Source of the DNA: Oscillospiraceae bacterium
Lineage (GTDB): Bacteria > Bacillota > Clostridia > Oscillospirales > Ruminococcaceae
DNA: 64,000 bases
Assembly: GCA_020054675.1 (NCBI GenBank)
Contig: JAIHAL010000003.1
Span: 248,001-312,000, forward strand
Reading direction: 5' to 3'
The translations under genes were made by a program, and so were the position numbers. Below the pieces are notes generated by a model that ran no database searches, was not told the DNA's origin, and saw only the letters and a program-made list of their open reading frames with translations. This document shows, piece by piece, positions 1 to 64,000 of the stretch (position 1 is the stretch's first letter; every line of letters begins with the position of its first letter).

Positions 1-1099
1 AGTTCTTCTTTTTTTGAAGCTGCAGCTCCTTTTCTTCCTTTTCCTTTTTAAGGGTTTCCAGAGTATTTTCCAGTTCAAATAATTTTTCCCTTAAATGCAT
101 GCTGTCATGGCGTTCCAATTCTTTTTTCTTTTCTTCCAGCGTCTTTTTTTGGATTTCCAATTTTTCGAGATTTGCTTCAGCTTCAATGTAAGCTTGTTGA
201 GAAGAGGCTATTTTGGATTCAAGCTCTGCTTTTTCTTTTTCAATTTTTTCTATTTCGGCGCCGCAGTTAAAAAAAGCTTTGGCTTTATCAAGCAATATGT
301 GATTGTTGTAGCGGTCATAAGCCGCCTGTATTTTTTCGGCCGCTTTTTTGCTTTCTTTAAGTTCGTCCAGTTTGCTTTTAATATTATCCATATTTTCTAT
401 GGCTTCAGACATAGGCCTTAAATCATCTTCCGAAAGGGGCTGAAGGGAATTTTCCATAATTTCATAAATGACCGTGGGCTTGAAATCCTTTGAAAGCTTT
501 GGGCTTCTTAAATTTACAAGGAGCTTTATAAGTTCATCATACTCTTCTGCATTTTCAAATCCGAAAAGCATGTTGTTGACCATTTTCATATAATCGCCGG
601 AAGTATCGCAGACCTGACCGCCGCCTCCTATGCGGTTTTCAAGTTCTTTTTTTGTAAGCGGGATTTTTTCTCCTACATTTTTATAAAGGTAAAAGTCATG
701 CCCAATCCTTCGCCCGTCGGTGATGCAAAAACCCCACGACTGCAAAGGCTTGCCTCTTACTGCTTTCATGCCCATGCCAATGGTAAGCAGGTTTCCGGTT
801 TGGGTCTTTTTAAATTCCATAAACAGATATCCGGTATTTTCATCCTTGCCGTTATCTTCTTCTCCAAGAAGGTAATTTTCCAAGCGTCTGGCTTTTGAAC
901 CGAAAGGGTCCAGCCTTTCGGGACTTTTATTTCCGTCCAAAAGCAAAGGGATGAAGCTTTGCATGGTTACGGATTTTCCGGAGCCGTTGGAACCTCTTAA
1001 AAGAAGCTTGCCGTCGGAGAAATCGAATACTTCTTCGTCATAATACCAGAAATTGATGAGTCCTGCCCGATTTATAATCCATCTGTTGCTATCCAACAT
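1..1099 (-). CDS. jetC: Wadjet type II JetC, SMC/SbcC-like ATPase (partial, N-terminal part)
   Basis: Reading the minus strand from ATG at 1099 gives an open frame that runs off the left edge (about 366 residues). It starts MLDSNRWIINRAGLINFW and carries a Walker A site, GSNGSGKS, near residues 33-40, followed after about 240 residues by a Glu/Lys-rich stretch typical of the start of an SMC coiled coil. This matches the TIGR02680 family (about 1350 aa), the motor subunit of the condensin-like type II Wadjet complex that recognises and cleaves circular plasmid DNA. The ATG lies inside the end of jetB (11-bp overlap), so the two are translationally coupled. The coiled coil, the signature motif, Walker B and the JetD nuclease gene would lie to the left of the window. 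The identity is firm from order and motif together. Confidence 0.85.
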   Translation of the reverse strand, partial: MLDSNRWIINRAGLINFWYYDEEVFDFSDGKLLLRGSNGSGKSVTMQSFIPLLLDGNKSPERLDPFGSKARRLENYLLGEEDNGKDENTGYLFMEFKKTQTGNLLTIGMGMKAVRGKPLQSWGFCITDGRRIGHDFYLYKNVGEKIPLTKKELENRIGGGGQVCDTSGDYMKMVNNMLFGFENAEEYDELIKLLVNLRSPKLSKDFKPTVIYEIMENSLQPLSEDDLRPMSEAIENMDNIKSKLDELKESKKAAEKIQAAYDRYNNHILLDKAKAFFNCGAEIEKIEKEKAELESKIASSQQAYIEAEANLEKLEIQKKTLEEKKKELERHDSMHLREKLFELENTLETLKKEKEEKELQLQKKKN

Positions 1100-2246
1100 T
1101 TTCACCATCCTCTTTTGAAGTATTGAAATCCTCAGGATAACGGCCGGCAATTTTGCCCGCCAAAGGCATAATCCTTATTTCTTTTTTGTCATTTATAAAT
1201 TCAAGCATGCCGTAACCTTCCATGTACTTTGCAATTTCATGGATAAGGCTGTCCAAAGGCATTTCCCTGTATTCCTTGCTCCATCCTGACATATTTTTAT
1301 TTTTAAGCTTTTCCGCCATAGTGTTGAATGCTGCGTTGGAGATGACGATGGTATCATCCTTTGCCGGAACCAGTTCGCCGCATTTTACAGATTCAACAAT
1401 GAGGTAATTCATTTGCAGCACAATATCGCTTATGGCTTTGTTTTCAGGGAAAATATCCTTGAAGTTTTTGTCTTGGCCGGCTACAAGCATAGCGCCGTTT
1501 CTGTGTACATGAAAGCTGCATCCCAAATAAGCTTCCATGTCATTTTCAATGAGGCTTCTTTTGTTTTTTATATAAGCATAGTCAGGGTCGTCCGGACCCT
1601 CATTATATATTACGGGAGACATGACAACCCGGCGGTAAACCCTCTGGCGCCTTATTATGCCTCTATCGCTGTCAATTTCCATTAAATCTTCTTTTTCAAT
1701 ATCTTTATAGGACTTGCAATTAAATATGTTTATAGTAAAATTTCTCATAAAATACCTTGAAAGGCCTGTGCTTTCATATAAAACTTCTGAAGAGGCGTCA
1801 TTTGCAAAATTTTGCTCATCACCGTCGTCCGCCTTTATCATTCCGATATCCGCGGCAAAACGCAGCACTTTAATAAGATGCCGCCTGTGCCTGAACAAAG
1901 TCCAGTCAACTTTTTCATCTCCGGGATAATTAGCCTGTATAAATTCCGTTATTTCGGATAATACAAACTGTTCGTCCCTGCCCTTGTCCTCTAAAAACAT
2001 AAGCAGCAGGCATAAAAATGCGTATTCCATTTGATTGTCAAAATCCTTTATTCCCATCCAGCTTTCTGCCTTGCCGGGGATTTTTTCCAGCTTTATCAGT
2101 TCCGGATTTGAAATGATATGGTAGCCAAGCTTTTCGCTGAGAAAGGTTTTGAAAGATGACGAGCAGTCTTTGATTCTGTAATATAAGTCTTTATCTTCTT
2201 CCTTGATAATCCAGTAATTGTCTAACAATATTTCAAGCTCTTTCAT
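1089..2246 (-). CDS. jetB: Wadjet type II JetB (TIGR02678/DUF2398 family)
   Basis: A 385-residue cytoplasmic protein without signal or membrane segments, the size expected for TIGR02678 (DUF2398). The region around residues 10-160 (starting LLDNYWIIKEEDKDLYYRIK, with FLCLLLMFLEDKGRDEQ and LIKVLRFAADIGMI) follows my memory of the winged-helix MksE/JetB kleisin-associated subunit. In type II Wadjet it bridges the JetA kleisin and the JetC motor. It lies 57 bp after jetA and overlaps jetC by 11 bp, giving the order A-B-C expected for a single transcript. The RBS is weak (AGCAGG), so translation may be coupled to jetA. No frameshift or missing segment is visible. The function is inferred from family and order, not from a catalytic motif. 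Confidence 0.83.
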   Translation of the reverse strand: MKELEILLDNYWIIKEEDKDLYYRIKDCSSSFKTFLSEKLGYHIISNPELIKLEKIPGKAESWMGIKDFDNQMEYAFLCLLLMFLEDKGRDEQFVLSEITEFIQANYPGDEKVDWTLFRHRRHLIKVLRFAADIGMIKADDGDEQNFANDASSEVLYESTGLSRYFMRNFTINIFNCKSYKDIEKEDLMEIDSDRGIIRRQRVYRRVVMSPVIYNEGPDDPDYAYIKNKRSLIENDMEAYLGCSFHVHRNGAMLVAGQDKNFKDIFPENKAISDIVLQMNYLIVESVKCGELVPAKDDTIVISNAAFNTMAEKLKNKNMSGWSKEYREMPLDSLIHEIAKYMEGYGMLEFINDKKEIRIMPLAGKIAGRYPEDFNTSKEDGENVG

Positions 2247-2303
2247 AATTTTTTTGCCTGCTTTTCCTTTTTGTTTATTCGTTTGGAATTTTCTGTTAAA
2301 ATT

Positions 2304-3785
2304 CTATTCTTCAAATTTCAAGACGTATGCCGGCATCTCCATTGTTCCGTCGGAGCAATGCAGAACGCATCTTTGACTGCTGTTTTCAGGGTCAAGTATT
2401 CTGTAAATTCTGCCGTGTTCGGTTTTGGAGCGGCGGCTCGGAGAGTTAAGCCCGCGTGCAAGCCATCTGAGCAGAATGGAACGTATATGGCTGTCAATTT
2501 CGGGAAGTTCGGCGAAAACTATTTGGTTTTCTTTGATATAGCTCTCTATAATTTGCCGTTCTTCTTCGCGTTCCTTTATAATTTTTTCAAGCATATCCGC
2601 CTTGCGCTGTTGATTGTCGGCTATTGGGGATTTAAGCGTTTTTTCCTTGTAATTCCGGATTCTTGGCTTTATGGTGCATATAAATGCTTCCTCATCATAA
2701 ATTCCGCTGTTTATGCTTTCAGTTTGTCTTATCATATCTGCTTTAACATGGCGCATATTGAAAATACCGAAAGATACTGCCGAAAGTTTATGAGCTTCTT
2801 CTATGGTTTCACACTGAATAAACATTGTGCACAGTTTTTTGTATTCTTCTTTCCTGTTTGCGGCGCTGTTGCGGCTTTCAGAAATCTGGGATGCATAGCG
2901 GGTTATTTTCCGTATAATTTCATTTGTTATTCCTAAAAGCTTTTCGGCTTCGCTTTCTTTTCCGTTTTCACCTAAAAACCAGTTTTTCAGGCTTTCCCAG
3001 CGCCCGTATATGTTTTCTTTAATTGCTTCGGTGGGTATTTCAAAATCCATTCGCGGGATGTTTATTTCAAAATTATGGATTTTTTCAAGAACGATTGATT
3101 CTTCCTGCCTGTTGATTCCGCGCAAAATGCTTTCAATAGCGCCGGAATTATATTGCAGTCCTTTAATGAAATCTCTCAGGTAATCTATAAATTTATCCTT
3201 AAATACGAGGAACTCATGGGTTTTCATCAATTCTTCGGCCTTTATGCTGTAAAAATCCCTGATATAATCCTGATAATTTTGATTCAGCCTTTTAAAATTG
3301 TTGTTCAAGGCATTCCACCAGGCGCCGACCGTTTTTTCGTCATTACTTGCCATCAAGGGGAACTTTTCAAGCTCAATCCTCAGGCGTTCCAGCAGGGAAG
3401 GCTCAAGGGAAGCTGTTTCTATAAACAGATTTTCCAGTTTGATGGTGAGTCTTTCAATTTCAACCGAATATTCCGAAAGCTGATAACGAAACTGCTTGTT
3501 TTTGAATTCTTCTACGCTGTACACTTTGGATGTGTCCTGCATCGGCAAAAGATTTTTCCATTGCACCAATACTTCCAAATCCTGCTTTAAAGTATCCATG
3601 GTATAGTCTTCAAATTCAGAATGTTTTTTGAGTTCCTCATATACATCTTCTTTATACATCCAGTATCTCATTTTTTCATATTGAAGGTAGAAAAATCTTA
3701 AAATTGTCCTGTACCTCCAAGCATTGTCTACTGTAAGGTAGCGTGCTTCATCAAGCTGCTTCAAAAGCTTAGCATTTATATCCAT
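2304..3785 (-). CDS. jetA: Wadjet type II JetA (TIGR02677/DUF2397 family)
   Basis: A 493-residue protein. Its N-terminus (YLTVDNAWRYRTILRFFY, then a DLEVLVQWKNL segment and DTSKVYSVEEF) matches the remembered TIGR02677/DUF2397 pattern, and the C-terminus ends in a DGTMEMPAYVL strand pair also typical of the family. It is the kleisin-like subunit that closes the JetC ring. It is first in the operon, with a GAAAG-type RBS and a promoter on the minus strand at 3869-3897. There is no signal peptide. The alternative type I JetA (DUF3375) is less likely because of the conserved N-terminal pattern and because the neighbours are type II. The whole set protects against plasmid transformation in tested relatives; that role here is inferred. 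Confidence 0.83.
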   Translation of the reverse strand: MDINAKLLKQLDEARYLTVDNAWRYRTILRFFYLQYEKMRYWMYKEDVYEELKKHSEFEDYTMDTLKQDLEVLVQWKNLLPMQDTSKVYSVEEFKNKQFRYQLSEYSVEIERLTIKLENLFIETASLEPSLLERLRIELEKFPLMASNDEKTVGAWWNALNNNFKRLNQNYQDYIRDFYSIKAEELMKTHEFLVFKDKFIDYLRDFIKGLQYNSGAIESILRGINRQEESIVLEKIHNFEINIPRMDFEIPTEAIKENIYGRWESLKNWFLGENGKESEAEKLLGITNEIIRKITRYASQISESRNSAANRKEEYKKLCTMFIQCETIEEAHKLSAVSFGIFNMRHVKADMIRQTESINSGIYDEEAFICTIKPRIRNYKEKTLKSPIADNQQRKADMLEKIIKEREEERQIIESYIKENQIVFAELPEIDSHIRSILLRWLARGLNSPSRRSKTEHGRIYRILDPENSSQRCVLHCSDGTMEMPAYVLKFEE

Positions 3786-3868
3786 GTTTTTTTCACTTTC
3801 TTTGCATCAAACTGATTTTTTCTTTATTTTAAATTTGCCCTAAAAATATAATGAAATATTTTTATATA

Positions 3869-3897
3869 TTTTAACATTTTGTATCTGCAATAGTCAA
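3869..3897 (-). promoter_or_regulatory. Putative sigma-A promoter of the Wadjet operon
   Basis: On the minus strand TTGACT (3897-3892) is followed after 17 bp by TTAAAA (3874-3869), about 85 bp ahead of the jetA start. The -35 is good and the -10 is weak, so this is a plausible but not certain promoter. Confidence 0.4.
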
Positions 3898-3921
3898 TAT
3901 AAAAGGAATTTTTTTCAATAA

Positions 3922-3951
3922 ACAAGGAGTGGCGCCTTAAAGCGTCACTCC
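3922..3951 (-). terminator. Terminator after uxaA
   Basis: GGAGTGGCGC (3926-3935) pairs with GCGTCACTCC (3942-3951) with one G-T mismatch and a 6-nt loop. On the minus strand it is followed by a T-rich stretch. The uxaA stop codon lies inside the loop. Confidence 0.6.
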
Positions 3952-5424
3952 CGTTTTAAATATGGCTATTTCCCTGAAATCGTTGATTTCGTTTTTTGTC
4001 TTTTTTCCGTTAGCAAATTCAATTGCAGCATTTATAAAATCCTCTAAAATGTCATTCATATCTGCGCCATTCAGAAGTTTTCCCGCATCAAAATCAATCC
4101 AATGCGGCTTTAAACGGAAAAGCTCGGAATTTGTTGATATCTTCACTGTGGGCACGTAGGTTCCGAAAGGAGTTCCCCTGCCGGTGGTGAACAAAATAAG
4201 CTGGCATCCGGCGGATGCAAGAGCGGATGAGGCGACAAGGTCATTCCCCGGCGCTTTCAAGAGATTAAGTCCGTTCTTTTTAATAATTTCCCCATAATCC
4301 AAGACATCAGTCACTTCTGCCGTTCCGGCTTTTTGTGTGCAGCCGAGGGATTTTTCTTCAAGGGTGGTGATTCCTCCCGCCTTATTGCCGGGGGAGGGAT
4401 TTTCATATACCGGCTGACCGTAGGACATGAAATACTCTTTAAATCCGTTTACAAGATTTACAATTTTTGAAAAAATCTCCTCGTTTTGTGCCCTTTCCAT
4501 AAGCATTGTTTCGGCGCCGAACATTTCAGGAACCTCAGTCAGAACGACAGTCCCGCCCTGTGCGGTTAAAAAATCCGCAAACCTGCCGAGCAGGGGATTG
4601 GCCGTAATTCCCGAAAATCCGTCGGAGCCTCCGCATTTAAGCCCGACTTTAAGTTTTGAAAGCGGGAAATGCTCCCTGACATCATTTTTCATATTTGAAT
4701 AAAGTTCGTCAAGCAGCTCCGCGCCTTTTTCAATTTCGTCTGAAACATCCTGCGCGGAAAGGAATTTTATTCTCTGGGCGTCATAATCCCCAAGCGCCTT
4801 TTTGAAACCTTCGATGGTGTTGTTTTCACAGCCGAGCCCAAGCACAAGCACCCCGCCGGCATTTGGATGCTTTGCGGCGCCGGCAAGGATTTTTCTTGTC
4901 ATTTCAAGGTCGTCACCAAGCTGTGAGCAGCCAAAACTGTGCTTTAAAACAAAAGTGTTGTCAATCTGCAAATCCGCGTGTCTTTTTTTAAAGGTTTCCA
5001 TAATTTTTTCGGCAGTTTGATTTACACATCCGACTGTGGGGATTATCCAAAGCTCATTTCTTATTCCGATTTCTCCGCTTTTTCTTTTATATCCTTTAAA
5101 GGTAAGGTGCCTGTCGTCAAAATCATTTTGAAAATATTTTTTGCAGAATGAATATTCATTTTTCCCCTGCAAATTGGTTTTTAAGTTATGGGTATGAATA
5201 AATTCGCCGACACTTATATTTTTAGCGGCATGGCCTATCGGGAAACCGTATTTTATTGCATTTTCGCCTTCTTTTATGTCGGAAAGGGCAAATTTATGTC
5301 CGCGTGGGATGTTTTCTTTTACCTTTATTTCCATATCCCCGACAAGGACGGTTTCTCCTTCTTTAAAATCTTCGAGGGCAACCGCCACATTGTCCGAATT
5401 ATGTATGCGCAAAGCCTTTTTCAT
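3937..5424 (-). CDS. uxaA: Altronate dehydratase UxaA
   Basis: A 495-residue protein, the same length as Escherichia coli UxaA, which dehydrates D-altronate to 2-keto-3-deoxy-gluconate (EC 4.2.1.7) in galacturonate breakdown. An N-terminal SAF-type segment (residues about 1-95, with LEDFKEGETV and IPRGHKFALSDI) is followed by the UxaA catalytic part with HSFGCSQLGDDLEMTRKIL and VGLKCGGSDGFSG, whose cysteines likely hold the metal or Fe-S centre. The ATG overlaps the uxaB stop (ATGA, 4 bp), so the two are translated together. It is last in the operon GH4-uxaB-uxaA and is followed at once by a terminator hairpin. No anomalies were seen. KDG kinase and aldolase are not in this window. Confidence 0.93.
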   Translation of the reverse strand: MKKALRIHNSDNVAVALEDFKEGETVLVGDMEIKVKENIPRGHKFALSDIKEGENAIKYGFPIGHAAKNISVGEFIHTHNLKTNLQGKNEYSFCKKYFQNDFDDRHLTFKGYKRKSGEIGIRNELWIIPTVGCVNQTAEKIMETFKKRHADLQIDNTFVLKHSFGCSQLGDDLEMTRKILAGAAKHPNAGGVLVLGLGCENNTIEGFKKALGDYDAQRIKFLSAQDVSDEIEKGAELLDELYSNMKNDVREHFPLSKLKVGLKCGGSDGFSGITANPLLGRFADFLTAQGGTVVLTEVPEMFGAETMLMERAQNEEIFSKIVNLVNGFKEYFMSYGQPVYENPSPGNKAGGITTLEEKSLGCTQKAGTAEVTDVLDYGEIIKKNGLNLLKAPGNDLVASSALASAGCQLILFTTGRGTPFGTYVPTVKISTNSELFRLKPHWIDFDAGKLLNGADMNDILEDFINAAIEFANGKKTKNEINDFREIAIFKTGVTL

Positions 5425-6866
5425 TTTGCATCACCTAAAATTTCCTTTAAAGCTTCCTTAATGCCGGATTTTTTTATTTTTTCAATATACTTTGCAGTTG
5501 TTTCAGTTAAATTTGAGATTTCGTTTAAATCCATTCCCCAAAAATCCTTTTGTCCAAGCGCATTTTTTGCAATAATGCCAAAGTTTTCTCCATTAAAACC
5601 GCTCCAAAGCCTTTTGAAAAATTCCAAAACAGCAGTATCGTCATTTAAAGGCATTTTTTCATCACCATAAAAAGTTATCAGCGATGCAAGTGAAAAAACA
5701 AGCCTTTTTGGCAAAAATCCATTTGAATTAGCAAAGTCAATTAGGCTTGGCAAATTCCTTGTCTTGAATTTTGATACGGAATTTAATGCAATGCTTGAAA
5801 GACTATGCTCTATAAACGGATTTGCAAACCTTTCAAGAACATTTTCGGCAAATTCTTTCAGTTCGCTTTCGGGAAGCGTCAATGAAGGGATTATTTCCTC
5901 ATATATAAGCCCTTTTATAAAATCTTTTAAAAGATTGTCGTTTAATGCGTCTCTAACAGTGTTAAGACCGCATTGCAAGGCGACGGGAGTAAGTGCCGTA
6001 TGCGCTCCGTTAAGAATTTTTACCTTTCTTTCCCTGTAAGGCGTCATATCATTCACAAACTTTACATTAAGTCCTGCCTGTTCTGCCGGAAATTCATGTT
6101 TTACAAAATCCGGAGCTTCAATCACCCAAAGATGGAAAAATTCCGCCGTATCAAGCAGCTTATCCTCATAGCCAAGCTCATCTAAAATTTTTTCGGCATC
6201 TTTGGGGTATCCCGTAACAATTCTGTCGACAAGGCTGCAGCAAAATGTATTTCCGTTGTTCAGCCAATTTGTGAAATCTCCGCCCAGATTCCAAAGTTTG
6301 GCATATTTTAAGACAGCTTTTTTAAGTTCCTCGCCGTTTCTGTCTATAAGCTCGCAGGGGATTATTATAAATCCCTTGCTTTCATCACCGCCAAAAGCCT
6401 TAAATCTTTCGTATAAAAATACCGTCAGCTTTGCGGGGAAACTTTTGGGCGGCCTGTCGTCGAATTTATCGCTTTCGTCAAAAACAATCCCAGCCTCAGT
6501 GGTGTTTGAAATTATAAATCTAAGTTCCGGTATTTTTGCAAGCTTTAAATACTCATCATAGTCACGGTAAGGATTTACACCTCTGCTTATGCTGTTTATA
6601 ACCGAATATTCCCTTGCAGGCTTTCCATCCTTAAAGCCTTGAAGAACAAGGGTAAAAAGCCCGTCCTGAGCGTTTAAAGCATTAATAAGACCTTTTTCTA
6701 TCGGCTGGACTACAACAACGCTTCCATTAAATCCTGCGGTTTTATTCATCCTGTCAATCTGCCAGTCTACAAATGCCCTTAAAAAATTTCCCTCGCCAAA
6801 TTGCAGGACTTTTTCAGGGTATTTTTTATAATCAGCATAAGTTTCTTTGCAAAGTTTCATTTTCAT
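5421..6866 (-). CDS. uxaB: Tagaturonate reductase (altronate oxidoreductase) UxaB
   Basis: A 481-residue protein of the mannitol-dehydrogenase family, close in length to E. coli UxaB (483). It reduces D-tagaturonate to D-altronate with NADH (EC 1.1.1.58). The Rossmann start VLQFGEGNFLRAFVDWQ lies at residues about 20-36, and the C-terminal half has the family motif KILNGAHTALTPVA. It sits 6 bp after the GH4 gene and overlaps uxaA by 4 bp. Order and spacing show one operon that takes galacturonate (after UxaC isomerisation, gene not here) to KDG. The choice of UxaB over the related fructuronate reductase UxuB rests on the sequence start and on pairing with UxaA rather than UxuA. Confidence 0.92.
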   Translation of the reverse strand: MKMKLCKETYADYKKYPEKVLQFGEGNFLRAFVDWQIDRMNKTAGFNGSVVVVQPIEKGLINALNAQDGLFTLVLQGFKDGKPAREYSVINSISRGVNPYRDYDEYLKLAKIPELRFIISNTTEAGIVFDESDKFDDRPPKSFPAKLTVFLYERFKAFGGDESKGFIIIPCELIDRNGEELKKAVLKYAKLWNLGGDFTNWLNNGNTFCCSLVDRIVTGYPKDAEKILDELGYEDKLLDTAEFFHLWVIEAPDFVKHEFPAEQAGLNVKFVNDMTPYRERKVKILNGAHTALTPVALQCGLNTVRDALNDNLLKDFIKGLIYEEIIPSLTLPESELKEFAENVLERFANPFIEHSLSSIALNSVSKFKTRNLPSLIDFANSNGFLPKRLVFSLASLITFYGDEKMPLNDDTAVLEFFKRLWSGFNGENFGIIAKNALGQKDFWGMDLNEISNLTETTAKYIEKIKKSGIKEALKEILGDAK

Positions 6867-6872
6867 ACACTC

Positions 6873-8264
6873 CTACATTTCCCATCCGGGAAGATATTTT
6901 TTTGTCGCAGAAAGCATTTTGTCCAAAAGCTTTTTGCTGTCGTCAAGACTTGCCGAAACAAGCGGGTCGTTTGCAAATGCCCTGAAAGCAAGGTCTTTAT
7001 CTTTAAACAATGCCGCTTTTAAAACCGTTTCCTGATTGTAAACATGCCTTATAACCAAATTGTGCACATCCCATGGAAGCTCACCCGCTACGGCGGGAAT
7101 GACCTTTCCTCTTGAAAAAAGGGCATTTGTTTCGACAACTGCGCCAAGCGGGATGTTTTTTATTTGTCCGGCATTAGGAATATTTACATTGGTAAACAAA
7201 TCTCCAAGCCCCAAAAGCGCCTTTATTTGGGCAACTCCTTCCTCACCGGTTTCTTTAATGACAAAATTTTCCTCGCCGCTTGATAGTCTTCTGCTTCTTT
7301 CGAGCCTGTTTTTCAGGTCTTCTTTCCGCCATTTGACGGGAGTAAGCTCAAATCCCCATTCATGCACGGTCTGCGGGTCTTTAAGATACCACTTTCCGGG
7401 ACAGAATTCAGCCAGATGCCTGTCGCCTGCCGCAGCAATTATTCCATATCTCTTGAATAAATCAAACTTTACCCTCTGAGAAGATGAAAAATATTTATTC
7501 ATCCAGTTTTCATTGCTTTTTTCGGCAAATCCGGTTTCATAATATTTTTCTGCAAACTTGGCATATATCGGAAAGATGTCGATATCATTATAAAATGCCC
7601 TGTCAATCCATGTAAAATGGTTTATTCCAAGCACGTTTACGGATATTTCCCGCCTGTGAGGCTCTTCTATGCCTAAAATTTCAGAAACCGCCTGCGCCAA
7701 AAGCTTTTGCGTGCCAAAAACCTCGTGGCAGCAGCCAAAAGCCTTGATTTTCGGGAATACCTCGTAAAGCGTCCTGACGCATAGGGTCATTGGATTTGTA
7801 TAGCTTATCACCCATGCTTCGGGGCAGTATCTTTTTATATTCTCGGCTATTTCGGCATACATGGGGATTGTTCTTAATGCTCTTACAAGCCCTCCGGGGC
7901 CGGTGGTATCTCCGACAGATTGATAAATTCCATATTCCTCAGGAGCATGGACATCTGATTCCATCTCATCAAAAGTTCCAGGCATTATGGAAATTACAAC
8001 AAAATCCGCTCCGTTTAAAGCATCAGATATATTTTCAACCGCTTTATACCGCCAGCGGCTTTTTGCATCTGTTCTTTCGGAGAGCCTGTTTCCGATTTTT
8101 TCATTGTCAAGCGCCGCATTAAAATCTATATCGTACAATTTTACCGTTCCGCAAAGGCTTTCCTCTGCCGCAAGGTCGCTCATAAGCCCCCATGCCCAGC
8201 CTCTTGAGCCTCCGCCTATGTACGCAATATTTAAATTATCAACGTGATTTCCGGAATGTTTCAC
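6873..8264 (-). CDS. GH4 family alpha-galacturonidase (LplD-like)
   Basis: A 463-residue NAD- and Mn-dependent GH4 glycosidase. The dinucleotide site is IAYIGGGSRGW (residues 13-23), TNPM sits at 156-159, and the metal-binding motif CHEV at 179-182 is followed by a second metal histidine in GINHFTWI (about 213-220). The CHEV type and the uxaB-uxaA neighbours point to an intracellular alpha-galacturonidase (EC 3.2.1.67) that splits imported oligogalacturonates by the oxidation-elimination mechanism of GH4. The alternative is an alpha-glucosidase of the same subgroup. The start is GTG at 8264, set by AAAGGAG 8 bp upstream. It is first gene of the operon, divergent from an AraC regulator. Confidence 0.8.
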   Translation of the reverse strand: MKHSGNHVDNLNIAYIGGGSRGWAWGLMSDLAAEESLCGTVKLYDIDFNAALDNEKIGNRLSERTDAKSRWRYKAVENISDALNGADFVVISIMPGTFDEMESDVHAPEEYGIYQSVGDTTGPGGLVRALRTIPMYAEIAENIKRYCPEAWVISYTNPMTLCVRTLYEVFPKIKAFGCCHEVFGTQKLLAQAVSEILGIEEPHRREISVNVLGINHFTWIDRAFYNDIDIFPIYAKFAEKYYETGFAEKSNENWMNKYFSSSQRVKFDLFKRYGIIAAAGDRHLAEFCPGKWYLKDPQTVHEWGFELTPVKWRKEDLKNRLERSRRLSSGEENFVIKETGEEGVAQIKALLGLGDLFTNVNIPNAGQIKNIPLGAVVETNALFSRGKVIPAVAGELPWDVHNLVIRHVYNQETVLKAALFKDKDLAFRAFANDPLVSASLDDSKKLLDKMLSATKKYLPGWEM

Positions 8265-8308
8265 TTTAATGCTCCTTTCGCGGTTTTAATTCCGCAATTT
8301 TCAGCTAT

Positions 8309-8403
8309 ATTATAAGACAATTTTAAAATAATTTCATCACATAAATTGCTTTTTTAGAAAAGTTTTCGATATATATTGCTTTTTTAAACGAATGTGGTAA
8401 AAT
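8309..8403. promoter_or_regulatory. Divergent promoter region with tandem AraC-type direct repeats
   Basis: The 12-mer ATTGCTTTTTTA occurs at 8345-8356 and again at 8375-8386, exactly 30 bp apart (about three helical turns), as for tandem AraC half-sites. The second copy covers the likely -35 (TTGCTT, 8376-8381) of the araC-type gene, whose -10 is TAAAAT at 8398-8403. On the minus strand a TATAAT (8314-8309) serves the GH4-uxaBA operon. The layout suggests joint control of both directions. Confidence 0.6.
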
Positions 8404-8422
8404 GTTTTTGAGGTGAATGCAA

Positions 8423-9301
8423 GTGGCAACAAAAAATCCCGACCTTTTGAGCGGCGGGAAGGATTTTGGAATGGAATTTCTTACAAGAAGCAAATCAAAA
8501 AAAGATTCTTTCAGCGTTTTGCCCGGAGAGCATTATCATGACCATTATGAAATTTTTTATCTTTATTCGGGAGAGAGATATTATTTTATACAAAACCAAA
8601 GCTACTATATAAAAAAGGGCGACCTTGTGATTATAGATGCTCTTGATTTGCATAAAACTCTTGACGGGGATACGGAGCAATACCAAAGGTTTTTAATAAA
8701 TTTTAAAAAAAGCTTTTTGCCTGAGCATGGAGAGGAGCTTTTAAATTGCTTTTCATCCGGCACAAACGTAATGCGCCTTAATGAAAGCGAACAGGTTTTT
8801 GTTGAGGAGCTTCTGCTTAAAATGTTTTCCGAACACAACAGCAGGCGATTTGGACGTGAAATTTACTTGAAGTCGCTGCTTTCCGAGCTTTTGGTATTTA
8901 TAAACAGGCTCCCTTTTGAGATTTATCCGAAAGAACTTTTTTCATACAGCCCCATGCATCTTAAAATTTCGGAGGCGGCAAAATACATCCAAAGCCACTG
9001 CGGTGAAATTTTGACGCTTGAAGATGTTGCAAAGAAATTTTATATAAGCCCATATTATTTTTGCCGGAAATTCAAGGAAGTAACAGGCTTTAATTTCAGC
9101 CAGTACTTGAACCTTACAAGAATTAGGCAGGCGCAAAAGCTTTTGCTGCAAACGGATTTAAGCGTATCGGAAATCTCAGGGATGACCGGATTTGAAAGCC
9201 AAACGCATTTCGGCAGGATTTTCAAGGCGACAACGGGGCTTTCTCCGCTGCAATATAGAAAAAGGCATTTGAATCCGGAATTTAATGCAGAAAACATTTG
9301 A
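8423..9301 (+). CDS. AraC family transcriptional regulator
   Basis: A 292-residue regulator. The N-terminal cupin sensor has the HYHDHYEIFYLYSG pattern (residues about 37-50), and the C-terminal double helix-turn-helix covers about 190-285, with TLEDVAKKFYISPYYFCRKF and SVSEISGMTGFESQTHFGR. GTG at 8423 is preferred to the ATG at 8417 because GAGGTG (8410-8415) lies 7 bp before the GTG but only 1 bp before the ATG. It is divergent from the GH4-uxaB-uxaA operon and very likely controls it, sensing a galacturonate-derived sugar (inference). It has its own promoter overlapping one of two tandem repeats, so autoregulation is likely. Confidence 0.88.
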   Translation: MATKNPDLLSGGKDFGMEFLTRSKSKKDSFSVLPGEHYHDHYEIFYLYSGERYYFIQNQSYYIKKGDLVIIDALDLHKTLDGDTEQYQRFLINFKKSFLPEHGEELLNCFSSGTNVMRLNESEQVFVEELLLKMFSEHNSRRFGREIYLKSLLSELLVFINRLPFEIYPKELFSYSPMHLKISEAAKYIQSHCGEILTLEDVAKKFYISPYYFCRKFKEVTGFNFSQYLNLTRIRQAQKLLLQTDLSVSEISGMTGFESQTHFGRIFKATTGLSPLQYRKRHLNPEFNAENI

Positions 9302-9357
9302 TTTTTAATTTAAATTATGATATCTTTTAATTTGAATAATTGTTGAGGAGAATAGGG

Positions 9358-9738
9358 ATGTTCTATACGATAAAGCAGGCGGCTGAAAAAACAGGACTTA
9401 CGGAGCATACAATAAGGTATTACGACAAAGAAGGCCTTTTGCCGCTTTTGGAAAGAAGCCAAGGCGGAATAAGAAAATTTTCCGAGCGTGACATAGAATG
9501 GCTGGGGCTTATATGCTGCCTTAAAAATTCCGGAATGCCGATTGAGGAACTCAGGGAATTCATGCAGCTTTGCCTTAACGGCTCAAAAACTTGCGAAGAG
9601 CGGCGCAAGCTGCTTGTTAAGCACAAGGAGCATATACTTTCCCAAATGGAACAGCTTAAAAAAAGCCTTGATACAGTAAACTACAAAATAGAGCACTATA
9701 AAGAAATAGGGATTTTTCATATAGATTCGGCCGAATAG
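9358..9738 (+). CDS. MerR family transcriptional regulator
   Basis: A 126-residue protein. The winged-helix MerR domain fills residues 1-70 (YTIKQAAEKTGLTEHTIRYY, then a wing with GGIRKFSERDIEWL), followed by a dimerisation helix to about residue 118 rich in Lys, Glu and Leu. The ATG at 9358 follows GAGGAGA by 6 bp; an upstream TTG in frame at 9340 lies before the RBS and is rejected. A CKNSGMPIEELREFMQLC stretch brings cysteines, but there is no classic metal site. The family (AdhR/YyaN-like) answers to electrophile or other stress. It stands alone between the AraC gene and tRNA-Ser, so no target is apparent. Confidence 0.85.
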   Translation: MFYTIKQAAEKTGLTEHTIRYYDKEGLLPLLERSQGGIRKFSERDIEWLGLICCLKNSGMPIEELREFMQLCLNGSKTCEERRKLLVKHKEHILSQMEQLKKSLDTVNYKIEHYKEIGIFHIDSAE

Positions 9739-9759
9739 CAAAAATAAAAATAAAGGTAC

Positions 9760-9788
9760 TTGAAATTTTCTTTGTTTTGTGATATAAT
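9760..9788 (+). promoter_or_regulatory. tRNA-Ser promoter
   Basis: TTGAAA (9760-9765), 17 bp spacer, perfect TATAAT (9783-9788), 22 bp before the tRNA 5' end. Confidence 0.75.
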
Positions 9789-9809
9789 TTTTTAGTCATT
9801 TGAATAAAT

Positions 9810-9898
9810 GGAAGCGTATCGAAGTGGTCATAACGGGCTTGACTCGAAATCAAGTAGTCCGCAAGGGCTCGTGGGTTCGAATCCCACCGCTTCCGCCA
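9810..9898 (+). tRNA. tRNA-Ser (anticodon CGA)
   Basis: The acceptor arms GGAAGCG (9810-9816) and CGCTTCC (9888-9894) pair fully. The anticodon stem CTTGA/TCAAG closes the loop CTCGAAA (anticodon CGA, reading UCG). A long variable arm (TAGTCCGCAAGGGCT) shows a class II serine tRNA. The T arm has GTTCGAATC. The discriminator is G, and the CCA end is encoded at 9896-9898. Confidence 0.95.
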
Positions 9899-9918
9899 AA
9901 CAGGCTTAGCCTGCAAGC

Positions 9919-9955
9919 AAAACGCTCCCCACAGTGTGGGGAGCGTTTTATTTTT
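9919..9955 (+). terminator. Terminator after tRNA-Ser
   Basis: A perfect 13-bp stem (9919-9931 with 9937-9949; core CGCTCCCCA / TGGGGAGCG) with the 5-nt loop CAGTG is followed by ATTTTT. Confidence 0.93.
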
Positions 9956-9960
9956 GTATG

Positions 9961-10408
9961 TTTTTGGGGCTTTAATTTATTTTTTATTAAAACTTATTAA
10001 AACTTATTAAGACTATTGAACATCATAAAAAAATATGACATAATGATTATATGAAAATAATAAAAGGATAATTTGATTAAATTGCCCCGCATATTGTGCG
10101 GAGAAAATGAAATTTGAGCACGAGCAAATTTCATTTTATAAATGCGATATGCAGTCATGGAAAACAGCTGCAAATGAGAAAATTGGCAAAATCCCATGCT
10201 GACGGCATACTGTTTGCGAGCGCATGAACAGATAGAATAAAAGCAGCGTTTTTCAGCGCCTTTTTAAAGCATTGCAAATAAAAAGGCTTTATAAAAATTC
10301 AAGTATAAAGAGTGTGTTTTGACAGCATGAAACTTTAAAAATTCATCACAAACTTGCTTTGACGCGTTTTGCTCAGGACTGCCATAAATAATAAAGGAGG
10401 AATCTTAA
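9961..10408. other. 450-bp gene-free stretch with two adjacent hairpins
   Basis: No convincing gene. It holds an AAAACTTATT direct repeat (about 9988-10010), a short hairpin CCGCA/TGCGG at 10087-10101, and next to it a perfect 13-bp inverted repeat (10104-10116 with 10125-10137, 8-nt loop). The last 15 bp carry a strong RBS, AAAGGAGG (10393-10400), for the next gene. TTGACA at about 10320 has no good -10 at the right distance, so the promoter is not located. Confidence 0.5.
10087..10137. repeat. Paired inverted repeats
   Basis: CCGCA (10087-10091) pairs with TGCGG (10097-10101). Then 10104-10116 pairs perfectly with 10125-10137 around the loop AGCACGAG. There is no T-run, so it does not look like a terminator. 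It may be a dispersed palindromic repeat. Confidence 0.55.
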
Positions 10409-11122
10409 GTGAAACAGCAAATTCTATCTGAAATCAATAGCAAACTGTCTGCATTGGGAATACGGGTGCAGAACGGAAATGGCGCGGACATTTCAATCAG
10501 CACGGAATTTCTTGACGCGGGTTGGAGCACAGGCAATAAAAAAATAAGCTATGAGGCATCAATCTTTGCAAATGAGCAGGAAAATGCAATTTATATGTAT
10601 GAAAAAACAACAGAGATAGGACAAGGAATATCATTTGGAGGGGAAAGCGAATCGTCGTTTCAAAGCGGGACGACTCTATTCCGCAAGGTGAAAAGCATCC
10701 AGTACGGCATTGATGGAAAAGCATACGAATATACTCTTGACTTAGGCGCCATAACAAAGACGGTTAAAGAAACCGCAAAGCGGTATGGGTGGAAGTTTAA
10801 AATTGTACTTAATAAAGATAAGGCAATGTATCCGGCAGGATATGTGCAGTCATTTGCACAGCCTTTTAAACAAGCACAACCGGTTGAACAGTCTTTACAA
10901 ACCAATGGCGGTTTTTGCTCTAATTGCGGGATGCAGCTTGCGCAGGGTGCAAGATTCTGTGATAAATGCGGAAAACCGGTTGGCAATCAGACTTCTCAGA
11001 CAGCCGTTCCGCCTTATGTACCTCATGAACAGCCTCAACCGAATCCAATTAATCCACAGCCGCAATACGGGAACCCGCAGGGAGCATTTTATTCCGCCGC
11101 ACCGAAAAAAACGGCGGAATAG
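10409..11122 (+). CDS. Zinc-ribbon protein, N-terminal part of a frameshifted membrane protein
   Basis: 237 residues from GTG 10409, with RBS AAAGGAGG 8 bp upstream. Residues 1-150 form a globular domain of unknown function (ISYEASIFANEQENAIYMYE, then a LDLGAITKTVKETAKRYGWK segment). A zinc ribbon follows with C170-x2-C173 and C184-x2-C187, then a Pro/Gln-rich linker. The frame then meets TAG at 11120 right after an A7 tract (11105-11111). In the -1 frame the sequence continues without break into a Gly/Leu transmembrane helix and the next ORF. So this and 11176-12303 are probably one protein of about 630 residues, cut by loss of one A or joined by slippage. Function unknown; I recall similar ribbon-TM proteins in Clostridia. 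Confidence 0.75.
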   Translation: MKQQILSEINSKLSALGIRVQNGNGADISISTEFLDAGWSTGNKKISYEASIFANEQENAIYMYEKTTEIGQGISFGGESESSFQSGTTLFRKVKSIQYGIDGKAYEYTLDLGAITKTVKETAKRYGWKFKIVLNKDKAMYPAGYVQSFAQPFKQAQPVEQSLQTNGGFCSNCGMQLAQGARFCDKCGKPVGNQTSQTAVPPYVPHEQPQPNPINPQPQYGNPQGAFYSAAPKKTAE

Positions 11123-12303
11123 GCGGCATCTTCGGACTTATAGGATTTATACTTTTAGGAATTTTACTTGTCTTAATGCTGGTGGCGGCTCAAGGAACTG
11201 CAGCCGGATGGATTGTTTCTCTCATCATTTTCTCGGCGGCTTTCTTTATTCAGCGTAAATTGAAGAAAAAAGGCTGTTTGATTAACTTTATCCTGTGGAT
11301 AATAACCGGGTTCCTTTTGCTTATAGTTTTAACGATGTGTACGACGGGCGAGCTTAATTATTCCACTGCAAGCTTGAAAAACGCACATATGACCACTGCG
11401 ATGGATGCAAGCGGCAAGCCTGTTGATGCAGTGCGCTCGTATTCGCCGAATGCTCCGGAGCTTGTCGCCGTTGCCGAATTGCATAATGCTGCGGCCAATA
11501 CGAAAGTAAGGTTTGTTTGGAAATATATCACAGGCGATATGCTCATTAAGGAGTACAGCTTGGACAGCGGAAACAGCGGCTCCGATATTTATATTTTCAG
11601 CAACCTTACCAATGACAGTCCATGGCCTGAGGGGAAATATAGAGTTGAAATGTATATTGAAGACAGAAAAACGCCGGATGCGGAAGTTGATTTTGAAGTG
11701 ACGGCAGTTGCTGATAGTCATGCTGCAGATGCAGCTTCCTCACAGTCTTTTTCTGCTGTATTGCCCTATGAAAAAAGTTTTATGCTGAATGACGGAAAAA
11801 GCATTGGAAAATTCAGATTGTTTGTTTCTGACGGAACAGGGCTTTACCAAGGATATAACGGCCAAATTATCTGCGAATTTTATGTAAAGTTTGATACAAG
11901 CTCATTGCCTGCTGATTTCAAAATGAAGCCGGAGCAAGCCGTTGAAAATAATGAGATGGGGCTTCCGGCATTAGACGGTTTGATAATGGCGGTTTGCTCC
12001 GATAAAGAAGCGTATCATACAACCGGATTGAGTTATGCGGAAGCAATATATAATAACGGGGACATAAAGCCATTTTTAGAAACTGAGGGCGCAACGGCAA
12101 ATATCAGCGCTCAAAGCATTAAGGAGTTGGCTGCAAAATATCCTAAAATGCAGGTTTTAAGATACAATCAGAACGAAGTCGGAATGACAAAAGAAGGGGA
12201 TGCTTGGATTACTCATGCTGAAAAGGCGTTTGGACTGCATCCGCCTGTTGCAGAAGGAAATATACCGTGGGATGAAATCTTAAAAGATTTAGGCCTGCAA
12301 TAA
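11110..12303 (+). CDS. Membrane-anchored C-terminal part of the zinc-ribbon protein (-1 frame)
   Basis: The open frame from 11110 (no start codon until ATG 11176) reads NGGIGGIFGLIGFILLGILL, a membrane helix that would be cut if translation began at 11176. A second helix follows at about 11210-11330 (CLINFILWIITGFLLLIVL, ending in a cysteine). The rest, some 320 residues, looks like an extracytoplasmic beta-rich domain (NTKVRFVWKYITGDMLIKEY, PWPEGKYRVEMYIEDRK) plus a C-terminal region of no known type. ATG 11176 has no Shine-Dalgarno sequence at the right distance, which supports a fusion with the upstream zinc-ribbon part. If translated separately it would start at 11176 and give 375 residues. 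Function unknown. Confidence 0.7.
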   Translation, partial: NGGIGGIFGLIGFILLGILLVLMLVAAQGTAAGWIVSLIIFSAAFFIQRKLKKKGCLINFILWIITGFLLLIVLTMCTTGELNYSTASLKNAHMTTAMDASGKPVDAVRSYSPNAPELVAVAELHNAAANTKVRFVWKYITGDMLIKEYSLDSGNSGSDIYIFSNLTNDSPWPEGKYRVEMYIEDRKTPDAEVDFEVTAVADSHAADAASSQSFSAVLPYEKSFMLNDGKSIGKFRLFVSDGTGLYQGYNGQIICEFYVKFDTSSLPADFKMKPEQAVENNEMGLPALDGLIMAVCSDKEAYHTTGLSYAEAIYNNGDIKPFLETEGATANISAQSIKELAAKYPKMQVLRYNQNEVGMTKEGDAWITHAEKAFGLHPPVAEGNIPWDEILKDLGLQ

Positions 12304-12406
12304 AAAATGAAATGTTTAAAGCATGACGTTTATTTGAAAAATGGCATATATGCGTATGGTGCCTTTCAGTTGAATTGGGGATGGCAAATAAAAATAAGAA
12401 GGGGAT

Positions 12407-13378
12407 ATGTTTTTGATGAATATGATTTACGAAGATGTTGATTTGGATTTTTATGATTTGGAAAAAGAGCCCCCCTTGCCTGTATATGAGAATAGTGAAA
12501 TTTATGGGGACAGCACGCAAACTGAGAAAATTGTGGTTGAATCGGATTCGTTAAGGACAACATCAGACGCATTGGCAGCAGGTGGATTTGAATTTCAGAA
12601 ATTGCTTACATATGCTTTGGAATATTTAAAAAGAAACTGGGCTTTTTTGTCTGCAATATTTATTCTTTGGCTGATGCTTGGCTCGAGAACAAGCTCTCTA
12701 TTTATTTATAGGATTCCTATTATAGGATTTATATATCAATTTATTACAAGCAGTCCGATAAAAGAAATTTTGATATTTTTCACAGCTGCGTACAACGGGC
12801 CAGTGGGTTTTTTGGACAGCGGGCTTTCTCCTTATACGTTTCTTGTAGCGTTAACAGGAAAATCTGCATATCTGCTTGCCATGACCGGTGTTTTGATTCC
12901 ATCGGTTAAAGCGCTTGTTAAAAGCAAAGATACTGAAATATTGACTTATAAAGAGAATTTTCAAAGGTTGACACAAAACCTTAAAGCAATTTCTAAGAAT
13001 TTGTATTTGTTGGGATTTGCTTTAGCCGGTGCGGGCGGAGCCCTTGTAATTTCCAATTTGCTTACCCGAAACGGGAAAATGGATAAGACATTTGTATTAT
13101 TGCTTCTTTCATTTACTTTATTTAAAGGATTGGCAGGTGCGCTTCCTTCTGCTTTAGATTTCATTGCACGGCGTCTTATGGCTTTGTATACAAGACTTTT
13201 GCCGGGAGGAATTGAAAATGGTGCTGTTCATTATGAAAATATAAGAACAGGAGCAACATTAGGATTTATATTGGCTTTAATAGTGGGTTCTGCGGGTGAA
13301 AAATCAGGATATATTTTAGGAGTTGTCTTGATTGTTGCAGGAGCAGTGCTTTCTATAATTAAAAAGGAGAAAATTTGA
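12407..13378 (+). CDS. Multi-pass membrane protein of unknown function
   Basis: 323 residues. An acidic cytoplasmic-looking N-terminus (residues 1-70, rich in Asp/Glu) is followed by about six hydrophobic segments, among them WAFLSAIFILWLMLG (about 78-92), AYLLAMTGVLIPSV, LYLLGFALAGAGGALVISNL, FVLLLLSFTLFKGLAGAL and YILGVVLIVAGAVLSII at the end. A GGGG-type RBS (AAGAAGGGG) precedes ATG 12407. I recognise no family. Its stop shares one base with the start of the radical SAM gene (TGATG), so the two are coupled, and the gene is probably part of the same functional unit as the radical SAM and HExxH genes. Confidence 0.75.
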   Translation: MFLMNMIYEDVDLDFYDLEKEPPLPVYENSEIYGDSTQTEKIVVESDSLRTTSDALAAGGFEFQKLLTYALEYLKRNWAFLSAIFILWLMLGSRTSSLFIYRIPIIGFIYQFITSSPIKEILIFFTAAYNGPVGFLDSGLSPYTFLVALTGKSAYLLAMTGVLIPSVKALVKSKDTEILTYKENFQRLTQNLKAISKNLYLLGFALAGAGGALVISNLLTRNGKMDKTFVLLLLSFTLFKGLAGALPSALDFIARRLMALYTRLLPGGIENGAVHYENIRTGATLGFILALIVGSAGEKSGYILGVVLIVAGAVLSIIKKEKI

Positions 13379-14457
13379 TGGCCATTAGAAGGTTTACCGA
13401 CAGAGGGGGCTTTATTTCAATTTTTAATGATGAAAACGGCGATTATATGCGTACAGGTATTCTTGATGCCAACGGGATTGATACGGGAGAAGAACCTTTT
13501 TGTTCCGAATTTCCACAGCTTCTTGATATAGGAATAATGGGGCACTGCATACACGGTCTTAACGGTCTGTGTTCTTCCTGCGGAGTAGAATGCTATCAGA
13601 GCGGAGCATACGAGAACCAGCCTAATATGATTTTCGAATACTTTAAAAATATTATTTCGCAGTGTGAGGGAAGGACTTTTCAGGTTGCATTGGGCGGCAG
13701 GGGAGACCCTGAAATGCATGAAAATTTTGAGGATATTTTAGCCTGCTGCCGTCATTTTGGAATTGTACCAAATATAACCACATCAGGCTATGGCCTGACC
13801 CGGAGCCTTTCATCTGCAATTGCCAAGTACTGCGGCGCGGCGGCAGTGAGCTGGTATAAGACGAGTTATACATACAGAGCAATTGATATGCTTCTTGAAA
13901 AGGGCGTCACAACAAATATTCACTTTGTATTGGGAAAAAACAGCATTTCGGAGGCTGTTGAGCTTCTTGAGCAAAACAAAATACCACAAGGGGTTTCGCG
14001 TATAATATTTTTGCTGCATAAACCTGTGGGGCAGGGCAGCAGAGAACGGGTTCTGTCAATTGAAGACCCGCTGACGAGGGATTTTTTTCAGTTGATTTCA
14101 AAGCCTGAAATAGTTGAAAAAATCGGATTTGACTCCTGTCTTGTGCCGGGAATTGCTGCCCATTGTCCACAAATCCCTCACGAATCCTATGATGCCTGCG
14201 AGGCCGGACGATTTTCGGCATACATTGGACCTGACCTCAAAATGACACCATGCAGCTTTGATAAATCGGATAAATTTGCTGAAAGCCTCTATGAAAAATC
14301 AATTTCGGATATTTGGAACGGGGATAAGTTTTACGGTTATAGGGAAGCCTTCAAAAAAAGATGCCAAGGCTGTGAATTTGTCAGCCGGTGCCTTGGCGGA
14401 TGTCCGATAGAGGGCGAAATAAATCTTTGCGGCAAATACAATCAGAAATATAAATAA
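13378..14457 (+). CDS. Radical SAM/SPASM protein with atypical cluster spacing
   Basis: 359 residues from ATG 13378, set by AAGGAG 8 bp upstream (the TTG at 13375 is rejected). The N-terminal cluster motif is C57-x7-C65-x2-C68-x3-C72-Y rather than CxxxCxxC, in the context DIGIMGHCIHGLNGLC. QVALGGRGDPEMH follows as the usual GGEP-like SAM-binding strand, and later a TIM-barrel pattern. The C-terminal part (about 264-352) has SPASM-type cysteines: CEAGRFSAYIG, TPCSFD, then CQGCEFVSRCLGGCP and a last C, enough for auxiliary 4Fe-4S clusters. SPASM enzymes usually modify peptides or proteins; the likely partner is the HExxH ORF 18 bp downstream (inference). Substrate unknown. Confidence 0.82.
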   Translation: MAIRRFTDRGGFISIFNDENGDYMRTGILDANGIDTGEEPFCSEFPQLLDIGIMGHCIHGLNGLCSSCGVECYQSGAYENQPNMIFEYFKNIISQCEGRTFQVALGGRGDPEMHENFEDILACCRHFGIVPNITTSGYGLTRSLSSAIAKYCGAAAVSWYKTSYTYRAIDMLLEKGVTTNIHFVLGKNSISEAVELLEQNKIPQGVSRIIFLLHKPVGQGSRERVLSIEDPLTRDFFQLISKPEIVEKIGFDSCLVPGIAAHCPQIPHESYDACEAGRFSAYIGPDLKMTPCSFDKSDKFAESLYEKSISDIWNGDKFYGYREAFKKRCQGCEFVSRCLGGCPIEGEINLCGKYNQKYK

Positions 14458-14474
14458 GGATGGTTGAATGATAG

Positions 14475-16661
14475 ATGAAAGTTAGAAAAGGATTTGTAAC
14501 AAATTAAAGTTCAACAAATTTTGGCGCCATGCTGGTTACTTCCCTGGCCGGAATTTGTGCGGCATCATTAATTTCACCCTTTGAATATGATGAAAATGCT
14601 AAAGATAAGTCCTATGTTAAATTGGTAGTGGAAGCGCCTGCAAGCAGAGTGCTCCGCCCCGGACAGGTTGTTTCCATATCGGCGCAAATATTAAAAGCAA
14701 GAATAGTTGAAGGAAAACTTGAAGATACTGTTTCAGTAGTCGGCGGAGCGGAAATTAAATGCACATCCGGACAGGAAATCATTGTAATGGACCCGGCAAA
14801 AGCATCGGATGGCTCTTTAAGTTTTTCTGTTATTGATGACTTGGATGCTTTGATAAAGTTTACAAAAACCATTTCATTTTCTGTTACGGGATACTGTGAT
14901 GGAAAAACTTTGAAAGCTGATGTAATGTTTACCGTTCCGGCATTTTCTGTTTCTCCTGTCAGCGGAACTTTTGTTGTCGGGAAAGGAACTGAGGAAGTCA
15001 TCAAGCTGCAATCCAATTTCAAATCGGATTACAGGTATGAATTTTCTGATGAGAGAATGCTTGATTCCTTGCCGCTTAATACAGAAGATTACTGCGAAGA
15101 AATAAAGTTAATTGAAGATTTTGAGGATGCTGATAAAAGATTCGATATGTTTACCTGCAAAATTGTCAAGGATTATAAACTGGAAGCGCCAATTGATGGT
15201 TTTGCAATGAAGTCAAATTATCGTGCCGTATTTTTACGGGAATGCATACTTTTGCCGAAGAGCACCAAAATCCCCATTGTCATTAAATGCTATAAAGATG
15301 AACAAAGTGATAAAAGGACACAGGAAGCATACTTGTTTATTGTAAAAGTATTGAAATATGACCCCAAAACTAAAAATCTGGCAACTGATATTGAACTCAC
15401 AAATAATCTTAGTTTTTCTTTTGAGCCTGTTTTAGATTCTAATAATGGCAGGTTTACTCTTGATAAGGCTGAAAAGGCGGTTAATGATGCCAAAATTACA
15501 GCAGAGCTTTCTCCAAAAGATGGTATTGCCACATCACAAAGGCCTTATGCAATTTACAGGATATATGCAGGCGCTTTTTGCGAAGCTGAAACCGATAAAA
15601 TTAATCTGAAAATGAAGGTGTCCTGCAATGACAGTGAAATAGAAGAAATTGAAGTCAAGGCTCAATTAAGGCCCAAAATAAACTTAAAGGGCTTGATAAC
15701 TCAATTTATTGAATATCCGGCAGGAACTTATGTCGCTACGGTTATGAGTCTTGGAAATGTTGATGCTTATATTGAAGCCCTTGATAAGCTTGATGATATA
15801 AAGATAGTCGGGACAGGAAATCCAAAATATGATGTTAATACCAATATAATGAGCCTTAGGGATATCCCTGAATCAATAGAAGAATTTGCGGAAATTCAAA
15901 CTATTCACCACGAGCTGTGCCATAAAATTGAACAAATAAAAGGCGATAATTTTTACAGGGGCGGTTCATGGGGAGAGCGCCACAGTTATTTTATACAGTA
16001 CCTTACTGATGCGGCGAAGATATTGGCGGACATCGAGCGGGGAAAGGTTTCGGATATCAAAGGTTCTTTGGGCGAGGCCATATATAAGCTTTATATGGTT
16101 TGCAATAATGCCGACAATATCGAATATCCTCCAAACCAAGGTGAAATAAACGATTGGTTTGGGGTACGCTCCCTTACGCCGCATCAGATTTTTGACAAAT
16201 ATCTGAATTTTTCTGTTTATTGCAGAAATTCATCATTGGATGAAGCGGTAATAAAACAGGTTGAAAAAAATGCAGGGTCAGAGTATTTCCCGGGCGACAT
16301 AAAAGGCTATTGGAAGTTTAACGGGGGGCTGTTTGACCAGGGAGAATGGATTATTTTATGGCAATACGGGAATTTGCAGAAAATTAATGTAAAATGTACA
16401 GGGTATACTTTAAAAGAATTAAGCAGAAAATGGCTTGGAGGAAACAGGCTGGCTTTTGAAGTAAGATATGAGGTTGTTCGCTTGTCGGATAATGATGAAG
16501 ATGAGCTTATTGCAATTTTTGATGCCGGTACATTTGACCCCGGCAGCTGGGAGTATCCGAAGGTGGATAAATTCTCCGTCAAATGGAAGGCTGGAAGAAC
16601 TTTAAGTGATTGTATTCTCGGAGCGCATATGGATAAGGTTGTTGAGCTTGTTAGGAAATAA
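14475..16661 (+). pseudogene. HExxH metalloprotein with N-terminal MKVRKGFVTN segment interrupted by TAA
   Basis: From ATG 14475 the frame reads MKVRKGFVTN, then TAA (14505-14507), then SSTNFGAMLVTSLAG and on without stop to 16661. The resumed frame is the same, and TCA (Ser) to TAA is a single base change, so the segment looks like a conserved N-terminus with a nonsense codon. The next ATG (14529) has no RBS. The remaining 710 residues hold extended beta-rich domains (to about residue 400) and a zincin-like core: H461-E-L-C-H465, then E483 in SWGERHSYF as a possible third ligand. The tail (about 585-705) looks like a lipocalin- or beta-sandwich-like domain. Metalloprotease activity is inferred. 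It may be translated by read-through or from 14529, or be dead. Confidence 0.7.
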
Positions 16662-16671
16662 GGAATAAAAA

Positions 16672-16720
16672 ATCCCCTTATTTGCTGCTCATTTTATGCG
16701 GCGAATAAGGGGATGTTTAT
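16672..16720. terminator. Bidirectional terminator between convergent genes
   Basis: ATCCCCTTATT (16672-16682) pairs with AATAAGGGGAT (16704-16714), 21-nt loop, with A-rich sequence on one side and GTTTAT on the other. Confidence 0.8.
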
Positions 16721-16730
16721 AATCAAAATT

Positions 16731-17654
16731 TCACTCCCTGTCGGTTTTGTAAGAAAGCCTTAGCTTCATGGGCCTGCCGTAATCGCCAAAACCGGTGCCG
16801 AAAAGAGTAAGTCCTCCGCAGTGAGGAGTTTCCTCCGGCACGGAAAATCTGAATATTATCGGCGTCTGATGGTTTATGTTCAGGTCCTTTACGGTCACAT
16901 CGGAAATCTTGCTGCTGCCATCTATAAAGGTGCCCTTTTCGTTGACCGTAAGAGTTTTAAGCAGACCGAACTGATTCAAGCTGTTTCCCCACCAGTCGGG
17001 AGTGAATCTGCCCCGCCTGTTTCCGAAATCCCCCGGGCTTATCCAAAAGCCAAGGGGGATTTCGTTTATGGAAAAATGTATATCGGATGGGTAATCATCG
17101 CAAACTCCCGGGCATTCGGAGGCAATTTCAAAGGAAAGCCTGAATTCTGAAAGCTCCTCGCGCGGTTTTAAGCGATTTGGGAGGGTGTATTCGATAAATC
17201 CGCTGGCGAACCAAAGAATTGAGGCGTTGTATCTTTGGGGAAAAGAAAAGTATTTTGGGTCGTCAAGCTCTCCGATTATTTCGGTGACGGTTGCTATTCC
17301 ACAAGTGGGAGAAATCTTGTAGTTTGTAAAAAAACCTATTTCAATGTCATCACAATAGCAAAGCTCTTCATTTTCGGATGGAGCTAAATTTACCGCAAGC
17401 ATATCATGAATGGGTCTGCATATTTTCATGGAGCCTCTTTTTCCGGAAGTCGTGCGGATTTCTATAAGTCCTGCCTCTTCAAGCTGTTTTATGTGCATGG
17501 AAATGGCGCTGTTTGTAAGCCCGAGCTTTTGGGCAAGGTCATTCAGGTTCATATCTTTATTTTGGTATAGCAGTTCAAGTATTTGAATTCTTGCGGGAGC
17601 ACTGAGTGCCTTAAAGACTTCAATGGCATTCGCCATATTTTCAAAATGCAGCAT
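16731..17654 (-). CDS. ArsR-type regulator with large C-terminal sensor domain
   Basis: 307 residues. Residues 5-90 form a winged helix of the ArsR type (VFKALSAPARIQILELLYQN, LTNSAISMHIKQLEEAGLIE and a wing with SGKRGSMKIC). Residues about 100-305 form a beta-rich domain with CYCDDIEIGFFTNYKI and repeated aromatic strands, resembling a carbohydrate- or ligand-binding sandwich. Such regulators often sit beside glycosidase genes. Here it is divergent from the GH51 gene, with a 10-bp palindrome at 17797-17821 as a likely operator. The AGGAGC-type RBS precedes ATG 17654. It probably represses the arabinofuranosidase until an arabinoside is bound (inference). Confidence 0.82.
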   Translation of the reverse strand: MLHFENMANAIEVFKALSAPARIQILELLYQNKDMNLNDLAQKLGLTNSAISMHIKQLEEAGLIEIRTTSGKRGSMKICRPIHDMLAVNLAPSENEELCYCDDIEIGFFTNYKISPTCGIATVTEIIGELDDPKYFSFPQRYNASILWFASGFIEYTLPNRLKPREELSEFRLSFEIASECPGVCDDYPSDIHFSINEIPLGFWISPGDFGNRRGRFTPDWWGNSLNQFGLLKTLTVNEKGTFIDGSSKISDVTVKDLNINHQTPIIFRFSVPEETPHCGGLTLFGTGFGDYGRPMKLRLSYKTDRE

Positions 17655-17685
17655 AAAAGCTCCTTTAAAAGTTTATTATAATTTA

Positions 17686-17713
17686 ATTATATCCTATTTT
17701 TTAATAAAGTCAA
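17686..17713 (-). promoter_or_regulatory. Promoter of the ArsR-type regulator
   Basis: On the minus strand TTGACT (17713-17708), 16-bp spacer, perfect TATAAT (17691-17686), about 30 bp before the start codon. Confidence 0.7.
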
Positions 17714-17759
17714 TGCTTAATTACTAAATAAAAATATGTATATTTAGCTGATTTTTCAC

Positions 17760-17821
17760 TTGACAAGGGGATAATGCTGTGCTAAACTACAATTAGTTTA
17801 ATAATATGTTGTATTATTAAA
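17760..17821 (+). promoter_or_regulatory. Promoter and palindromic operator of the GH51 gene
   Basis: TTGACA (17760-17765), 17 bp, TAAACT (17783-17788). Just after the expected start site lies a perfect inverted repeat, TTTAATAATA (17797-17806) and TATTATTAAA (17812-17821), with a 5-nt centre. It has the AT-rich dyad form seen for ArsR-family operators, and a repressor bound there would block transcription. Confidence 0.65.
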
Positions 17822-17854
17822 TAAATCACTTAAATAATCAAAAGGAGTATTTGT

Positions 17855-19327
17855 ATGAGCAAGCTGGTCATCAATCCCCACAATAAAAAAGACCGTATAA
17901 GCAAGAACATATACGGCCATTTTTCCGAGCACCTTGGAAGATGCATTTATCAGGGAATTTATGTCGGAGAAAATTCGCCAATTCCAAATACAAACGGCAT
18001 GAGGAACGACGTTGTCAATGCGCTTAAAGAAATCAAGGTTCCTGTACTCCGCTGGCCGGGCGGATGCTTTGCGGACGAATATCATTGGAAGGATGGAATC
18101 GGACCAAAGGAAAAGCGCAAAAAAATGATAAATACACACTGGGGCGGAGTTGTTGAGGACAACAGCTTTGGCACACATGAATTTATGGAACTTTGCGAGC
18201 AAATCGGCTGCGAGCCTTACATAAACGGCAACGTGGGAAGCGGCACTGTTCAGGAAATGTCCGAATGGGTGGAATATATGACTTTTGACGGAGTGTCGCC
18301 GATGGCTCAGCTCAGGGCTGAAAACGGAAGAAAAGCTCCTTGGAAGGTAAAATATTTTGGCATTGGAAACGAAAACTGGGGATGCGGCGGAAATATGCGC
18401 CCGGAATTCTATGCTGATTTGTATAGGCGTTTCCAGACTTATGTAAGAAATTACGGCGACAATAGGGTTTATAAGATTGCCTGCGGCGCAAATTCGGAAG
18501 ATTACAACTGGACGGATGTGGTTATGAAGATTGCCGCTCCGTTTATGGATGCAATTTCGCTGCATTACTATACAATTACCCATACATGGCAGAATAAGGG
18601 CAGCGCTACCGGATTTAACGAGCATGAATGGTATCTTTGCTTGAACAAGACGCTCAAAATGGACGAAATAGTAACAAGACATATTGAGATTATGGATAAA
18701 TATGACCCTGAGCATAGGATTGCACTTATAGTTGATGAATGGGGAACATGGTTTGACGTTGAGCCGGGCACAAATCCGGGCTTCCTCTATCAGCAGAACA
18801 CAATGCGCGATGCCCTTGTTGCGGCAATAAACCTCAACATCTTCAATAAGCATTGCGACAGGGTGAGAATGGCAAATATTGCCCAGATGGTCAACGTGCT
18901 GCAATCGGTAATCCTCACTGAGGGCGAAAAGATGGTTCTTACTCCGACATATCATGTGTTCAATATGTACAAGGCGCATCAGGATGCAACATTGATTGAC
19001 AGCTACATTGAAACCAAGGAAATTGCACATGAGGATGTTAAGATACCAAATCTTCATGAATCCTGTTCAATTGACGAAAATGGCAGGATTACGGTTACCG
19101 TTGCGAACCTTTCAACAAAGGACAGCTATGATATTGACGGCATAATTGTTGATACAAAGATAAACAAGGTAAGCGGAACAATCCTTACGAACGAAATGGG
19201 CGCGCACAACACATTTGACAAGCCGGATGTTGTAAAGCCTGCTCAGTTTAAGGATTTCAAGGTTACTGAAAAGGGAATTGACTTTAAAATTCCGCCTTGC
19301 AGCGTAATTTCGCTTACGATTGAATAA
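17855..19327 (+). CDS. abfA: Alpha-L-arabinofuranosidase, GH51
   Basis: 490 residues, near the usual 500 of Bacillus AbfA. It removes terminal arabinofuranosyl groups from arabinan and arabinoxylan oligosaccharides (EC 3.2.1.55). The acid/base is Glu173 in [11 protein letters not shown] and the nucleophile Glu295 in [25 protein letters not shown] (65-79) is the family signature. A beta-sandwich completes the C-terminus. No signal peptide, so it acts in the cytoplasm on imported oligosaccharides. AAAGGAG precedes ATG 17855. It lies upstream of the araBAD genes and has its own promoter and palindromic operator facing the ArsR-type regulator. Confidence 0.96.
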
Positions 19328-19328
19328 A

Positions 19329-19580
19329 ATGGAATCCTATTGCAGAAAATGCCTTTTAAAGGACATCTCAAAGGAAGAATATTTTAAAAACGTCTATGAG
19401 TATATAAAAAGCCTTGACAAGGAAATAAAAACCCCCGACGGCGAGTATGAAAGAAGGCTTGGGATTTGCAAGGAATGCGACAAGCTTGTAAACGGAATGT
19501 GCGCCGTATGCGGATGTTTTGTCGAGGTCAGGGCGGCAAAGCGTATAAACTACTGCCCTGACGTCAATAAAAAATGGTAA
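19329..19580 (+). CDS. Small cysteine-rich protein, DUF6171-like
   Basis: 83 residues with eight cysteines set as pairs: YCRKCLLKDIS at the start, ICKECDKL in the middle, MCAVCGCFVEVRAAKR and a final YCPD...KW. The arrangement looks like one or two zinc-binding knuckles. It matches my memory of DUF6171, common in Clostridia and of unknown function. ATG 19329 comes 1 bp after the GH51 stop and has no clear RBS, so translation is coupled; the in-frame TTG at 19320 is less likely. A strong terminator follows, so GH51 and this gene form a two-gene unit. Confidence 0.75.
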   Translation: MESYCRKCLLKDISKEEYFKNVYEYIKSLDKEIKTPDGEYERRLGICKECDKLVNGMCAVCGCFVEVRAAKRINYCPDVNKKW

Positions 19581-19620
19581 AAAAGCGCCGGATGAAAAAA
19601 TCCGGCGCTTTGCGTATTTT
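19581..19620 (+). terminator. Terminator after the GH51 unit
   Basis: AAAGCGCCGGA (19582-19592) pairs with TCCGGCGCTTT (19601-19611), 8-nt loop, then GCGTATTTT. Confidence 0.88.
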
Positions 19621-19698
19621 TGAGGGATATGCGGGAACAATAATGTCCGTACATTTTTATTGCTTTAAATATTTTCAACAAAAAATAGAGAAAAACTA

Positions 19699-19750
19699 TT
19701 GCAAAAATAAAGGGAATATGCTATAATCAATACAAAGTTGTATGTACATA
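19699..19750 (+). promoter_or_regulatory. araB promoter with AraR-like operator
   Basis: TTGCAA (19699-19704), 17 bp, perfect TATAAT (19722-19727). The start site falls near 19734, and TTGTATGTACATA (19738-19750) lies directly over it. Compared with the AraR box as I remember it (TTGTACGTACAA) it agrees at 10 of 12 positions, and TATGTACATA is itself a perfect palindrome. AraR, encoded 4 kb downstream, is the expected repressor, released by arabinose. Confidence 0.72.
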
Positions 19751-19810
19751 TTTTTAGAACACAAACAAAAGTATCAACATATTTAAACAATTACCATAGG
19801 AGTGATTTTG

Positions 19811-21472
19811 ATGAGCAAATACACCATAGGCGTTGACTACGGTTCGCTGTCCGGCCGCGCGGTTTTGGTTGAAACCTCTACGGGAAAGGAAATAGCATCC
19901 GCAGTTTACGAATACCCCCATGCGGTAATGGACAAAACCCTCCCAGACGGAACACCTCTTGGACATGACTGGGCATTGCAGCATCCTCAGGACTATATTG
20001 ATGTGCTTGCAAAAACAATTCCGGAAATACTTAAAAAATCCGGAGTGAATCCTGCCGATGTAATTGGCATAGGAACCGACTTTACCGCCTGCACGGTGCT
20101 GCCCGTTAAAAAAGACGGAACTCCGCTTTGTTTTTTGGATGAGTATAAGAGCAATCCGCATGCATATGTAAAGCTTTGGAAACACCATGCCGCACAGGAT
20201 AAAGCAAATAAACTCAATGAAATTGCCGAAAAGAGGGGCGAGGCATGGCTTAAAAACTATGGCGGAAAGATTTCTTCTGAATGGGCAATACCAAAGATTT
20301 GGCAGGTGCTTGATGAAGCTCCCGAAATTTATAATGCCATGGACAGATGGATAGAAGCCGCCGACTGGATTATATGGCAGCTTACCGGCGTTGAAACAAG
20401 GAATTCCTGCACAGCCGGATACAAGGCAATCTGGAACAAGAAAACAGGATATCCTTCAAAGGAATTTTTCAAGGCTCTTGACCCGAGGCTTGAAAATGTT
20501 GTGGAGGAAAAGCTTGGCACGGTAATTGTTCCGCTTGGCGACAAGGCTGGAGAACTTACCGAAGAAATGGCAAAGCTTACCGGACTTAAAGCCGGAACAC
20601 CGGTTGCGGTTGGAAATGTCGATGCCCATGTGTGCGTTCCGGCGGTTGGAATTGACGGCCCGGGCAAAATGCTTGCAATTATGGGAACTTCCACATGCCA
20701 TATTATGATGGGTACCGAGGAACATCAGGTTCCGGGAATGTGCGGAGTGGTTGAGGATGGCGTAATGCCGGGCTATTTTGGCTACGAGGCAGGACAATCC
20801 TGCGTTGGCGACCATTTTGCATGGTTTGTTGAAAATTGCTGCCCTGCATCTTATTTTGAGGACGCAAAGGCAAAGGGCATGAACATACACAAGTATTTGA
20901 GGGAAAAGGCTCAAAAACTTAAGGTTGGCCAAAGCGGACTTGTTGCGCTTGACTGGTGGAACGGAAACCGCTCTGTGCTTGTTGACGTTGACTTGACGGG
21001 AATGATTCTCGGCATGACGCTGCAGACCACTCCGGAAGAGATTTACAGGGCTCTTATAGAAGCTACCGCTTTCGGAACAAGGATGATTATAGAAAATTAC
21101 CGCGAACATGGCGTGCCGGTTGAGGAATTCTTTGCATCCGGCGGAATAAGCCAAAAAGACCCGCTTATGATGCAGATTTATTCGGATGTGCTCAATATGC
21201 CGATTAAGATAGCCGGCTCCGAACAAGGCCCTGCGCTTGGAAGCGCAATTTTTGCATCGGTTGCAGCAGGCAAAGCTGCCGGAGGATATGATGACGTATT
21301 TGAAGCGGCGCGCGTGATGGGAAATGTAAAGGATGTTGTATATACTCCGATTCCGGAAAATGTCAAGGTATACGATAAGCTTTTTGCGGAATACCGCAAG
21401 CTGCATGATTATTTCGGCAGGGGCGCAAACGATGTGATGAAGCGTCTTAAAGAAATAAAGAAAAGCATTTGA
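19811..21472 (+). CDS. araB: Ribulokinase AraB
   Basis: 553 residues of the FGGY kinase family. It phosphorylates L-ribulose to L-ribulose 5-phosphate with ATP (EC 2.7.1.16). The N-terminal phosphate loop is [16 protein letters not shown], the substrate region has [11 protein letters not shown], and the C-terminal ATP lobe has [11 protein letters not shown] and [22 protein letters not shown] 19811 is chosen because AGGAGTG ends 7 bp before it; the GTG at 19802 lies inside that RBS. First gene of araB-araA-araD, with its own promoter and AraR-like site. Confidence 0.97.
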
Positions 21473-21495
21473 TTTATAAAAAAGGAGAAATTGCC

Positions 21496-22971
21496 ATGTC
21501 AATGAAAAATTATGAATTTTGGTTTGTCGTTGGTTCACAGGATTTATACGGCGAAGAAACTTTAAAAAAGGTTGCAGAACACGCAAAAATAATGGCGGAT
21601 GCTTTTGATAAGGCACCTGAAATCCCATGCAAGGTTGTTTATAAGCCGACGGTGCTCACTCCGAATTCCATTGAAAGAACAGTCATTGAAGCAAATTACG
21701 ATGAAAAATGCGCCGGAATCATCACATGGATGCATACTTTTTCACCCAGCAAAATGTGGATAGCAGGACTTTCAAAGCTCCAAAAGCCAATGCTTCACCT
21801 TAACACCCAGTTCAACAGGGATATTCCGTGGAACGAAATAGATATGGACTTCATGAACCTCAACCAGTCAGCTCACGGCGACAGGGAGCATGGATTTATC
21901 GGCGCAAGGCTCAGACTTCCGCGCAAGATTGTTTCCGGATACTGGGAGGATACAAATGTCCGCAGCCGCATAGGCAATTGGATGAGAGCGGCTGTGGGTG
22001 CTTATGAAAGCCGCAGGCTCAAGGTTTGCCGCTTTGGCGATAACATGAGGGAAGTTGCCGTTACCGAGGGCGATAAGGTTGAAGCTCAAATCAAGCTTGG
22101 CTGGCAGGTAAACGGATACGGCGTCGGCGATTTGATAAAGAGGATGAATGCCGTTACCGAAGCGCAAATTGACGCTAAAATGGAAGAATACAAGAGCAGA
22201 TATGATATAAAGACCGATAACATAGATGCTATCCGTTATCAGGCAAGGGAGGAGATTGCCCTCAGGCAGTTCCTTGAAAACGGAGGTTTTGGAGCATTTA
22301 CTGATACTTTCCAGGATTTGCAGGAAATGCGCCAGCTCCCAGGACTTGCAGTTCAGAACCTTATGAAAGACGGATACGGCTTCGGCGGAGAGGGCGACTG
22401 GAAAACCGCCGCTCTTGACAGGGTTATGAAGCTCATGGCGGACGGCCTTGCAGGCGGAACAGCTTTCATGGAAGATTATACTTATCATATGGAACCGGGC
22501 AGGGAAGCTATCCTTGGCGCGCATATGCTTGAAGTTGACCCGAGTATTTCGGTTACAAGACCGCAGATTGAAGTTCATCCGCTTGGAATAGGCGATAGGG
22601 AACCTCCCGCAAGACTTACTTTCCAAACTGGGGATGGTCCGGCAATCGTTGCTACTCTCATTGATATGGGTGACCGTTTCAGAATGATTGTAAACGACGT
22701 TGAAGCTTGCTCTCCGTATGAAGATATGCCGAAACTTCCCGTTGCAAGGGTTATGTGGAAGCCTCTTCCAGACCTTTCGACTTCCGCTGAAGCGTGGATT
22801 CTCGCGGGCGGAGCGCACCATACGGTTATGAGCTACCAGCTTAATGCAGAGCATATGAGGGATTTCTGCGAAATCATGGGAATTGAATTCATTCATATAA
22901 ACAAGGATACAACTATTCCTCAGCTTTCAAAAGAACTTATTTGGAACGATATTGTTTGGAAGCTTAAATAA
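21496..22971 (+). CDS. araA: L-arabinose isomerase AraA
   Basis: 491 residues, near the usual 495-500. It converts L-arabinose to L-ribulose with Mn2+ (EC 5.3.1.4). The start YEFWFVVGSQDLYGEE is the family hallmark; WMHTFSPSKMWIAGL (sugar site) and the metal ligands of TAFMEDYTYHMEPG and ILGAHMLEVDPSI are present, as is the C-terminal AGGAHHTVMSYQL. AAAGGAG lies 8 bp before ATG 21496; the earlier in-frame TTG at 21469 precedes it and is dropped. It begins 23 bp after araB and ends 15 bp before araD. Confidence 0.97.
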   Translation: MSMKNYEFWFVVGSQDLYGEETLKKVAEHAKIMADAFDKAPEIPCKVVYKPTVLTPNSIERTVIEANYDEKCAGIITWMHTFSPSKMWIAGLSKLQKPMLHLNTQFNRDIPWNEIDMDFMNLNQSAHGDREHGFIGARLRLPRKIVSGYWEDTNVRSRIGNWMRAAVGAYESRRLKVCRFGDNMREVAVTEGDKVEAQIKLGWQVNGYGVGDLIKRMNAVTEAQIDAKMEEYKSRYDIKTDNIDAIRYQAREEIALRQFLENGGFGAFTDTFQDLQEMRQLPGLAVQNLMKDGYGFGGEGDWKTAALDRVMKLMADGLAGGTAFMEDYTYHMEPGREAILGAHMLEVDPSISVTRPQIEVHPLGIGDREPPARLTFQTGDGPAIVATLIDMGDRFRMIVNDVEACSPYEDMPKLPVARVMWKPLPDLSTSAEAWILAGGAHHTVMSYQLNAEHMRDFCEIMGIEFIHINKDTTIPQLSKELIWNDIVWKLK

Positions 22972-22986
22972 TCCGGAGGGACAGAA

Positions 22987-23694
22987 ATGCTTGAAGAACT
23001 TAAACAGCAGGTGTACGAAGCCAATATGCAGCTTCCGAAGCATGGCCTTGTAGTATTCACATGGGGCAATGTTTCCGGCATAGACAGGGAAAAGGGGCTT
23101 TTTGTAATAAAGCCTTCCGGCGTGCCGTATGAGGATTTAAAGCCTGAGGATATGGTTGTTGTTGACCTTGAAGGCAAAAAGGTTGAGGGGAAACTTAATC
23201 CCTCCTCCGATACTCCGACTCATGCCGAACTTTACAGGAAGTTTGCTTCAATCGGCGGAGTGGTTCATACACATTCAAGATGGGCGACCATATGGAGCCA
23301 AGCCGGCAGGGATATCCCGCCATATGGCACAACTCATGCCGATTATATATACGGCCCTGTTCCATGTACAAGGGAGCTTTCGCAAAAAGAGGTTGAGGGC
23401 GATTATGAGCTTGAAACCGGAAAGGTCATTGTGGAGCGTTTTGAAAAAGACGGGATAAATCCGCTTTATGTTCCGGCGGTTTTGGTAAAATCCCACGGCC
23501 CGTTTGCATGGGGCAAAAATGCTGCCGATGCGGTGTATAATTCGGTAGTGCTTGAAGAGGTCGCTATGATGGCGTGGCATACCGAAATGCTTGCGCTTTC
23601 GCAGACAAGGCCGGATATGCCTTCTTACCTTAAAGAAAAGCATTTTATGCGCAAGCATGGACCCAACGCCTATTACGGGCAGGGCAAACATTAA
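22987..23694 (+). CDS. araD: L-ribulose-5-phosphate 4-epimerase AraD
   Basis: 235 residues of the class II aldolase/epimerase fold. It converts L-ribulose 5-phosphate to D-xylulose 5-phosphate (EC 5.1.3.4), sending arabinose carbon to the pentose phosphate route. Motifs: [20 protein letters not shown] (phosphate site), [12 protein letters not shown] with zinc ligands, and a third zinc histidine in [19 protein letters not shown] precedes ATG 22987. Last gene of the ara operon, with a GC-rich hairpin after it. No defects seen. Confidence 0.96.
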
Positions 23695-23720
23695 TAAGCT
23701 ATAACTTCTTCCTTAAATTA

Positions 23721-23765
23721 TTTCCCCCTGCAAGCGCCAAAGTGTGTAAAGCAGGGGGAAAGCTT
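23721..23765 (+). terminator. Hairpin after araD
   Basis: TTTCCCCCTGC (23721-23731) pairs fully with GCAGGGGGAAA (23751-23761), 19-nt loop. The T-run after it is short (GCTTTATT), so termination may be partial. Confidence 0.65.
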
Positions 23766-23767
23766 TA

Positions 23768-23795
23768 TTGACAGGAAAATTTTTAATGGTATAAT
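23768..23795 (+). promoter_or_regulatory. araR promoter
   Basis: TTGACA (23768-23773), 16 bp, TATAAT (23790-23795), 29 bp before the araR start. Both elements are perfect consensus. Confidence 0.8.
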
Positions 23796-23824
23796 TATTG
23801 CAGCAACTGCTGTGGGAGGTATCA

Positions 23825-24880
23825 ATGGAAAATTTGCCTAAATATAAACTTCTTGCCGATTTGCTGCGGCAGGAGATATCCTCCGGAAAATATAAATATC
23901 TTGACAGGCTTTTGACGGAAAACGAACTTGCGCAAAAATATAATATGAGCCGCCAGACGGTGCGGCAGGCTATTGGTCTTCTTGAAAAGGAGGGCATAAT
24001 AACAAGGCGCCGCGGCAGCGGGACTTATATAAGCAAGCCCGGAAAAACACGCCAAAAGACAATGACCGTGGGGGTAATTTCAACTTATATAACGGAGTAT
24101 ATCTTTCCGTCAATTGTCCGCGGGATTGAGGGAGTGCTCACTGAAAACGGCTATTCGCTTTTGCTTTCGGCAACGAGGAACAGGGTCGACAGCGAAAGGA
24201 AACTGCTGCTTGATTATATTCAGAAAAATGTTGACGGACTTATTGTCGAGGGAACGAAAACCACACTTCCCAATCCGAACATATCCCTTTACAGGGAAAT
24301 AAGGGATATGGGAGTGCCGATAGTTTTTATAAACGGATTTTATCCGGAAATGACGGATTCGGTTTATGTGGTTATGGATGATTTCGGCGGAGGCCTTGAA
24401 GCCGTAAGGCGTTTGATTTCCCAAGGATATTCAAATATTGCCGGAATTTTCAAAAGCGACGATATGCAGGGGCATAAGCGTTATGCCGGCTTTACAAGAG
24501 GGCTTATTGAGGCCGGAATTTCATTGGCTGATGATTCCGTTGTATGGTATGGGACGGAAACTATGGATATGATTTTTGAGGAAGGGGAAAACTCTCCGCT
24601 TTCCAAAGCCGTTAAAAATGTGGAAGGCGTGGTTTGCTACAATGACCTTATAGCGGTGCGGCTGATTGATTTTATCCAAAAAACCGGCAGGAGGGTTCCT
24701 GAGGATGTAAAGATTGTCAGCTTTGACAACAGCCATTATTCTGAGCTTGGCATTGTAAAAATAGTTTCGCTCAACCATCCTAAAGAGGAGCTTGGGAAGC
24801 TTGCGGCCCAAAAGCTTTTGAATATGATAAACGGCAGAAATGAAAGGCCATCCGTTCTTCCGTGGGGCATTGACGAATAA
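23825..24880 (+). CDS. araR: Arabinose repressor AraR (GntR-LacI hybrid)
   Basis: 351 residues. The GntR winged helix is at residues 5-75 (YKLLADLLRQEISSGKY, LTENELAQKYNMSRQTVRQA, RRRGSGTYIS). A LacI/PBP1 sugar-binding domain follows from about 82 (TVGVISTYITEYIFPSIVRG) to the end, with VVCYNDLIAVRLIDF and IVSFDNSHYSELG. The same fusion defines Bacillus AraR, which is freed from DNA by L-arabinose. ATG 23825 follows GGGAGGT by 5-6 bp; the TTG at 23798 is upstream of the RBS. The C-terminus (VLPWGIDE) is some ten residues shorter than in B. subtilis. It probably binds the site at the araB promoter. Confidence 0.9.
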   Translation: MENLPKYKLLADLLRQEISSGKYKYLDRLLTENELAQKYNMSRQTVRQAIGLLEKEGIITRRRGSGTYISKPGKTRQKTMTVGVISTYITEYIFPSIVRGIEGVLTENGYSLLLSATRNRVDSERKLLLDYIQKNVDGLIVEGTKTTLPNPNISLYREIRDMGVPIVFINGFYPEMTDSVYVVMDDFGGGLEAVRRLISQGYSNIAGIFKSDDMQGHKRYAGFTRGLIEAGISLADDSVVWYGTETMDMIFEEGENSPLSKAVKNVEGVVCYNDLIAVRLIDFIQKTGRRVPEDVKIVSFDNSHYSELGIVKIVSLNHPKEELGKLAAQKLLNMINGRNERPSVLPWGIDE

Positions 24881-24899
24881 TGTTCTTTTTTGTGCCTTA

Positions 24900-24928
24900 T
24901 TGACAGACGTAAACAGGAATGGTATGAT
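24900..24928 (+). promoter_or_regulatory. Promoter of the MFS transporter gene
   Basis: TTGACA (24900-24905), 17 bp, TATGAT (24923-24928), about 53 bp before the ATG. Confidence 0.65.
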
Positions 24929-24981
24929 AATCTTGCCGGTTTTTGATTTTTTGTTTATTTTTTGAAAGGCAAGGTTTTTGA

Positions 24982-26190
24982 ATGCAAACGGATTATTTGG
25001 CAAGGACTAAAAGATGCAATATAGCCTTCGGAGGGATGCAGGGGCTTTACTATGCCGCAAACTGCATATTTTTTGGATTTTTAATCTCATATCTTTCATA
25101 TAAAGGTTATTCATATATTGTGCTTGGGATGGTTTCAACGGTCATAGCCGCATCTACTATGGTATTTCAGCCGGTTTTGGGGTATATTATGGACAGTTTT
25201 GTTACTCCTAAAAAGCTGATTGCGGTTATGGTTGCCGTTTCTCTGCCGGTTTCGGTAGTGTTTTTTGTTGTTGACGACAGCAGAACGGCGGCAATTTTGA
25301 TAATTGCGCTTATGTCGTTTTTGCAGAACACCCTTGCCGCGGTGGTGGACAGCTGGTGCGTGAGGCTTAGGGAAAAGGGACTTGATATAAATTATCCGGT
25401 CACGCGTTCGATGGGTTCTGTTTTTTACAGCTTTTCCGCGCTTTTGGTGGGATTTTTGATTTCCGGCATAGGATATTCGGTAATTGCCCCCGGATATATA
25501 ATAGCAAGCGTGCTTTTTCTTGTTTTTGTTTTCATGGCGGATGATGTCGAGTGCAAGAACAAGTCTGAGGACAAGGGTTTTCAGGGGCAAAGGATAAGCC
25601 TGCCTAAGGCGTTTAAAATCCTAATGGGGAATTTTGATTACAGGATTTTTTTAATAAGCTACTTTTTTTACAGCATAAGCATGAGGGTAGTCTGCACTTT
25701 TATTGCAAATATTATTGCTGAACGCGGCGGAACTTCGGCGCATCTTGGCGCGGCGCTTTTTATAGCGGCATTTTTTGAACTTCCTTTGCTCTGGATATTT
25801 TCAAGGTATGCAAAGCGCATGAGCCTGCCTCTTGTATATACGGCGGCACTTTTGCTTGGCCTTGTGCGCGTGGTCAGCCTCAATATCTTTCCAAGCCTTG
25901 GCATGGTGATGTTTTCGCAGTTTTTTCAAGGCTTTTCGTTTGGACTGTGCATACCTTTTGTGATTGAGTATGTAAACGAAAAGGTTGATGAAAACCTTAA
26001 AGCAACGGCAATAACCATAGCTATGGCTGTTGCTATGGGAGCCGCTTTGATTATAGGCAATTCACTCGGCGGAGTGATAATTGACCGTTTCGGGATGACA
26101 GGCCTTGGTGTTTTTGTAATTTTTTGCATGGTCGTTGCATTTGCCGTTTTTTTGGTTCCATATTTGCTGCATAAAAAACAAAAAAATTAA
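24982..26190 (+). CDS. MFS transporter, oligosaccharide/H+ symporter-like
   Basis: 402 residues with about twelve hydrophobic segments, starting CIFFGFLISYLSYKGYSYIV and ending IFCMVVAFAVFLVPYLL. A loop motif GYIMDSFVTPKKLI replaces the usual GxxxDRxGRR between helices 2 and 3. The overall look is like the LacY/NupG branch of the major facilitator superfamily. With araR just upstream and its own promoter it probably imports arabinose or arabino-oligosaccharides (inference). RBS is moderate (GAAAGG, 14 bp before ATG 24982). It sits 70 bp ahead of the ABC exporter pair. Confidence 0.8.
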   Translation: MQTDYLARTKRCNIAFGGMQGLYYAANCIFFGFLISYLSYKGYSYIVLGMVSTVIAASTMVFQPVLGYIMDSFVTPKKLIAVMVAVSLPVSVVFFVVDDSRTAAILIIALMSFLQNTLAAVVDSWCVRLREKGLDINYPVTRSMGSVFYSFSALLVGFLISGIGYSVIAPGYIIASVLFLVFVFMADDVECKNKSEDKGFQGQRISLPKAFKILMGNFDYRIFLISYFFYSISMRVVCTFIANIIAERGGTSAHLGAALFIAAFFELPLLWIFSRYAKRMSLPLVYTAALLLGLVRVVSLNIFPSLGMVMFSQFFQGFSFGLCIPFVIEYVNEKVDENLKATAITIAMAVAMGAALIIGNSLGGVIIDRFGMTGLGVFVIFCMVVAFAVFLVPYLLHKKQKN

Positions 26191-26260
26191 ATTACGGCGG
26201 GCAAAAAAGCGCCCTGCCGTTTTGTTTTTTAAATATTTTCAAAAAGAACTGGTGAATTGA

Positions 26261-27997
26261 ATGAAGCTGATTTTTAAATATCTTTTTAAGGATTATAAAA
26301 AAGAGGCCGTTCTCGGGCCGGCATTTAAGCTTTTGGAGGCTGTTTTTGAGCTTATAGTGCCGCTTGTTATGGCGAATATAATTGATATCGGGATAAAAAA
26401 CAGGGACAGCGCCTATATTTTAAAATCAGGCGGAATAATGGTCCTGCTTGGGATATGCGGCTTTTGCTCAACGCTTGTGTGCCAGTATATGGCATCAGTT
26501 GCCGCGCAGGGAGTCGGCACAAGCCTTCGCAGCGGGCTTTTCAGGCATATAAATTCATTTTCTTATGCGGAGCTTGATAAATTCGGCGTTCCATCACTTG
26601 TAACAAGGATAACCAATGACGTGAACCAAGTCCAGACAGCAACGGCAATGCTGATAAGACTTGCGGTAAGGGCGCCTTTCCTTGTCATAGGCGCAACGGT
26701 TATGGCGGTTATGCTGGACTTAAAACTTTCACTCATATTTTTTGCGGTGATTCCAGTTGTTTCGGCAATACTTTATTTTGTGATGAGCCGCTCGGTGCCT
26801 TTTTATAAAACAATGCAAAACAAGCTTGATAAGCTTTCACGCATAACAAGGGAAAACCTTGAAGGAGCGAGGGTTATAAGGGCCTTTTCAAAACAGGAAA
26901 GGGAAGAAAAACGCTTTGAAGAGGCAAGCTCCGACCTTACATCAACTGCTGTTTTTGTGGGAAGGATTTCAGCATTGCTGAATCCGTTGACTTATGCCGC
27001 CATAAATTTGGCAATAGCCGCAATCATATGGTTTGGCGGGATAAGGGTTGATTCCGGCGCTCTTACCCAAGGGCAGGTAATAGCTTTTGTCAACTATATG
27101 ACGCAGATTTCACTTGCGCTGGTGGTTGTTGCAAACCTTGTCGTGCTGTTTACAAAGGCATCTGCCTGTGCGGTCAGGATAGAGGAAGTATTTTTGCAAA
27201 AGCCGTCGGTAGAGGAGCCTTTGGAGGAAAGCGCAAAAGAAAATCCTTTTGCTCCTGCGGTGGAATTTAAGGATGTGTTTTTTTCTTACCATAAAAACAA
27301 CGAATACGCTCTTTCCGGAGCATCGTTTAAGATAAACAGGGGAGAAACGGTTGGAATAATCGGCGGTACGGGCAGCGGAAAAACCACTCTTGTAAATCTT
27401 ATTCCGCGCTTTTATGATGTTGATAAGGGTGAAATTTTAGTAAACGGGGCAAATGTCAAGGAATATAAATTTAAGACTTTAAGAGGCAAGATAAGGATTG
27501 CCCCGCAAACTCCGGAGCTTTTTTCGGGAAGCGTTGAGGAAAACATAAAATGGGGAAAGTCTGACGCAAGCGGCGGGGATATTGAAAGAGCGCTTTCAAC
27601 GGCGCAAGCCGAGGATTTTGTAAAAAATCTTCCCGATGGAATTGGCAGCAAGGTGCTTCAAGGCGGGAAAAATTTTTCCGGGGGGCAAAAACAGCGCCTT
27701 TCAATAGCAAGAGCGCTTGCAGGGAAGCCGGAAATACTAATCCTTGACGATTCTGCCAGCGCGCTTGATTATTCCACCGAGGCAGCTCTCAGAAGCGAAA
27801 TAAGAAGCCGTACGGAAGGAATAACGGTAATCATAGTTTCCCAAAGGGTGAATTCAATAAGGCATGCCGATAAAATAATCGTTCTTGATGAAGGAGAAAT
27901 TGCCGGAATAGGCACGCATAGGGAACTTTTTGAAAACTGCGGCATTTACCGCGAAATCTGTCTTTCACAGCTTAGCGAAGAGGAGGCGCGGAAATGA
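26261..27997 (+). CDS. ABC exporter half-transporter with degenerate ATP site
   Basis: 578 residues: six transmembrane helices (about 15-310) and a nucleotide-binding domain (about 330-565). Walker A is GGTGSGKTT (368-376), the signature FSGGQKQR, Walker B ILILDDSASALD. The catalytic glutamate after Walker B is Asp, and the switch histidine is Gln (VSQRVNS). So its own composite site is non-catalytic, as in the first subunit of heterodimers such as TM287/288, LmrC or YheI. The partner is the next gene, overlapping by ATGA. Substrate unknown: drug, peptide or lipid are all possible. Confidence 0.9.
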   Translation: MKLIFKYLFKDYKKEAVLGPAFKLLEAVFELIVPLVMANIIDIGIKNRDSAYILKSGGIMVLLGICGFCSTLVCQYMASVAAQGVGTSLRSGLFRHINSFSYAELDKFGVPSLVTRITNDVNQVQTATAMLIRLAVRAPFLVIGATVMAVMLDLKLSLIFFAVIPVVSAILYFVMSRSVPFYKTMQNKLDKLSRITRENLEGARVIRAFSKQEREEKRFEEASSDLTSTAVFVGRISALLNPLTYAAINLAIAAIIWFGGIRVDSGALTQGQVIAFVNYMTQISLALVVVANLVVLFTKASACAVRIEEVFLQKPSVEEPLEESAKENPFAPAVEFKDVFFSYHKNNEYALSGASFKINRGETVGIIGGTGSGKTTLVNLIPRFYDVDKGEILVNGANVKEYKFKTLRGKIRIAPQTPELFSGSVEENIKWGKSDASGGDIERALSTAQAEDFVKNLPDGIGSKVLQGGKNFSGGQKQRLSIARALAGKPEILILDDSASALDYSTEAALRSEIRSRTEGITVIIVSQRVNSIRHADKIIVLDEGEIAGIGTHRELFENCGIYREICLSQLSEEEARK

Positions 27998-29724
27998 AGA
28001 AAAATATTTTAAAAAGATTTTTTGTTTATATAAAGCCGTATTGGACTTATGCTGCAATTGGATTTCTATGCGCCATAGCTGGAATAGCCCTTTCGCTTTA
28101 TGCTCCTGTTGTTTCGGGGCGGGCGATAGATAAAATAATCGGCAAAGGCAACGTGAATTTTTCTGGGATTTTTGGAGATTTGCTTGTTTTTCTTGTGGCA
28201 ATGGTTTTAAGCGCCGCTTTTCAATGGGGACTTTCTTTTTGTGCAAATAAAGTCACCTATGGAACTATCAAGGGTCTTAGGGATGATGCCTTTAAAAAGC
28301 TTGGCAGACTTCCTTTAAGGCATATAGATTCAAATCCTCACGGCGATATAATAAGCCGGGTGACAAACGATACCGACCAGCTTTCCGACGGGCTTTTGCA
28401 GTTTTTCACCCAGTTTTTCACCGGTAGCGTAACGATTTTAGGAACCTTGGCATTTATGTTTTCGGTAAATTATATCGTTGCGTTTGTGGTTGTTCTGCTG
28501 ACTCCGCTTTCGCTTTTTGCCGCATCGTTTATAGCAAGGCATTCGTTTAAGATGTTCAGCGAGCAATCCGCAATAAAAGGGGAACTCAGCGGCTGCGCGG
28601 AGGAAATGATAGGCGGCTTGAAAACGGTAAAAGCCTTTTGTCATGAGGAAAAGGCGGCTGAAAAGTTTGACGGGATAAATGCAAGGCTTCATAAGTGCGG
28701 CATAAGGGCGCAGTTTTATTCGTCCCTTACAAACCCGTCAACAAGGCTTATAAATGGATTTGTCTATGCTGCAACCGGAGTTGCAGGCGCTTTGCTTGCA
28801 ATAAACGGCAGGATGAGCATAGGTCAGATTTCCTGCTTTCTTTCCTATGCAGGACAGTATACCAAGCCTTTTAATGAAATTACCGCGGTGATAACCGAAA
28901 TGCAAAATGCCTTTGCTTGCGCCGAGAGAGTTTTTGCTTTGCTTGATGCGCAAGAAGAAACCGATGACGGCGGCGAGGAAATTAAAAGCTGTGAGGGAAG
29001 AGTTGAATTCTTAAATGTAAATTTTGGCTATGATGCTAAAAAACAAATCATAAAGGATTTCAGCCTTTCCGCAAAACCTGGCGAAAGGGTGGCAATAGTC
29101 GGTCCTACGGGATGCGGCAAAACCACGCTGATAAATCTTTTGATGAGGTTTTATGAAACGTCGTCCGGTGAAATAAAAATTGACGGTAAAGATATAAAAT
29201 CCCTTTCGAAGAACAATCTGCGCCGCCTTTTTGGGATGGTTTTACAGGATACATGGCTTTTTTCCGGAACTATAAGGGAAAATATAGCCTACGGCAAGGA
29301 AGACGCGTCATTTGAGGAAATAGTTGAGGCGGCAAAGAAGGCTCATGCCCATGGCTTTATAAAAAGGCTTGAAAAAGGATATGACACGGTTGTTTCGGAC
29401 GACGGCGGGAACATCTCCCAAGGGCAAAGACAGCTTTTGTGCATTGCAAGGGCAATGCTTGCAATGCCGCCCATGCTGATACTTGACGAAGCTACTTCAA
29501 GCATTGATACAAGGACTGAAATAAGCGTGCAAAAGGCTTTTTCCGAGATAATGCGAGGCAGGACGAGCTTTGTTGTCGCCCATAGGCTTTCAACTATAAA
29601 AGAAGCCGATACGATAATTGTAATGCGTTCGGGCAGGATTGCCGAAAAGGGAACCCATGATGAGCTTCTGGAAAAAGGCGGCTTTTATGCAAAGCTTTAT
29701 AAAAGTCAGTTTGGAGGAGAATGA
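27994..29724 (+). CDS. ABC exporter half-transporter, catalytic partner
   Basis: 576 residues with the same layout as its neighbour: six membrane helices (IKPYWTYAAIGFLCAIAGIA at the start) and an ATPase domain. Walker A is GPTGCGKTT, Walker B MLILDEATSSID with the catalytic Glu, and the switch region is VAHRLST with His. The signature is ISQGQRQL, where Gln replaces the usual second Gly-type residue. It matches LmrD/YheH/TM288 type subunits that hold the complete site. The 4-bp overlap ensures equal synthesis with the first subunit. Ends in a long non-coding mosaic containing a terminator. Confidence 0.9.
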   Translation: MKKNILKRFFVYIKPYWTYAAIGFLCAIAGIALSLYAPVVSGRAIDKIIGKGNVNFSGIFGDLLVFLVAMVLSAAFQWGLSFCANKVTYGTIKGLRDDAFKKLGRLPLRHIDSNPHGDIISRVTNDTDQLSDGLLQFFTQFFTGSVTILGTLAFMFSVNYIVAFVVVLLTPLSLFAASFIARHSFKMFSEQSAIKGELSGCAEEMIGGLKTVKAFCHEEKAAEKFDGINARLHKCGIRAQFYSSLTNPSTRLINGFVYAATGVAGALLAINGRMSIGQISCFLSYAGQYTKPFNEITAVITEMQNAFACAERVFALLDAQEETDDGGEEIKSCEGRVEFLNVNFGYDAKKQIIKDFSLSAKPGERVAIVGPTGCGKTTLINLLMRFYETSSGEIKIDGKDIKSLSKNNLRRLFGMVLQDTWLFSGTIRENIAYGKEDASFEEIVEAAKKAHAHGFIKRLEKGYDTVVSDDGGNISQGQRQLLCIARAMLAMPPMLILDEATSSIDTRTEISVQKAFSEIMRGRTSFVVAHRLSTIKEADTIIVMRSGRIAEKGTHDELLEKGGFYAKLYKSQFGGE

Positions 29725-29744
29725 ATTTATAAATTTTGATTAAA

Positions 29745-29883
29745 GCAAGCAAACTTAAAGACCTGCTTTTTAGAAGTTAGAAATTAGAGGTTAGATGTTA
29801 GAAATAAAAGCACCTTATCTTAATAAGAAAAACTTTCCGCTAATGAAGTTATTGAGGCAAGTAAAACAAAAAGACCTGCTTTT
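29745..29883. repeat. Imperfect direct repeat of a terminator arm
   Basis: The 26-nt block at 29745-29770 and the 27-nt block at 29857-29883 both read GCAAG-n-AAA...AAAGACCTGCTTTT. They begin 112 bp apart. Only the second copy still has its complementary arm (29915-29927). Confidence 0.6.
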
Positions 29884-30101
29884 CGTCGTAAAATTGGAGT
29901 AATGAGCACCAAGGCGAAAAGCAGGTCAACATTTTTTAGCCGTCATTCGCCGTGCAGGGCATAAGCGAATGCGCAATGCCCGTTGCCTTTTTAGTCGTTA
30001 GTTGTTAGACGTTAGATGTTAGATGCTGGTAAATTAGAATAAGACCTTTAATGTAAAAATATTCAAATCTAATTTCTAACCTCTAATCTCTAACTTCTAA
30101 A
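29769..30101. mobile_element. MITE-like 333-bp element with 27-bp terminal inverted repeats
   Basis: The left end 29769-29795 (begins TTTAGAAGTTAGA) and the reverse complement of the right end 30075-30101 agree at 26 of 27 positions, and similarity runs some bases further inward. The inside encodes no protein and holds a terminator plus TTAGA repeats. I see no clear target-site duplication (left flank GACCTGCT, right flank TGAATAGG). It could be a non-autonomous element or a stem-forming repeat. Confidence 0.55.
29873..29937 (+). terminator. Terminator downstream of the ABC exporter genes
   Basis: GACCTGCTTTTCG (29873-29885) pairs perfectly with CGAAAAGCAGGTC (29915-29927); after AACA follows TTTTTT. 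Confidence 0.8.
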
Positions 30102-30130
30102 TGAATAGGCGGATGAGGACATATAAAAAA

Positions 30131-30250
30131 GCCCCGCAGGGCGGCGTCTTTTGCCTACTTTTCTTCGCTGATGAAGAAAAGTAGGCAGGGGGATAGAAGA
30201 ATTTAAATATTCTAAAAAATTAAAAAATGGGGGACGGAGTCCCACCCATT
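30131..30250. repeat. GC-rich double-hairpin repeat
   Basis: A perfect 15-bp stem TGCCTACTTTTCTTC (30152-30166) and GAAGAAAAGTAGGCA (30173-30187) has a 6-nt loop. After 38 bp comes a second hairpin, GGGAC (30231-30235) and GTCCC (30239-30243), with AATGG/CCATT outside it (30226-30230, 30246-30250). Similar stems are frequent between genes in Clostridia, from memory. Confidence 0.6.
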
Positions 30251-30327
30251 TATATTAATGAAAACAACAATATAAACGCAATGCTTTTGTGATTTTAAAC
30301 AAAAATACTTTTTTCAAAAAAATATTA

Positions 30328-30386
30328 TTGTATTTTTTTAATCTATATGGTATTATGGAAACCAGAAATTAATTTTTGGTTTCCAT
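30328..30386 (+). promoter_or_regulatory. TetR gene promoter with overlapping palindromic operator
   Basis: TTGTAT (30328-30333), 17 bp, TATTAT (30351-30356). A near-perfect dyad follows: ATGGAAACCA (30355-30364) and TGGTTTCCAT (30377-30386), with inner bases also largely paired, about 32 bp in all. It overlaps the -10, as expected for autorepression. Confidence 0.75.
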
Positions 30387-30405
30387 TGCTTGAAAGGAAA
30401 TTCGT

Positions 30406-30969
30406 ATGGATGATTTAAAAATTAAAATTATAATTCATGCAATAAATGTCTTTCGCAAAAAAGGATTCAAATTCACTATGAGTGAAGTTGCGGCAGATGC
30501 CGGAATAAGCAAAAAAACAATATATAAAGTATTTGAATCAAAAGAAGACCTGCTTTTGGCTATAGCCGACTATGGAAATGAAAAAATTCAGGAGCGAAAA
30601 AAAGAAATTATTTCAAGCAATCTTGAGACCAGTCAAAAAATACGCGAGGTTATAATTGCCTTGCCAAAAGATTTTATTGATTTGGATTTTAGAAAATTCG
30701 ATGAACTTGCCAAAACATATCCCAAAGTTTATGAACGCGTTGCAAAACATATTGAAGATGATTGGGAACCTATATTTGAACTTTTGGAGCAAGGCATGCG
30801 CGAAGGCAAAATACGCCGGATAAATCTTCAAATCTTACGCGAAATTATAAGTGCAGCCGTTAAATATTACCTTGCTTCCGGCGAACTTACACGCCATGGA
30901 ATAAATTATGCTGACGCTCTTGAAGAAACAGTTTCAATTATAATGGATGGAATCCTTGCAAAAGAGTAG
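30406..30969 (+). CDS. TetR family transcriptional regulator
   Basis: 187 residues. The N-terminal helix-turn-helix (about 8-55) reads AINVFRKKGFKFTMSEVAAD, then GISKKTIYKVFESKEDLL, the classic TetR pattern. The all-helical C-terminal part (to 187) is a ligand domain of unknown specificity. GAAAGGA precedes ATG 30406. It has a 32-bp palindrome on its own promoter. The GPH symporter gene starts 32 bp after it, so both form one transcript, and the regulator probably responds to the transported sugar or to a related toxic compound (inference). Confidence 0.88.
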   Translation: MDDLKIKIIIHAINVFRKKGFKFTMSEVAADAGISKKTIYKVFESKEDLLLAIADYGNEKIQERKKEIISSNLETSQKIREVIIALPKDFIDLDFRKFDELAKTYPKVYERVAKHIEDDWEPIFELLEQGMREGKIRRINLQILREIISAAVKYYLASGELTRHGINYADALEETVSIIMDGILAKE

Positions 30970-31001
30970 AATTTAAATTTAAAAATCTTGGGGGTGTTAT
31001 T

Positions 31002-32390
31002 GTGAATTTAACACTAAAACAAAAAATTGCCTACGGAATCGGAGCAGTAGGAAAAGATATGGTCTATGCTCTTTCATCATCGTATATTTTATATTATTAT
31101 CAAGATATTATAGGTTTAAATTCGGCTTTTGTCGGACTTATTTTAATGATAGCCCGAATTTTTGACGCATTTAATGACCCCATTATGGGGATTTTAGTAG
31201 CCAAAACTCACAGCAAACGATTTGGCCGTTTCCGTCCATGGCTTTTTACCGGAACCGTCCTCAATTCCTTTGTTCTTTATGCAATGTTTGCAGCTCCCTC
31301 AAATTCAGATATCGCAGGCAAAATGGTGTTTTTCAGCTTTACATATATACTTTGGGGCATGACATATACTATGATGGACATCCCCTACTGGTCAATGATT
31401 CCGGCCGTTACCGAAACTCCAAAAGACAAAGAGGTCCTTTCAATAATTGGAAGGACCTGCGCCGGAGTCGGCTCTGCCCTGATTGCAATGTCAACAATGA
31501 TGTTGGTTCCGATTTTAGGCGGAGGAAATGAAAGAATTGGTTTTAAATATTTTGCGCTGATTATAGCTTTGATTTTTATTATTGCCGAAACAATCACTTG
31601 CGTTTTTGTAAAAGAAAGAAATATGGAACGCATAGAAGTATCAACCGTAAAACAAATGATTAAAGCTTTGCTGCAAAATGACCAGGCAATTATAATCGTT
31701 ATTTCAATAGTGCTGATAAATATGTCTTTATTCACCACAAGCAATTTAATCATTTATTTCTTTAAGTATGATGTCGGAGGCCAAAACTGGTATGCTTCTT
31801 ATACCTTGTTCTCAACTATATGCGGTGGGATGCAAATTTTGGCCATGATGATTTTCTATCCGCTTTTGCGCAAAAAGCTTACTACTGAGAAAGTTTTCTT
31901 GTTCTGCATGTTTTTTACAATTTTAGGATACCTGATTTTGCTTATTCTTTCTGTTTCCGGAATAACTGAATTCGGACTTTTGCTTATCCCCGGAATAATA
32001 GTTTTCTCATGCAACGGCATGCTGTCAGTACTTACAACGGTATTTTTAACTTATTCCATTGACTATGGCGAACTTAAAACCGGCTCACGTGAGGAAAGCG
32101 TGATTTTTTCCATGCAGACCTTTGTTGTAAAACTTTCTTCGGCCATAGCAGTATTTATCACAGGAATAGGACTTAATGCAGTAGGCTTTACCGGCAATAA
32201 TTCCGACACCGGAGAAAAAGTCAGCCAATCTGTCGAAGCCTTAATGGGATTAAAGCTTTTAATGACAATTTTCCCGTCAATCGTATTGATTCTTGCTACA
32301 TTTTTATTTGTCAGAAAATTCAAGCTTAAAGATACTTACATACAGGAAATTCATTTGAATCTTCTTAAAAAGAAGGCCTCTGAAAAATAA
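31002..32390 (+). CDS. GPH family glycoside-pentoside-hexuronide:cation symporter
   Basis: 462 residues with about twelve membrane helices. The N-terminus, KQKIAYGIGAVGKDMVYAL, and the cytoplasmic motif ARIFDAFNDPIMGILVAKT followed by FGRFRPWLF are the signatures of the MelB/GPH group. YTMMDIPYWSMIPA and SIDYGELKTGSREE are also typical. It imports a sugar or glycoside with Na+ or H+; galacturonides, xylosides and melibiose-type sugars are all candidates. The start is GTG 31002 with GGGGTG upstream. It is co-transcribed with the TetR gene and ends in a strong terminator. Confidence 0.9.
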   Translation: MNLTLKQKIAYGIGAVGKDMVYALSSSYILYYYQDIIGLNSAFVGLILMIARIFDAFNDPIMGILVAKTHSKRFGRFRPWLFTGTVLNSFVLYAMFAAPSNSDIAGKMVFFSFTYILWGMTYTMMDIPYWSMIPAVTETPKDKEVLSIIGRTCAGVGSALIAMSTMMLVPILGGGNERIGFKYFALIIALIFIIAETITCVFVKERNMERIEVSTVKQMIKALLQNDQAIIIVISIVLINMSLFTTSNLIIYFFKYDVGGQNWYASYTLFSTICGGMQILAMMIFYPLLRKKLTTEKVFLFCMFFTILGYLILLILSVSGITEFGLLLIPGIIVFSCNGMLSVLTTVFLTYSIDYGELKTGSREESVIFSMQTFVVKLSSAIAVFITGIGLNAVGFTGNNSDTGEKVSQSVEALMGLKLLMTIFPSIVLILATFLFVRKFKLKDTYIQEIHLNLLKKKASEK

Positions 32391-32425
32391 AACCTTGGCG
32401 CATAACATCCGCCAAGGTTTTAAGA
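32389..32425. terminator. Bidirectional terminator after the GPH symporter
   Basis: AACCTTGGCG (32391-32400) and CGCCAAGGTT (32410-32419), 9-nt loop, A-run before and TTT after. It lies between convergent genes. Confidence 0.85.
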
Positions 32426-32441
32426 GAATATTTTTTAAAGT

Positions 32442-34262
32442 TTACGCAGCTGCCGCATTCTTTTCCTTTTTGAATTTTGAAAGAATGTCAGTTGCCGCAA
32501 CAAAGACAACAAGAATGATTACAAGTATCATCGTATTCTGCCAGTAGCCGGAATTTATATCCCCGCTTATTGTTTCCTTAAATACCGAAACCGCATATGT
32601 CATCGGCATGAACGGATACAATGCATTAAAGAACTTCGGAACGGTTTCCATTGGGAATGTTCCTCCGCAGGACGTAAGCTGCAGGATGAGCAATGCAATC
32701 GCAAGGAATTTGCCAAGATTTCCAAGATGAACTATACAGAACTGCACTATCGAAATCGACACAAGCGACACAAGGCAAAGCGAAATAAAGTACATTCCCA
32801 TGTGCTTTGGTTCAAGACCAAGGCAGCATGTGAGAACTATTCCAAGCAAAATCGCCTGTGCAAAGCTTATGAGCAGATAAGCAAAGCTCCTTGCAATCTT
32901 GTGGCTGCTGGTTCTGGAAAGGAAAGAAAATCTTCCGTCAACGTCAAAGTATATTCCAAAAAAGATTATCAAAGCGCCAACCCAAAGCGAAAGCGACATA
33001 AAGTACGGCGAGAAATAAGTTCCGTAATTGTCTATGGGATTTATAGGCTCGCTTTTTATTTCAACGGATTTGCTTACGAAATCTCCGAGGCCGTCAATGG
33101 CTTCAAGCTGTTTTTTGCTGTCTTCAACCGAAGAATCAAGTTTTTCCTTTGCAGTTTTTACGGCTTTATCAAGTTCAGCTGTTCCGGACGAAAGGCTTTG
33201 CGCGCCGGAAGCTATCTGTCCGGATGCGGACTCAAGTTTTGCAGCTCCGCCGTTTGCCGTTTTTATGCCTTGTTCAAGACTTTTTGCGCCTGCCGCAAGC
33301 TTTGATGCACCGTCAGAAAGCTGTGATGATGCCGCCGAAAGCTGTGTTCCGGCACTTTGAAGCGAAGACACCGCCGCTGCATTCTGCGGATTTGAAAGCT
33401 TTTGGATAAATGCCGCAAACTGCGGGTCTGAAAGCAGTTCAGGATGCGCTTTTACATAAGCGCTTATGAAAGAAGATGTTTCGTTTACGCTTGAAATAAG
33501 GCTGTTAACTCCGGATACATATGAATTTATGCCGTTATTGAGTGTTGATGCTCCCGAAGCAAGGGCCTGTGCCGATGTGCTTGCCGTCTGGGAACCGGAT
33601 TGCAGCGAATCCATGCCTTTTTTAAGTTCGCCAATTCCTGCTGAAAGCTGTGATGTCCCGTCTTTCAGCGAATTTGCCCCATCGGAAAGCTTTGAGGTTC
33701 CGTCTGAAAGTTCCCCAAGTCCGTCGGAAAGCTCATCAAGTTTTCCCGGCATGCCGTTTACCTGGTCGGCAAGGGTATCAACCATTTCTTTGGTAATGGA
33801 TTCCCTTAGACCTTTTTCCATTTCAAGCACTGCACGGCTTAAAATCTGTCCTGCAAGGTAATTTCTCTTTTCATTTGCGGAAAATATTATTTCCGCCGTT
33901 TGCTTGTCTTTTTCATCGGCACTTGCTATGCATTCCGAAAAATTCTCCGGAATTTTTATCATTGCATAGTATTTTTTGTCCTCAGTGCCTTTTTTTGCAT
34001 CATCTTCATCGGTAAAGGAAAATTTGAAGCTGCCGTCCTCTTTCAGCTTATCGCAGAATTCATTTCCCAAATTCCTCTGCTCGCTGTTGATTTCGGCGCC
34101 CGCATCGTTGTTTACAACCGCCACGGGAAGATTTTCAAGCTTTGAATACGGGTCCCAGAATGCGCTTAAATAAAAAAAGCTGTACATAAGCGGGATTATT
34201 ACAACCCCTATGATTACGGCAATTTTTATTATGTTGTTTTTGGTAAAAATTTTCTTTGCCAT
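32442..34262 (-). CDS. YhgE/Pip family membrane protein
   Basis: 606 residues. One membrane helix near the N-terminus (IIKIAVIIGVVIIPLMYSFF) is followed by a long extracytoplasmic part (about 35-420) with an N-terminal YhgE/Pip domain (NLPVAVVNNDAGAEI). Then come heptad-like repeats of the type LSDG...LxxG (SDGTSKLSDGANSLKDG and more), which form a coiled stalk, and about five helices of the ABC-2 permease type at the C-terminus. Relatives include the phage receptor YueB and proteins linked to type VII secretion or membrane lipid export; the role here is unknown. ATG 34262 is preferred over 34271 because AGAGAGG lies only 2 bp from the latter. Confidence 0.85.
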   Translation of the reverse strand: MAKKIFTKNNIIKIAVIIGVVIIPLMYSFFYLSAFWDPYSKLENLPVAVVNNDAGAEINSEQRNLGNEFCDKLKEDGSFKFSFTDEDDAKKGTEDKKYYAMIKIPENFSECIASADEKDKQTAEIIFSANEKRNYLAGQILSRAVLEMEKGLRESITKEMVDTLADQVNGMPGKLDELSDGLGELSDGTSKLSDGANSLKDGTSQLSAGIGELKKGMDSLQSGSQTASTSAQALASGASTLNNGINSYVSGVNSLISSVNETSSFISAYVKAHPELLSDPQFAAFIQKLSNPQNAAAVSSLQSAGTQLSAASSQLSDGASKLAAGAKSLEQGIKTANGGAAKLESASGQIASGAQSLSSGTAELDKAVKTAKEKLDSSVEDSKKQLEAIDGLGDFVSKSVEIKSEPINPIDNYGTYFSPYFMSLSLWVGALIIFFGIYFDVDGRFSFLSRTSSHKIARSFAYLLISFAQAILLGIVLTCCLGLEPKHMGMYFISLCLVSLVSISIVQFCIVHLGNLGKFLAIALLILQLTSCGGTFPMETVPKFFNALYPFMPMTYAVSVFKETISGDINSGYWQNTMILVIILVVFVAATDILSKFKKEKNAAAA

Positions 34263-34450
34263 AAAAGTCATTACCTCTCTTTCATGACAAAGTATAGCAC
34301 CACACTCCGATTTTGTAATTAGACTTTAACAATTCGTTGTCAAAATTAATTACACCGCAAAAAAATTGTCTTGTTTTTAGACAACGAGGCGGATTTGTCT
34401 ATGGAAAAAAAACTTTGCAGATGTAAAATATAATCAAAGAGGTGTTCATA

Positions 34451-34687
34451 ATGTCAGAATCAAAATTAAAACATGCCGCACTCAGCCTTGCAGCGGATAT
34501 TACATTAAAAAGCATGCGGCATTCGCCGGAAAGATGCGCAAGAAATCTCATGGAGCTGGGGCTTTCCGCGTATCCTTCAAGCGTTTCAAAAGAAGATCAT
34601 GACATTGTGTACGAATCTTTTAAAATCTTATGCAAAAAAGGGGACGCCGCAAAGGCAAAGGATTTGTTTTTATCTATATTTAAATAG
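34451..34687 (+). CDS. Small helical protein of unknown function
   Basis: 78 residues from ATG 34451, with GAGGTG 8 bp upstream (the GTG at 34442 is part of that RBS). The sequence is amphipathic and helical (LKHAALSLAADITLKSM, CARNLMELGLSAY, AAKAKDLFLSIF), with no signal or membrane segment. A terminator follows directly. The good RBS, terminator and lack of a better frame make it a real gene; I recall similar short proteins in Clostridia but no function. It is divergent from the YhgE/Pip gene, with an inverted repeat TTGTCT/AGACAA at 34366-34384 between them. Confidence 0.65.
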   Translation: MSESKLKHAALSLAADITLKSMRHSPERCARNLMELGLSAYPSSVSKEDHDIVYESFKILCKKGDAAKAKDLFLSIFK

Positions 34688-34710
34688 AATCCATGCTTTC
34701 CCACTGAAAA

Positions 34711-34745
34711 ATCCGCAAAGGTCAAAAGCCTTTTGCGGATTTTTC
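34711..34745. terminator. Terminator between the small ORF and the cation exchanger
   Basis: ATCCGCAAAGG (34711-34721) pairs with CCTTTTGCGGAT (34729-34740), one bulge, then TTTTTC. Bidirectional for convergent genes. Confidence 0.82.
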
Positions 34746-34747
34746 TT

Positions 34748-35800
34748 TTATCCGATTATAAAAAATCCCACCGCAACTATAATGTAGACCGAAAGAAGCT
34801 TTAAGCCCTCCATCCAATTTGTCTTTCCGGAGGAAACAATCTGGTTTGCAATCAGTACGCTCGCACCGAATATAAAAAGCTCCACAGGCTTGAAAACTAT
34901 GCTCATCGGCGTAAAGAAAAGGCTTAAAAGCACAAGCAAGGGTATTACGAACAATGCTACCTGCAAGCTCGAACCAACCGAAATTTCAATGGTAATATCC
35001 ATTTTATTTTTAAGCGCCATCATCATTGCAGTGCTGTTTTCTGCGGCATTTCCCACCGTAGGGATAAGTATGAGTCCTATGAACATCTTGGGAATTTCTA
35101 TAATTTCCGTCATAGGTTCAATGCTTTCAACCAAAAGTTCGGATTCAACCGCAATGAACACAGCCGAAACCGCAAGAATAACTATGCTTGCAGGAAAACT
35201 CCATTTGGCATCTATATCCTCGGCATGCTCAACGCCATACAGGTCCTCTTTTGTCTTAAAAGAATAAATAAGTCCCACAATATAAATCACAAGCAGTATA
35301 ACGCTTGTAATTATGCTGAGGCCTCCGTATTTCCCCGTTATGTCGCCCTCAGAAACGGAATGGGAAAGGAAAAACACCGCCGGAATGGCAAGCCCTACAA
35401 CCGCAAAAAGCAGCATTGTTGAAGTAAAGGCTCCCCCTCTGGCGTCAAAATTAAGTTCTTTATGTTTAAGGCCGCCTATAAAAATGCTGCAGCCCAAAAC
35501 CAGCAGGATGTTCCCCAGAACCGAACCGGCAAGTGATGCCTTTACCACATCAAGCATTCCCGCTTTAAGCGCGAAAAAGGCAATTATAAGCTCGGTTGCA
35601 TTCCCAAGCGTTGCATTTAAAAATCCGCCAAGCTTTGGGCCGGAATAGGCGGCAATTTCCTCGGTAGCCATGCCAAGATATCCCGCAAGCGGAACAACTG
35701 CAAGGCAGGTCATAAAAAATACCGCGGCCGCATTCCATCCTAAAAAATATCCCGCAATGCTGAGCGGAACAAAAACAAGCAAATATTTAATGTATTTCAT
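34748..35800 (-). CDS. CaCA family calcium/proton exchanger
   Basis: 350 residues with about eleven helices in two halves. The paired alpha-repeat motifs are LGNATELIIAFFAL in the first half and VGNAAENSTAMMMAL in the second, each with the ion-binding Glu. This is the Cax/ChaA pattern (Ca2+/H+ antiport, exporting Ca2+). ATG 35800 (MKYIKYLLV) is chosen since GGGGGAA lies just before it; the open frame further upstream to 35962 would run through the Lrp promoter and has no RBS. It is divergent from the Lrp gene and monocistronic. Confidence 0.9.
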   Translation of the reverse strand: MKYIKYLLVFVPLSIAGYFLGWNAAAVFFMTCLAVVPLAGYLGMATEEIAAYSGPKLGGFLNATLGNATELIIAFFALKAGMLDVVKASLAGSVLGNILLVLGCSIFIGGLKHKELNFDARGGAFTSTMLLFAVVGLAIPAVFFLSHSVSEGDITGKYGGLSIITSVILLVIYIVGLIYSFKTKEDLYGVEHAEDIDAKWSFPASIVILAVSAVFIAVESELLVESIEPMTEIIEIPKMFIGLILIPTVGNAAENSTAMMMALKNKMDITIEISVGSSLQVALFVIPLLVLLSLFFTPMSIVFKPVELFIFGASVLIANQIVSSGKTNWMEGLKLLSVYIIVAVGFFIIG

Positions 35801-35910
35801 GCGTTCCCCCGTACAGAAAATTTTTCCGGTTAAAACCGGCTTACTATCCATTATATCGGTGTGGCACGAAAATGTTAAAAAAATTGGCGCAGGAGCCTTT
35901 GCTTTTTTTG

Positions 35911-35939
35911 TAGACAAATTTTTAAAAATATAGTATAAT
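35911..35939 (+). promoter_or_regulatory. Promoter of the Lrp-aminotransferase operon
   Basis: TAGACA (35911-35916), 17 bp, perfect TATAAT (35934-35939), about 50 bp before the Lrp start. Confidence 0.75.
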
Positions 35940-35989
35940 GAATTCGGTATGCAAAATGCCAAGTATTTTTGAAACAGGAGGTAAATGCT

Positions 35990-36469
35990 ATGGACACGCT
36001 GCTCGGCCTTTTAAAGCAAAACGCAAGACTTTCAAACGCTCAGCTTGCGGCAATGCTTTCAATGACGGAGGATGAAGTCGCCGCCAAGATTGAGGAGTAT
36101 GAAAAGGCGGGAATTATCAAGGGTTACAGCGTTATCCTTGACGAAGAAAAAGCCGACAAGGACCTTGTAACCGCGTTTATTGAGCTTAAAGTGACTCCCC
36201 AGCCGGAATTTGGCTTTGATGAAATAGCCAGAACGGTTATGATGTATGACGAGGTCGAATCAGTCGCGCTTATGTCCGGAGCATACGACCTTGCCGTTAC
36301 GGTGAGCGGAACAAATTTAAAGGAAATTGCTTTATTTGTCGCACAAAGGCTTTCTACCATTGACGGCGTTCTTTCCACCGCTACCCATTTTGTTCTTAAA
36401 AGATACAAAGAAAAAGGGATTTTTATAGGTGCTGAGGCTGCTGACGAAAGGGGCTTTGTTTCCCCGTGA
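35990..36469 (+). CDS. Lrp/AsnC family transcriptional regulator
   Basis: 159 residues. An N-terminal helix-turn-helix (residues 1-60: LLGLLKQNARLSNAQLAAML, then VAAKIEEYEKAGIIKGY) is followed by a RAM/AsnC ligand domain (about 65-145; VTAFIELKV, YDEVESVALMSGAYDLAVTV). AGGAGGT (35976-35982) fixes ATG 35990. The gene overlaps the next one (GTGA, 4 bp). Such pairs are common: the regulator answers to an amino acid and controls the neighbouring aminotransferase gene (inference). Confidence 0.9.
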   Translation: MDTLLGLLKQNARLSNAQLAAMLSMTEDEVAAKIEEYEKAGIIKGYSVILDEEKADKDLVTAFIELKVTPQPEFGFDEIARTVMMYDEVESVALMSGAYDLAVTVSGTNLKEIALFVAQRLSTIDGVLSTATHFVLKRYKEKGIFIGAEAADERGFVSP

Positions 36470-37638
36470 TTGATTATGATAAAATCATTCCCGATGTGGT
36501 CAAGGGAATAAAGCCATCCGGCATAAGAAGATTTTTTGATATTGCCTCAGAGCTGGAAGGCGTAATTTCGCTTGGTGTGGGCGAGCCGGATTTCCCTACC
36601 CCGTGGGCCGTTCGCAAAACGGCAATAAAAACCCTTGAAAAAGGTAAAACGGTTTATACCGCAAATTCGGGACTTATCGAATTAAGGCAGGCTATAAGCG
36701 CATATCTTAACCGCCGCTTTAAGCTTGAATACAATCCCAAAAACGAAATGATTGTAACTGTCGGCGGTTCAGAAGCAATAGACCTTGGGATACGCGCGCT
36801 TATCCGCCCTGGCGACGAGGTCTTGATTGTTGAGCCTTGCTTTGTATGCTACGGCCCGCTTGTGGAGCTTGCGGGAGGAATCCCTGTTCCAATCGAAACA
36901 AAGGAAGAAGATAATTTCAAGCTTACCGCCAAGGCGCTTAAAGAAAAAATCACAGAAAAGACAAAGGTTTTAATACTCCCCTACCCTAACAATCCCACCG
37001 GAGCGGTTATGAAGAGGGAAGACCTTGAACCAATTGCCGAGGTTTTAAGGGAAACAAACATTATTGTAATCTCCGATGAAATTTACTGTGAACTTACATA
37101 CGGCTTTGAACACACTTCCATTGCCGCTCTTGACGGCATGAGAGAAAGGACTTTGCTCATAAACGGATTTTCAAAATCCTATGCAATGACCGGATGGAGA
37201 CTTGGCTATGTGGCTGGCCCCGCTCCGATTATATCCCAAATGCTCAAGCTGCACCAGTATGCAATAATGTGTTCGCCGACGGTAAGCCAATATGCGGCAA
37301 TTACAGCTTTAAACGAATGTGACGATGAGGTTAAAAAAATGGCCGCCGAATACGATTTGAGGAGGAAGCTTTGCGTTGACGGATTCAACCGCATGGGTCT
37401 TTCATGCTTTAATCCGGAAGGCGCGTTTTACGTCTTCCCTTCAATAAAAAGCACGGGTCTTTCCAGCGAGGAATTCTGCACAAGGCTTGTAAATGAGTAC
37501 AAAGTTGCAGTTGTTCCCGGAAACGCATTCGGAAAAAGCGGAGAAGGTTATGTCAGGGTTTCATATGCTTATTCAATAAAGCATATAATTGAAGCATTAA
37601 AGAGGATAGAAATGTTCCTTGACAGCTTAAAAAAATAA
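36466..37638 (+). CDS. PLP-dependent aminotransferase, class I/II (aspartate/aromatic type)
   Basis: 390 residues, fold type I. Motifs: VISLGVGEPDFPTPW near the start, YTANSGLIELRQAIS (PLP phosphate region), ILPYPNNPTGAV with the ring-binding Asn, and the Schiff-base lysine K237 in NGFSKSYAMTGWRLGY. The close relatives are the PatA-like N-acetyl-diaminopimelate or aromatic aminotransferases; the exact substrate cannot be told. The start is GTG 36466, overlapping the stop of the Lrp gene; its RBS (GAAAGGGG) is rather far, so coupling is likely. It belongs to the Lrp operon. Confidence 0.9.
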   Translation: MIDYDKIIPDVVKGIKPSGIRRFFDIASELEGVISLGVGEPDFPTPWAVRKTAIKTLEKGKTVYTANSGLIELRQAISAYLNRRFKLEYNPKNEMIVTVGGSEAIDLGIRALIRPGDEVLIVEPCFVCYGPLVELAGGIPVPIETKEEDNFKLTAKALKEKITEKTKVLILPYPNNPTGAVMKREDLEPIAEVLRETNIIVISDEIYCELTYGFEHTSIAALDGMRERTLLINGFSKSYAMTGWRLGYVAGPAPIISQMLKLHQYAIMCSPTVSQYAAITALNECDDEVKKMAAEYDLRRKLCVDGFNRMGLSCFNPEGAFYVFPSIKSTGLSSEEFCTRLVNEYKVAVVPGNAFGKSGEGYVRVSYAYSIKHIIEALKRIEMFLDSLKK

Positions 37639-37695
37639 AAATCCTTTTGGATATTACGGGCAAATGCCCTTGCATATGGAGGAAATATATTTAAT

Positions 37696-38574
37696 ATGGA
37701 TAGTTCAGTTGCCGTCCGAACGCCCGCGAAGATAAATTTGACTTTGGATATTGTAGGAAAACGTTCGGATGGTTACCACTTTATGAAAACGGTCATGCAG
37801 TCCGTTTCAATCTGCGATACGGTTTCGGTTGAGCTTACGGATAAGGACGGAATTGAAATTTCCTGCGACGACGAAAACGTTCCGCGGGATGAGAAAAACA
37901 TAGTACATAAGGCGGCGGCGGCTTTCTTCGAATATACAAAATTAAAGCCGTGCGGACTTGATATTTCAATTGAAAAAAACATACCCATGCAGGCCGGACT
38001 TGCAGGCGGAAGCGCAAATGCCGCCGGAGTCATAGTTGCATTGAATGAACTTTTTGAAACAGAGCTTTCAACTCATCAGCTTTGTGAAATAGGAGTAAAG
38101 GTCGGTGCGGATGTGCCATTTTGCATTGCGGGCGGAACCGCTCTTGCTGAGGGAATAGGCGAAATCCTTACTCCGCTCCCGGCCATGCCCGAATGCAGCA
38201 TAGTTGTCGCAAAGGGAAAAGAAGGAATTTCAACTGCAGAGGCTTTTAAAAAGTACGACGGTCTTATAATAGAAAAACACCCGGACAATGATGAAATGGT
38301 TGTCGCCCTTGCTGTGGGAAATATTGAAAAAATCGGCGAGCTTTGCATGAATGTGCTTGAAGAAGCGGCAGATATCCCCGAAATTCAAATGATAAAAAAG
38401 ACCATGCTTGATTGCGGCGCCCTATGCGCTGTAATGACCGGAAGCGGTTCGGCGGTATACGGGATTTTTCCAAAGAAAAAGCATGCGCTTGCCTGCCTTG
38501 ATGAGCTTGACGGCCTTGCGGATTTTGCAAAGCTTTGCACGCCAATTGATTCTGGTGCTCAAATCATAAAGTGA
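37696..38574 (+). CDS. ispE: 4-diphosphocytidyl-2-C-methyl-D-erythritol kinase IspE
   Basis: 292 residues of the GHMP kinase fold; it phosphorylates CDP-ME in the MEP isoprenoid pathway (EC 2.7.1.148). Motifs: VRTPAKINLTLDIVGKRSDG at the N-terminus (substrate Lys and Asp), the phosphate loop IPMQAGLAGGSANAAGV, GADVPFCIAGG, and motif 3 MTGSGSAVYGIF. GGAGG is 12 bp before ATG 37696. It is 57 bp after the aminotransferase gene and may be read with it. Full length, no defects; a terminator follows. Confidence 0.96.
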   Translation: MDSSVAVRTPAKINLTLDIVGKRSDGYHFMKTVMQSVSICDTVSVELTDKDGIEISCDDENVPRDEKNIVHKAAAAFFEYTKLKPCGLDISIEKNIPMQAGLAGGSANAAGVIVALNELFETELSTHQLCEIGVKVGADVPFCIAGGTALAEGIGEILTPLPAMPECSIVVAKGKEGISTAEAFKKYDGLIIEKHPDNDEMVVALAVGNIEKIGELCMNVLEEAADIPEIQMIKKTMLDCGALCAVMTGSGSAVYGIFPKKKHALACLDELDGLADFAKLCTPIDSGAQIIK

Positions 38575-38649
38575 ATAAACTTGCATTTTTAAAATATTTA
38601 CTTTAAAATCTTTAAAAATTTAAATTTCAGTTATAAAATTAAATTGTTT

Positions 38650-38683
38650 AAAGGGCGCATATATGTTGGATGCGCCTTTTTTA
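38650..38683 (+). terminator. Terminator after ispE
   Basis: AAAGGGCGCAT (38650-38660) pairs with ATGCGCCTTT (38670-38679) with one bulged G, then TTTT. Confidence 0.72.
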
Positions 38684-38714
38684 TGCTTAAATATATAGCG
38701 AAAGGAATTTTATT

Positions 38715-39887
38715 ATGTACTCTCTCCTGCTTGCAATCATATACATAGCATTTATCAGCCTTGGGCTGCCGGATTCGCTGCTTGGCTCGGCATGGCCTGT
38801 CATGTATCCCCAGCTTGGAGTGCCGATGTCTTATGCCGGAATTATTACCATGATTATTGCCGGAGGGACCATAATATCCAGCCTTTTATCATACAAGCTG
38901 ACAAGCCGGCTCGGAGCGGGATTTGTTACCGCAATCAGCGTAATGATGACCGCTTTGGCTTTGTTTGGATTTTCCATATCAAACCACTTCCTGCTGCTTT
39001 GTCTTTGGGCAATCCCTTATGGCCTTGGCGCGGGAGCAGTCGATGCGGCTTTGAACAATTATGTGGCACTGCATTACGCCTCCCGCCATATGAGCTGGCT
39101 GCATTGCTTTTGGGGCGTTGGGGCCTCAATCAGCCCGTACATCATGAGCTATTGCCTTACAAACGGCTTTGGGTGGCACAACGGATACAGGTCGGTTTCC
39201 TTTTTGCAAATAATATTGACAGCAATGCTTTTTATAAGCCTACCGCTTTGGAAAAGGGAAAAAACGTCAGAAAACGGTGTTTCTCCAAAAAACGCCTCTC
39301 CCCGACTTATGCAAATCTTTAAAATAAAAGGCGTAAAATTTGTGCTTTCAACATTTTTTTGCTATTGCGCCCTTGAATCCACAACCGGGCTTTGGGCAAG
39401 CAGCTATCTTGTAAATTCCCGCGGAATCGATTCTGAAACCGCGGCAAAATTTGCCTCGCTTTTCTTTTTGGGAATAACCTTTGGCAGGTTCCTCTCCGGC
39501 TTTATTGCCGACAAAATGGGGGATAAAACTCTTATCCGGCTTGGAACAGGCATATTGCTTTTGGGGATGGCTTTATTGATTTTGCCTGACCGCAGCGGGA
39601 CGGCTGCTTTGGCCGGACTTGTAATAATCGGTTTCGGATGCGCTCCGATTTATCCCTCAATAATCCATTCTACACCGGCAAATTTTGGTGAAGAAAACTC
39701 TCAGGCAATCATAGGCGTTCAAATGGCAAGCGCTTATCTCGGAAGCACATTCATGCCCCCTGTTTTCGGTCTTATTGCCGACAAAATAAATATCGGGCTT
39801 TATCCCGAATATTTGATTTTATTTGCAGTCCTCATGCTCATCACATCTGAAATGCTGAACAAAACAGCAGGAGTAAAATTAAAATAA
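38715..39887 (+). CDS. MFS transporter
   Basis: 390 residues, about twelve helices. The start (YIAFISLGLPDSLLGSAWP) is typical of the FucP/YbjJ branch of the major facilitator superfamily. The second half carries GITFGRFLSGFIADKMGDKT, the loop 8-9 motif. Probably a sugar importer; the substrate cannot be told from the sequence. AAAGGAA lies before ATG 38715. It stands alone between the ispE terminator and tRNA-Arg and has no regulator next to it. Confidence 0.85.
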   Translation: MYSLLLAIIYIAFISLGLPDSLLGSAWPVMYPQLGVPMSYAGIITMIIAGGTIISSLLSYKLTSRLGAGFVTAISVMMTALALFGFSISNHFLLLCLWAIPYGLGAGAVDAALNNYVALHYASRHMSWLHCFWGVGASISPYIMSYCLTNGFGWHNGYRSVSFLQIILTAMLFISLPLWKREKTSENGVSPKNASPRLMQIFKIKGVKFVLSTFFCYCALESTTGLWASSYLVNSRGIDSETAAKFASLFFLGITFGRFLSGFIADKMGDKTLIRLGTGILLLGMALLILPDRSGTAALAGLVIIGFGCAPIYPSIIHSTPANFGEENSQAIIGVQMASAYLGSTFMPPVFGLIADKINIGLYPEYLILFAVLMLITSEMLNKTAGVKLK

Positions 39888-39916
39888 AGATTTGCCTCAA
39901 AAATTTCAAAAAAAGC

Positions 39917-39945
39917 TTGACATGGACTTGCTAATGTGGTAAGAT
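39917..39945 (+). promoter_or_regulatory. tRNA-Arg promoter
   Basis: TTGACA (39917-39922), 17 bp, TAAGAT (39940-39945), 18 bp before the tRNA. Confidence 0.75.
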
Positions 39946-39962
39946 ATATAAGCGTTAAGTTT

Positions 39963-40039
39963 GCGCCAGTAGCTCAGTCGGATAGAGTAACTGGCTACGA
40001 ACCAGTAGGTCAGGGGTTCGAGTCCCTTCTGGCGCGCCA
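39963..40039 (+). tRNA. tRNA-Arg (anticodon ACG)
   Basis: The acceptor GCGCCAG (39963-39969) pairs with CTGGCGC (40029-40035). The anticodon stem ACTGG/CCAGT holds loop CTACGAA (anticodon ACG, reading CGU and, as inosine, CGC/CGA). The T arm has GGTTCGAGTCC. The discriminator is G and CCA is encoded at 40037-40039. Confidence 0.95.
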
Positions 40040-40051
40040 GCTTTCAACGCT

Positions 40052-40085
40052 ATGCCGAACTTGTTTTTAGGTTCGGCATTTTTTG
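40052..40085 (+). terminator. Terminator after tRNA-Arg
   Basis: ATGCCGAAC (40052-40060) pairs with GTTCGGCAT (40071-40079), followed by TTTTT. Confidence 0.88.
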
Positions 40086-40129
40086 CATTGTTGTTTGAAT
40101 ACGATTACAATGAAACGGAGGCTCCCAAA

Positions 40130-41410
40130 ATGAAAAAAAGCTTTGTTTTGTCCGCGGTTATCCTTTCCTTTATTTTAGGCGGCTGTTCAAATTCCGCAAA
40201 ATCCTCTGACATTACGGTGCAAACCGAAACTGCTCAAACTTCAAGCGAAACATCACCCGCGTCCTCGCAAGAAAATTCAGCCATTGTCCTTTCAATCCCG
40301 GAAATAAACCTGCAAAAGAAAACCCTGCCCGAAAATGAGGCAATTGATTTTGTACGCAACATGAAGGCCGGATGGAACCTCGGCAATACCTTTGACGCAG
40401 TTTCCGACGGAGGATACAATGAGGCAACGGAAATGAAAATCGAATCTTCATGGTGCGGAGTTGCCACTACAAAAGAAATGATAGACGAAATTAAAAAAGC
40501 AGGATTTAATACCGTGCGCATACCCGTTTCATGGCACAATCACCTTACCGACGGCAATTTTACAATAAGCCAAAAATGGCTTGACAGGGTAAAAGAAGTC
40601 GTTGATTATGCAATAAGCAATGATATGTATGCAATAATCAACATCCACCACGATATAGACAAAGCATACTATTATCCATCAAGCGAATGCCTTGAAAATT
40701 CCAAGAGATATATTTCTTCAATATGGACCCAGCTTTGCCAAAAATTTGGAGATTATGACAACCGTCTTATTTTTGAATCGGTAAACGAACCGCGCCTTGC
40801 CGGCACAAACTACGAATGGTGGTTTGACAAAAACAGTGCACAGTGCATTGACGCGGCAAACTGCATAAACGAACTTAACCAGCTTTTTGTGGACACGGTA
40901 CGCGCATCCGGCGGAAACAATGCCTCGCGCTATTTGATGTGCCCCGGATATTCGGCATCGGCAAGCTCGGCGCTTATGGACGAATTCAAGCTTCCAAAAG
41001 ACAGCGTGCAAAACAGGCTCATAGTTTCAGTGCATGCCTATACGCCGTATAATTTTGCCCTGCAAGGCCTTAACGAAAGCGGCAGCAAATCAGACTTCAA
41101 AGCCTCCAACTCTTCCGATACAGGTGAAATAACAAGCTTTATGGACAGTCTTTACCAAAAATTTATAAGCAATGGGATTCCCGTTGTAATAGGAGAATTC
41201 GGGGCAAGGGACAAAAATTCAAACACTCAGGCAAGGATTGATTTCTCCGCATATTATGTTGCATGCGCCCGCGCAAACGGGATTACCTGCTGCTGGTGGG
41301 ACAACAATGCTTTTTCCGGCAGTGGCGAAAACTTCGGGATTTTCGACAGAAAATCCCTCTCATGGAAATACCCCGAAATAAAGGATGCAATAATAAAATA
41401 CTGCCAGTAA
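40130..41410 (+). CDS. GH5 endoglucanase-like lipoprotein
   Basis: 426 residues. A lipoprotein signal (MKKSFVLSAVILSFILGGC, lipobox Cys19) is followed by a Ser/Thr/Glu-rich linker (about 20-60), then a GH5 barrel. Motifs: MKAGWNLGNTFDA (78-90), FNTVRIPVSWHNH, the acid/base Glu220 in FESVNEPRL, VHAY, and the nucleophile Glu356 in IPVVIGEFGA; CCWWDNN closes the barrel. Likely an endo-beta-1,4-glucanase, xyloglucanase or mannanase held on the outer face of the membrane. ATG 40130 is set by ACGGAGG 8 bp before; the longer frame back to 40052 would run through the tRNA terminator. Monocistronic. Confidence 0.92.
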   Translation: MKKSFVLSAVILSFILGGCSNSAKSSDITVQTETAQTSSETSPASSQENSAIVLSIPEINLQKKTLPENEAIDFVRNMKAGWNLGNTFDAVSDGGYNEATEMKIESSWCGVATTKEMIDEIKKAGFNTVRIPVSWHNHLTDGNFTISQKWLDRVKEVVDYAISNDMYAIINIHHDIDKAYYYPSSECLENSKRYISSIWTQLCQKFGDYDNRLIFESVNEPRLAGTNYEWWFDKNSAQCIDAANCINELNQLFVDTVRASGGNNASRYLMCPGYSASASSALMDEFKLPKDSVQNRLIVSVHAYTPYNFALQGLNESGSKSDFKASNSSDTGEITSFMDSLYQKFISNGIPVVIGEFGARDKNSNTQARIDFSAYYVACARANGITCCWWDNNAFSGSGENFGIFDRKSLSWKYPEIKDAIIKYCQ

Positions 41411-41411
41411 A

Positions 41412-41447
41412 AAAGAAGCCGTCAATTTGACGGCTTCTTTGATTTTT
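41412..41447 (+). terminator. Terminator after the GH5 gene
   Basis: AAAGAAGCCGTCAA (41412-41425) and TTGACGGCTTCTTT (41427-41440) form a 14-bp stem around a tiny loop (outer pairs certain), followed by GATTTTTT. Confidence 0.85.
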
Positions 41448-41509
41448 TACAAAAATTTGACTTTGCCAAAACATTTTTCCTTTATTATTTTTTAAAAGGA
41501 GTGTGCAAA

Positions 41510-42337
41510 ATGACAGATTTTCATTTCCCGGAAAAAAATGCAGGATATACGCAGACCGAAGAAAAAATAATTGATTATTTTTATCAAAATATAAACTTGA
41601 TACCGTTTTTATCAATAGGAACAATTTCAGAAAAACTTGGCGTAAGCGAAGCAACTCTTTCACGCTTTGCAAAAAATGCCGGATTTAAAAGCTTTAAAGA
41701 TCTGAAAGCGGCAATTGCCGAAAAATACGAAACTCCCGCCGAAAAAATAACCGGAACCCTTGCCGAAAAATCAGGGATTTTTGAAATGCTTGAATATCAA
41801 AGATACTGCATTGAAAAAACTATGCTCCATCTTTCTGAAAGTGAAGTAAAAAAAGCAGTCGATAAAATTGCTGCGGCCCGAACCGTTTATATTTACGGAA
41901 AAGGCGCGAGCTTTGCTCTTGCGGAACTTTTTTCTTTCAGGCTTTCAAGGCTTGGGAAAATGACAAAAATACTCCCATCAGGCGGTTCGGAGCTTTTTGA
42001 GGGACTTGTTCATGCCAAAGAAGGAGATTTGGCTTTAATATTCGGCTTTCAAAAAATCCCGCGTGAAGCAAAAGTAATTCTTGAACATTCAAAAACAGCC
42101 GGATTTAAAACTATACTTATAAGCGGAATGCTTTTCAATGACCAAAACAAGCATGCTGACATAAATCTTTTCGTTTATCGCGGGGAGCCGAAGGAATATC
42201 ACTCAATGGCGGCCCCGGCAGCCCTTATAGATGCAATAACAGTGCTCTTAGCCAAATCCCTTGGCGATGCGGCTATGGAAAATCTTGCGAACCTCTATAA
42301 TTTAAAAGAAAAGTACAAAGAAGAAATCCCAAGATAA
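41510..42337 (+). CDS. RpiR family regulator (HTH plus SIS domain)
   Basis: 275 residues. Residues about 5-80 are the HTH_6 domain (YTQTEEKIIDYFYQN, then ISEKLGVSEATLSRFAKNAG with FKSFKDLKAAI). The SIS sugar-phosphate isomerase-like sensor covers about 105-250 (RTVYIYGKGASFALAELFSF, GDLALIFGFQ). Ligands of the family are phosphosugars such as GlcNAc-6-P. ATG 41510 follows AAAAGGA by 9 bp; GTG 41501 is part of that region and dropped. Alone in its transcript; it could act on the GH5 gene upstream or on distant genes. Confidence 0.88.
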   Translation: MTDFHFPEKNAGYTQTEEKIIDYFYQNINLIPFLSIGTISEKLGVSEATLSRFAKNAGFKSFKDLKAAIAEKYETPAEKITGTLAEKSGIFEMLEYQRYCIEKTMLHLSESEVKKAVDKIAAARTVYIYGKGASFALAELFSFRLSRLGKMTKILPSGGSELFEGLVHAKEGDLALIFGFQKIPREAKVILEHSKTAGFKTILISGMLFNDQNKHADINLFVYRGEPKEYHSMAAPAALIDAITVLLAKSLGDAAMENLANLYNLKEKYKEEIPR

Positions 42338-42379
42338 AAATTACAATTTTATTACAGTTTTATTGTAAATATTGCAAAC

Positions 42380-42427
42380 GCCTCCGAAGTGTTGTAAAAT
42401 TAAGGCATCCGGAGGCTTTTATTTTTT
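42380..42427 (+). terminator. Terminator after the RpiR gene
   Basis: GCCTCCG (42380-42386) pairs with CGGAGGC (42410-42416), 23-nt loop, then TTTTATTTTTT. Confidence 0.75.
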
Positions 42428-42450
42428 ATATTTTGAAAGGAGAATTTTTA

Positions 42451-42969
42451 ATGTTTAAGACTTTTTCAAAATTTATTGCGGCAGCAATTGCCTGCACATT
42501 TTTTGCCATTATGTTCATCGGATGCGATTTTAAAAGCGCTTTTGCAGATAAAACCATTAGTGCCTCAACCGAAGCCGAGAAACCAAACGAACAATCAAGC
42601 AGTGCTGATGATGCCGTTAATGCCAAAATCACTGGCTCTTTTTGCGCAACCGTACGCTGGGTAGGGCCGGACTACTGTTTGGATGATTCCACCCCAAACA
42701 CGGTAATGCTGACTCTCTTCCAATCGGCTCCTTTTTTAATATTTCCCGGCGAGGAAGCAGCCTCTAAATTGGAAGTCGGAAAAACATATTATTTTGAAAT
42801 TGAAGATACCCCAATTGGCAGCATCCCGAAATCCGAATTTGACAAAGGGGTAATTACAGAAAAAGCTTTTGTGTTATATCCTATAAAAATCAAAGCATTT
42901 AGGCTTGCAAAAGAAGATGAAATGGGACTTAATTCACCAAATTTAAAGTATGAGATTCAAAAAAATTAA
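42451..42969 (+). CDS. Putative lipoprotein of unknown function
   Basis: 172 residues from ATG 42451 with AAAGGAGA 7 bp upstream. The N-terminus is a lipoprotein signal (IAAAIACTFFAIMFIGC, Cys25) followed by a short Ser/Glu-rich linker to about 55. The mature domain (56-172) is beta-rich, with AKITGSFCATVRWVG and LEVGKTYYFEIEDTP, and looks like an OB-fold or DUF3221-like domain as seen in small Bacillota lipoproteins; the family is not certain. It has its own terminator. No neighbour explains its function. Confidence 0.7.
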   Translation: MFKTFSKFIAAAIACTFFAIMFIGCDFKSAFADKTISASTEAEKPNEQSSSADDAVNAKITGSFCATVRWVGPDYCLDDSTPNTVMLTLFQSAPFLIFPGEEAASKLEVGKTYYFEIEDTPIGSIPKSEFDKGVITEKAFVLYPIKIKAFRLAKEDEMGLNSPNLKYEIQKN

Positions 42970-43322
42970 AAACACTTATATATTATCAAATAATTTTTAT
43001 AATATAAAAAATGCTCCGGCACACATTTTATGTACTGAAGCATTTTTATAATGAACCAAATGCGTCTTGTTAATATTAAGAAACATCTGATTTAAAGAAT
43101 TATTCACACCAGCCGAGAAGAAATATGGTATAATTTGCATATTAATAAAAGAAAATGGCAGTTAATAATATGAAACAAGAAATATTTTATGGCATAAAAT
43201 CACCTAAAAGACCGTTTTGTGCCCATAAAACTCCATAAAAAACCATTTTATCTTTTTTAAAGGCTAAAATTAAGATGATTTATTTAGAGGTTCCTTAAAT
43301 TTTTATTTGGAGATGATGTTAA
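42970..43322 (+). other. Gap with terminator and a putative promoter
   Basis: A terminator (43006-43050) ends the lipoprotein gene. TATAAT at 43129-43134 with the extended TGG before it is a likely -10 for the phage-like gene, although no -35 is at the proper distance. A 27-codon frame from ATG 43155 (MAVNNMKQEIFYGI...) has no good RBS and is not called. Confidence 0.45.
43006..43050 (+). terminator. Terminator after the lipoprotein gene
   Basis: AAAAATGCT (43006-43014) pairs with AGCATTTTT (43039-43047); inside, ACAT and ATGT pair again. Confidence 0.7.
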
Positions 43323-43613
43323 ATGTCAAGCATTAAAAATTTATTAAATCCACCGATTGAAATTGTCCAAGGCATTGAAAAACTAAATGCTCTGGAAAAA
43401 GAACATCCTGTATATATACCACTTCCCAAAGTCGCTGCGTTTTTAGGAGCGAATGCAGAGGGCTTAAGGAATAGCATTGAAAAAGGTCAATGTCCATTCG
43501 GCATTGGCTGGAAAAAGAGCAATTATGGAAACAAAGCGTTTAAAATACCAACAGTTACATTTTACCTTTGGTATACGCAAGCTGCTTGTTTCAGACAAAA
43601 TTATTGTGATTGA
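43323..43613 (+). CDS. Small phage-like protein of unknown function
   Basis: 96 residues from ATG 43323 with GGAGATGATG upstream. The centre, HPVYIPLPKVAAFLGANAEG followed by LRNSIEKGQCPFGIGW and GNKAFKIPTVTFYLWYTQ, resembles small proteins I remember from prophages of Clostridia and has an excisionase/MerR-like helix-turn-helix look (PLPKVAAFLGANAEGLRNSI). It is alone, with no integrase or other phage gene near, and its 3' end overlaps the convergent VanY gene by 13 bp. It may be a phage remnant whose tail (ACFRQNYCD) has been altered. Function not known. Confidence 0.6.
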   Translation: MSSIKNLLNPPIEIVQGIEKLNALEKEHPVYIPLPKVAAFLGANAEGLRNSIEKGQCPFGIGWKKSNYGNKAFKIPTVTFYLWYTQAACFRQNYCD

Positions 43614-44527
43614 CCTGCTTTTTGCTGTTCTATGTATTCTTCAAGACATAATCCGCTGTCTTTAATTTTTTTAGCATGATACAGCCCGACAAAACGATAG
43701 TGCCAAGGCTCGTAATTTATTCCGGTTATGTCGGTTTTATCTTTGGGATAGCGCAAAATAAAGCCGTACTTGTATGCATTTTCGCTTAACCATGCAAAAG
43801 CTTTGGTGTTTTCAAATTTTTCAGAAAGCGACGGGCATTCGTCCGACAAAACGTCCGCGGCAAGGCCTGTGGCATGTTCGCTTTGTCCCGGAATTGCAAC
43901 ATTTTTTGCAGTCATTGCATATGCATCTTCATAGCTGTATCCTTGCGCCTGATAGGATTTTACGTCGCTGTCAAAAATAGCCTTTTGCTTTTCATAACTG
44001 CGGTATGCAGAGCAAATGATTAAAGAAATACCGTCTTTTTTTGCATCTGAAATCATTTGTATCATATAATCGGCAATGCGGCGGTCCATTTTAAACTTCA
44101 TGTAGCTTTCATAAACCGTTTTGGTTTCTATTGAATAATCCTGCGGCAGGGGATTGTTTTGGTTTACCAGAAACAGCGCCCATTCGTGATCTATTTCTCC
44201 GTTTTCCGGCAGCGATAAATCGACTGTTGTTTGGGTCGTTGTGGAAGCCGCAGATATTTCCGCCTTGCTTTTTTGAGTGGTTTCTGCGGTGGATTGGGAT
44301 GTTTGAGCGCTTGTTATGGAAGCTGAAGTTGTAGTTGTAGTTGATTCGGATGGCACAGTTTCATTGCTTGCCGCTTTTGTGCTTGTTGTTTCTCTTGAAG
44401 CAGGGGAAGTATCCGCCGAAGTTTCTGCAACGGAAACTTGGGTTGTTTCAATTTTTGTGCATGCCTGCATAAAAAATGCAGATATTAAAAAACAGGCTAA
44501 AACAAGCCGTTTTACTTTCTTGTTCAT
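43601..44527 (-). CDS. D-Ala-D-Ala carboxypeptidase-like lipoprotein (VanY, M15B)
   Basis: 308 residues. A lipoprotein signal (VLACFLISAFFMQAC, Cys23) is followed by a Thr/Ser-rich linker (about 24-105), which spans cell wall. Then comes a VanY/M15 peptidase domain (about 108-300). The zinc ligands are His218 and Asp225 in SEHATGLAAD and His276 in EPWHYRF; CSAYRSYEKQ is the substrate region. It trims the terminal D-Ala of peptidoglycan stem peptides (or acts as an LD-carboxypeptidase such as LdcB). Without vanHAX genes nearby this is housekeeping wall metabolism and not vancomycin resistance. Confidence 0.92.
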   Translation of the reverse strand: MNKKVKRLVLACFLISAFFMQACTKIETTQVSVAETSADTSPASRETTSTKAASNETVPSESTTTTTSASITSAQTSQSTAETTQKSKAEISAASTTTQTTVDLSLPENGEIDHEWALFLVNQNNPLPQDYSIETKTVYESYMKFKMDRRIADYMIQMISDAKKDGISLIICSAYRSYEKQKAIFDSDVKSYQAQGYSYEDAYAMTAKNVAIPGQSEHATGLAADVLSDECPSLSEKFENTKAFAWLSENAYKYGFILRYPKDKTDITGINYEPWHYRFVGLYHAKKIKDSGLCLEEYIEQQKAGQSQ

Positions 44528-44618
44528 TTTATCGGTCCTTTTGCGTGGAATATTTCCAGTTTTTTATATTGTAGTACTGTATTTTACAAATGTCAACAAT
44601 ATTATAATATTTTCTATA

Positions 44619-44662
44619 AAAACATCCCCGGCCCACATTTAAGTGAATCGGGGATGTTTTTA
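44619..44662. terminator. Terminator after the MCP gene
   Basis: AAAACATCCCCG (44619-44630) pairs with CGGGGATGTTTT (44649-44660). It lies at the 3' end of the minus-strand MCP gene, overlapping its stop codon. Confidence 0.82.
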
Positions 44663-46420
44663 ATATTTATCAAACTGAAATTCCATATCCGGTTTTTTAA
44701 TGCTTGAATAATCGTAATCAAGATTTATTTGAGGGGATGCGGTTTCATTTTCGTAATTTTTCAACTTAAATGTTGATATTTGCTCTTTGAGTATGTTTGC
44801 CTGTGAGGAAAGCTCTTCGCTGGAAGCGGCGCTTTCTTCGGCTGTTGCGGAATTTGTCTGCACAACGGCAGAAATTTGCTCTATGCCGCGGTTGATTTGT
44901 TCGATGGCCTCTGCCTGTTCGGCGGAAGCTTTTGAAATATCCTCCATTGCCTTGGAAACAAGCGTTGTCTTTTCTTCGATTTCCGAAAGGGAAGAAGCGG
45001 TTTTTTCGGCAATTTGCGAGCCGTTTCTGACGATTTGGATGGAATTTTCAATAAGTGATGTCGTCTGCTTTGCCGCATCGGCACTTTTGGAGGCAAGATT
45101 TCTAACTTCATCGGCAACCACTGCAAAACCTTTGCCTGCGGCTCCGGCACGTGCTGCCTCAACCGCCGCATTAAGCGCCAAAATGTTGGTCTGGAAGGCA
45201 ATATCGTCTATAACCTTGATTATCTTTGATATTTCGTTTGATGAATTGTCTATTTCTGACATTGCGGAAAGCATGCTGCGCATTTGCTCCATTCCGCGTG
45301 CAACTTCTTCGCCGGCATCATTTGCATACTGTGCGGCAAGGGAAACATTCTTTGCGTTTCCGTTAATTTTAGATGAAATCTGCATAATTGATGCTGAAAG
45401 CTCCTCAATTGAGCTTGCCTGTTCGGTTGAGCCCTGCGACAGCGACTGTGCTCCGCCGGATACCTGTTGTGCCCCAAGCGAAACCTGTTCGGCGGCGCGG
45501 TTTATTTCGGAAAACATATTGTTAAGCTGCTCCACCGTGCCCTTTAATGCTATGCCCATTGTATCTTTTTCGGAACGCGGAGTGACTTCAATGCTTAAAT
45601 CACCGCGTGCGAGCGCCAGCACTACCGAAACCTGCTCCTTTATTCCGGCAATCATTCTGCCGAATGCTTCCGCGAGCATTCCGGTTTCGTCGCGGCTTTC
45701 AACTTCTACTGCTATATCCGTATTTCCAAGGGCAATTTCATTTGCCGCATCAACCATTTGGTTGATTGGCTTGCTGATTATCCTTGAAATGTATCTTGCC
45801 AAAAGTATTGAGGCCAAAAGTCCCAAAACAACCACACTGGAAAGTACTATTGAAAGGACTATGAAAAGCCTGTCGTTTGAATCGCTTGTGGCCTTTGCGT
45901 TTTTAAATCTGTTGTCAAGGCATTGATGGAAGTTTTCAAGCATTTTGTTGTAAGATTCCCCCATTGCCTGCCCTGCTTTGTTTGCCTCACTTGCTTTGCC
46001 TTGTTTTGCAAGCTCAAATATTTCTTTGGCTGCCGGTATGAAAGTGTTGTTGACAATTTCGTCGGCCTCTTCATACAAAGCCTTTGATGAAGCTGTAACT
46101 ATACTTGATTTGTAATTTTCATATGACTGTGCATATGCTTCTGTAAGTTTATTGAAATCTTCTTCAAATGATTTTATAAGCTCTTCGTTTCCGGCATTTC
46201 CTATTGCAATCCTTAAATCAGCGTCCATTTTGTAAATGTTCTCGATTACGCTGAACATATCATTCAGCGGCAGGGTTTGTTTTTCATAGAGTTTAGTATC
46301 TGCGGCATCCATTGCAAACAGTCCGCCTATGCCGACCGCGCCGATAATTGTTGCGATAATAGATATCACCAAAAATCCTGCGGCAAGCTTTTTTGAAATT
46401 TTCATGTCTTTGAGTTTCAT
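44660..46420 (-). CDS. Methyl-accepting chemotaxis protein
   Basis: 586 residues: short cytoplasmic start, membrane helix 1 (about 11-35, [20 protein letters not shown]), a helical-bundle sensor of the 4HB type (about 36-185), membrane helix 2 (about 187-208), HAMP, then the long signalling coiled coil (about 300-560). The conserved tip reads [40 protein letters not shown] and [11 protein letters not shown]. It binds CheA/CheW through the tip. No flagellar or che genes are in the window. The leader on the minus strand has a promoter (46541-46569) and an 18-bp hairpin. GGAGGAA precedes ATG 46420. Confidence 0.95.
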
Positions 46421-46475
46421 ATAAATTCCTCCATTTAATGTCTTTTGGATTTTAAGGCCGGAAACAAAAATCCCA

Positions 46476-46514
46476 GAACAACAGCCATGACGCTATGCGT
46501 CATGGCTGTTGTTC
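46476..46514 (-). promoter_or_regulatory. Hairpin in the MCP leader, possible attenuator
   Basis: A perfect 18-bp inverted repeat, 46476-46493 with 46497-46514 (core CAGCCATGACGC), has only three bases between the arms. On the minus strand it follows the promoter by some 20 nt and is followed by TGGGATTTTTG, so it has terminator form but lies 56 bp ahead of the coding region. Confidence 0.6.
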
Positions 46515-46540
46515 AGAGGTTTTTCAGCTAAGGTAAACAA

Positions 46541-46569
46541 AGTATAGGACAACTTAAATTTCATAGCAA
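46541..46569 (-). promoter_or_regulatory. MCP promoter
   Basis: On the minus strand TTGCTA (46569-46564), 17 bp, TATACT (46546-46541); transcription would start near 46534 and give a leader of about 114 nt. Confidence 0.6.
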
Positions 46570-46920
46570 ATGGCCATGTTTTTAAGTATTAAACTGAGTT
46601 TATTTGAAAGGCGTTTCATTTTGTTTTTCAAGGTGCATTACGACAAATTTTTATAAAATTCAATAAAAAGCGACTGTAAAACAGCAAAAAAAATAAAGTA
46701 TTTTAATACATATTACACTTTGCCCTTGCTTTTTAAGAATGATTTTTGCAAATATTTTTGCAAAAATTATTTTATTGCCTGTTGTTGCATAATTATAACA
46801 ATGGTATAATTAAAATGAGTTTTTATATCCAAAATATTCATTTTTTATAAGTATTAATTGCTAAAACTTTGAGATGATAGAATTAAAATAATTTTTGTTT
46901 TTTATTTTTGTCAAACATAT

Positions 46921-46970
46921 TATAATTGGAAATTTCCAAAATGTCAATAGAAAATTTGGAATTTTCCAAA
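46921..46970 (+). promoter_or_regulatory. XRE gene -10 with twin palindromic operators
   Basis: TATAAT (46921-46926) is directly followed by the perfect palindrome TTGGAAATTTCCAA (46926-46939). A second one, TTTGGAATTTTCCAAA (46955-46970), has its centre 30 bp further, on the same face of the helix. They are probable autoregulatory sites for the repressor encoded just downstream. Confidence 0.72.
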
Positions 46971-46987
46971 AAAGAGAGGATAAAATT

Positions 46988-47302
46988 ATGATTTGCCGCA
47001 TACAGTATCTTATGGAACAAAATAATATAACTTCCTCTAAACTTTGTTCAGATTTGGGACTTGCAAAAAGCTCGATAACCGATTGGAAAAAAGGAAAGGC
47101 AAAACCGTCTGTGGAAGCCTTGATTAAAATAAGCAGATATTTTAATGTTTCACTTGATTGGCTTATAACGGGAAAAGAATATGAAAAAAAAATTTCCGAT
47201 GAAGAGTTGGAAATTTTAGAAATATACAATCGGTTGGATTCTGAAAAAAAAGCGGAGGCTCGCGGATTTATCAAAGGACTTTTAGCGGCGAAAACGTTTT
47301 AA
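46988..47302 (+). CDS. XRE family transcriptional regulator
   Basis: 104 residues from ATG 46988 with AGAGAGG 9 bp upstream (the longer frame back to 46895 runs through the promoter). The Cro/CI helix-turn-helix is at residues 3-62: IQYLMEQNNITSSKLCSDLG, LAKSSITDWKKGKAKPSVEA, then FNVSLDWLITG. The rest is a short helical dimerisation tail (ISDEELEILEIYNRLDSEKK). The form is that of a small phage-type repressor, but no phage genes are close. Two palindromes at its promoter indicate autoregulation. A terminator follows before two tRNA genes on the other strand. Confidence 0.88.
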   Translation: MICRIQYLMEQNNITSSKLCSDLGLAKSSITDWKKGKAKPSVEALIKISRYFNVSLDWLITGKEYEKKISDEELEILEIYNRLDSEKKAEARGFIKGLLAAKTF

Positions 47303-47365
47303 AAAAAGGGTGAAATTTAAATCATGCATATTTTCATTTATTTTTACAAAAAAGAATAAAAAAAC

Positions 47366-47402
47366 AAAAATCCATCCTGTAAAATACAAGATGGATTTTT
47401 TA
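47366..47402. terminator. Bidirectional terminator between XRE gene and tRNA-Gln
   Basis: AAAAATCCATC (47366-47376) pairs with GATGGATTTTT (47390-47400), with TGTA/TACA pairs inside. Confidence 0.82.
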
Positions 47403-47412
47403 TCATTAACAT

Positions 47413-47488
47413 TGGCTGGGGTGCTAGGATTCGAACCTAGGGAATGGTGGAGTCAGAGTCCACTGCCTTACCGCTTGGCGACACCCCA
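47413..47488 (-). tRNA. tRNA-Gln (anticodon CTG)
   Basis: Minus strand. The acceptor TGGGGTG (47488-47482) pairs with CACCCCA (47423-47417). The anticodon stem GTGGA/TCCAC closes loop CTCTGAC (anticodon CTG). The T arm has GGTTCGAATCC. G discriminator, encoded CCA (47415-47413). Confidence 0.94.
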
Positions 47489-47497
47489 ATGTTTTTT

Positions 47498-47573
47498 TGG
47501 TTGGGATAGATGGATTCGAACCATCGGAATGACGGAGTCAAAGTCCGTTGCCTTACCTCTTGGCTATATCCCA
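47498..47573 (-). tRNA. tRNA-Gln (anticodon TTG)
   Basis: Minus strand, 9 bp ahead of the other tRNA-Gln. The acceptor TGGGATA pairs with TATCCCA. The anticodon stem ACGGA/TCCGT holds loop CTTTGAC (anticodon TTG). The T arm has GGTTCGAATCC. CCA is encoded at 47500-47498. Confidence 0.94.
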
Positions 47574-47621
47574 TCATAGTTCCTTATCGGCAGCACGGAC
47601 TCCCATCGCTGCGACTTGTAT

Positions 47622-47650
47622 ATTATATCAAAACAGAAGGATGAATTCAA
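47622..47650 (-). promoter_or_regulatory. Promoter of the tRNA-Gln pair
   Basis: On the minus strand TTGAAT (47650-47645), 17 bp, perfect TATAAT (47627-47622), about 48 bp before the first tRNA. Confidence 0.75.
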
Positions 47651-47846
47651 GTATTTTTTAAAAAATAGTCAATATGCACATAACTGCCTTAAAATTTAAA
47701 TTTATGAATATTAAATATGACGATATATAATATTTTAAGCAAAAATGTGTAAAATATAATTTGGCGTGAGTAAATTAAAGGAAAGCGTTAAAAAAAGGAA
47801 TAAATTAAATATAATGAAATATATCTGTTAAAATCAATAAAATCCC

Positions 47847-47875
47847 TTGACATTTGAGGAAATATGCCGTATTAT
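47847..47875 (+). promoter_or_regulatory. Promoter of the polyamine operon
   Basis: TTGACA (47847-47852), 17 bp, TATTAT (47870-47875). Transcription would start near 47882, so the speD start cannot be the earlier in-frame codon at 47854. Confidence 0.75.
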
Positions 47876-47931
47876 TCAAGTGTTTGCAATTATTTTGCCG
47901 ACAGGAAATTTTATTTTTGGGATTGGATGTG

Positions 47932-48750
47932 ATGATAGGGTTGAACGATAAGCTCAAGCTTTACGGTTTTAACAACCTTACAAAAACACTTAGTTTTAAC
48001 ATTTACGATGTCTGCTACGCAAAGACCGAAAGGGAGCAGAAGGATTATATAAACTATATCGATGAGCAGTACAACAGCGACAGGCTTACAAAAATCCTCT
48101 GCGACGTAACTGAAATGATAGGTGCTCATGTGCTTAATATTTCTAAACAGGATTACGACCCTCAAGGGGCCAGCGTGAATCTGCTTATTTCGGAACGCAA
48201 GGTTACCGAGGATATGATAGACCGCTCATGCAACCTTGGGAATTTTTCTTCGGTGCTTGAAAAGCGAGAAAGCCTTTTGGGACATCTTGACAAATCGCAC
48301 CTTACGGTTCATACCTATCCCGAATTTCACCCTGATAATGAAATAACCACTTTCAGGGTTGATATAGATGTTTCCACGTGCGGGAAAATATCCCCGCTTA
48401 ACGTGCTGGATTATCTCATAGGCAGCTTTGATTCCGATATAATAACAATAGATTACCGCGTAAGGGGCTTTACAAGGGAGATAACCGGCAAAAAATGCTT
48501 TATCGACCATGACATTACTTCCATACAAAATTATATAGACCCAAAAACCTTGCTTAAATATGATGTTATGGATGTAAACGTGTACCAGTCGAACATTTTT
48601 CATACAAGAATGATGATAAAGGATATTGTGCTGCAAAATTATCTTTTCAATATTGACGCATATGAGCTTTCACCTAAAAGAAGGCTTGAAATTGTTGACA
48701 GCTTAAGGAAGGAAATGATAGAAATTTTCAGCGGCATGAATATATATTAG
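47932..48750 (+). CDS. speD: S-adenosylmethionine decarboxylase proenzyme SpeD (E. coli type)
   Basis: 272 residues from ATG 47932, near E. coli SpeD (264). It makes decarboxylated SAM, the aminopropyl donor for spermidine (EC 4.1.1.50). The start KLKLYGFNNLTKTLSFNIYD and the cleavage site LDKSHLTVHTYPEFHP are nearly as in E. coli. Self-cleavage before Ser122 gives the pyruvoyl cofactor. The later part has VSTCGKISPLNVLDYLIGSF with the proton donor Cys. Its RBS is poor. The in-frame extension upstream of ATG 47932 begins before the promoter's start point. First gene of speD, decarboxylase, speE (gap 15 bp). Confidence 0.94.
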   Translation: MIGLNDKLKLYGFNNLTKTLSFNIYDVCYAKTEREQKDYINYIDEQYNSDRLTKILCDVTEMIGAHVLNISKQDYDPQGASVNLLISERKVTEDMIDRSCNLGNFSSVLEKRESLLGHLDKSHLTVHTYPEFHPDNEITTFRVDIDVSTCGKISPLNVLDYLIGSFDSDIITIDYRVRGFTREITGKKCFIDHDITSIQNYIDPKTLLKYDVMDVNVYQSNIFHTRMMIKDIVLQNYLFNIDAYELSPKRRLEIVDSLRKEMIEIFSGMNIY

Positions 48751-48765
48751 GCGGGAGGAATGGAG

Positions 48766-50223
48766 ATGCCGGTTCTTTCTCAAGATAGGGCGCCTATTTA
48801 TGAGGCGCTTAAAAGATACAGAAATGCGCGGATAGTTCCGTTTGACGTTCCCGGACACAAGCAGGGCAGGGGAAATCCGGAACTTGCCGAATTTTTGGGC
48901 AAGCAGTGCCTTTCAGTTGACGTAAATTCCATGAAACCGCTTGATAACCTGTGCCACCCCGTTTCGGTGATAAAAGAGGCTGAAGAACTTGCCGCAGAAG
49001 CCTTTGGCGCCGAGCATGTGTTTTTTATGGTGAACGGGACGACTTCGGCCGTACAGGCGATGATTTTGTCCGTCTGCAAGGCGGGGGATAAGATAATCAT
49101 GCCGAGAAACGTCCACCGCAGCGCCATAAACAGCCTCATACTTTGCGGGGCGGTGCCGGTATATGTAAATCCGGATGTTGAAAAAAAGCTTGGGATTCCG
49201 CTTGGAATGAAAGTTTCCGATGTGGAAAGGGCGATTCTTGAAAATCCCGACGCAAAGGCCGTTTTTGTAAACAATCCTACATATTACGGCATATGTTCGG
49301 ATTTAAGGTCGATTGTAAGGCTTGCCCATGAGCATGGAATGCTTGTGCTTGTGGATGAGGCGCATGGGACGCATTTTTATTTTGGGGAAAACCTTCCGGT
49401 TTCCGCCATGGCTGCCGGGGCGGATATGGCAGCCGTAAGCATGCATAAAACAGGAGGTTCGCTTACCCAGAGCAGCTTTGTGCTTCTTGGCAAAGGTGTT
49501 TCGGAGGGGCATGTGCGTTCGGTGATAAACCTGACGCAGACCACCAGCGGTTCGTACCTATTGCTTTCCTCGCTTGATATTTCAAGGCGGAATCTTGCGT
49601 TGAGAGGAAAAGAGATATTTAAAAGGGTGGTTGAGCTTGCCGAATATGCAAGGGGGGAAATCTCATCAATCGGCGGATATTATGCTTTTTCAAAGGAGCT
49701 TATAAACGGCGACAGCATTTTTGATTTTGATACGACCAAGCTTTCGATTTTCACAAGGGACATAGGCCTTGCGGGAATTGAGGTTTACGATATTTTAAGG
49801 GATAATTACGATATACAAATTGAATTTGGGGATATAGGCAACATTCTTGCGATAATTTCCGTTGGCGATAACCAGATGGCGATGGAGCGGCTTGTTGCTT
49901 CACTTTTTGAAATAAAAAGACTATACTCAAAGGATAAAAGCGGGATGTTTGACCATGAGTATATAAATCCCGTGGTAAAAATTTCTCCGCAAAAAGCATT
50001 TTATGCACAGAAGAAAACCCTTGACATAACCAAAAGTAGCGGATATATAAGCGGCGAATTCGTGATGTGCTATCCTCCGGGGATTCCTATTGTTGCTCCG
50101 GGAGAACTGATAACGGATGAAATACTTGACTATATAGCCTATTCCAAGGACAGGGGCTGCTTTATGACGGGAACGGAAGATATGAAAATTGAAAAAATCA
50201 ATGTCGTTGTCGGGGAGGAATAA
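48766..50223 (+). CDS. Orn/Lys/Arg decarboxylase (SpeA-like, probably arginine decarboxylase)
   Basis: 485 residues, PLP fold type I, of the Bacillus SpeA/YaaO class. FDVPGHKQGRGNPELAEFLG opens the domain, FFMVNGTTSAVQAMI binds the PLP phosphate, VLVDEAHGTHFYFG holds the ring Asp, and K228 in MHKTGGSLTQSS is the Schiff-base lysine. The C-terminal domain is complete (YPPGIPIVAPGE). The operon setting suggests arginine to agmatine; ornithine or lysine decarboxylation is also possible. ATG 48766 is 7 bp after GGGAGG, whereas ATG 48760 is only 1 bp away. It ends 5 bp before speE. Confidence 0.88.
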   Translation: MPVLSQDRAPIYEALKRYRNARIVPFDVPGHKQGRGNPELAEFLGKQCLSVDVNSMKPLDNLCHPVSVIKEAEELAAEAFGAEHVFFMVNGTTSAVQAMILSVCKAGDKIIMPRNVHRSAINSLILCGAVPVYVNPDVEKKLGIPLGMKVSDVERAILENPDAKAVFVNNPTYYGICSDLRSIVRLAHEHGMLVLVDEAHGTHFYFGENLPVSAMAAGADMAAVSMHKTGGSLTQSSFVLLGKGVSEGHVRSVINLTQTTSGSYLLLSSLDISRRNLALRGKEIFKRVVELAEYARGEISSIGGYYAFSKELINGDSIFDFDTTKLSIFTRDIGLAGIEVYDILRDNYDIQIEFGDIGNILAIISVGDNQMAMERLVASLFEIKRLYSKDKSGMFDHEYINPVVKISPQKAFYAQKKTLDITKSSGYISGEFVMCYPPGIPIVAPGELITDEILDYIAYSKDRGCFMTGTEDMKIEKINVVVGEE

Positions 50224-50228
50224 TAAAG

Positions 50229-51083
50229 ATGGAGCTTTGGTTTACCGAAAATCATACCCCAAATGTGCGCTTTTCAATAAAGGTGGACAAACAGCTTTGC
50301 ACCCAAAAAAGTGATTTCCAGCGCATTGATGTTTTTGAAAGCCCCGAATTCGGGCGATTTTTAACGCTTGACGGAATAATGATGCTGACCGAAAAGGATG
50401 AGTTTATTTACCATGAAATGATTGTACATGTGGCAATGGCAACAAATCCCGATATTGAAAACGTGCTTGTGATAGGAGCGGGGGATGGTGGAACGGTAAG
50501 GGAACTTGCAAAGTACAATTCCATTAAAAATATTGACATGGTTGAAATTGACGAAGAGGTTGTGAAAATTTGCAGGCAGTATTTGCCGCAGACGGCATGC
50601 AGGCTTGATGACCCGAGAGTGAATATACTTTATCTTGACGGACTTAAATACGTCAGAACAAAAACAAATGAATACGACCTTATAATAGTGGACAGCACAG
50701 ACCCGTTCGGCCCGGGCGAGGGGCTTTTCACAAAAGAGTTTTACGGCAATTGCTTTAATGCTTTAAAGTGCGATGGAATACTTGTAAATCAGCATGAGAG
50801 CCCGTATTATGAGCAGGACCGCATATCCATGATGCGCGCGCATAGGAGGATAAGGGAATTTTTTTCGGTCTGCAAGGTTTATCAGGTGCATATACCGACC
50901 TATCCGTCCGGACATTGGCTTTTTGGTTTTGCTTCAAAAAAGTATAATCCGCTTGATTTTGACCCATTAAGGTGGGAGACTTTGGGCATAAGGACAAAAT
51001 ATTATAATACCGAGTTGCATAAAGGATGCTTTGCGCTTCCGACGTATGTAAAGGAAATGCTTGAAAATGCTGACGCTGTTTGA
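50229..51083 (+). CDS. speE: Spermidine synthase SpeE
   Basis: 284 residues, a full-length aminopropyltransferase (EC 2.5.1.16): putrescine plus decarboxylated SAM give spermidine. Motifs: ESPEFGRFLTLDGIMMLTEK, the SAM loop VLVIGAGDGGTVRELAKY, MVEIDEEVV, and DLIIVDSTDPFGPGEGLF with the catalytic Asp. GGGGAGGA precedes ATG 50229. Last gene of the polyamine operon. An agmatinase or carbamoylputrescine route gene, needed if the decarboxylase makes agmatine, is not next to it. Confidence 0.95.
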   Translation: MELWFTENHTPNVRFSIKVDKQLCTQKSDFQRIDVFESPEFGRFLTLDGIMMLTEKDEFIYHEMIVHVAMATNPDIENVLVIGAGDGGTVRELAKYNSIKNIDMVEIDEEVVKICRQYLPQTACRLDDPRVNILYLDGLKYVRTKTNEYDLIIVDSTDPFGPGEGLFTKEFYGNCFNALKCDGILVNQHESPYYEQDRISMMRAHRRIREFFSVCKVYQVHIPTYPSGHWLFGFASKKYNPLDFDPLRWETLGIRTKYYNTELHKGCFALPTYVKEMLENADAV

Positions 51084-51164
51084 AATTTTACAAAATAAAG
51101 AAATGAAGAAATGTCGAAAAGCGGGCATAATTGTAATGAATAAAAATTTTGAGGGGATTTAATT

Positions 51165-51914
51165 ATGCTTAAAAAAACAATTATGCTTTTTTCGGCAATT
51201 TTAATTTTTTCATCTTGTGCAAGAAATGCTCCGAGCGAATCGGAAGAAACTGAAACAAGCACTTTTGCAACGGAAACCACTCAAGTTGTGGATACCTCTT
51301 TGATACAGACGACGTCGGCTTCAAGCGCCCTGCCGTCTTCAACGGCAATAACTCCGGCAAGGACTCAGGCGACGACTATAACAGCGGCCGCAACAACTGC
51401 CGCTCCGACAACGCCGGCAACGGTGCAGACGACGGTTCAGACAACGCTGACGATTCCGCCGCAGACAGTTTCGACACCACAGGTAATTTTACCGCAAACT
51501 TCAACTGCCCAACAGACTGTTCCGTCTGCATCGACGGATTTCAAACAGGCGGTTGTCGACCTTGTGAATGCAGAGCGTGCAAAGGCGGGAGTCGGCGCTC
51601 TTGCGGTTTTGCCGTCAGTTGAGGAGGCGGCGCAGGTGCGAGCGAGCGAGCTTATTATAAGCTTTTCACATACAAGGCCAAATGGAACGTCTTGCTTTAC
51701 GGTTTTAAGCGAACTTGGGGTGGGGTATTCTGCAAGCGGCGAAAACATTGCGGCAGGGCAGAAAACTCCGCAGGCCGTTATGGAAAGCTGGATGAATTCA
51801 AGCGGCCACAAGGCAAATATTTTAAATCCCGATTTTACGCATATTGGAGTCGGATATGCCGAGGGTGGGAATTACGGCACGAACTGGGTGCAACTTTTTG
51901 TAAGGACAAAGTAA
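51165..51914 (+). CDS. CAP-domain lipoprotein (YkwD-like)
   Basis: 249 residues. A lipoprotein signal (IMLFSAILIFSSC, Cys18), a very Thr-rich linker of about 100 residues (about 20-125), then a CAP/SCP domain (about 128-249): FKQAVVDLVNAERAKAGVGA, ISFSHTRPNGTSCFTVLSEL, SASGENIAAGQKTPQAV, MESWMNSSGHKANILNP, and GGNYGTNWVQLFVRT. The histidines and glutamates of the CAP cavity are present. The function of bacterial CAP proteins is unclear (sporulation, wall and lipid binding are proposed). GAGGGG precedes ATG 51165. It follows speE by 80 bp and may partly share its transcript. Confidence 0.9.
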   Translation: MLKKTIMLFSAILIFSSCARNAPSESEETETSTFATETTQVVDTSLIQTTSASSALPSSTAITPARTQATTITAAATTAAPTTPATVQTTVQTTLTIPPQTVSTPQVILPQTSTAQQTVPSASTDFKQAVVDLVNAERAKAGVGALAVLPSVEEAAQVRASELIISFSHTRPNGTSCFTVLSELGVGYSASGENIAAGQKTPQAVMESWMNSSGHKANILNPDFTHIGVGYAEGGNYGTNWVQLFVRTK

Positions 51915-51920
51915 TGGAAG

Positions 51921-51964
51921 ATGCAAGATTTTTGACGATATTTTTCAATAATCTTGCATTTTTA
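51921..51964 (+). terminator. Terminator after the CAP gene
   Basis: ATGCAAGATT (51921-51930) pairs with AATCTTGCAT (51950-51959), then TTTTT. Confidence 0.82.
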
Positions 51965-52168
51965 ATAAATTAAAAATATTTTAAAATCGTTGTGCAGGAG
52001 AAAATCCGCTTTGTCTGGCAAGCATTGGATTTAAATTTTATTGAAAGTTATATGCCTTTAAATTTCATTTATATTTTTGTATGGATGGTAGAATCTATAA
52101 TTTGAAACTTAAAAAAATTAAGAATTATGTTCATTATATTGATTTTTTGAATTTTTTCAGAGAAATAC

Positions 52169-52197
52169 TTTCAAAATTAAAGGAAATATGATAAAAT
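52169..52197 (+). promoter_or_regulatory. gltB promoter
   Basis: TTTCAA (52169-52174), 17 bp, TAAAAT (52192-52197), 39 bp before the start codon. Confidence 0.55.
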
Positions 52198-52236
52198 AAA
52201 AAGCACTTATTAAATTACATTCGAGGGTGTGTAATA

Positions 52237-55200
52237 ATGTTAAAAAATGGATTGCCAATGGCGCAGGGACTTTACGATCCTGCATTTGAGCATGATGCTT
52301 GCGGAATGGGCTTTGTTGTAAATATAAATGGCGAAGCCTGCCATGATATTGTGGACAACGCACTTACCGTTCTGGAGAATTTGAGCCATAGAGGAGCAAG
52401 CGGAGCTGATGAAAATACCGGTGACGGGGCCGGAATCCTTGTTCAGATACCGCATGAGTTCTTTAAGAGGGAATGCTCCGTTTTGGGCTTTGAGCTTCCT
52501 GAGAAAGGGCATTATGCCGTAGGCATGATATTTGCGCATAAGTATGATGAATTCAGAAAAACGCAGATGGAAATGTTTGAAAAGATTGTCAGGGAAGAGG
52601 GGCAGGAAATCCTTGGATGGAGAGAAGTCCCCATTGACAGGACTATGGTCGGAGAAACGGCAAAATCTGTTATTCCAAGATTTATTCAGGTTTTTATTGG
52701 AAAGAGCAGCAACGTTGCCGAGGGAATGGATTTTGAAAGAAAGCTTTATGTTATAAGAAAGCGCGCCGAAAAGGCAATAGTTCCTTTGAGCGAGGAAAAC
52801 GGCGGAACTTTTTATGTTTCAAGCCTTTCTTCAAAAACGATAGTTTACAAGGGAATGCTTACCGCCGAACAGCTTAGGAATTTTTACCTTGACCTTTCTG
52901 ACCTTGATTTTGTTTCGGCGCTTGCAATGGTTCACTCAAGGTTCAGCACAAACACATTCCCAAGCTGGGAAAGGGCGCATCCGAACAGATACCTTGTGCA
53001 TAACGGCGAAATCAATACGATAAGAGGAAACGTAAACTGGATGAGGGCAAGGCAGAAAACGCTTGATTCCGATTTGTTTGAGGATATTTCTCAGGTTTAT
53101 CCCATCATTGACGAAACCGGAAGCGACTCATCAATGTTTGACAACAGCCTTGAATTCCTTTACCTTACGGGAAAACCGCTTCCGCTTGCCATGATGATGA
53201 TGGTTCCCGAACCGTGGGAAAAGAACGACATCATGTCAGAGGAAAAGAGGAATTTCTATAAGTTTCAGGATTTTGTCATGGAGCCTTGGGACGGGCCTGC
53301 GGCAATGGGCTTTACTGACGGCGAGGTAATCGGCGCAATGCTTGACAGAAACGGACTCCGTCCATCAAGGTATTATGTGACGAAAGACGGCATGGTTGTG
53401 CTTGCGTCGGAAGTCGGCGTGGTTGATATAAAGCCTGAAAACGTAAGATATAAGGGAAGGCTTGAACCGGGCAAAATGCTGCTTATAGACACAAAGCAAA
53501 AGCGCATTATTTCCGATGAGGAAATCAAGTCCACTTATGCAAGGCAGCTCCCTTATGCTGAAATGATTAAAAGGCACATTTTTTCATTGGAAGATTTTGC
53601 ATCAGGCGCAAAGACGGACTGCAAGACTTATTCCGAGGATGAGCTTATAAAACAGCAAAAGGCCTTTGGATATACTTACGAGGATATAAATAAGATAATC
53701 CTGCCGATGGCGAAAAGCGGTGAGGACCCGGTTGGCGCAATGGGAATGGATGCGCCTTTGGCTGTGCTTTCTGAAAAGCCGCAAATGCTTTATATGTATT
53801 TCAAACAGCTTTTTGCACAGGTTACAAACCCTCCGATTGATGGAATAAGGGAAGAAATTGTAACATCCAGCAGCATTTTGCTTGGAAATGCGGGAAATCT
53901 TTTAAATCCTGATAAAGAAAAGACTGCAAGCATTTTCCTTGAACATCCTATTCTTACAAACGAGCAGATGGCTGAAATCAAGGCCCTTGACAATGAAAAT
54001 TTCAAGGCAGTGACTGTTTCCATGCTCTATAAGGTTTCCGAAGGGGCAAGCGGAATGAAAAAAGCCCTTTCAAGGATATTTAAGGAAGCGGACAAAGCAA
54101 TCAAAGACGGGGCCAATATAATTGTTCTTTCAGATAGAGGGGTAGATGCCGAAAATGCGGCGGTTCCGGCGCTTCTTGCATCATCCGGACTGCACCATCA
54201 CCTTATAAGGCATGAAATCCGCACAAATGTCGGTATTGTGCTTGAATCCGGCGAGCCGAGGGAAGTGCATCATTTCTGCACACTTATAGGATACGGCGTT
54301 ACGGCAATAAATCCGTATATTGCATATGAAACAATAAAGGATTTGGCAAACAAGGGCCTTTTGGGCGATGAAAGCTGCGAAGAGGCAATCAAGCATTACA
54401 TCAAGGCAAGCGTAAAGGGAACCCTTAAAGTGCTTACCAAGATGGGAATTTCAACAATCAGAAGCTACCACGGGGCACAGATTTTTGAAGCGGTTGGCAT
54501 TAAAAAGGATGTAATAGACAAATACTTTACCCATACTCCGTCAAGGCTTGAGGGAATTGGACTTGAAGAAATCGCCAAGGAAAACGAAATGAGGCATGAC
54601 AGCGCATTTAATGAAGCTTCGCCTTATGCCGATACCCTTGAATCGGGCGGACTCTTCCAGTGCAAGGAAGACGGGGAAGTGCATATGTACAATCCCGAAA
54701 CCATTTATCTCCTCCAAAAAGCTTGCAGAGATGGCGATTATAAGCTTTACAAGCAATTCTCCGCAAAAATCAATGAGGAAAACATCATAACCATAAGGAA
54801 CCTTTTTGATTTTAATTTCAATGCGGGAGAAAATATTCCGATTGAGGAAGTTGAATCCGTTGATTCCATTGTAAAAAGGTTCAAGACCGGGGCTATGTCC
54901 TACGGCTCAATAAGCAAGGAAGCACATGAATGCCTTGCGATTGCCATGAACAGACTTGGCGGCAAGAGCAATACGGGTGAGGGCGGCGAGGACAGCGAAC
55001 GCTTTAAGCCCATGGAAAACGGGGATTCAAAGAGAAGCGCAATCAAGCAGGTTGCTTCGGGACGTTTTGGTGTAACATCCAACTATCTTGCAAATTCGGA
55101 TGAAATTCAGATAAAGATGGCACAGGGCGCAAAGCCGGGCGAGGGCGGACAGCTCCCCGGAAGCAAGGTTTATCCGAGCATAGCCAAGGTAAGGCATTCA

Positions 55201-56805
55201 ACTCCGGGAGTGGACCTTATTTCGCCTCCGCCGCACCATGATATTTACTCCATCGAGGATTTGGCGGAACTCATCCATGACCTTAAAAACGCAAACAAGG
55301 ATGCAAGGATAAACGTAAAGCTTGTTTCCGAGGTTGGCGTCGGAACTATTGCTGCCGGCGTTGCAAAGGGCAAGGCGGACGTTATTCTCATAAGCGGTTA
55401 TGACGGCGGAACGGGTGCATCTCCGCTGACCAGCATTAAGCATGCGGGCCTTCCATGGGAGCTTGGACTTGCGGAAACACATCAGACACTTGTGCTCAAT
55501 AAGCTGCGCGACCGTGTTGTGCTTGAAACAGACGGAAAACTCCTCACAGGACGCGATGTTGTCATTGCGGCAATGCTTGGCGCCGAGGAATACGGTTTTG
55601 CAACCACTCCGCTCATTGCGCTTGGCTGCGTGATGATGAGAGTCTGCAACCTTAACACTTGTCCGGTGGGAATTGCCACACAGGATGAGGAACTTAGGAA
55701 GTGCTTCTCCGGAAAGCCTGAATATGTCGTAAACATGATGAGGTTTATTGCGCAGGAAATGCGTGAAATCATGGCGAAATTAGGCATAAGAACCATAAAT
55801 GAACTTGTGGGCCGCACAGACAAGCTTAAAGTGAAGGAAAATATACAAAACTGGAAAGCTTCAAAGCTTGACCTTTCAAGAATTCTTTATCAGCCTTATG
55901 CCGATGCAAGCGTTGGAAGATACAATACCTGCACCCAGAACCATATGCTTGAAAACAGCCTTGGCATGAAAAAGCTGCTTAGGATGTGCAAGCCTGCGCT
56001 TGAAAACAAGAAAGCCATAAGGGCAAAGCTTGCGATAAGGAATACGGACAGAGTCGTGGGGACTCTCATCGGCAGCGAAATTTCAAAAAGGTATGGCGAA
56101 GAGGGCCTTCCGGAGGATACAATCAAGCTTGCTTTTGCAGGTTCGGCAGGACAGAGCTTTGGCGCATTCATACCAAAGGGCATGACGCTTGAGCTTGAGG
56201 GCGATGCAAACGACTATCTCGGCAAGGGCCTTTCAGGCGGAAAGATTATTGTTTATCCGCCGAAGTCCGCTGATTTTGAGCCGGAAAAGAATATCCTTAT
56301 AGGAAACGTTGCTTTCTATGGCGCAACCAGCGGTGAAGCTTACATCAACGGCATTGCAGGCGAAAGGTTCTGCGTGCGCAACAGCGGAATCAAGGCCGTT
56401 GTTGAGGGTGTCGGCGACCACGGTTGTGAATATATGACCGGCGGAAAGGTTGTAATCCTTGGCAAAACGGGAAGAAACTTTGCGGCGGGAATGTCCGGAG
56501 GAATTGCTTATATCCTTGATTTTGACCCGGTTTACTGCAATAAGTCGATAGTTTTGCTTGAAAATATAGAATCTGATGAAGAGCTTCTTGAAGTAAAGGG
56601 CATGATTGAAAAGCATGTTGAGTACACTCAAAGCCCGCTTGGCAAAAAGATTCTTTCTGACTGGGATAATTATTCCAAGAGGTTCACAAAGGTTATTCCA
56701 AAGGCTTATAAGAAGATGATGGAAAACATTGCCCAAGCTTATAAAGAGGGACTTACGGGCGAAGTTGCAATCATGACCGCTTTTACAAGAAGCATTAAAA
56801 AATAA
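52237..56805 (+). CDS. gltB: Glutamate synthase large subunit GltB
   Basis: 1522 residues, the usual size. It takes the amide nitrogen of glutamine and 2-oxoglutarate to two glutamates. Cys22 in [12 protein letters not shown] becomes the N-terminal nucleophile of the class II amidotransferase domain (about 22-430) after removal of the propeptide. A central domain and the FMN-binding synthase domain follow ([36 protein letters not shown]). The 3Fe-4S cysteines are C1131, C1137 and C1142 in [15 protein letters not shown]. The C-terminal beta-helix has repeated Gly (about 1250-1450). GAGGGTG precedes ATG 52237. Followed by gltD after 21 bp. Confidence 0.97.
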
Positions 56806-56826
56806 TCGGAATTAAGGTGAAATGCA

Positions 56827-58302
56827 ATGGGTAAAGCTACCGGATTTTTGGAATATAAAAGAACTGATGCAAAAAAGCGTCCTCCCGAGGAAAGACTTAA
56901 GGATTGGAATGAAATACGCCTTGGGCACGACGAGGAAACAATAAAAATTCAGGCCGCAAGGTGCATGAACTGCGGAATTCCTTTCTGCCACGGAGGAGCG
57001 CTTTTAAATGGAATGACCTCCGGTTGTCCTGTGCACAATCTCATTCCGGAATGGAATGATTTGGTTTACAAAGGACAATGGAAAGAAGCATATAAAAGGC
57101 TTACAAGGACAAATCCCTTTCCGGAATTCACCGGAAGGGTTTGCCCCGCCCCCTGCGAGGGCTCCTGTACGGAAGGATACCATATGGAGTCCGTTACCAT
57201 AAGCAGCATTGAGTATGAGATAATGGAAAGAGCGTTCAGGGAAGGCTGGGTTGAAATTAAAAAGGCTCCGTCCACCGGCAAAAGAGTTGCCGTTGTAGGT
57301 TCCGGCCCTGCCGGACTTGCTGCTGCGCATTATCTTAACATTGCCGGACATGATGTTACCGTTTATGAAAGGAATGACCGCGCCGGTGGGCTTCTTATGT
57401 ATGGGATTCCCAACATGAAGCTTGATAAGGCGGTTGTTCAGAGAAGAATCGACCTTATGGAAAAGTCGGGCGTTAAATTTGTACTTAATACGGAAGTCGG
57501 AAAGACCATAAGCGCCCAAAAGCTTGTTGATGAGTACGATGCCGTTGTGCTTTGCGCCGGAGCAACAAAGCCGAGAGGACTTTCAGTTGAGGGCAGGGAT
57601 TTAAAAGGTGTTTATTTTGCGGTTGATTTCCTTACGGAAAATACCAAGGCGGTTTTGAATAAAACCGAAAGCAAAATAAATGCAAAGGGAAAGAATGTAA
57701 TCATAATCGGCGGAGGAGATACGGGAACCGACTGCGTTGCAACATCAATCAGACAGGGCTGCGAAAGCGTTGCGCAGTTTGAAATCATGCCCGAGCCGCC
57801 GCATAAAAGGGATGAGGTTTCAAATCCATGGCCCGAATGGCCTAAAAAGCTTAAAGTTGATTACGGGCAGGAGGAAGCGATATCCGTTTATGGCTCCGAC
57901 CCGAGAAATTACCTTATCACAGCAAAGAAGATTGTTGGAAACGACGCCGGCGAGGTAAAGGAAGTTCATACCGTAAACGTGTCATGGGAAAAGGATTCTT
58001 CCGGAAGAGTTGTTCCCAAGGAAGTTCCGGGCAGCGAAAAGGTTTGGAAAGCCGATATGGTATTGCTTGCAATGGGCTTTGTGGGTCCTGAGGATACCAT
58101 TCCGTCCGAGCTTGAGCTTGAAAGGGATGCAAGGAGCAATGTAAAGGCGGAATATGATAATTTCCAGACTAATGTGGATAAGGTTTTTGCCGCAGGAGAT
58201 ATGAGAAGAGGACAAAGCCTTGTTGTATGGGCAATACAGGAGGGCAAACTTGCCGCAAGGGAAGTTGACAAGTTCCTTACGGGCAAATCTCTTATAAGAT
58301 AA
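56827..58302 (+). CDS. gltD: Glutamate synthase small subunit GltD
   Basis: 491 residues. It passes electrons from NAD(P)H through FAD and 4Fe-4S clusters to GltB. The N-terminal cysteines are in CMNCGIPFCHGG, SGCPVHNLIPEWNDL and CPAPCEGSCTEGY. The FAD loop is VAVVGSGPAGLAAAHYL and the second dinucleotide loop VIIIGGGDTGTDCVAT; the FAD-closing motif VFAAGDMRRGQSLVVWAI is at the end. AAGGTG precedes ATG 56827. The operon gltB-gltD is complete. Only a weak hairpin with T-runs (about 58305-58338) is seen after it. Confidence 0.97.
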   Translation: MGKATGFLEYKRTDAKKRPPEERLKDWNEIRLGHDEETIKIQAARCMNCGIPFCHGGALLNGMTSGCPVHNLIPEWNDLVYKGQWKEAYKRLTRTNPFPEFTGRVCPAPCEGSCTEGYHMESVTISSIEYEIMERAFREGWVEIKKAPSTGKRVAVVGSGPAGLAAAHYLNIAGHDVTVYERNDRAGGLLMYGIPNMKLDKAVVQRRIDLMEKSGVKFVLNTEVGKTISAQKLVDEYDAVVLCAGATKPRGLSVEGRDLKGVYFAVDFLTENTKAVLNKTESKINAKGKNVIIIGGGDTGTDCVATSIRQGCESVAQFEIMPEPPHKRDEVSNPWPEWPKKLKVDYGQEEAISVYGSDPRNYLITAKKIVGNDAGEVKEVHTVNVSWEKDSSGRVVPKEVPGSEKVWKADMVLLAMGFVGPEDTIPSELELERDARSNVKAEYDNFQTNVDKVFAAGDMRRGQSLVVWAIQEGKLAAREVDKFLTGKSLIR

Positions 58303-58406
58303 TTGAAAAAAACCGCTCTTTTAGGACGCTTTTTTGTTTTTCAGTGTCGCCGCATCCTTTTTAAGCATAGTATGGAAATGAATATTATGCTTTGGGAGTG
58401 ATTTAT

Positions 58407-59684
58407 TTGGTTATATATACCGTCAAACGCGGCGACAGTGTGTATAAGATTTCAAAAAAATACGGAATACCAATGCAAAGGATAATTGCCGATAATCAGC
58501 TTGAAAATCCAAACGTGCTTGTTCCGGGACAGGCGCTCGTGCTAAGGAGCGATTATCTTTTTCACAAAGCATATCAAAAGCAGGATATAAGCTCAATTGC
58601 CAAAATGTATGGGGTTTCGGAGGAAAGCCTTTTGGCGGCAAATCCGGAAATTGAAAGCACAGGGCAAAACCTTTACGGGAAGATGGTCCTTATACCCCAG
58701 CCTCCAAATAGGAAAAGGTCAATAGAAGTAAACGGATATGCTTTTCCATACACTCCGATGAATGTGATAAACAGCACCTTGCCGTATCTTACTTATATAA
58801 GCATTTTCAGCTATCAGGTGAAACCGGATGGAAGCCTTATACCTATTCCCGATGAAAATATTGTAAATGCAGCTCTGAACGGAAATGTTTTGCCGATGAT
58901 GGTAATTACCAACATCAGGGAGGGAGGAAGCTTTGACAGCGACATAGCTCATGTGATTTTAACCGATGAGCAGGTTCAAAATACTCTTTTGGCAAATGTT
59001 ATTGAAAGCCTGCGCGATAAAAATTACCGCGGCCTTGACATTGACTTTGAGTATGTTTTCCCGGATGACAGGGAAAATTATAATAGATTCCTTGAAAAGG
59101 TCGTAAATGCTCTGCGCCCTCTTGGATATATCGTGGTAAGCGCAATTGCTCCGAAAACAAAGGAAGACCAGCCGGGGCTTCTTTACGAAGCGCATGATTA
59201 CAAATTCCATGGAAGCATATTGGACCATGTGATTATTATGACGTATGAATGGGGCTATACTTTTGGGCCCGCAAGGCCTGTATCGCCGATTGACGAAGTG
59301 GAAAAGGTTCTGCAGTATGCCGTTTCGGTGATTCCGCCCGAAAAAATACTTATGGGCATGCCGAATTACGGATATGATTGGACGCTTCCTTTTGTTCCTG
59401 GCTCGGCGGCAAGGTCTATCACGAACCTTGAGGCTGTAAGGCTTGCCGCAAAGGTTGGGGCGGAAATTCATTATGATGCAAAAGCCCAAGCCCCGTATTT
59501 CAATTATTATGACAGCGATAAAAGATTGCATGAGGTTTGGTTTGACGATGCAAGGAGCATAGAGGCAAGACTAAAACTTGTCGATAAATATAACCTCGGC
59601 GGAGCAAGCTATTGGACAATAAATAATTTCTTCCTGCAAAACTGGCTTGTGCTGCAAAATATGTACAGGATAAAGAAGATATGA
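58407..59684 (+). CDS. LysM-GH18 glycosidase, SleL/YaaH-like spore protein
   Basis: 425 residues from TTG 58407: GGGAGTG ends 6 bp before it, and the protein then begins MVIYTVKRGDS, the usual LysM start. Two LysM domains (about 2-47 and 50-97) bind peptidoglycan. A GH18 barrel follows (about 108-420) with the catalytic DIDFE at 211-215 (Glu215), IIMTYEWGYTFGPARPVSP and GMPNYGYDW. SleL and YaaH are N-acetylglucosaminidases that break down cortex fragments during germination. No signal peptide, which fits proteins put on the spore from the mother cell. It suggests the host forms spores. A convergent terminator follows. Confidence 0.9.
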   Translation: MVIYTVKRGDSVYKISKKYGIPMQRIIADNQLENPNVLVPGQALVLRSDYLFHKAYQKQDISSIAKMYGVSEESLLAANPEIESTGQNLYGKMVLIPQPPNRKRSIEVNGYAFPYTPMNVINSTLPYLTYISIFSYQVKPDGSLIPIPDENIVNAALNGNVLPMMVITNIREGGSFDSDIAHVILTDEQVQNTLLANVIESLRDKNYRGLDIDFEYVFPDDRENYNRFLEKVVNALRPLGYIVVSAIAPKTKEDQPGLLYEAHDYKFHGSILDHVIIMTYEWGYTFGPARPVSPIDEVEKVLQYAVSVIPPEKILMGMPNYGYDWTLPFVPGSAARSITNLEAVRLAAKVGAEIHYDAKAQAPYFNYYDSDKRLHEVWFDDARSIEARLKLVDKYNLGGASYWTINNFFLQNWLVLQNMYRIKKI

Positions 59685-59719
59685 AAAAAACCGGCCGCAG
59701 ATGCGTGCCGGTTTTTTTG
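59684..59719. terminator. Bidirectional terminator between sleL-like and collagen-like genes
   Basis: AAAAAAACCGGC (59684-59695) pairs with GCCGGTTTTTTT (59707-59718), 11-nt loop. Confidence 0.85.
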
Positions 59720-59724
59720 CGGGT

Positions 59725-60612
59725 TTAAGGTGTTCCAGTAATTGTAATTCTTTGAATTTGGCAGGTTACCAGAAAATCTACAGTTTGTTGGCCGGCAAAA
59801 ACAATCATGCCGTATTCGCTTGCAACAACAGTTTCGTTATTGCCAATGTCAACTCCGCCTATACGGACGCTTGCCGATGTTCCGACGGGAAGAAGTGCTC
59901 TTATTGCCTCTTCGCAGAATCCTTCGCAGGTTGTCGGAGGTTCTGTCGGAACAGGCAGATACTCAATTTCGGTGGAATAGGTTGCGCTGGTGATGGAAAG
60001 GAGGGCTATCTTGCATATCGGAATATATTGCGGATTGCCGTTTACAAGCTGCAGCAGTCCGTCGCTTACTGTTCCAAGCCTTCCGCTTGTGTTTGTTCCG
60101 TCCTCTGTTCTAACGACAAAGACATCTGTTGGATAAATAGTCCTTAATTGGTTAAGCACATACACAAGCTGACCTGTGCATACGCAGTCGGCGGATGGCC
60201 CGGCAGGCCCCTGAGGCCCTTGCGGTCCGGCAGGTCCCTGTGGTCCTTGCGGTCCGGCAGGCCCAGCAGGCCCTTGCGGCCCCTCAGGTCCCTGTGGTCC
60301 GGCAGGCCCGGCAGGCCCGGCAGGTCCGGCAGGTCCGGCAGGTCCCTGTGGTCCGGCAGGCCCGGCAGGTCCCTGTGGTCCTTGCGGCCCGGCAGGTCCC
60401 TGTGGTCCTTGCGGCCCGGGAAGCCCTATCGGTCCAATCGGCCCGGGAGGTCCGGGAGGTCCCGCCACGCAGCAGCATTGGCAATTATAGATTTTGGTCT
60501 TTGGATTGAAATTTGGGTTATGCGGGCATCTTTCGTCTTCATGGTTTTGTTCATGTTCTTGGTTTGGAGAAGGTCTTTTTTGACGGCTGTCAAAAGATTT
60601 ATCATTAGCCAT
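59725..60612 (-). CDS. Collagen-like protein with 30 Gly-X-Y triplets (BclA-like)
   Basis: 295 residues. A polar N-terminus (1-50) ends in a cysteine cluster ([10 protein letters not shown]). Residues 51-140 are 30 unbroken Gly-X-Y triplets, mostly GPA and GPQ, which form a collagen triple helix. The C-terminal 155 residues form a beta-rich globular head ([39 protein letters not shown]). The layout is that of exosporium or spore-surface glycoproteins such as BclA, where the head is C-terminal and trimeric. No signal peptide or sorting motif, which fits mother-cell synthesis. GAGGGGAG precedes ATG 60612. Next to the SleL-like gene, it supports sporulation. Confidence 0.9.
60193..60462 (-). repeat. 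Tandem 9-bp repeats encoding the Gly-X-Y tract
   Basis: Thirty 9-bp units (GGNCCNGCN/CAR type on the minus strand) with little codon variation; such tracts expand and contract by slippage or recombination, so copy number may vary between strains. Confidence 0.85.
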
Positions 60613-60703
60613 AAACTACTCCCCTCATAATTTTAATATTTTAAATCTGCCATAATATAATATGAATGTTTTTAAAATTTTGCTAAAATGGATTTTGATT
60701 GCC

Positions 60704-60732
60704 TTGAAAATTAAAGCGTTTGCAGTTATAAT
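60704..60732 (+). promoter_or_regulatory. Promoter of the dCMP deaminase gene
   Basis: TTGAAA (60704-60709), 17 bp, perfect TATAAT (60727-60732). Confidence 0.75.
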
Positions 60733-60766
60733 TAAGGTGAAATTTCAAAAGAAATGGTGATTTTTT

Positions 60767-61255
60767 ATGGAAAGACGCGATAAAATTAATTACTATTTGG
60801 ATATAGCCGAAACTGTGCTTGAAAGGGGAACATGCCTTAGGCGCAATTTCGGAGCAATTATCGTAAAAAATGATGAGATTGTTTCAACGGGATATGTCGG
60901 CGCGCCGAGAGGCCGGGCAAACTGTTGCGACCTTGGATACTGCACAAGGGAAAAGCTGAATGTGCCGAAAGGACAAAGGTATGAGCTTTGCCGCTCTGTC
61001 CATGCCGAAGCGAACGCAATAATTTCGGCGCAAAGAAAGGATATGATAGGCGCAACGCTTTATCTTGCCTGCCATGACGCAAAAACAGGCGAGCTTTACG
61101 GAAATGTCGAGCCTTGCTCCATGTGCAAAAGGCTTATTATAAATGCCGGAATAAGCACCGTTATAGTAAGGAATACGAAGGATGCCTATACTATAATTGA
61201 TGTTCAGAGCTGGATAGACAACGACACCTCAATAGATGGTACAGAAGGCTATTAA
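60767..61255 (+). CDS. dCMP deaminase / ComEB-like deaminase
   Basis: 162 residues of the zinc cytidine-deaminase fold. The zinc site is H79-A-E81 (SVHAEANAI) with C117 and C120 in EPCSMCKR; Glu81 is the proton shuttle. CCDLGYCTRE adds the second zinc or regulatory cysteines found in dCMP deaminases. It converts dCMP to dUMP (EC 3.5.4.12) for thymidylate synthesis. The ATG at 60767 has a weak GAAATGGTG region upstream. Alone in its transcript; no competence genes nearby, so the nucleotide role is preferred over the name ComEB. Confidence 0.9.
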   Translation: MERRDKINYYLDIAETVLERGTCLRRNFGAIIVKNDEIVSTGYVGAPRGRANCCDLGYCTREKLNVPKGQRYELCRSVHAEANAIISAQRKDMIGATLYLACHDAKTGELYGNVEPCSMCKRLIINAGISTVIVRNTKDAYTIIDVQSWIDNDTSIDGTEGY

Positions 61256-61333
61256 ACACAAGATGTAGTTATTTTGCACTATAATTTCATCAAAATGTAG
61301 AACTAATTCTATGCCGCAGACCCCCTTTCGGAT

Positions 61334-61362
61334 TTGACTTTTTGAGGGAGAAGTGATACTAT
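61334..61362 (+). promoter_or_regulatory. Promoter of the pfl operon
   Basis: TTGACT (61334-61339), 17 bp, TACTAT (61357-61362), 50 bp before the pflB start. Confidence 0.65.
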
Positions 61363-61411
61363 ACTAATTGAGGAGAGAATTAAGCGGCGATTGATTTGAG
61401 GGAGGGTCATT

Positions 61412-63625
61412 ATGAATTTTGTACAAGGCACATGGAATGAAAAGATAGACGTAAGGGATTTTATAGTAAAAAACTATACCCCTTACGAGGGCGACGAGTC
61501 ATTTTTGGCGCCTGCAACCGAAAAGACCAAAAAGCTCTGGGGAAAAGTGCTTGAACTTATGAAAAAAGAGCGCGAGGCCGGAGGAGTTCTTGACATAGAT
61601 GAAAAAACAATTTCATCAATTACTTCCCACGCCCCGGGATATGTGGATAATGATTTGGAGGAAATTGTCGGACTTCAAACGGATGAGCCTCTAAAAAGGG
61701 CAATAATGCCTTTCGGCGGGATAAGGATGGTGCATACTTCCCTTGAAGCGTACGGAAGAAAGCTCCCCGATGAGATAGATACTATTTTTAAGTACCGCAA
61801 GACACATAATGACGGGGTTTTTGACGTTTACACCGATGCCATGAAAAAGGCAAGGCATTCTGGAATTATAACCGGCCTGCCGGATTCTTACGGCAGGGGA
61901 AGGATTATAGGCGATTACAGGCGAGTTCCACTTTATGGCGTGGATAAGCTGATTGAATTTAAAATTGCCGCGAAAAAGGCGCGCGATGATGAACCTATGT
62001 ACGGCGATACCGTTAGGGATTTGGAGGAAATAGCCGAGCAGATAAAGGCGCTTAAAGAGCTTAAAGCAATGGCGCAAAGCTATGGCTTTGATATTTCAAG
62101 GCCGGCACAGGATACCAAAGAGGCGTTCCAGTGGCTTTATTTTGCTTATCTTGCTGCGGTAAAGGAGCAGAACGGCGCGGCAATGTCATTAGGAAGAGTG
62201 TCCACGTTCCTTGATATTTATGCTGAGAACGATTTGAGGAGCGGACGTTTTACCGAGGAGGAAATACAGGAAATTGTCGACCATTTTGTTATGAAGCTCA
62301 GGATGGTGCGTTTCCTTAGAACTCCATCATACGACGAGCTGTTTTCGGGCGACCCTACATGGGTTACCGAGGCAATAGGCGGAATGGGCGAGGACGGAAG
62401 AACCATGGTTACAAAGATGTCCTACCGCTTCCTGCATACGCTTGTAAATCTTGGGGCGGCGCCGGAGCCAAACCTTACGGTTTTGTGGAGCGTAAATCTT
62501 CCTGAAAACTTTAAAAAGTACTGCGCAAAAATTTCAATAGAAACATCTTCAATACAGTATGAAAATGACGATATCATGCGTCCGAAATTTGGCGATGATT
62601 ATGGAATAGCCTGCTGCGTTTCCGCAATGAGGATAGGAAAGCAAATGCAGTTTTTCGGAGCGAGGGCGAATCTTGCAAAGGCTTTGCTTTATGCGATTAA
62701 CAATGGCCGCGATGAAAAGAGCGGCGAGCAGATAGGCCCAGTTGTCGGTGAAATTTCGGAAGGCCCGCTTAAATATGACGAGGTTTGGGCAAAATTTGAA
62801 ACGGTTTGCGAATGGCTTACAAAGCTTTATATAAATACGCTCAATATAATTCATTTCATGCACGACAAATATTGCTATGAAAGACTTCAAATGGCTTTGC
62901 ATGACGAGGAGATTTTAAGGACTTCCGCATGCGGGCTTGCAGGGCTTTCGGTTGTGGTTGACAGCCTTTCGGCTATAAAATATGCAAAAGTAACTCCGGT
63001 AAGGGATGAAACCGGACTTATAGTTGATTTTGAGATTGAGGGCGAATATCCACAGTTCGGAAACAATGACCCGAGGGTCGACAGCATTGCAACGCTTGTA
63101 ACGGAAAGCTTTATGAAAAGGCTTGCAAGGCGTAGGACTTACCGCAATTCCGTTCCGACCATGTCGATACTTACGATTACATCAAACGTGGTTTACGGCA
63201 AAAAAACAGGTTCTACTCCTGACGGCCGCAAAAAAGGCGAGCCTTTTGCCCCGGGAGCAAATCCAATGCACGGGCGCGACAGAAACGGCTGCGTTGCCTC
63301 AATGCTTTCAGTTGCAAAAATTCCTTACGAGTATGCCGAAGATGGGATTTCCTACACGTTTTCAATAGTTCCCGCCGCGCTTGGCAAATCGGAGGACGAG
63401 AGGGTATCGAACCTTGTATCGCTGCTTGACGGATACACAAAAGAAACGGGACACCATATAAATGTGAATGTAATGAATCGCGAAACCTTGATTGATGCCA
63501 TGGAGCATCCGGAAAAGTATCCGCAGCTTACGATACGTGTTTCCGGATATGCGGTTAACTTTATAAAGCTTACAAGGGAACAGCAGCTTGATGTTATTTC
63601 AAGAACCTTCCACGAAAGATTTTAA
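61412..63625 (+). CDS. pflB: Formate acetyltransferase (pyruvate formate-lyase) PflB
   Basis: 737 residues, near the 750-760 of well-known PFLs. It splits pyruvate with CoA into acetyl-CoA and formate without oxygen (EC 2.3.1.54). The catalytic cysteines are C401 and C402 in [15 protein letters not shown]. The glycyl-radical loop is RVSGYAVNF with Gly712. The substrate site includes [18 protein letters not shown] precedes ATG 61412. It is followed after 18 bp by its activating enzyme, so the pair is one operon. The glycyl radical implies an anaerobe or facultative life. Confidence 0.97.
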
Positions 63626-63643
63626 AAATATGGAGGAAAATGA

Positions 63644-64000
63644 ATGAGGGATGTAAAGGGGAGAATCCATTCGACCGAAAGCTTTGGCGCGGTTGACGGC
63701 CCGGGCATAAGATTCGTGGTGTTCTTGCAGGGATGCAGGTTAAGATGCCTTTACTGCCACAATCCGGATACATGGGAATGCCATGGCGGAATGGAAGTTT
63801 CCTCTTTGGAGCTTGTTCAAAAAATCCTCCAATATAAAAATTTTATTGAAAAGGGCGGAGTGACTCTTTCCGGCGGAGAACCGCTTTTGCAGCCTGAATT
63901 TTGCGAGGCGGTAATAGACGGATGCCATGAGAACGGGCTTCATGTTGCAATAGATACCGCCGGAGCTGTTCCGCTTGAAAAATCAAAGGGCGCAATAGAA
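63644..64000 (+). CDS. pflA: Pyruvate formate-lyase activating enzyme PflA (partial)
   Basis: Translated from ATG 63644 to the right edge, 119 codons. The protein begins [20 protein letters not shown]. The radical SAM cluster is CRLRCLYC (CxxxCxxC) followed by HNPDTW, and [16 protein letters not shown] is the SAM-binding strand. It forms the glycyl radical on Gly712 of PflB (EC 1.97.1.4). GGAGG lies about 8 bp before. The upstream ATG at 63640 is out of frame. The gene is cut by the window end; the rest (about 125 residues) lies outside. Confidence 0.95.

What the first reader, a model, noticed from the sequence alone, without database searches (positions are those of the whole stretch)
10409..16661. 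Unexplained radical SAM / HExxH cassette with membrane partners
Seen: four loci on one strand, with the membrane gene and the radical SAM gene sharing a base (TGATG) and the HExxH frame starting 18 bp after the latter. Known: SPASM enzymes usually modify peptides or proteins, and HExxH proteins are often proteases. Inferred: the radical SAM enzyme matures the N-terminus or core of the HExxH protein, or both handle a small peptide; the membrane and zinc-ribbon proteins would anchor or export it. I know no described system with this set. This is my best candidate for an undescribed system.
Basis: partly seen in the sequence, partly recalled or inferred. Interest (0 to 1): 0.72.

Follow-up and report, generated by a model that had tools for sequence, protein, structure and literature searches.

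The report
Radical SAM enzyme and N-terminal tag
A family of radical enzymes travels with proteins that all start with the same short tag, in anaerobic bacteria, large phages and defence-like islands, so the enzyme probably modifies that tag; in this genome the tag is interrupted by a stop codon.

Summary
The cassette is real, but what is constant is a tag. The radical SAM/SPASM enzyme (13378-14457) belongs to an unnamed family whose genomes also encode proteins beginning MK[IV][RK]xDFVTNSSSxS[FY]. Enzyme and tag occur in the same 10 of 398 phylum genomes, the same 6 of 391 class genomes and the same 7 of 72,556 plasmids; 44 of 47 viral contigs with the enzyme carry tagged proteins, up to eight in a row. 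Tagged bodies are diverse: HExxH and coiled-coil proteins, small phage proteins, partners of Avs-like STAND NTPases. Best reading: the enzyme modifies the tag; site and chemistry are unknown. The window clade has an enlarged cluster motif, CX7CX6C. The membrane/enzyme/tagged-HExxH trio recurs, tag intact, in G628 (34/56/44% identity); an untagged HExxH relative sits in the same cassette of G646. In the window an in-frame TAA interrupts the tag, so this copy may be decaying or misassembled. Against: G551 has the enzyme without a tag, G425 a tag without the enzyme.

The parts
12407..13378 (+). membrane protein, constant upstream partner of the enzyme within this clade
   Evidence: 34% identical to the gene in the same place in G628; hhalign to the membrane genes of L018-L021: probability 91.8, E 7.2e-7, over 111 C-terminal columns
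13378..14457 (+). radical SAM/SPASM enzyme, proposed tag-modifying enzyme
   Evidence: SPASM above cut-off; model pLDDT 92.7, best solved match SuiB Z 25.8
13546..13593 (+). enlarged cysteine loop CX7CX6C in place of CX3CX2C
   Evidence: alignment of 51 enzymes; the radical SAM domain itself is not hit by Pfam
14197..14430 (+). SPASM cysteine region (C275 to C352)
   Evidence: seven cysteines here kept in 92-100% of 51 sequences, as is C255 before it
14475..14522 (+). N-terminal tag of the HExxH protein, interrupted by an in-frame TAA at 14505-14507
   Evidence: profile match E 4.0e-6 with one stop inside; reads MKVRKGFVTN, stop, SSTNF
14529..16661 (+). body of the HExxH protein, open for 710 codons; HELCH at 15909-15923
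   Evidence: 44% identical over its whole length to a protein of G628 whose tag is intact; 29% over 626 aligned residues to an untagged protein of G646
10409..12303 (+). zinc-ribbon / membrane gene, apparently split by a frame change near 11105; probably not part of the system
   Evidence: frame open from 11053 on the far side; no relative of either ORF beside the other enzymes by BLAST

Best explanation
A radical SAM/SPASM enzyme recognises the first about 16 residues of client proteins, MK[IV][RK]xDFVTNSSSxS[FY], and makes a radical-type covalent change in that tag, most likely in the NSSSxS stretch or at the aromatic residues on either side. The clients stay whole proteins with different bodies, so the tag acts as a portable maturation signal and not as the leader of one natural product. 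In the window's clade a membrane protein gene lies directly upstream and the client is an HExxH protein (window, G628) or a coiled-coil protein. Shown: co-occurrence, neighbourhood, conservation of the tag, SPASM peptide-maturase fold. Inferred: that the tag is the substrate, where the change falls, its chemistry and its purpose. In the window the tag is interrupted, so this copy is probably decaying, or the assembly is wrong there.
For: Co-occurrence: same 10 of 398 genomes; same 6 of 391, five of them new; same 7 of 72,556 plasmid records; 44 of 47 viral contigs. Phage RB16 has both though they lie 19-24 kb apart. One enzyme with up to eight tagged proteins in a row. In 13 tagged phage proteins the tag is 86% identical and the rest 25%, and residues 1-11 are predicted disordered in a model that is otherwise confident. 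Tag and enzyme distances correlate over 46 loci (r 0.586, 0 of 5000 permutations as high). Best fold matches are mostly peptide or protein modifiers: SuiB, SkfB, PqqE, ChlB with its precursor, anSME, CteB.
Against: No chemistry was observed. G551 (98% complete) has the enzyme but no tag at E 0.01 or better; G425 has a tag but no enzyme was found in the family search; so in the window's own family of 148 sampled genomes only the window's genome has both, and its tag is broken. L067, L095 and L106 have no tag in their records, all three fragments. Profile A1 was made from loci found through the enzyme, so presence in the first sample is partly by construction; tagged proteins in A6 were collected through the tag. 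The match lists of the phages agree in counts by genus, not checked record by record, and are one lineage. A fold match shows no function; viperin, which acts on nucleotides, also scores Z 19.1.
Confidence: 0.78

Rival explanations
1. The tag is a targeting, assembly or expression signal of the same mobile gene set, and the enzyme acts on something else such as a nucleotide, RNA or small molecule.
For: Viperin-type enzymes are among the fold matches (Z 19.1), and weak pVip matches exist. Several loci lie near defence-like genes.
Against: The enzyme has a SPASM domain and matches peptide maturases better. The tag follows the enzyme across contexts whose other genes differ, and in RB16 also without adjacency.
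Confidence: 0.14
2. The tagged ORFs are precursors of a small peptide product: the tag or a piece of it is cut off and released, as in ordinary RiPP pathways.
For: The enzyme's fold resembles RiPP maturases. In L024-L026 and L159 the tagged protein and enzyme stand near ABC transporter genes.
Against: Bodies run from about 90 to over 700 residues and one family folds confidently behind the tag; in the phage arrays up to eight different bodies share one enzyme.
Confidence: 0.06
3. For the window copy only: the stop is real and old, the HExxH protein starts at 14529 and works without the tag, like the untagged relative in G646.
For: The body is open for 710 codons and 44% identical to the G628 protein. 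An untagged relative exists in G646 with a signal-like start.
Against: No ribosome-binding site is visible before 14529, and the sequence around the stop still reads as the tag, as if the break were recent or an assembly fault.
Confidence: 0.2

Closest known systems
Radical SAM/SPASM peptide maturases with solved structures: SuiB, SkfB, PqqE, ChlB, CteB
   Same: SPASM domain, overall fold (Z 20.7-25.8), genetically linked substrate with a recognition stretch (substrates recalled, except that ChlB and SuiB entries name their precursors)
   Different: Below the cut-off of every named NCBIfam maturase listed for the window enzyme; CX7CX6C loop; the recognition stretch sits on many unrelated whole proteins
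Anaerobic sulfatase-maturating enzyme (anSME)
   Same: SPASM fold (Z 20.8); acts on a short motif in a whole protein (recalled)
   Different: Motif is elsewhere and different (recalled); the tag here is at the very N-terminus and the clients are not one enzyme family
Radical SAM-SPASM with FxSxx peptides in conflict systems (Kaur et al. 2020, PMC7159879; passages and section 21 read)
   Same: A radical SAM-SPASM enzyme and a candidate peptide in prokaryotic conflict operons
   Different: Motif is named FxSxx and tied to VMAP systems there; no FVTNSSS tag was found in the passages read
PHROG 7293 and PHROG 7397
   Same: Hold the RB16 enzyme and one RB16 tagged protein; the window enzyme hits 7293 at E 9.6e-22
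   Different: Both are listed as unknown function; I saw no link between them stated
Avs (AVAST) antiphage systems
   Same: In ten relatives of the system, not in the window, a STAND protein matching Avs2 models lies upstream; in L022 and L158 also an Avs1a-like MBL gene
   Different: These STAND proteins have 618-979 residues against about 1,400-1,600 in the Avs2 models, and the tagged protein and enzyme are added

Membership tests
Radical SAM/SPASM proteins | SPASM domain | tested here: met
   PF13186 32.3 bits against 21.5; TIGR04085 31.6 against 27
Radical SAM/SPASM proteins | radical SAM core fold | tested here: met
   model pLDDT 92.7; SuiB Z 25.8 over 323 residues, rmsd 3.7
Radical SAM/SPASM proteins | CX3CX2C cluster motif | tested here: not met
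   CX7CX6C in the window; CX3CX2C in homologous clades, with intermediate spacings. The motif is the usual one, and exceptions are known (recalled; Dph2 in the title of PMC11048331, listing)
Named RiPP maturase families of NCBIfam | score above the family's cut-off | tested here: not met
   none of the equivalogs listed reaches its cut-off for the window enzyme or for five relatives (best 25 shown for two of them)
Named RiPP maturase families | observed covalent change in a linked peptide or protein | not testable with these tools
   needs mass spectrometry
Viperins (pVip) | full-length match to the viperin models | tested here: not met
   window enzyme: residues 88-160 only, E 0.0036; relatives match N-terminal parts only and lie below NF038283's cut-off
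Avs systems | STAND NTPase next to the cassette in the window | tested here: inconclusive
   no such ORF in the ORF list for 8000-19500 by reading; window neighbours other than the cassette and the HExxH protein were not scanned against PADLOC
HExxH metalloproteases | HExxH with a further conserved acidic or histidine site | tested here: met
   HELxHxIE and ERHSYF kept in window, G628 and G646 proteins; activity not testable, no Pfam peptidase family hit

The most novel reading that the evidence does not exclude
A portable N-terminal tag and its own radical SAM writer form a protein-modification code that large phages and bacterial conflict islands share. Phages place the tag on arrays of small proteins; hosts place it on a small partner of short Avs-like STAND NTPases and on membrane-linked HExxH or coiled-coil effectors. 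The modified tag would be what partner proteins recognise in phage-host conflict, and the writer tolerates an enlarged cluster loop.
Probability: 0.3. Interest if true: 0.93.

Novelty: new variant of a known kind. Interest (0 to 1): 0.8.

Why it matters
If the tag is modified, one radical SAM enzyme would act on an N-terminal code carried by many unrelated proteins, in laboratory coliphages as well as in anaerobes. That would suggest a function for two unknown phage protein families (PHROG 7293 and 7397), add a component to Avs-like defence operons and widen the cysteine spacings thought able to hold a radical SAM cluster. It can be tested directly in RB43/RB16-type phages.

Tried and rejected
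Zinc-ribbon gene as a constant partner: rejected; in 26 genomes the matches outside G000 covered mainly the zinc-ribbon end, and no relative lay beside the other enzymes. HExxH protein as the constant partner: rejected for the family, kept as a recurring partner; 61 relatives gave only G000, viral contigs none, but G628 and G646 have it. Family matches for the HExxH body: none useful. Genomic island mark at tRNA-Ser: no second copy of its 3' end in the window. A 26-residue tag query in the phage collection: no match, perhaps because the filter hides serine runs. E. coli genomes, DNA search: no match. One scan of genome contigs gave five distant matches only. The class of G188 holds only ten genomes, 2 of 10 with both enzyme and tag.

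Absence in print rests on ten searches of PMC open papers and on no other source. Searches listed 15 of 19 and 15 of 410 papers; of those I saw the listings only. The papers listed were seen as listings only. Passages were read in PMC3468402 (its radical SAM gene is QueE), PMC7159879 (and section 21), PMC10853773, PMC12799240 (no radical SAM), PMC12390700 (a giant Aeromonas phage with eight radical SAM genes; whether they belong to this family was not tested) and PMC7824862 (no radical SAM).

Rows dropped or altered: L093 (intein) was left out of the tree, L094 was cut to its last 355 residues and L156 entered with a late start; L108 and L109 were left out of the structure alignment. In one search the loop label printed for L099 is a chance regex match; its loop reads CX3CX2C. 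The tag collection used a motif that itself requires N at tag position 10 and S at position 12.
Full report
WHAT IS THERE. On the + strand the window holds a zinc-ribbon ORF (10409-11122), an ORF that seems to continue it in another frame (11176-12303), a membrane protein (12407-13378), a radical SAM/SPASM enzyme (13378-14457) and a long HExxH ORF (14529-16661). The enzyme passes the SPASM cut-offs of Pfam and NCBIfam and no other family cut-off. The HExxH ORF has no match in Pfam, NCBIfam, PADLOC or the PDB sequences at the limits used. Upstream in its frame, from ATG 14475, the sequence reads MKVRKGFVTN, stop, SSTNFGAM.

THE TAG. Relatives of the enzyme (9 further genomes among 398 of the phylum at E 1e-20 or better; G551 in the own family) were read with their surroundings. 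In all nine phylum genomes a gene next to the enzyme begins [MVL]KI or KV, then [RK]xD[FY][VI]TNSSS[TEA]SF. A profile of these starts (A1) matched the same 10 of 398 genomes at E 4.0e-6 or better, each next to the enzyme; the next genome scored 0.0046. Presence there is partly by construction, since A1 comes from these genomes; absence in the other 388 is not. A second sample, 391 genomes of the class, searched with wider profiles, gave the tag in 6 (E 1e-5 or better) and the enzyme in 6 (E 1e-30 or better), the same six; one is the window's genome, so five are new. In five of the six the two genes are neighbours; in G605 one gene lies between them.

EXCEPTIONS. In the own family the enzyme was found in 2 of 148 genomes (G000, G551) and the tag in 2 of 148 (G000, G425; the two draws are taken to be the same, which I could not list). 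G551 has no tag at E 0.01 or better. G425 has the tag on a short ORF of a small contig. Over the three samples 16 genomes hold the enzyme, 16 the tag and 15 both.

PLASMIDS AND PHAGES. Of 72,556 plasmid records 7 hold the enzyme and 7 the tagged protein of L108, the same accessions; four Agrobacterium records give identical scores and are probably near copies. Of 50,697 phage records 169 hold the enzyme and 174 and 175 hold the two tagged proteins of phage RB16. Counts by genus agree closely (Klebsiella 108 against 114 and 115; a Vibrio phage only in the enzyme list), but records were not matched one by one, and this is one phage lineage. In RB16 the enzyme RB16p156 lies 19-24 kb from the tagged genes RB16p106 and RB16p111, so the link is not adjacency alone. 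A scan of viral contigs gave 47 with the enzyme. A motif search found tagged ORFs in the fetched stretch of 41; record-wide profile search added L089, L101 and L104 (L101 also read), 44 of 47. The record of L067 ends about 0.5 kb after the enzyme; L095 and L106 are 38 and 58 kb fragments. Several contigs are near copies (61 enzymes, 51 distinct, bacterial ones included). L072 has eight tagged ORFs in a row.

TAG AGAINST BODY. 145 tagged ORFs, 109 distinct, came from 51 of 56 loci examined. Besides the N and S that the search motif demands, S11 and S13 of the tag never vary among them, position 7 is F or Y, position 16 is F or Y, and position 15 is S in 102 of 109. The bodies fall into 23 groups by BLAST at E below 0.01. 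In 13 phage proteins that I grouped by their ends, two or three of them doubtful members, the first 16 columns are 86% identical on average (lowest pair 75%) and the rest 25% (lowest 10%); all were collected through the tag. A model of that group has mean pLDDT 89.7, but residues 1-11 lie under 50. A stretch that is at once the most conserved and unfolded suggests a recognition or modification site. Tag and enzyme distances correlate over 46 loci (r 0.586; 0 of 5000 permutations as high); shared descent makes this weaker than it looks.

THE ENZYME. A model from 36 sequences has pLDDT 92.7. Best solved matches: SuiB Z 25.8, SkfB 23.1, PqqE 21.1, ChlB with its precursor 20.9, anSME 20.8, CteB 20.7; viperin 19.1. 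The cluster loop is CX7CX6C in the window clade and most phage members near it, CX3CX2C in the defence-like and ABC-linked clades and three phage members, with CX5CX3C, CX7CX3C, CX7CX8C and, in RB16, CX7CX2C between. C255 and seven SPASM cysteines are kept in 92-100% of 51 sequences. Two phage enzymes carry homing elements: an intein in L093 and a GIY-YIG/NUMOD3 stretch in L094.

GENE CONTEXTS. On a tree of 54 enzymes four of the six labelled context groups are single clades; the coiled-coil group needs 2 changes and the phages 4. (a) Membrane gene, enzyme, tagged protein: window and G628 with HExxH bodies; L018, L019, L020 and L156 with coiled-coil bodies, followed by a gene that is weakly EspG-like in L018 and L020 (below cut-off) and not in L019 or L156. 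(b) MBL gene, protease and STAND, small protein, tagged protein, enzyme: L022, L023, L158. (c) SMEK/REase-STAND, small protein, tagged protein, enzyme: L096, L097, L103, L105, L108-L110. PADLOC's Avs2 models hit the STAND protein of all ten loci of (b) and (c). (d) Tagged protein and enzyme near ABC transporter genes, by reading: L024-L026, L159. (e) Phage arrays. (f) L155.

THE HExxH PROTEIN. In G628 the membrane gene, enzyme and HExxH protein are 34%, 56% and 44% identical to the window's, and the tag is intact. In G646 an HExxH relative of 963 residues (29% over 626 aligned residues) lies directly before the membrane gene, has a signal-like start and no tag, while the tagged protein there is the coiled-coil one. 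HELxHxIE and ERHSYF are kept in all three.

HOW IT LIKELY WORKS. The enzyme binds the N-terminal tag of its client, cleaves SAM and abstracts hydrogen from a residue in or next to NSSSxS[FY]. What forms is open: a crosslink as in SuiB products, an oxidised residue as in anSME, or an epimer as in EpeE (reactions recalled). I would guess a crosslink or an oxidation, with no evidence between them. The purpose probably differs by context; the Avs-like operons and the phage arrays point to phage-host conflict, which was not tested.

THE WINDOW COPY. The stop in the tag, no visible ribosome-binding site at 14529 and the frame change near 11105 suggest decay or assembly faults. The enzyme is intact. 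Intact copies of the tag exist elsewhere.

NOVELTY. No NCBIfam or Pfam family above its cut-off covers the tagged proteins scanned; PHROG 7293 and 7397 are of unknown function. Ten searches of open PMC papers found no account of the tag (listed under Tried and rejected). Kaur et al. 2020 predict radical SAM-SPASM enzymes with FxSxx peptides in other conflict systems, a precedent in kind. I file this as a new variant of a known kind: radical SAM/SPASM enzyme with a genetically linked substrate.

Noticed in passing
window 11053-12303: The ORF after the zinc-ribbon gene is open upstream to 11053 in its frame; a run of seven A near 11105 and transmembrane-like sequence right after it suggest one gene split by a frame change, or slippage.
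   Followed up: partly
window 9810-9898: A tRNA-Ser (CGA) gene lies about 0.5 kb before the cassette; no second copy of its 3' end was found in the window.
   Followed up: partly
L093:3429-5789; L094:1458-3317: Two phage copies of the enzyme carry homing elements: an intein with a LAGLIDADG-like domain, and a GIY-YIG/NUMOD3 stretch in the same ORF.
   Followed up: partly
L022, L023, L096, L097, L103, L105, L108-L110, L158: STAND proteins shorter than the Avs2 models (618-979 residues, one of them probably a fragment), each followed by a gene for about 120-140 residues, a tagged protein and the enzyme; the small genes might replace the missing sensor part.
   Followed up: partly
L024-L026, L159: Tagged proteins with cysteine-rich ends beside the enzyme and ABC transporter genes that look like iron or cobalamin types by eye.
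   Followed up: no
L138 and L163 (phage RB16, 62000-72500): The two tagged RB16 genes flank a gene annotated as vWA-like (RB16p109); RB16p106 also matches PHROG 132, head-tail adaptor, at E 3.3e-10.
   Followed up: no
L156:9614-10852: A tyrosine integrase lies just after the G646 cassette, so the cassette may be mobile.
   Followed up: no
L021 and L027 (G286): Two enzyme pieces on two contigs overlap by about 80 residues with different identity to the query, so G286 may have two copies.
   Followed up: no
PMC12390700 (passage): A giant Aeromonas phage is reported with eight radical SAM genes in its structural cluster; a good place to look for this family.
   Followed up: no
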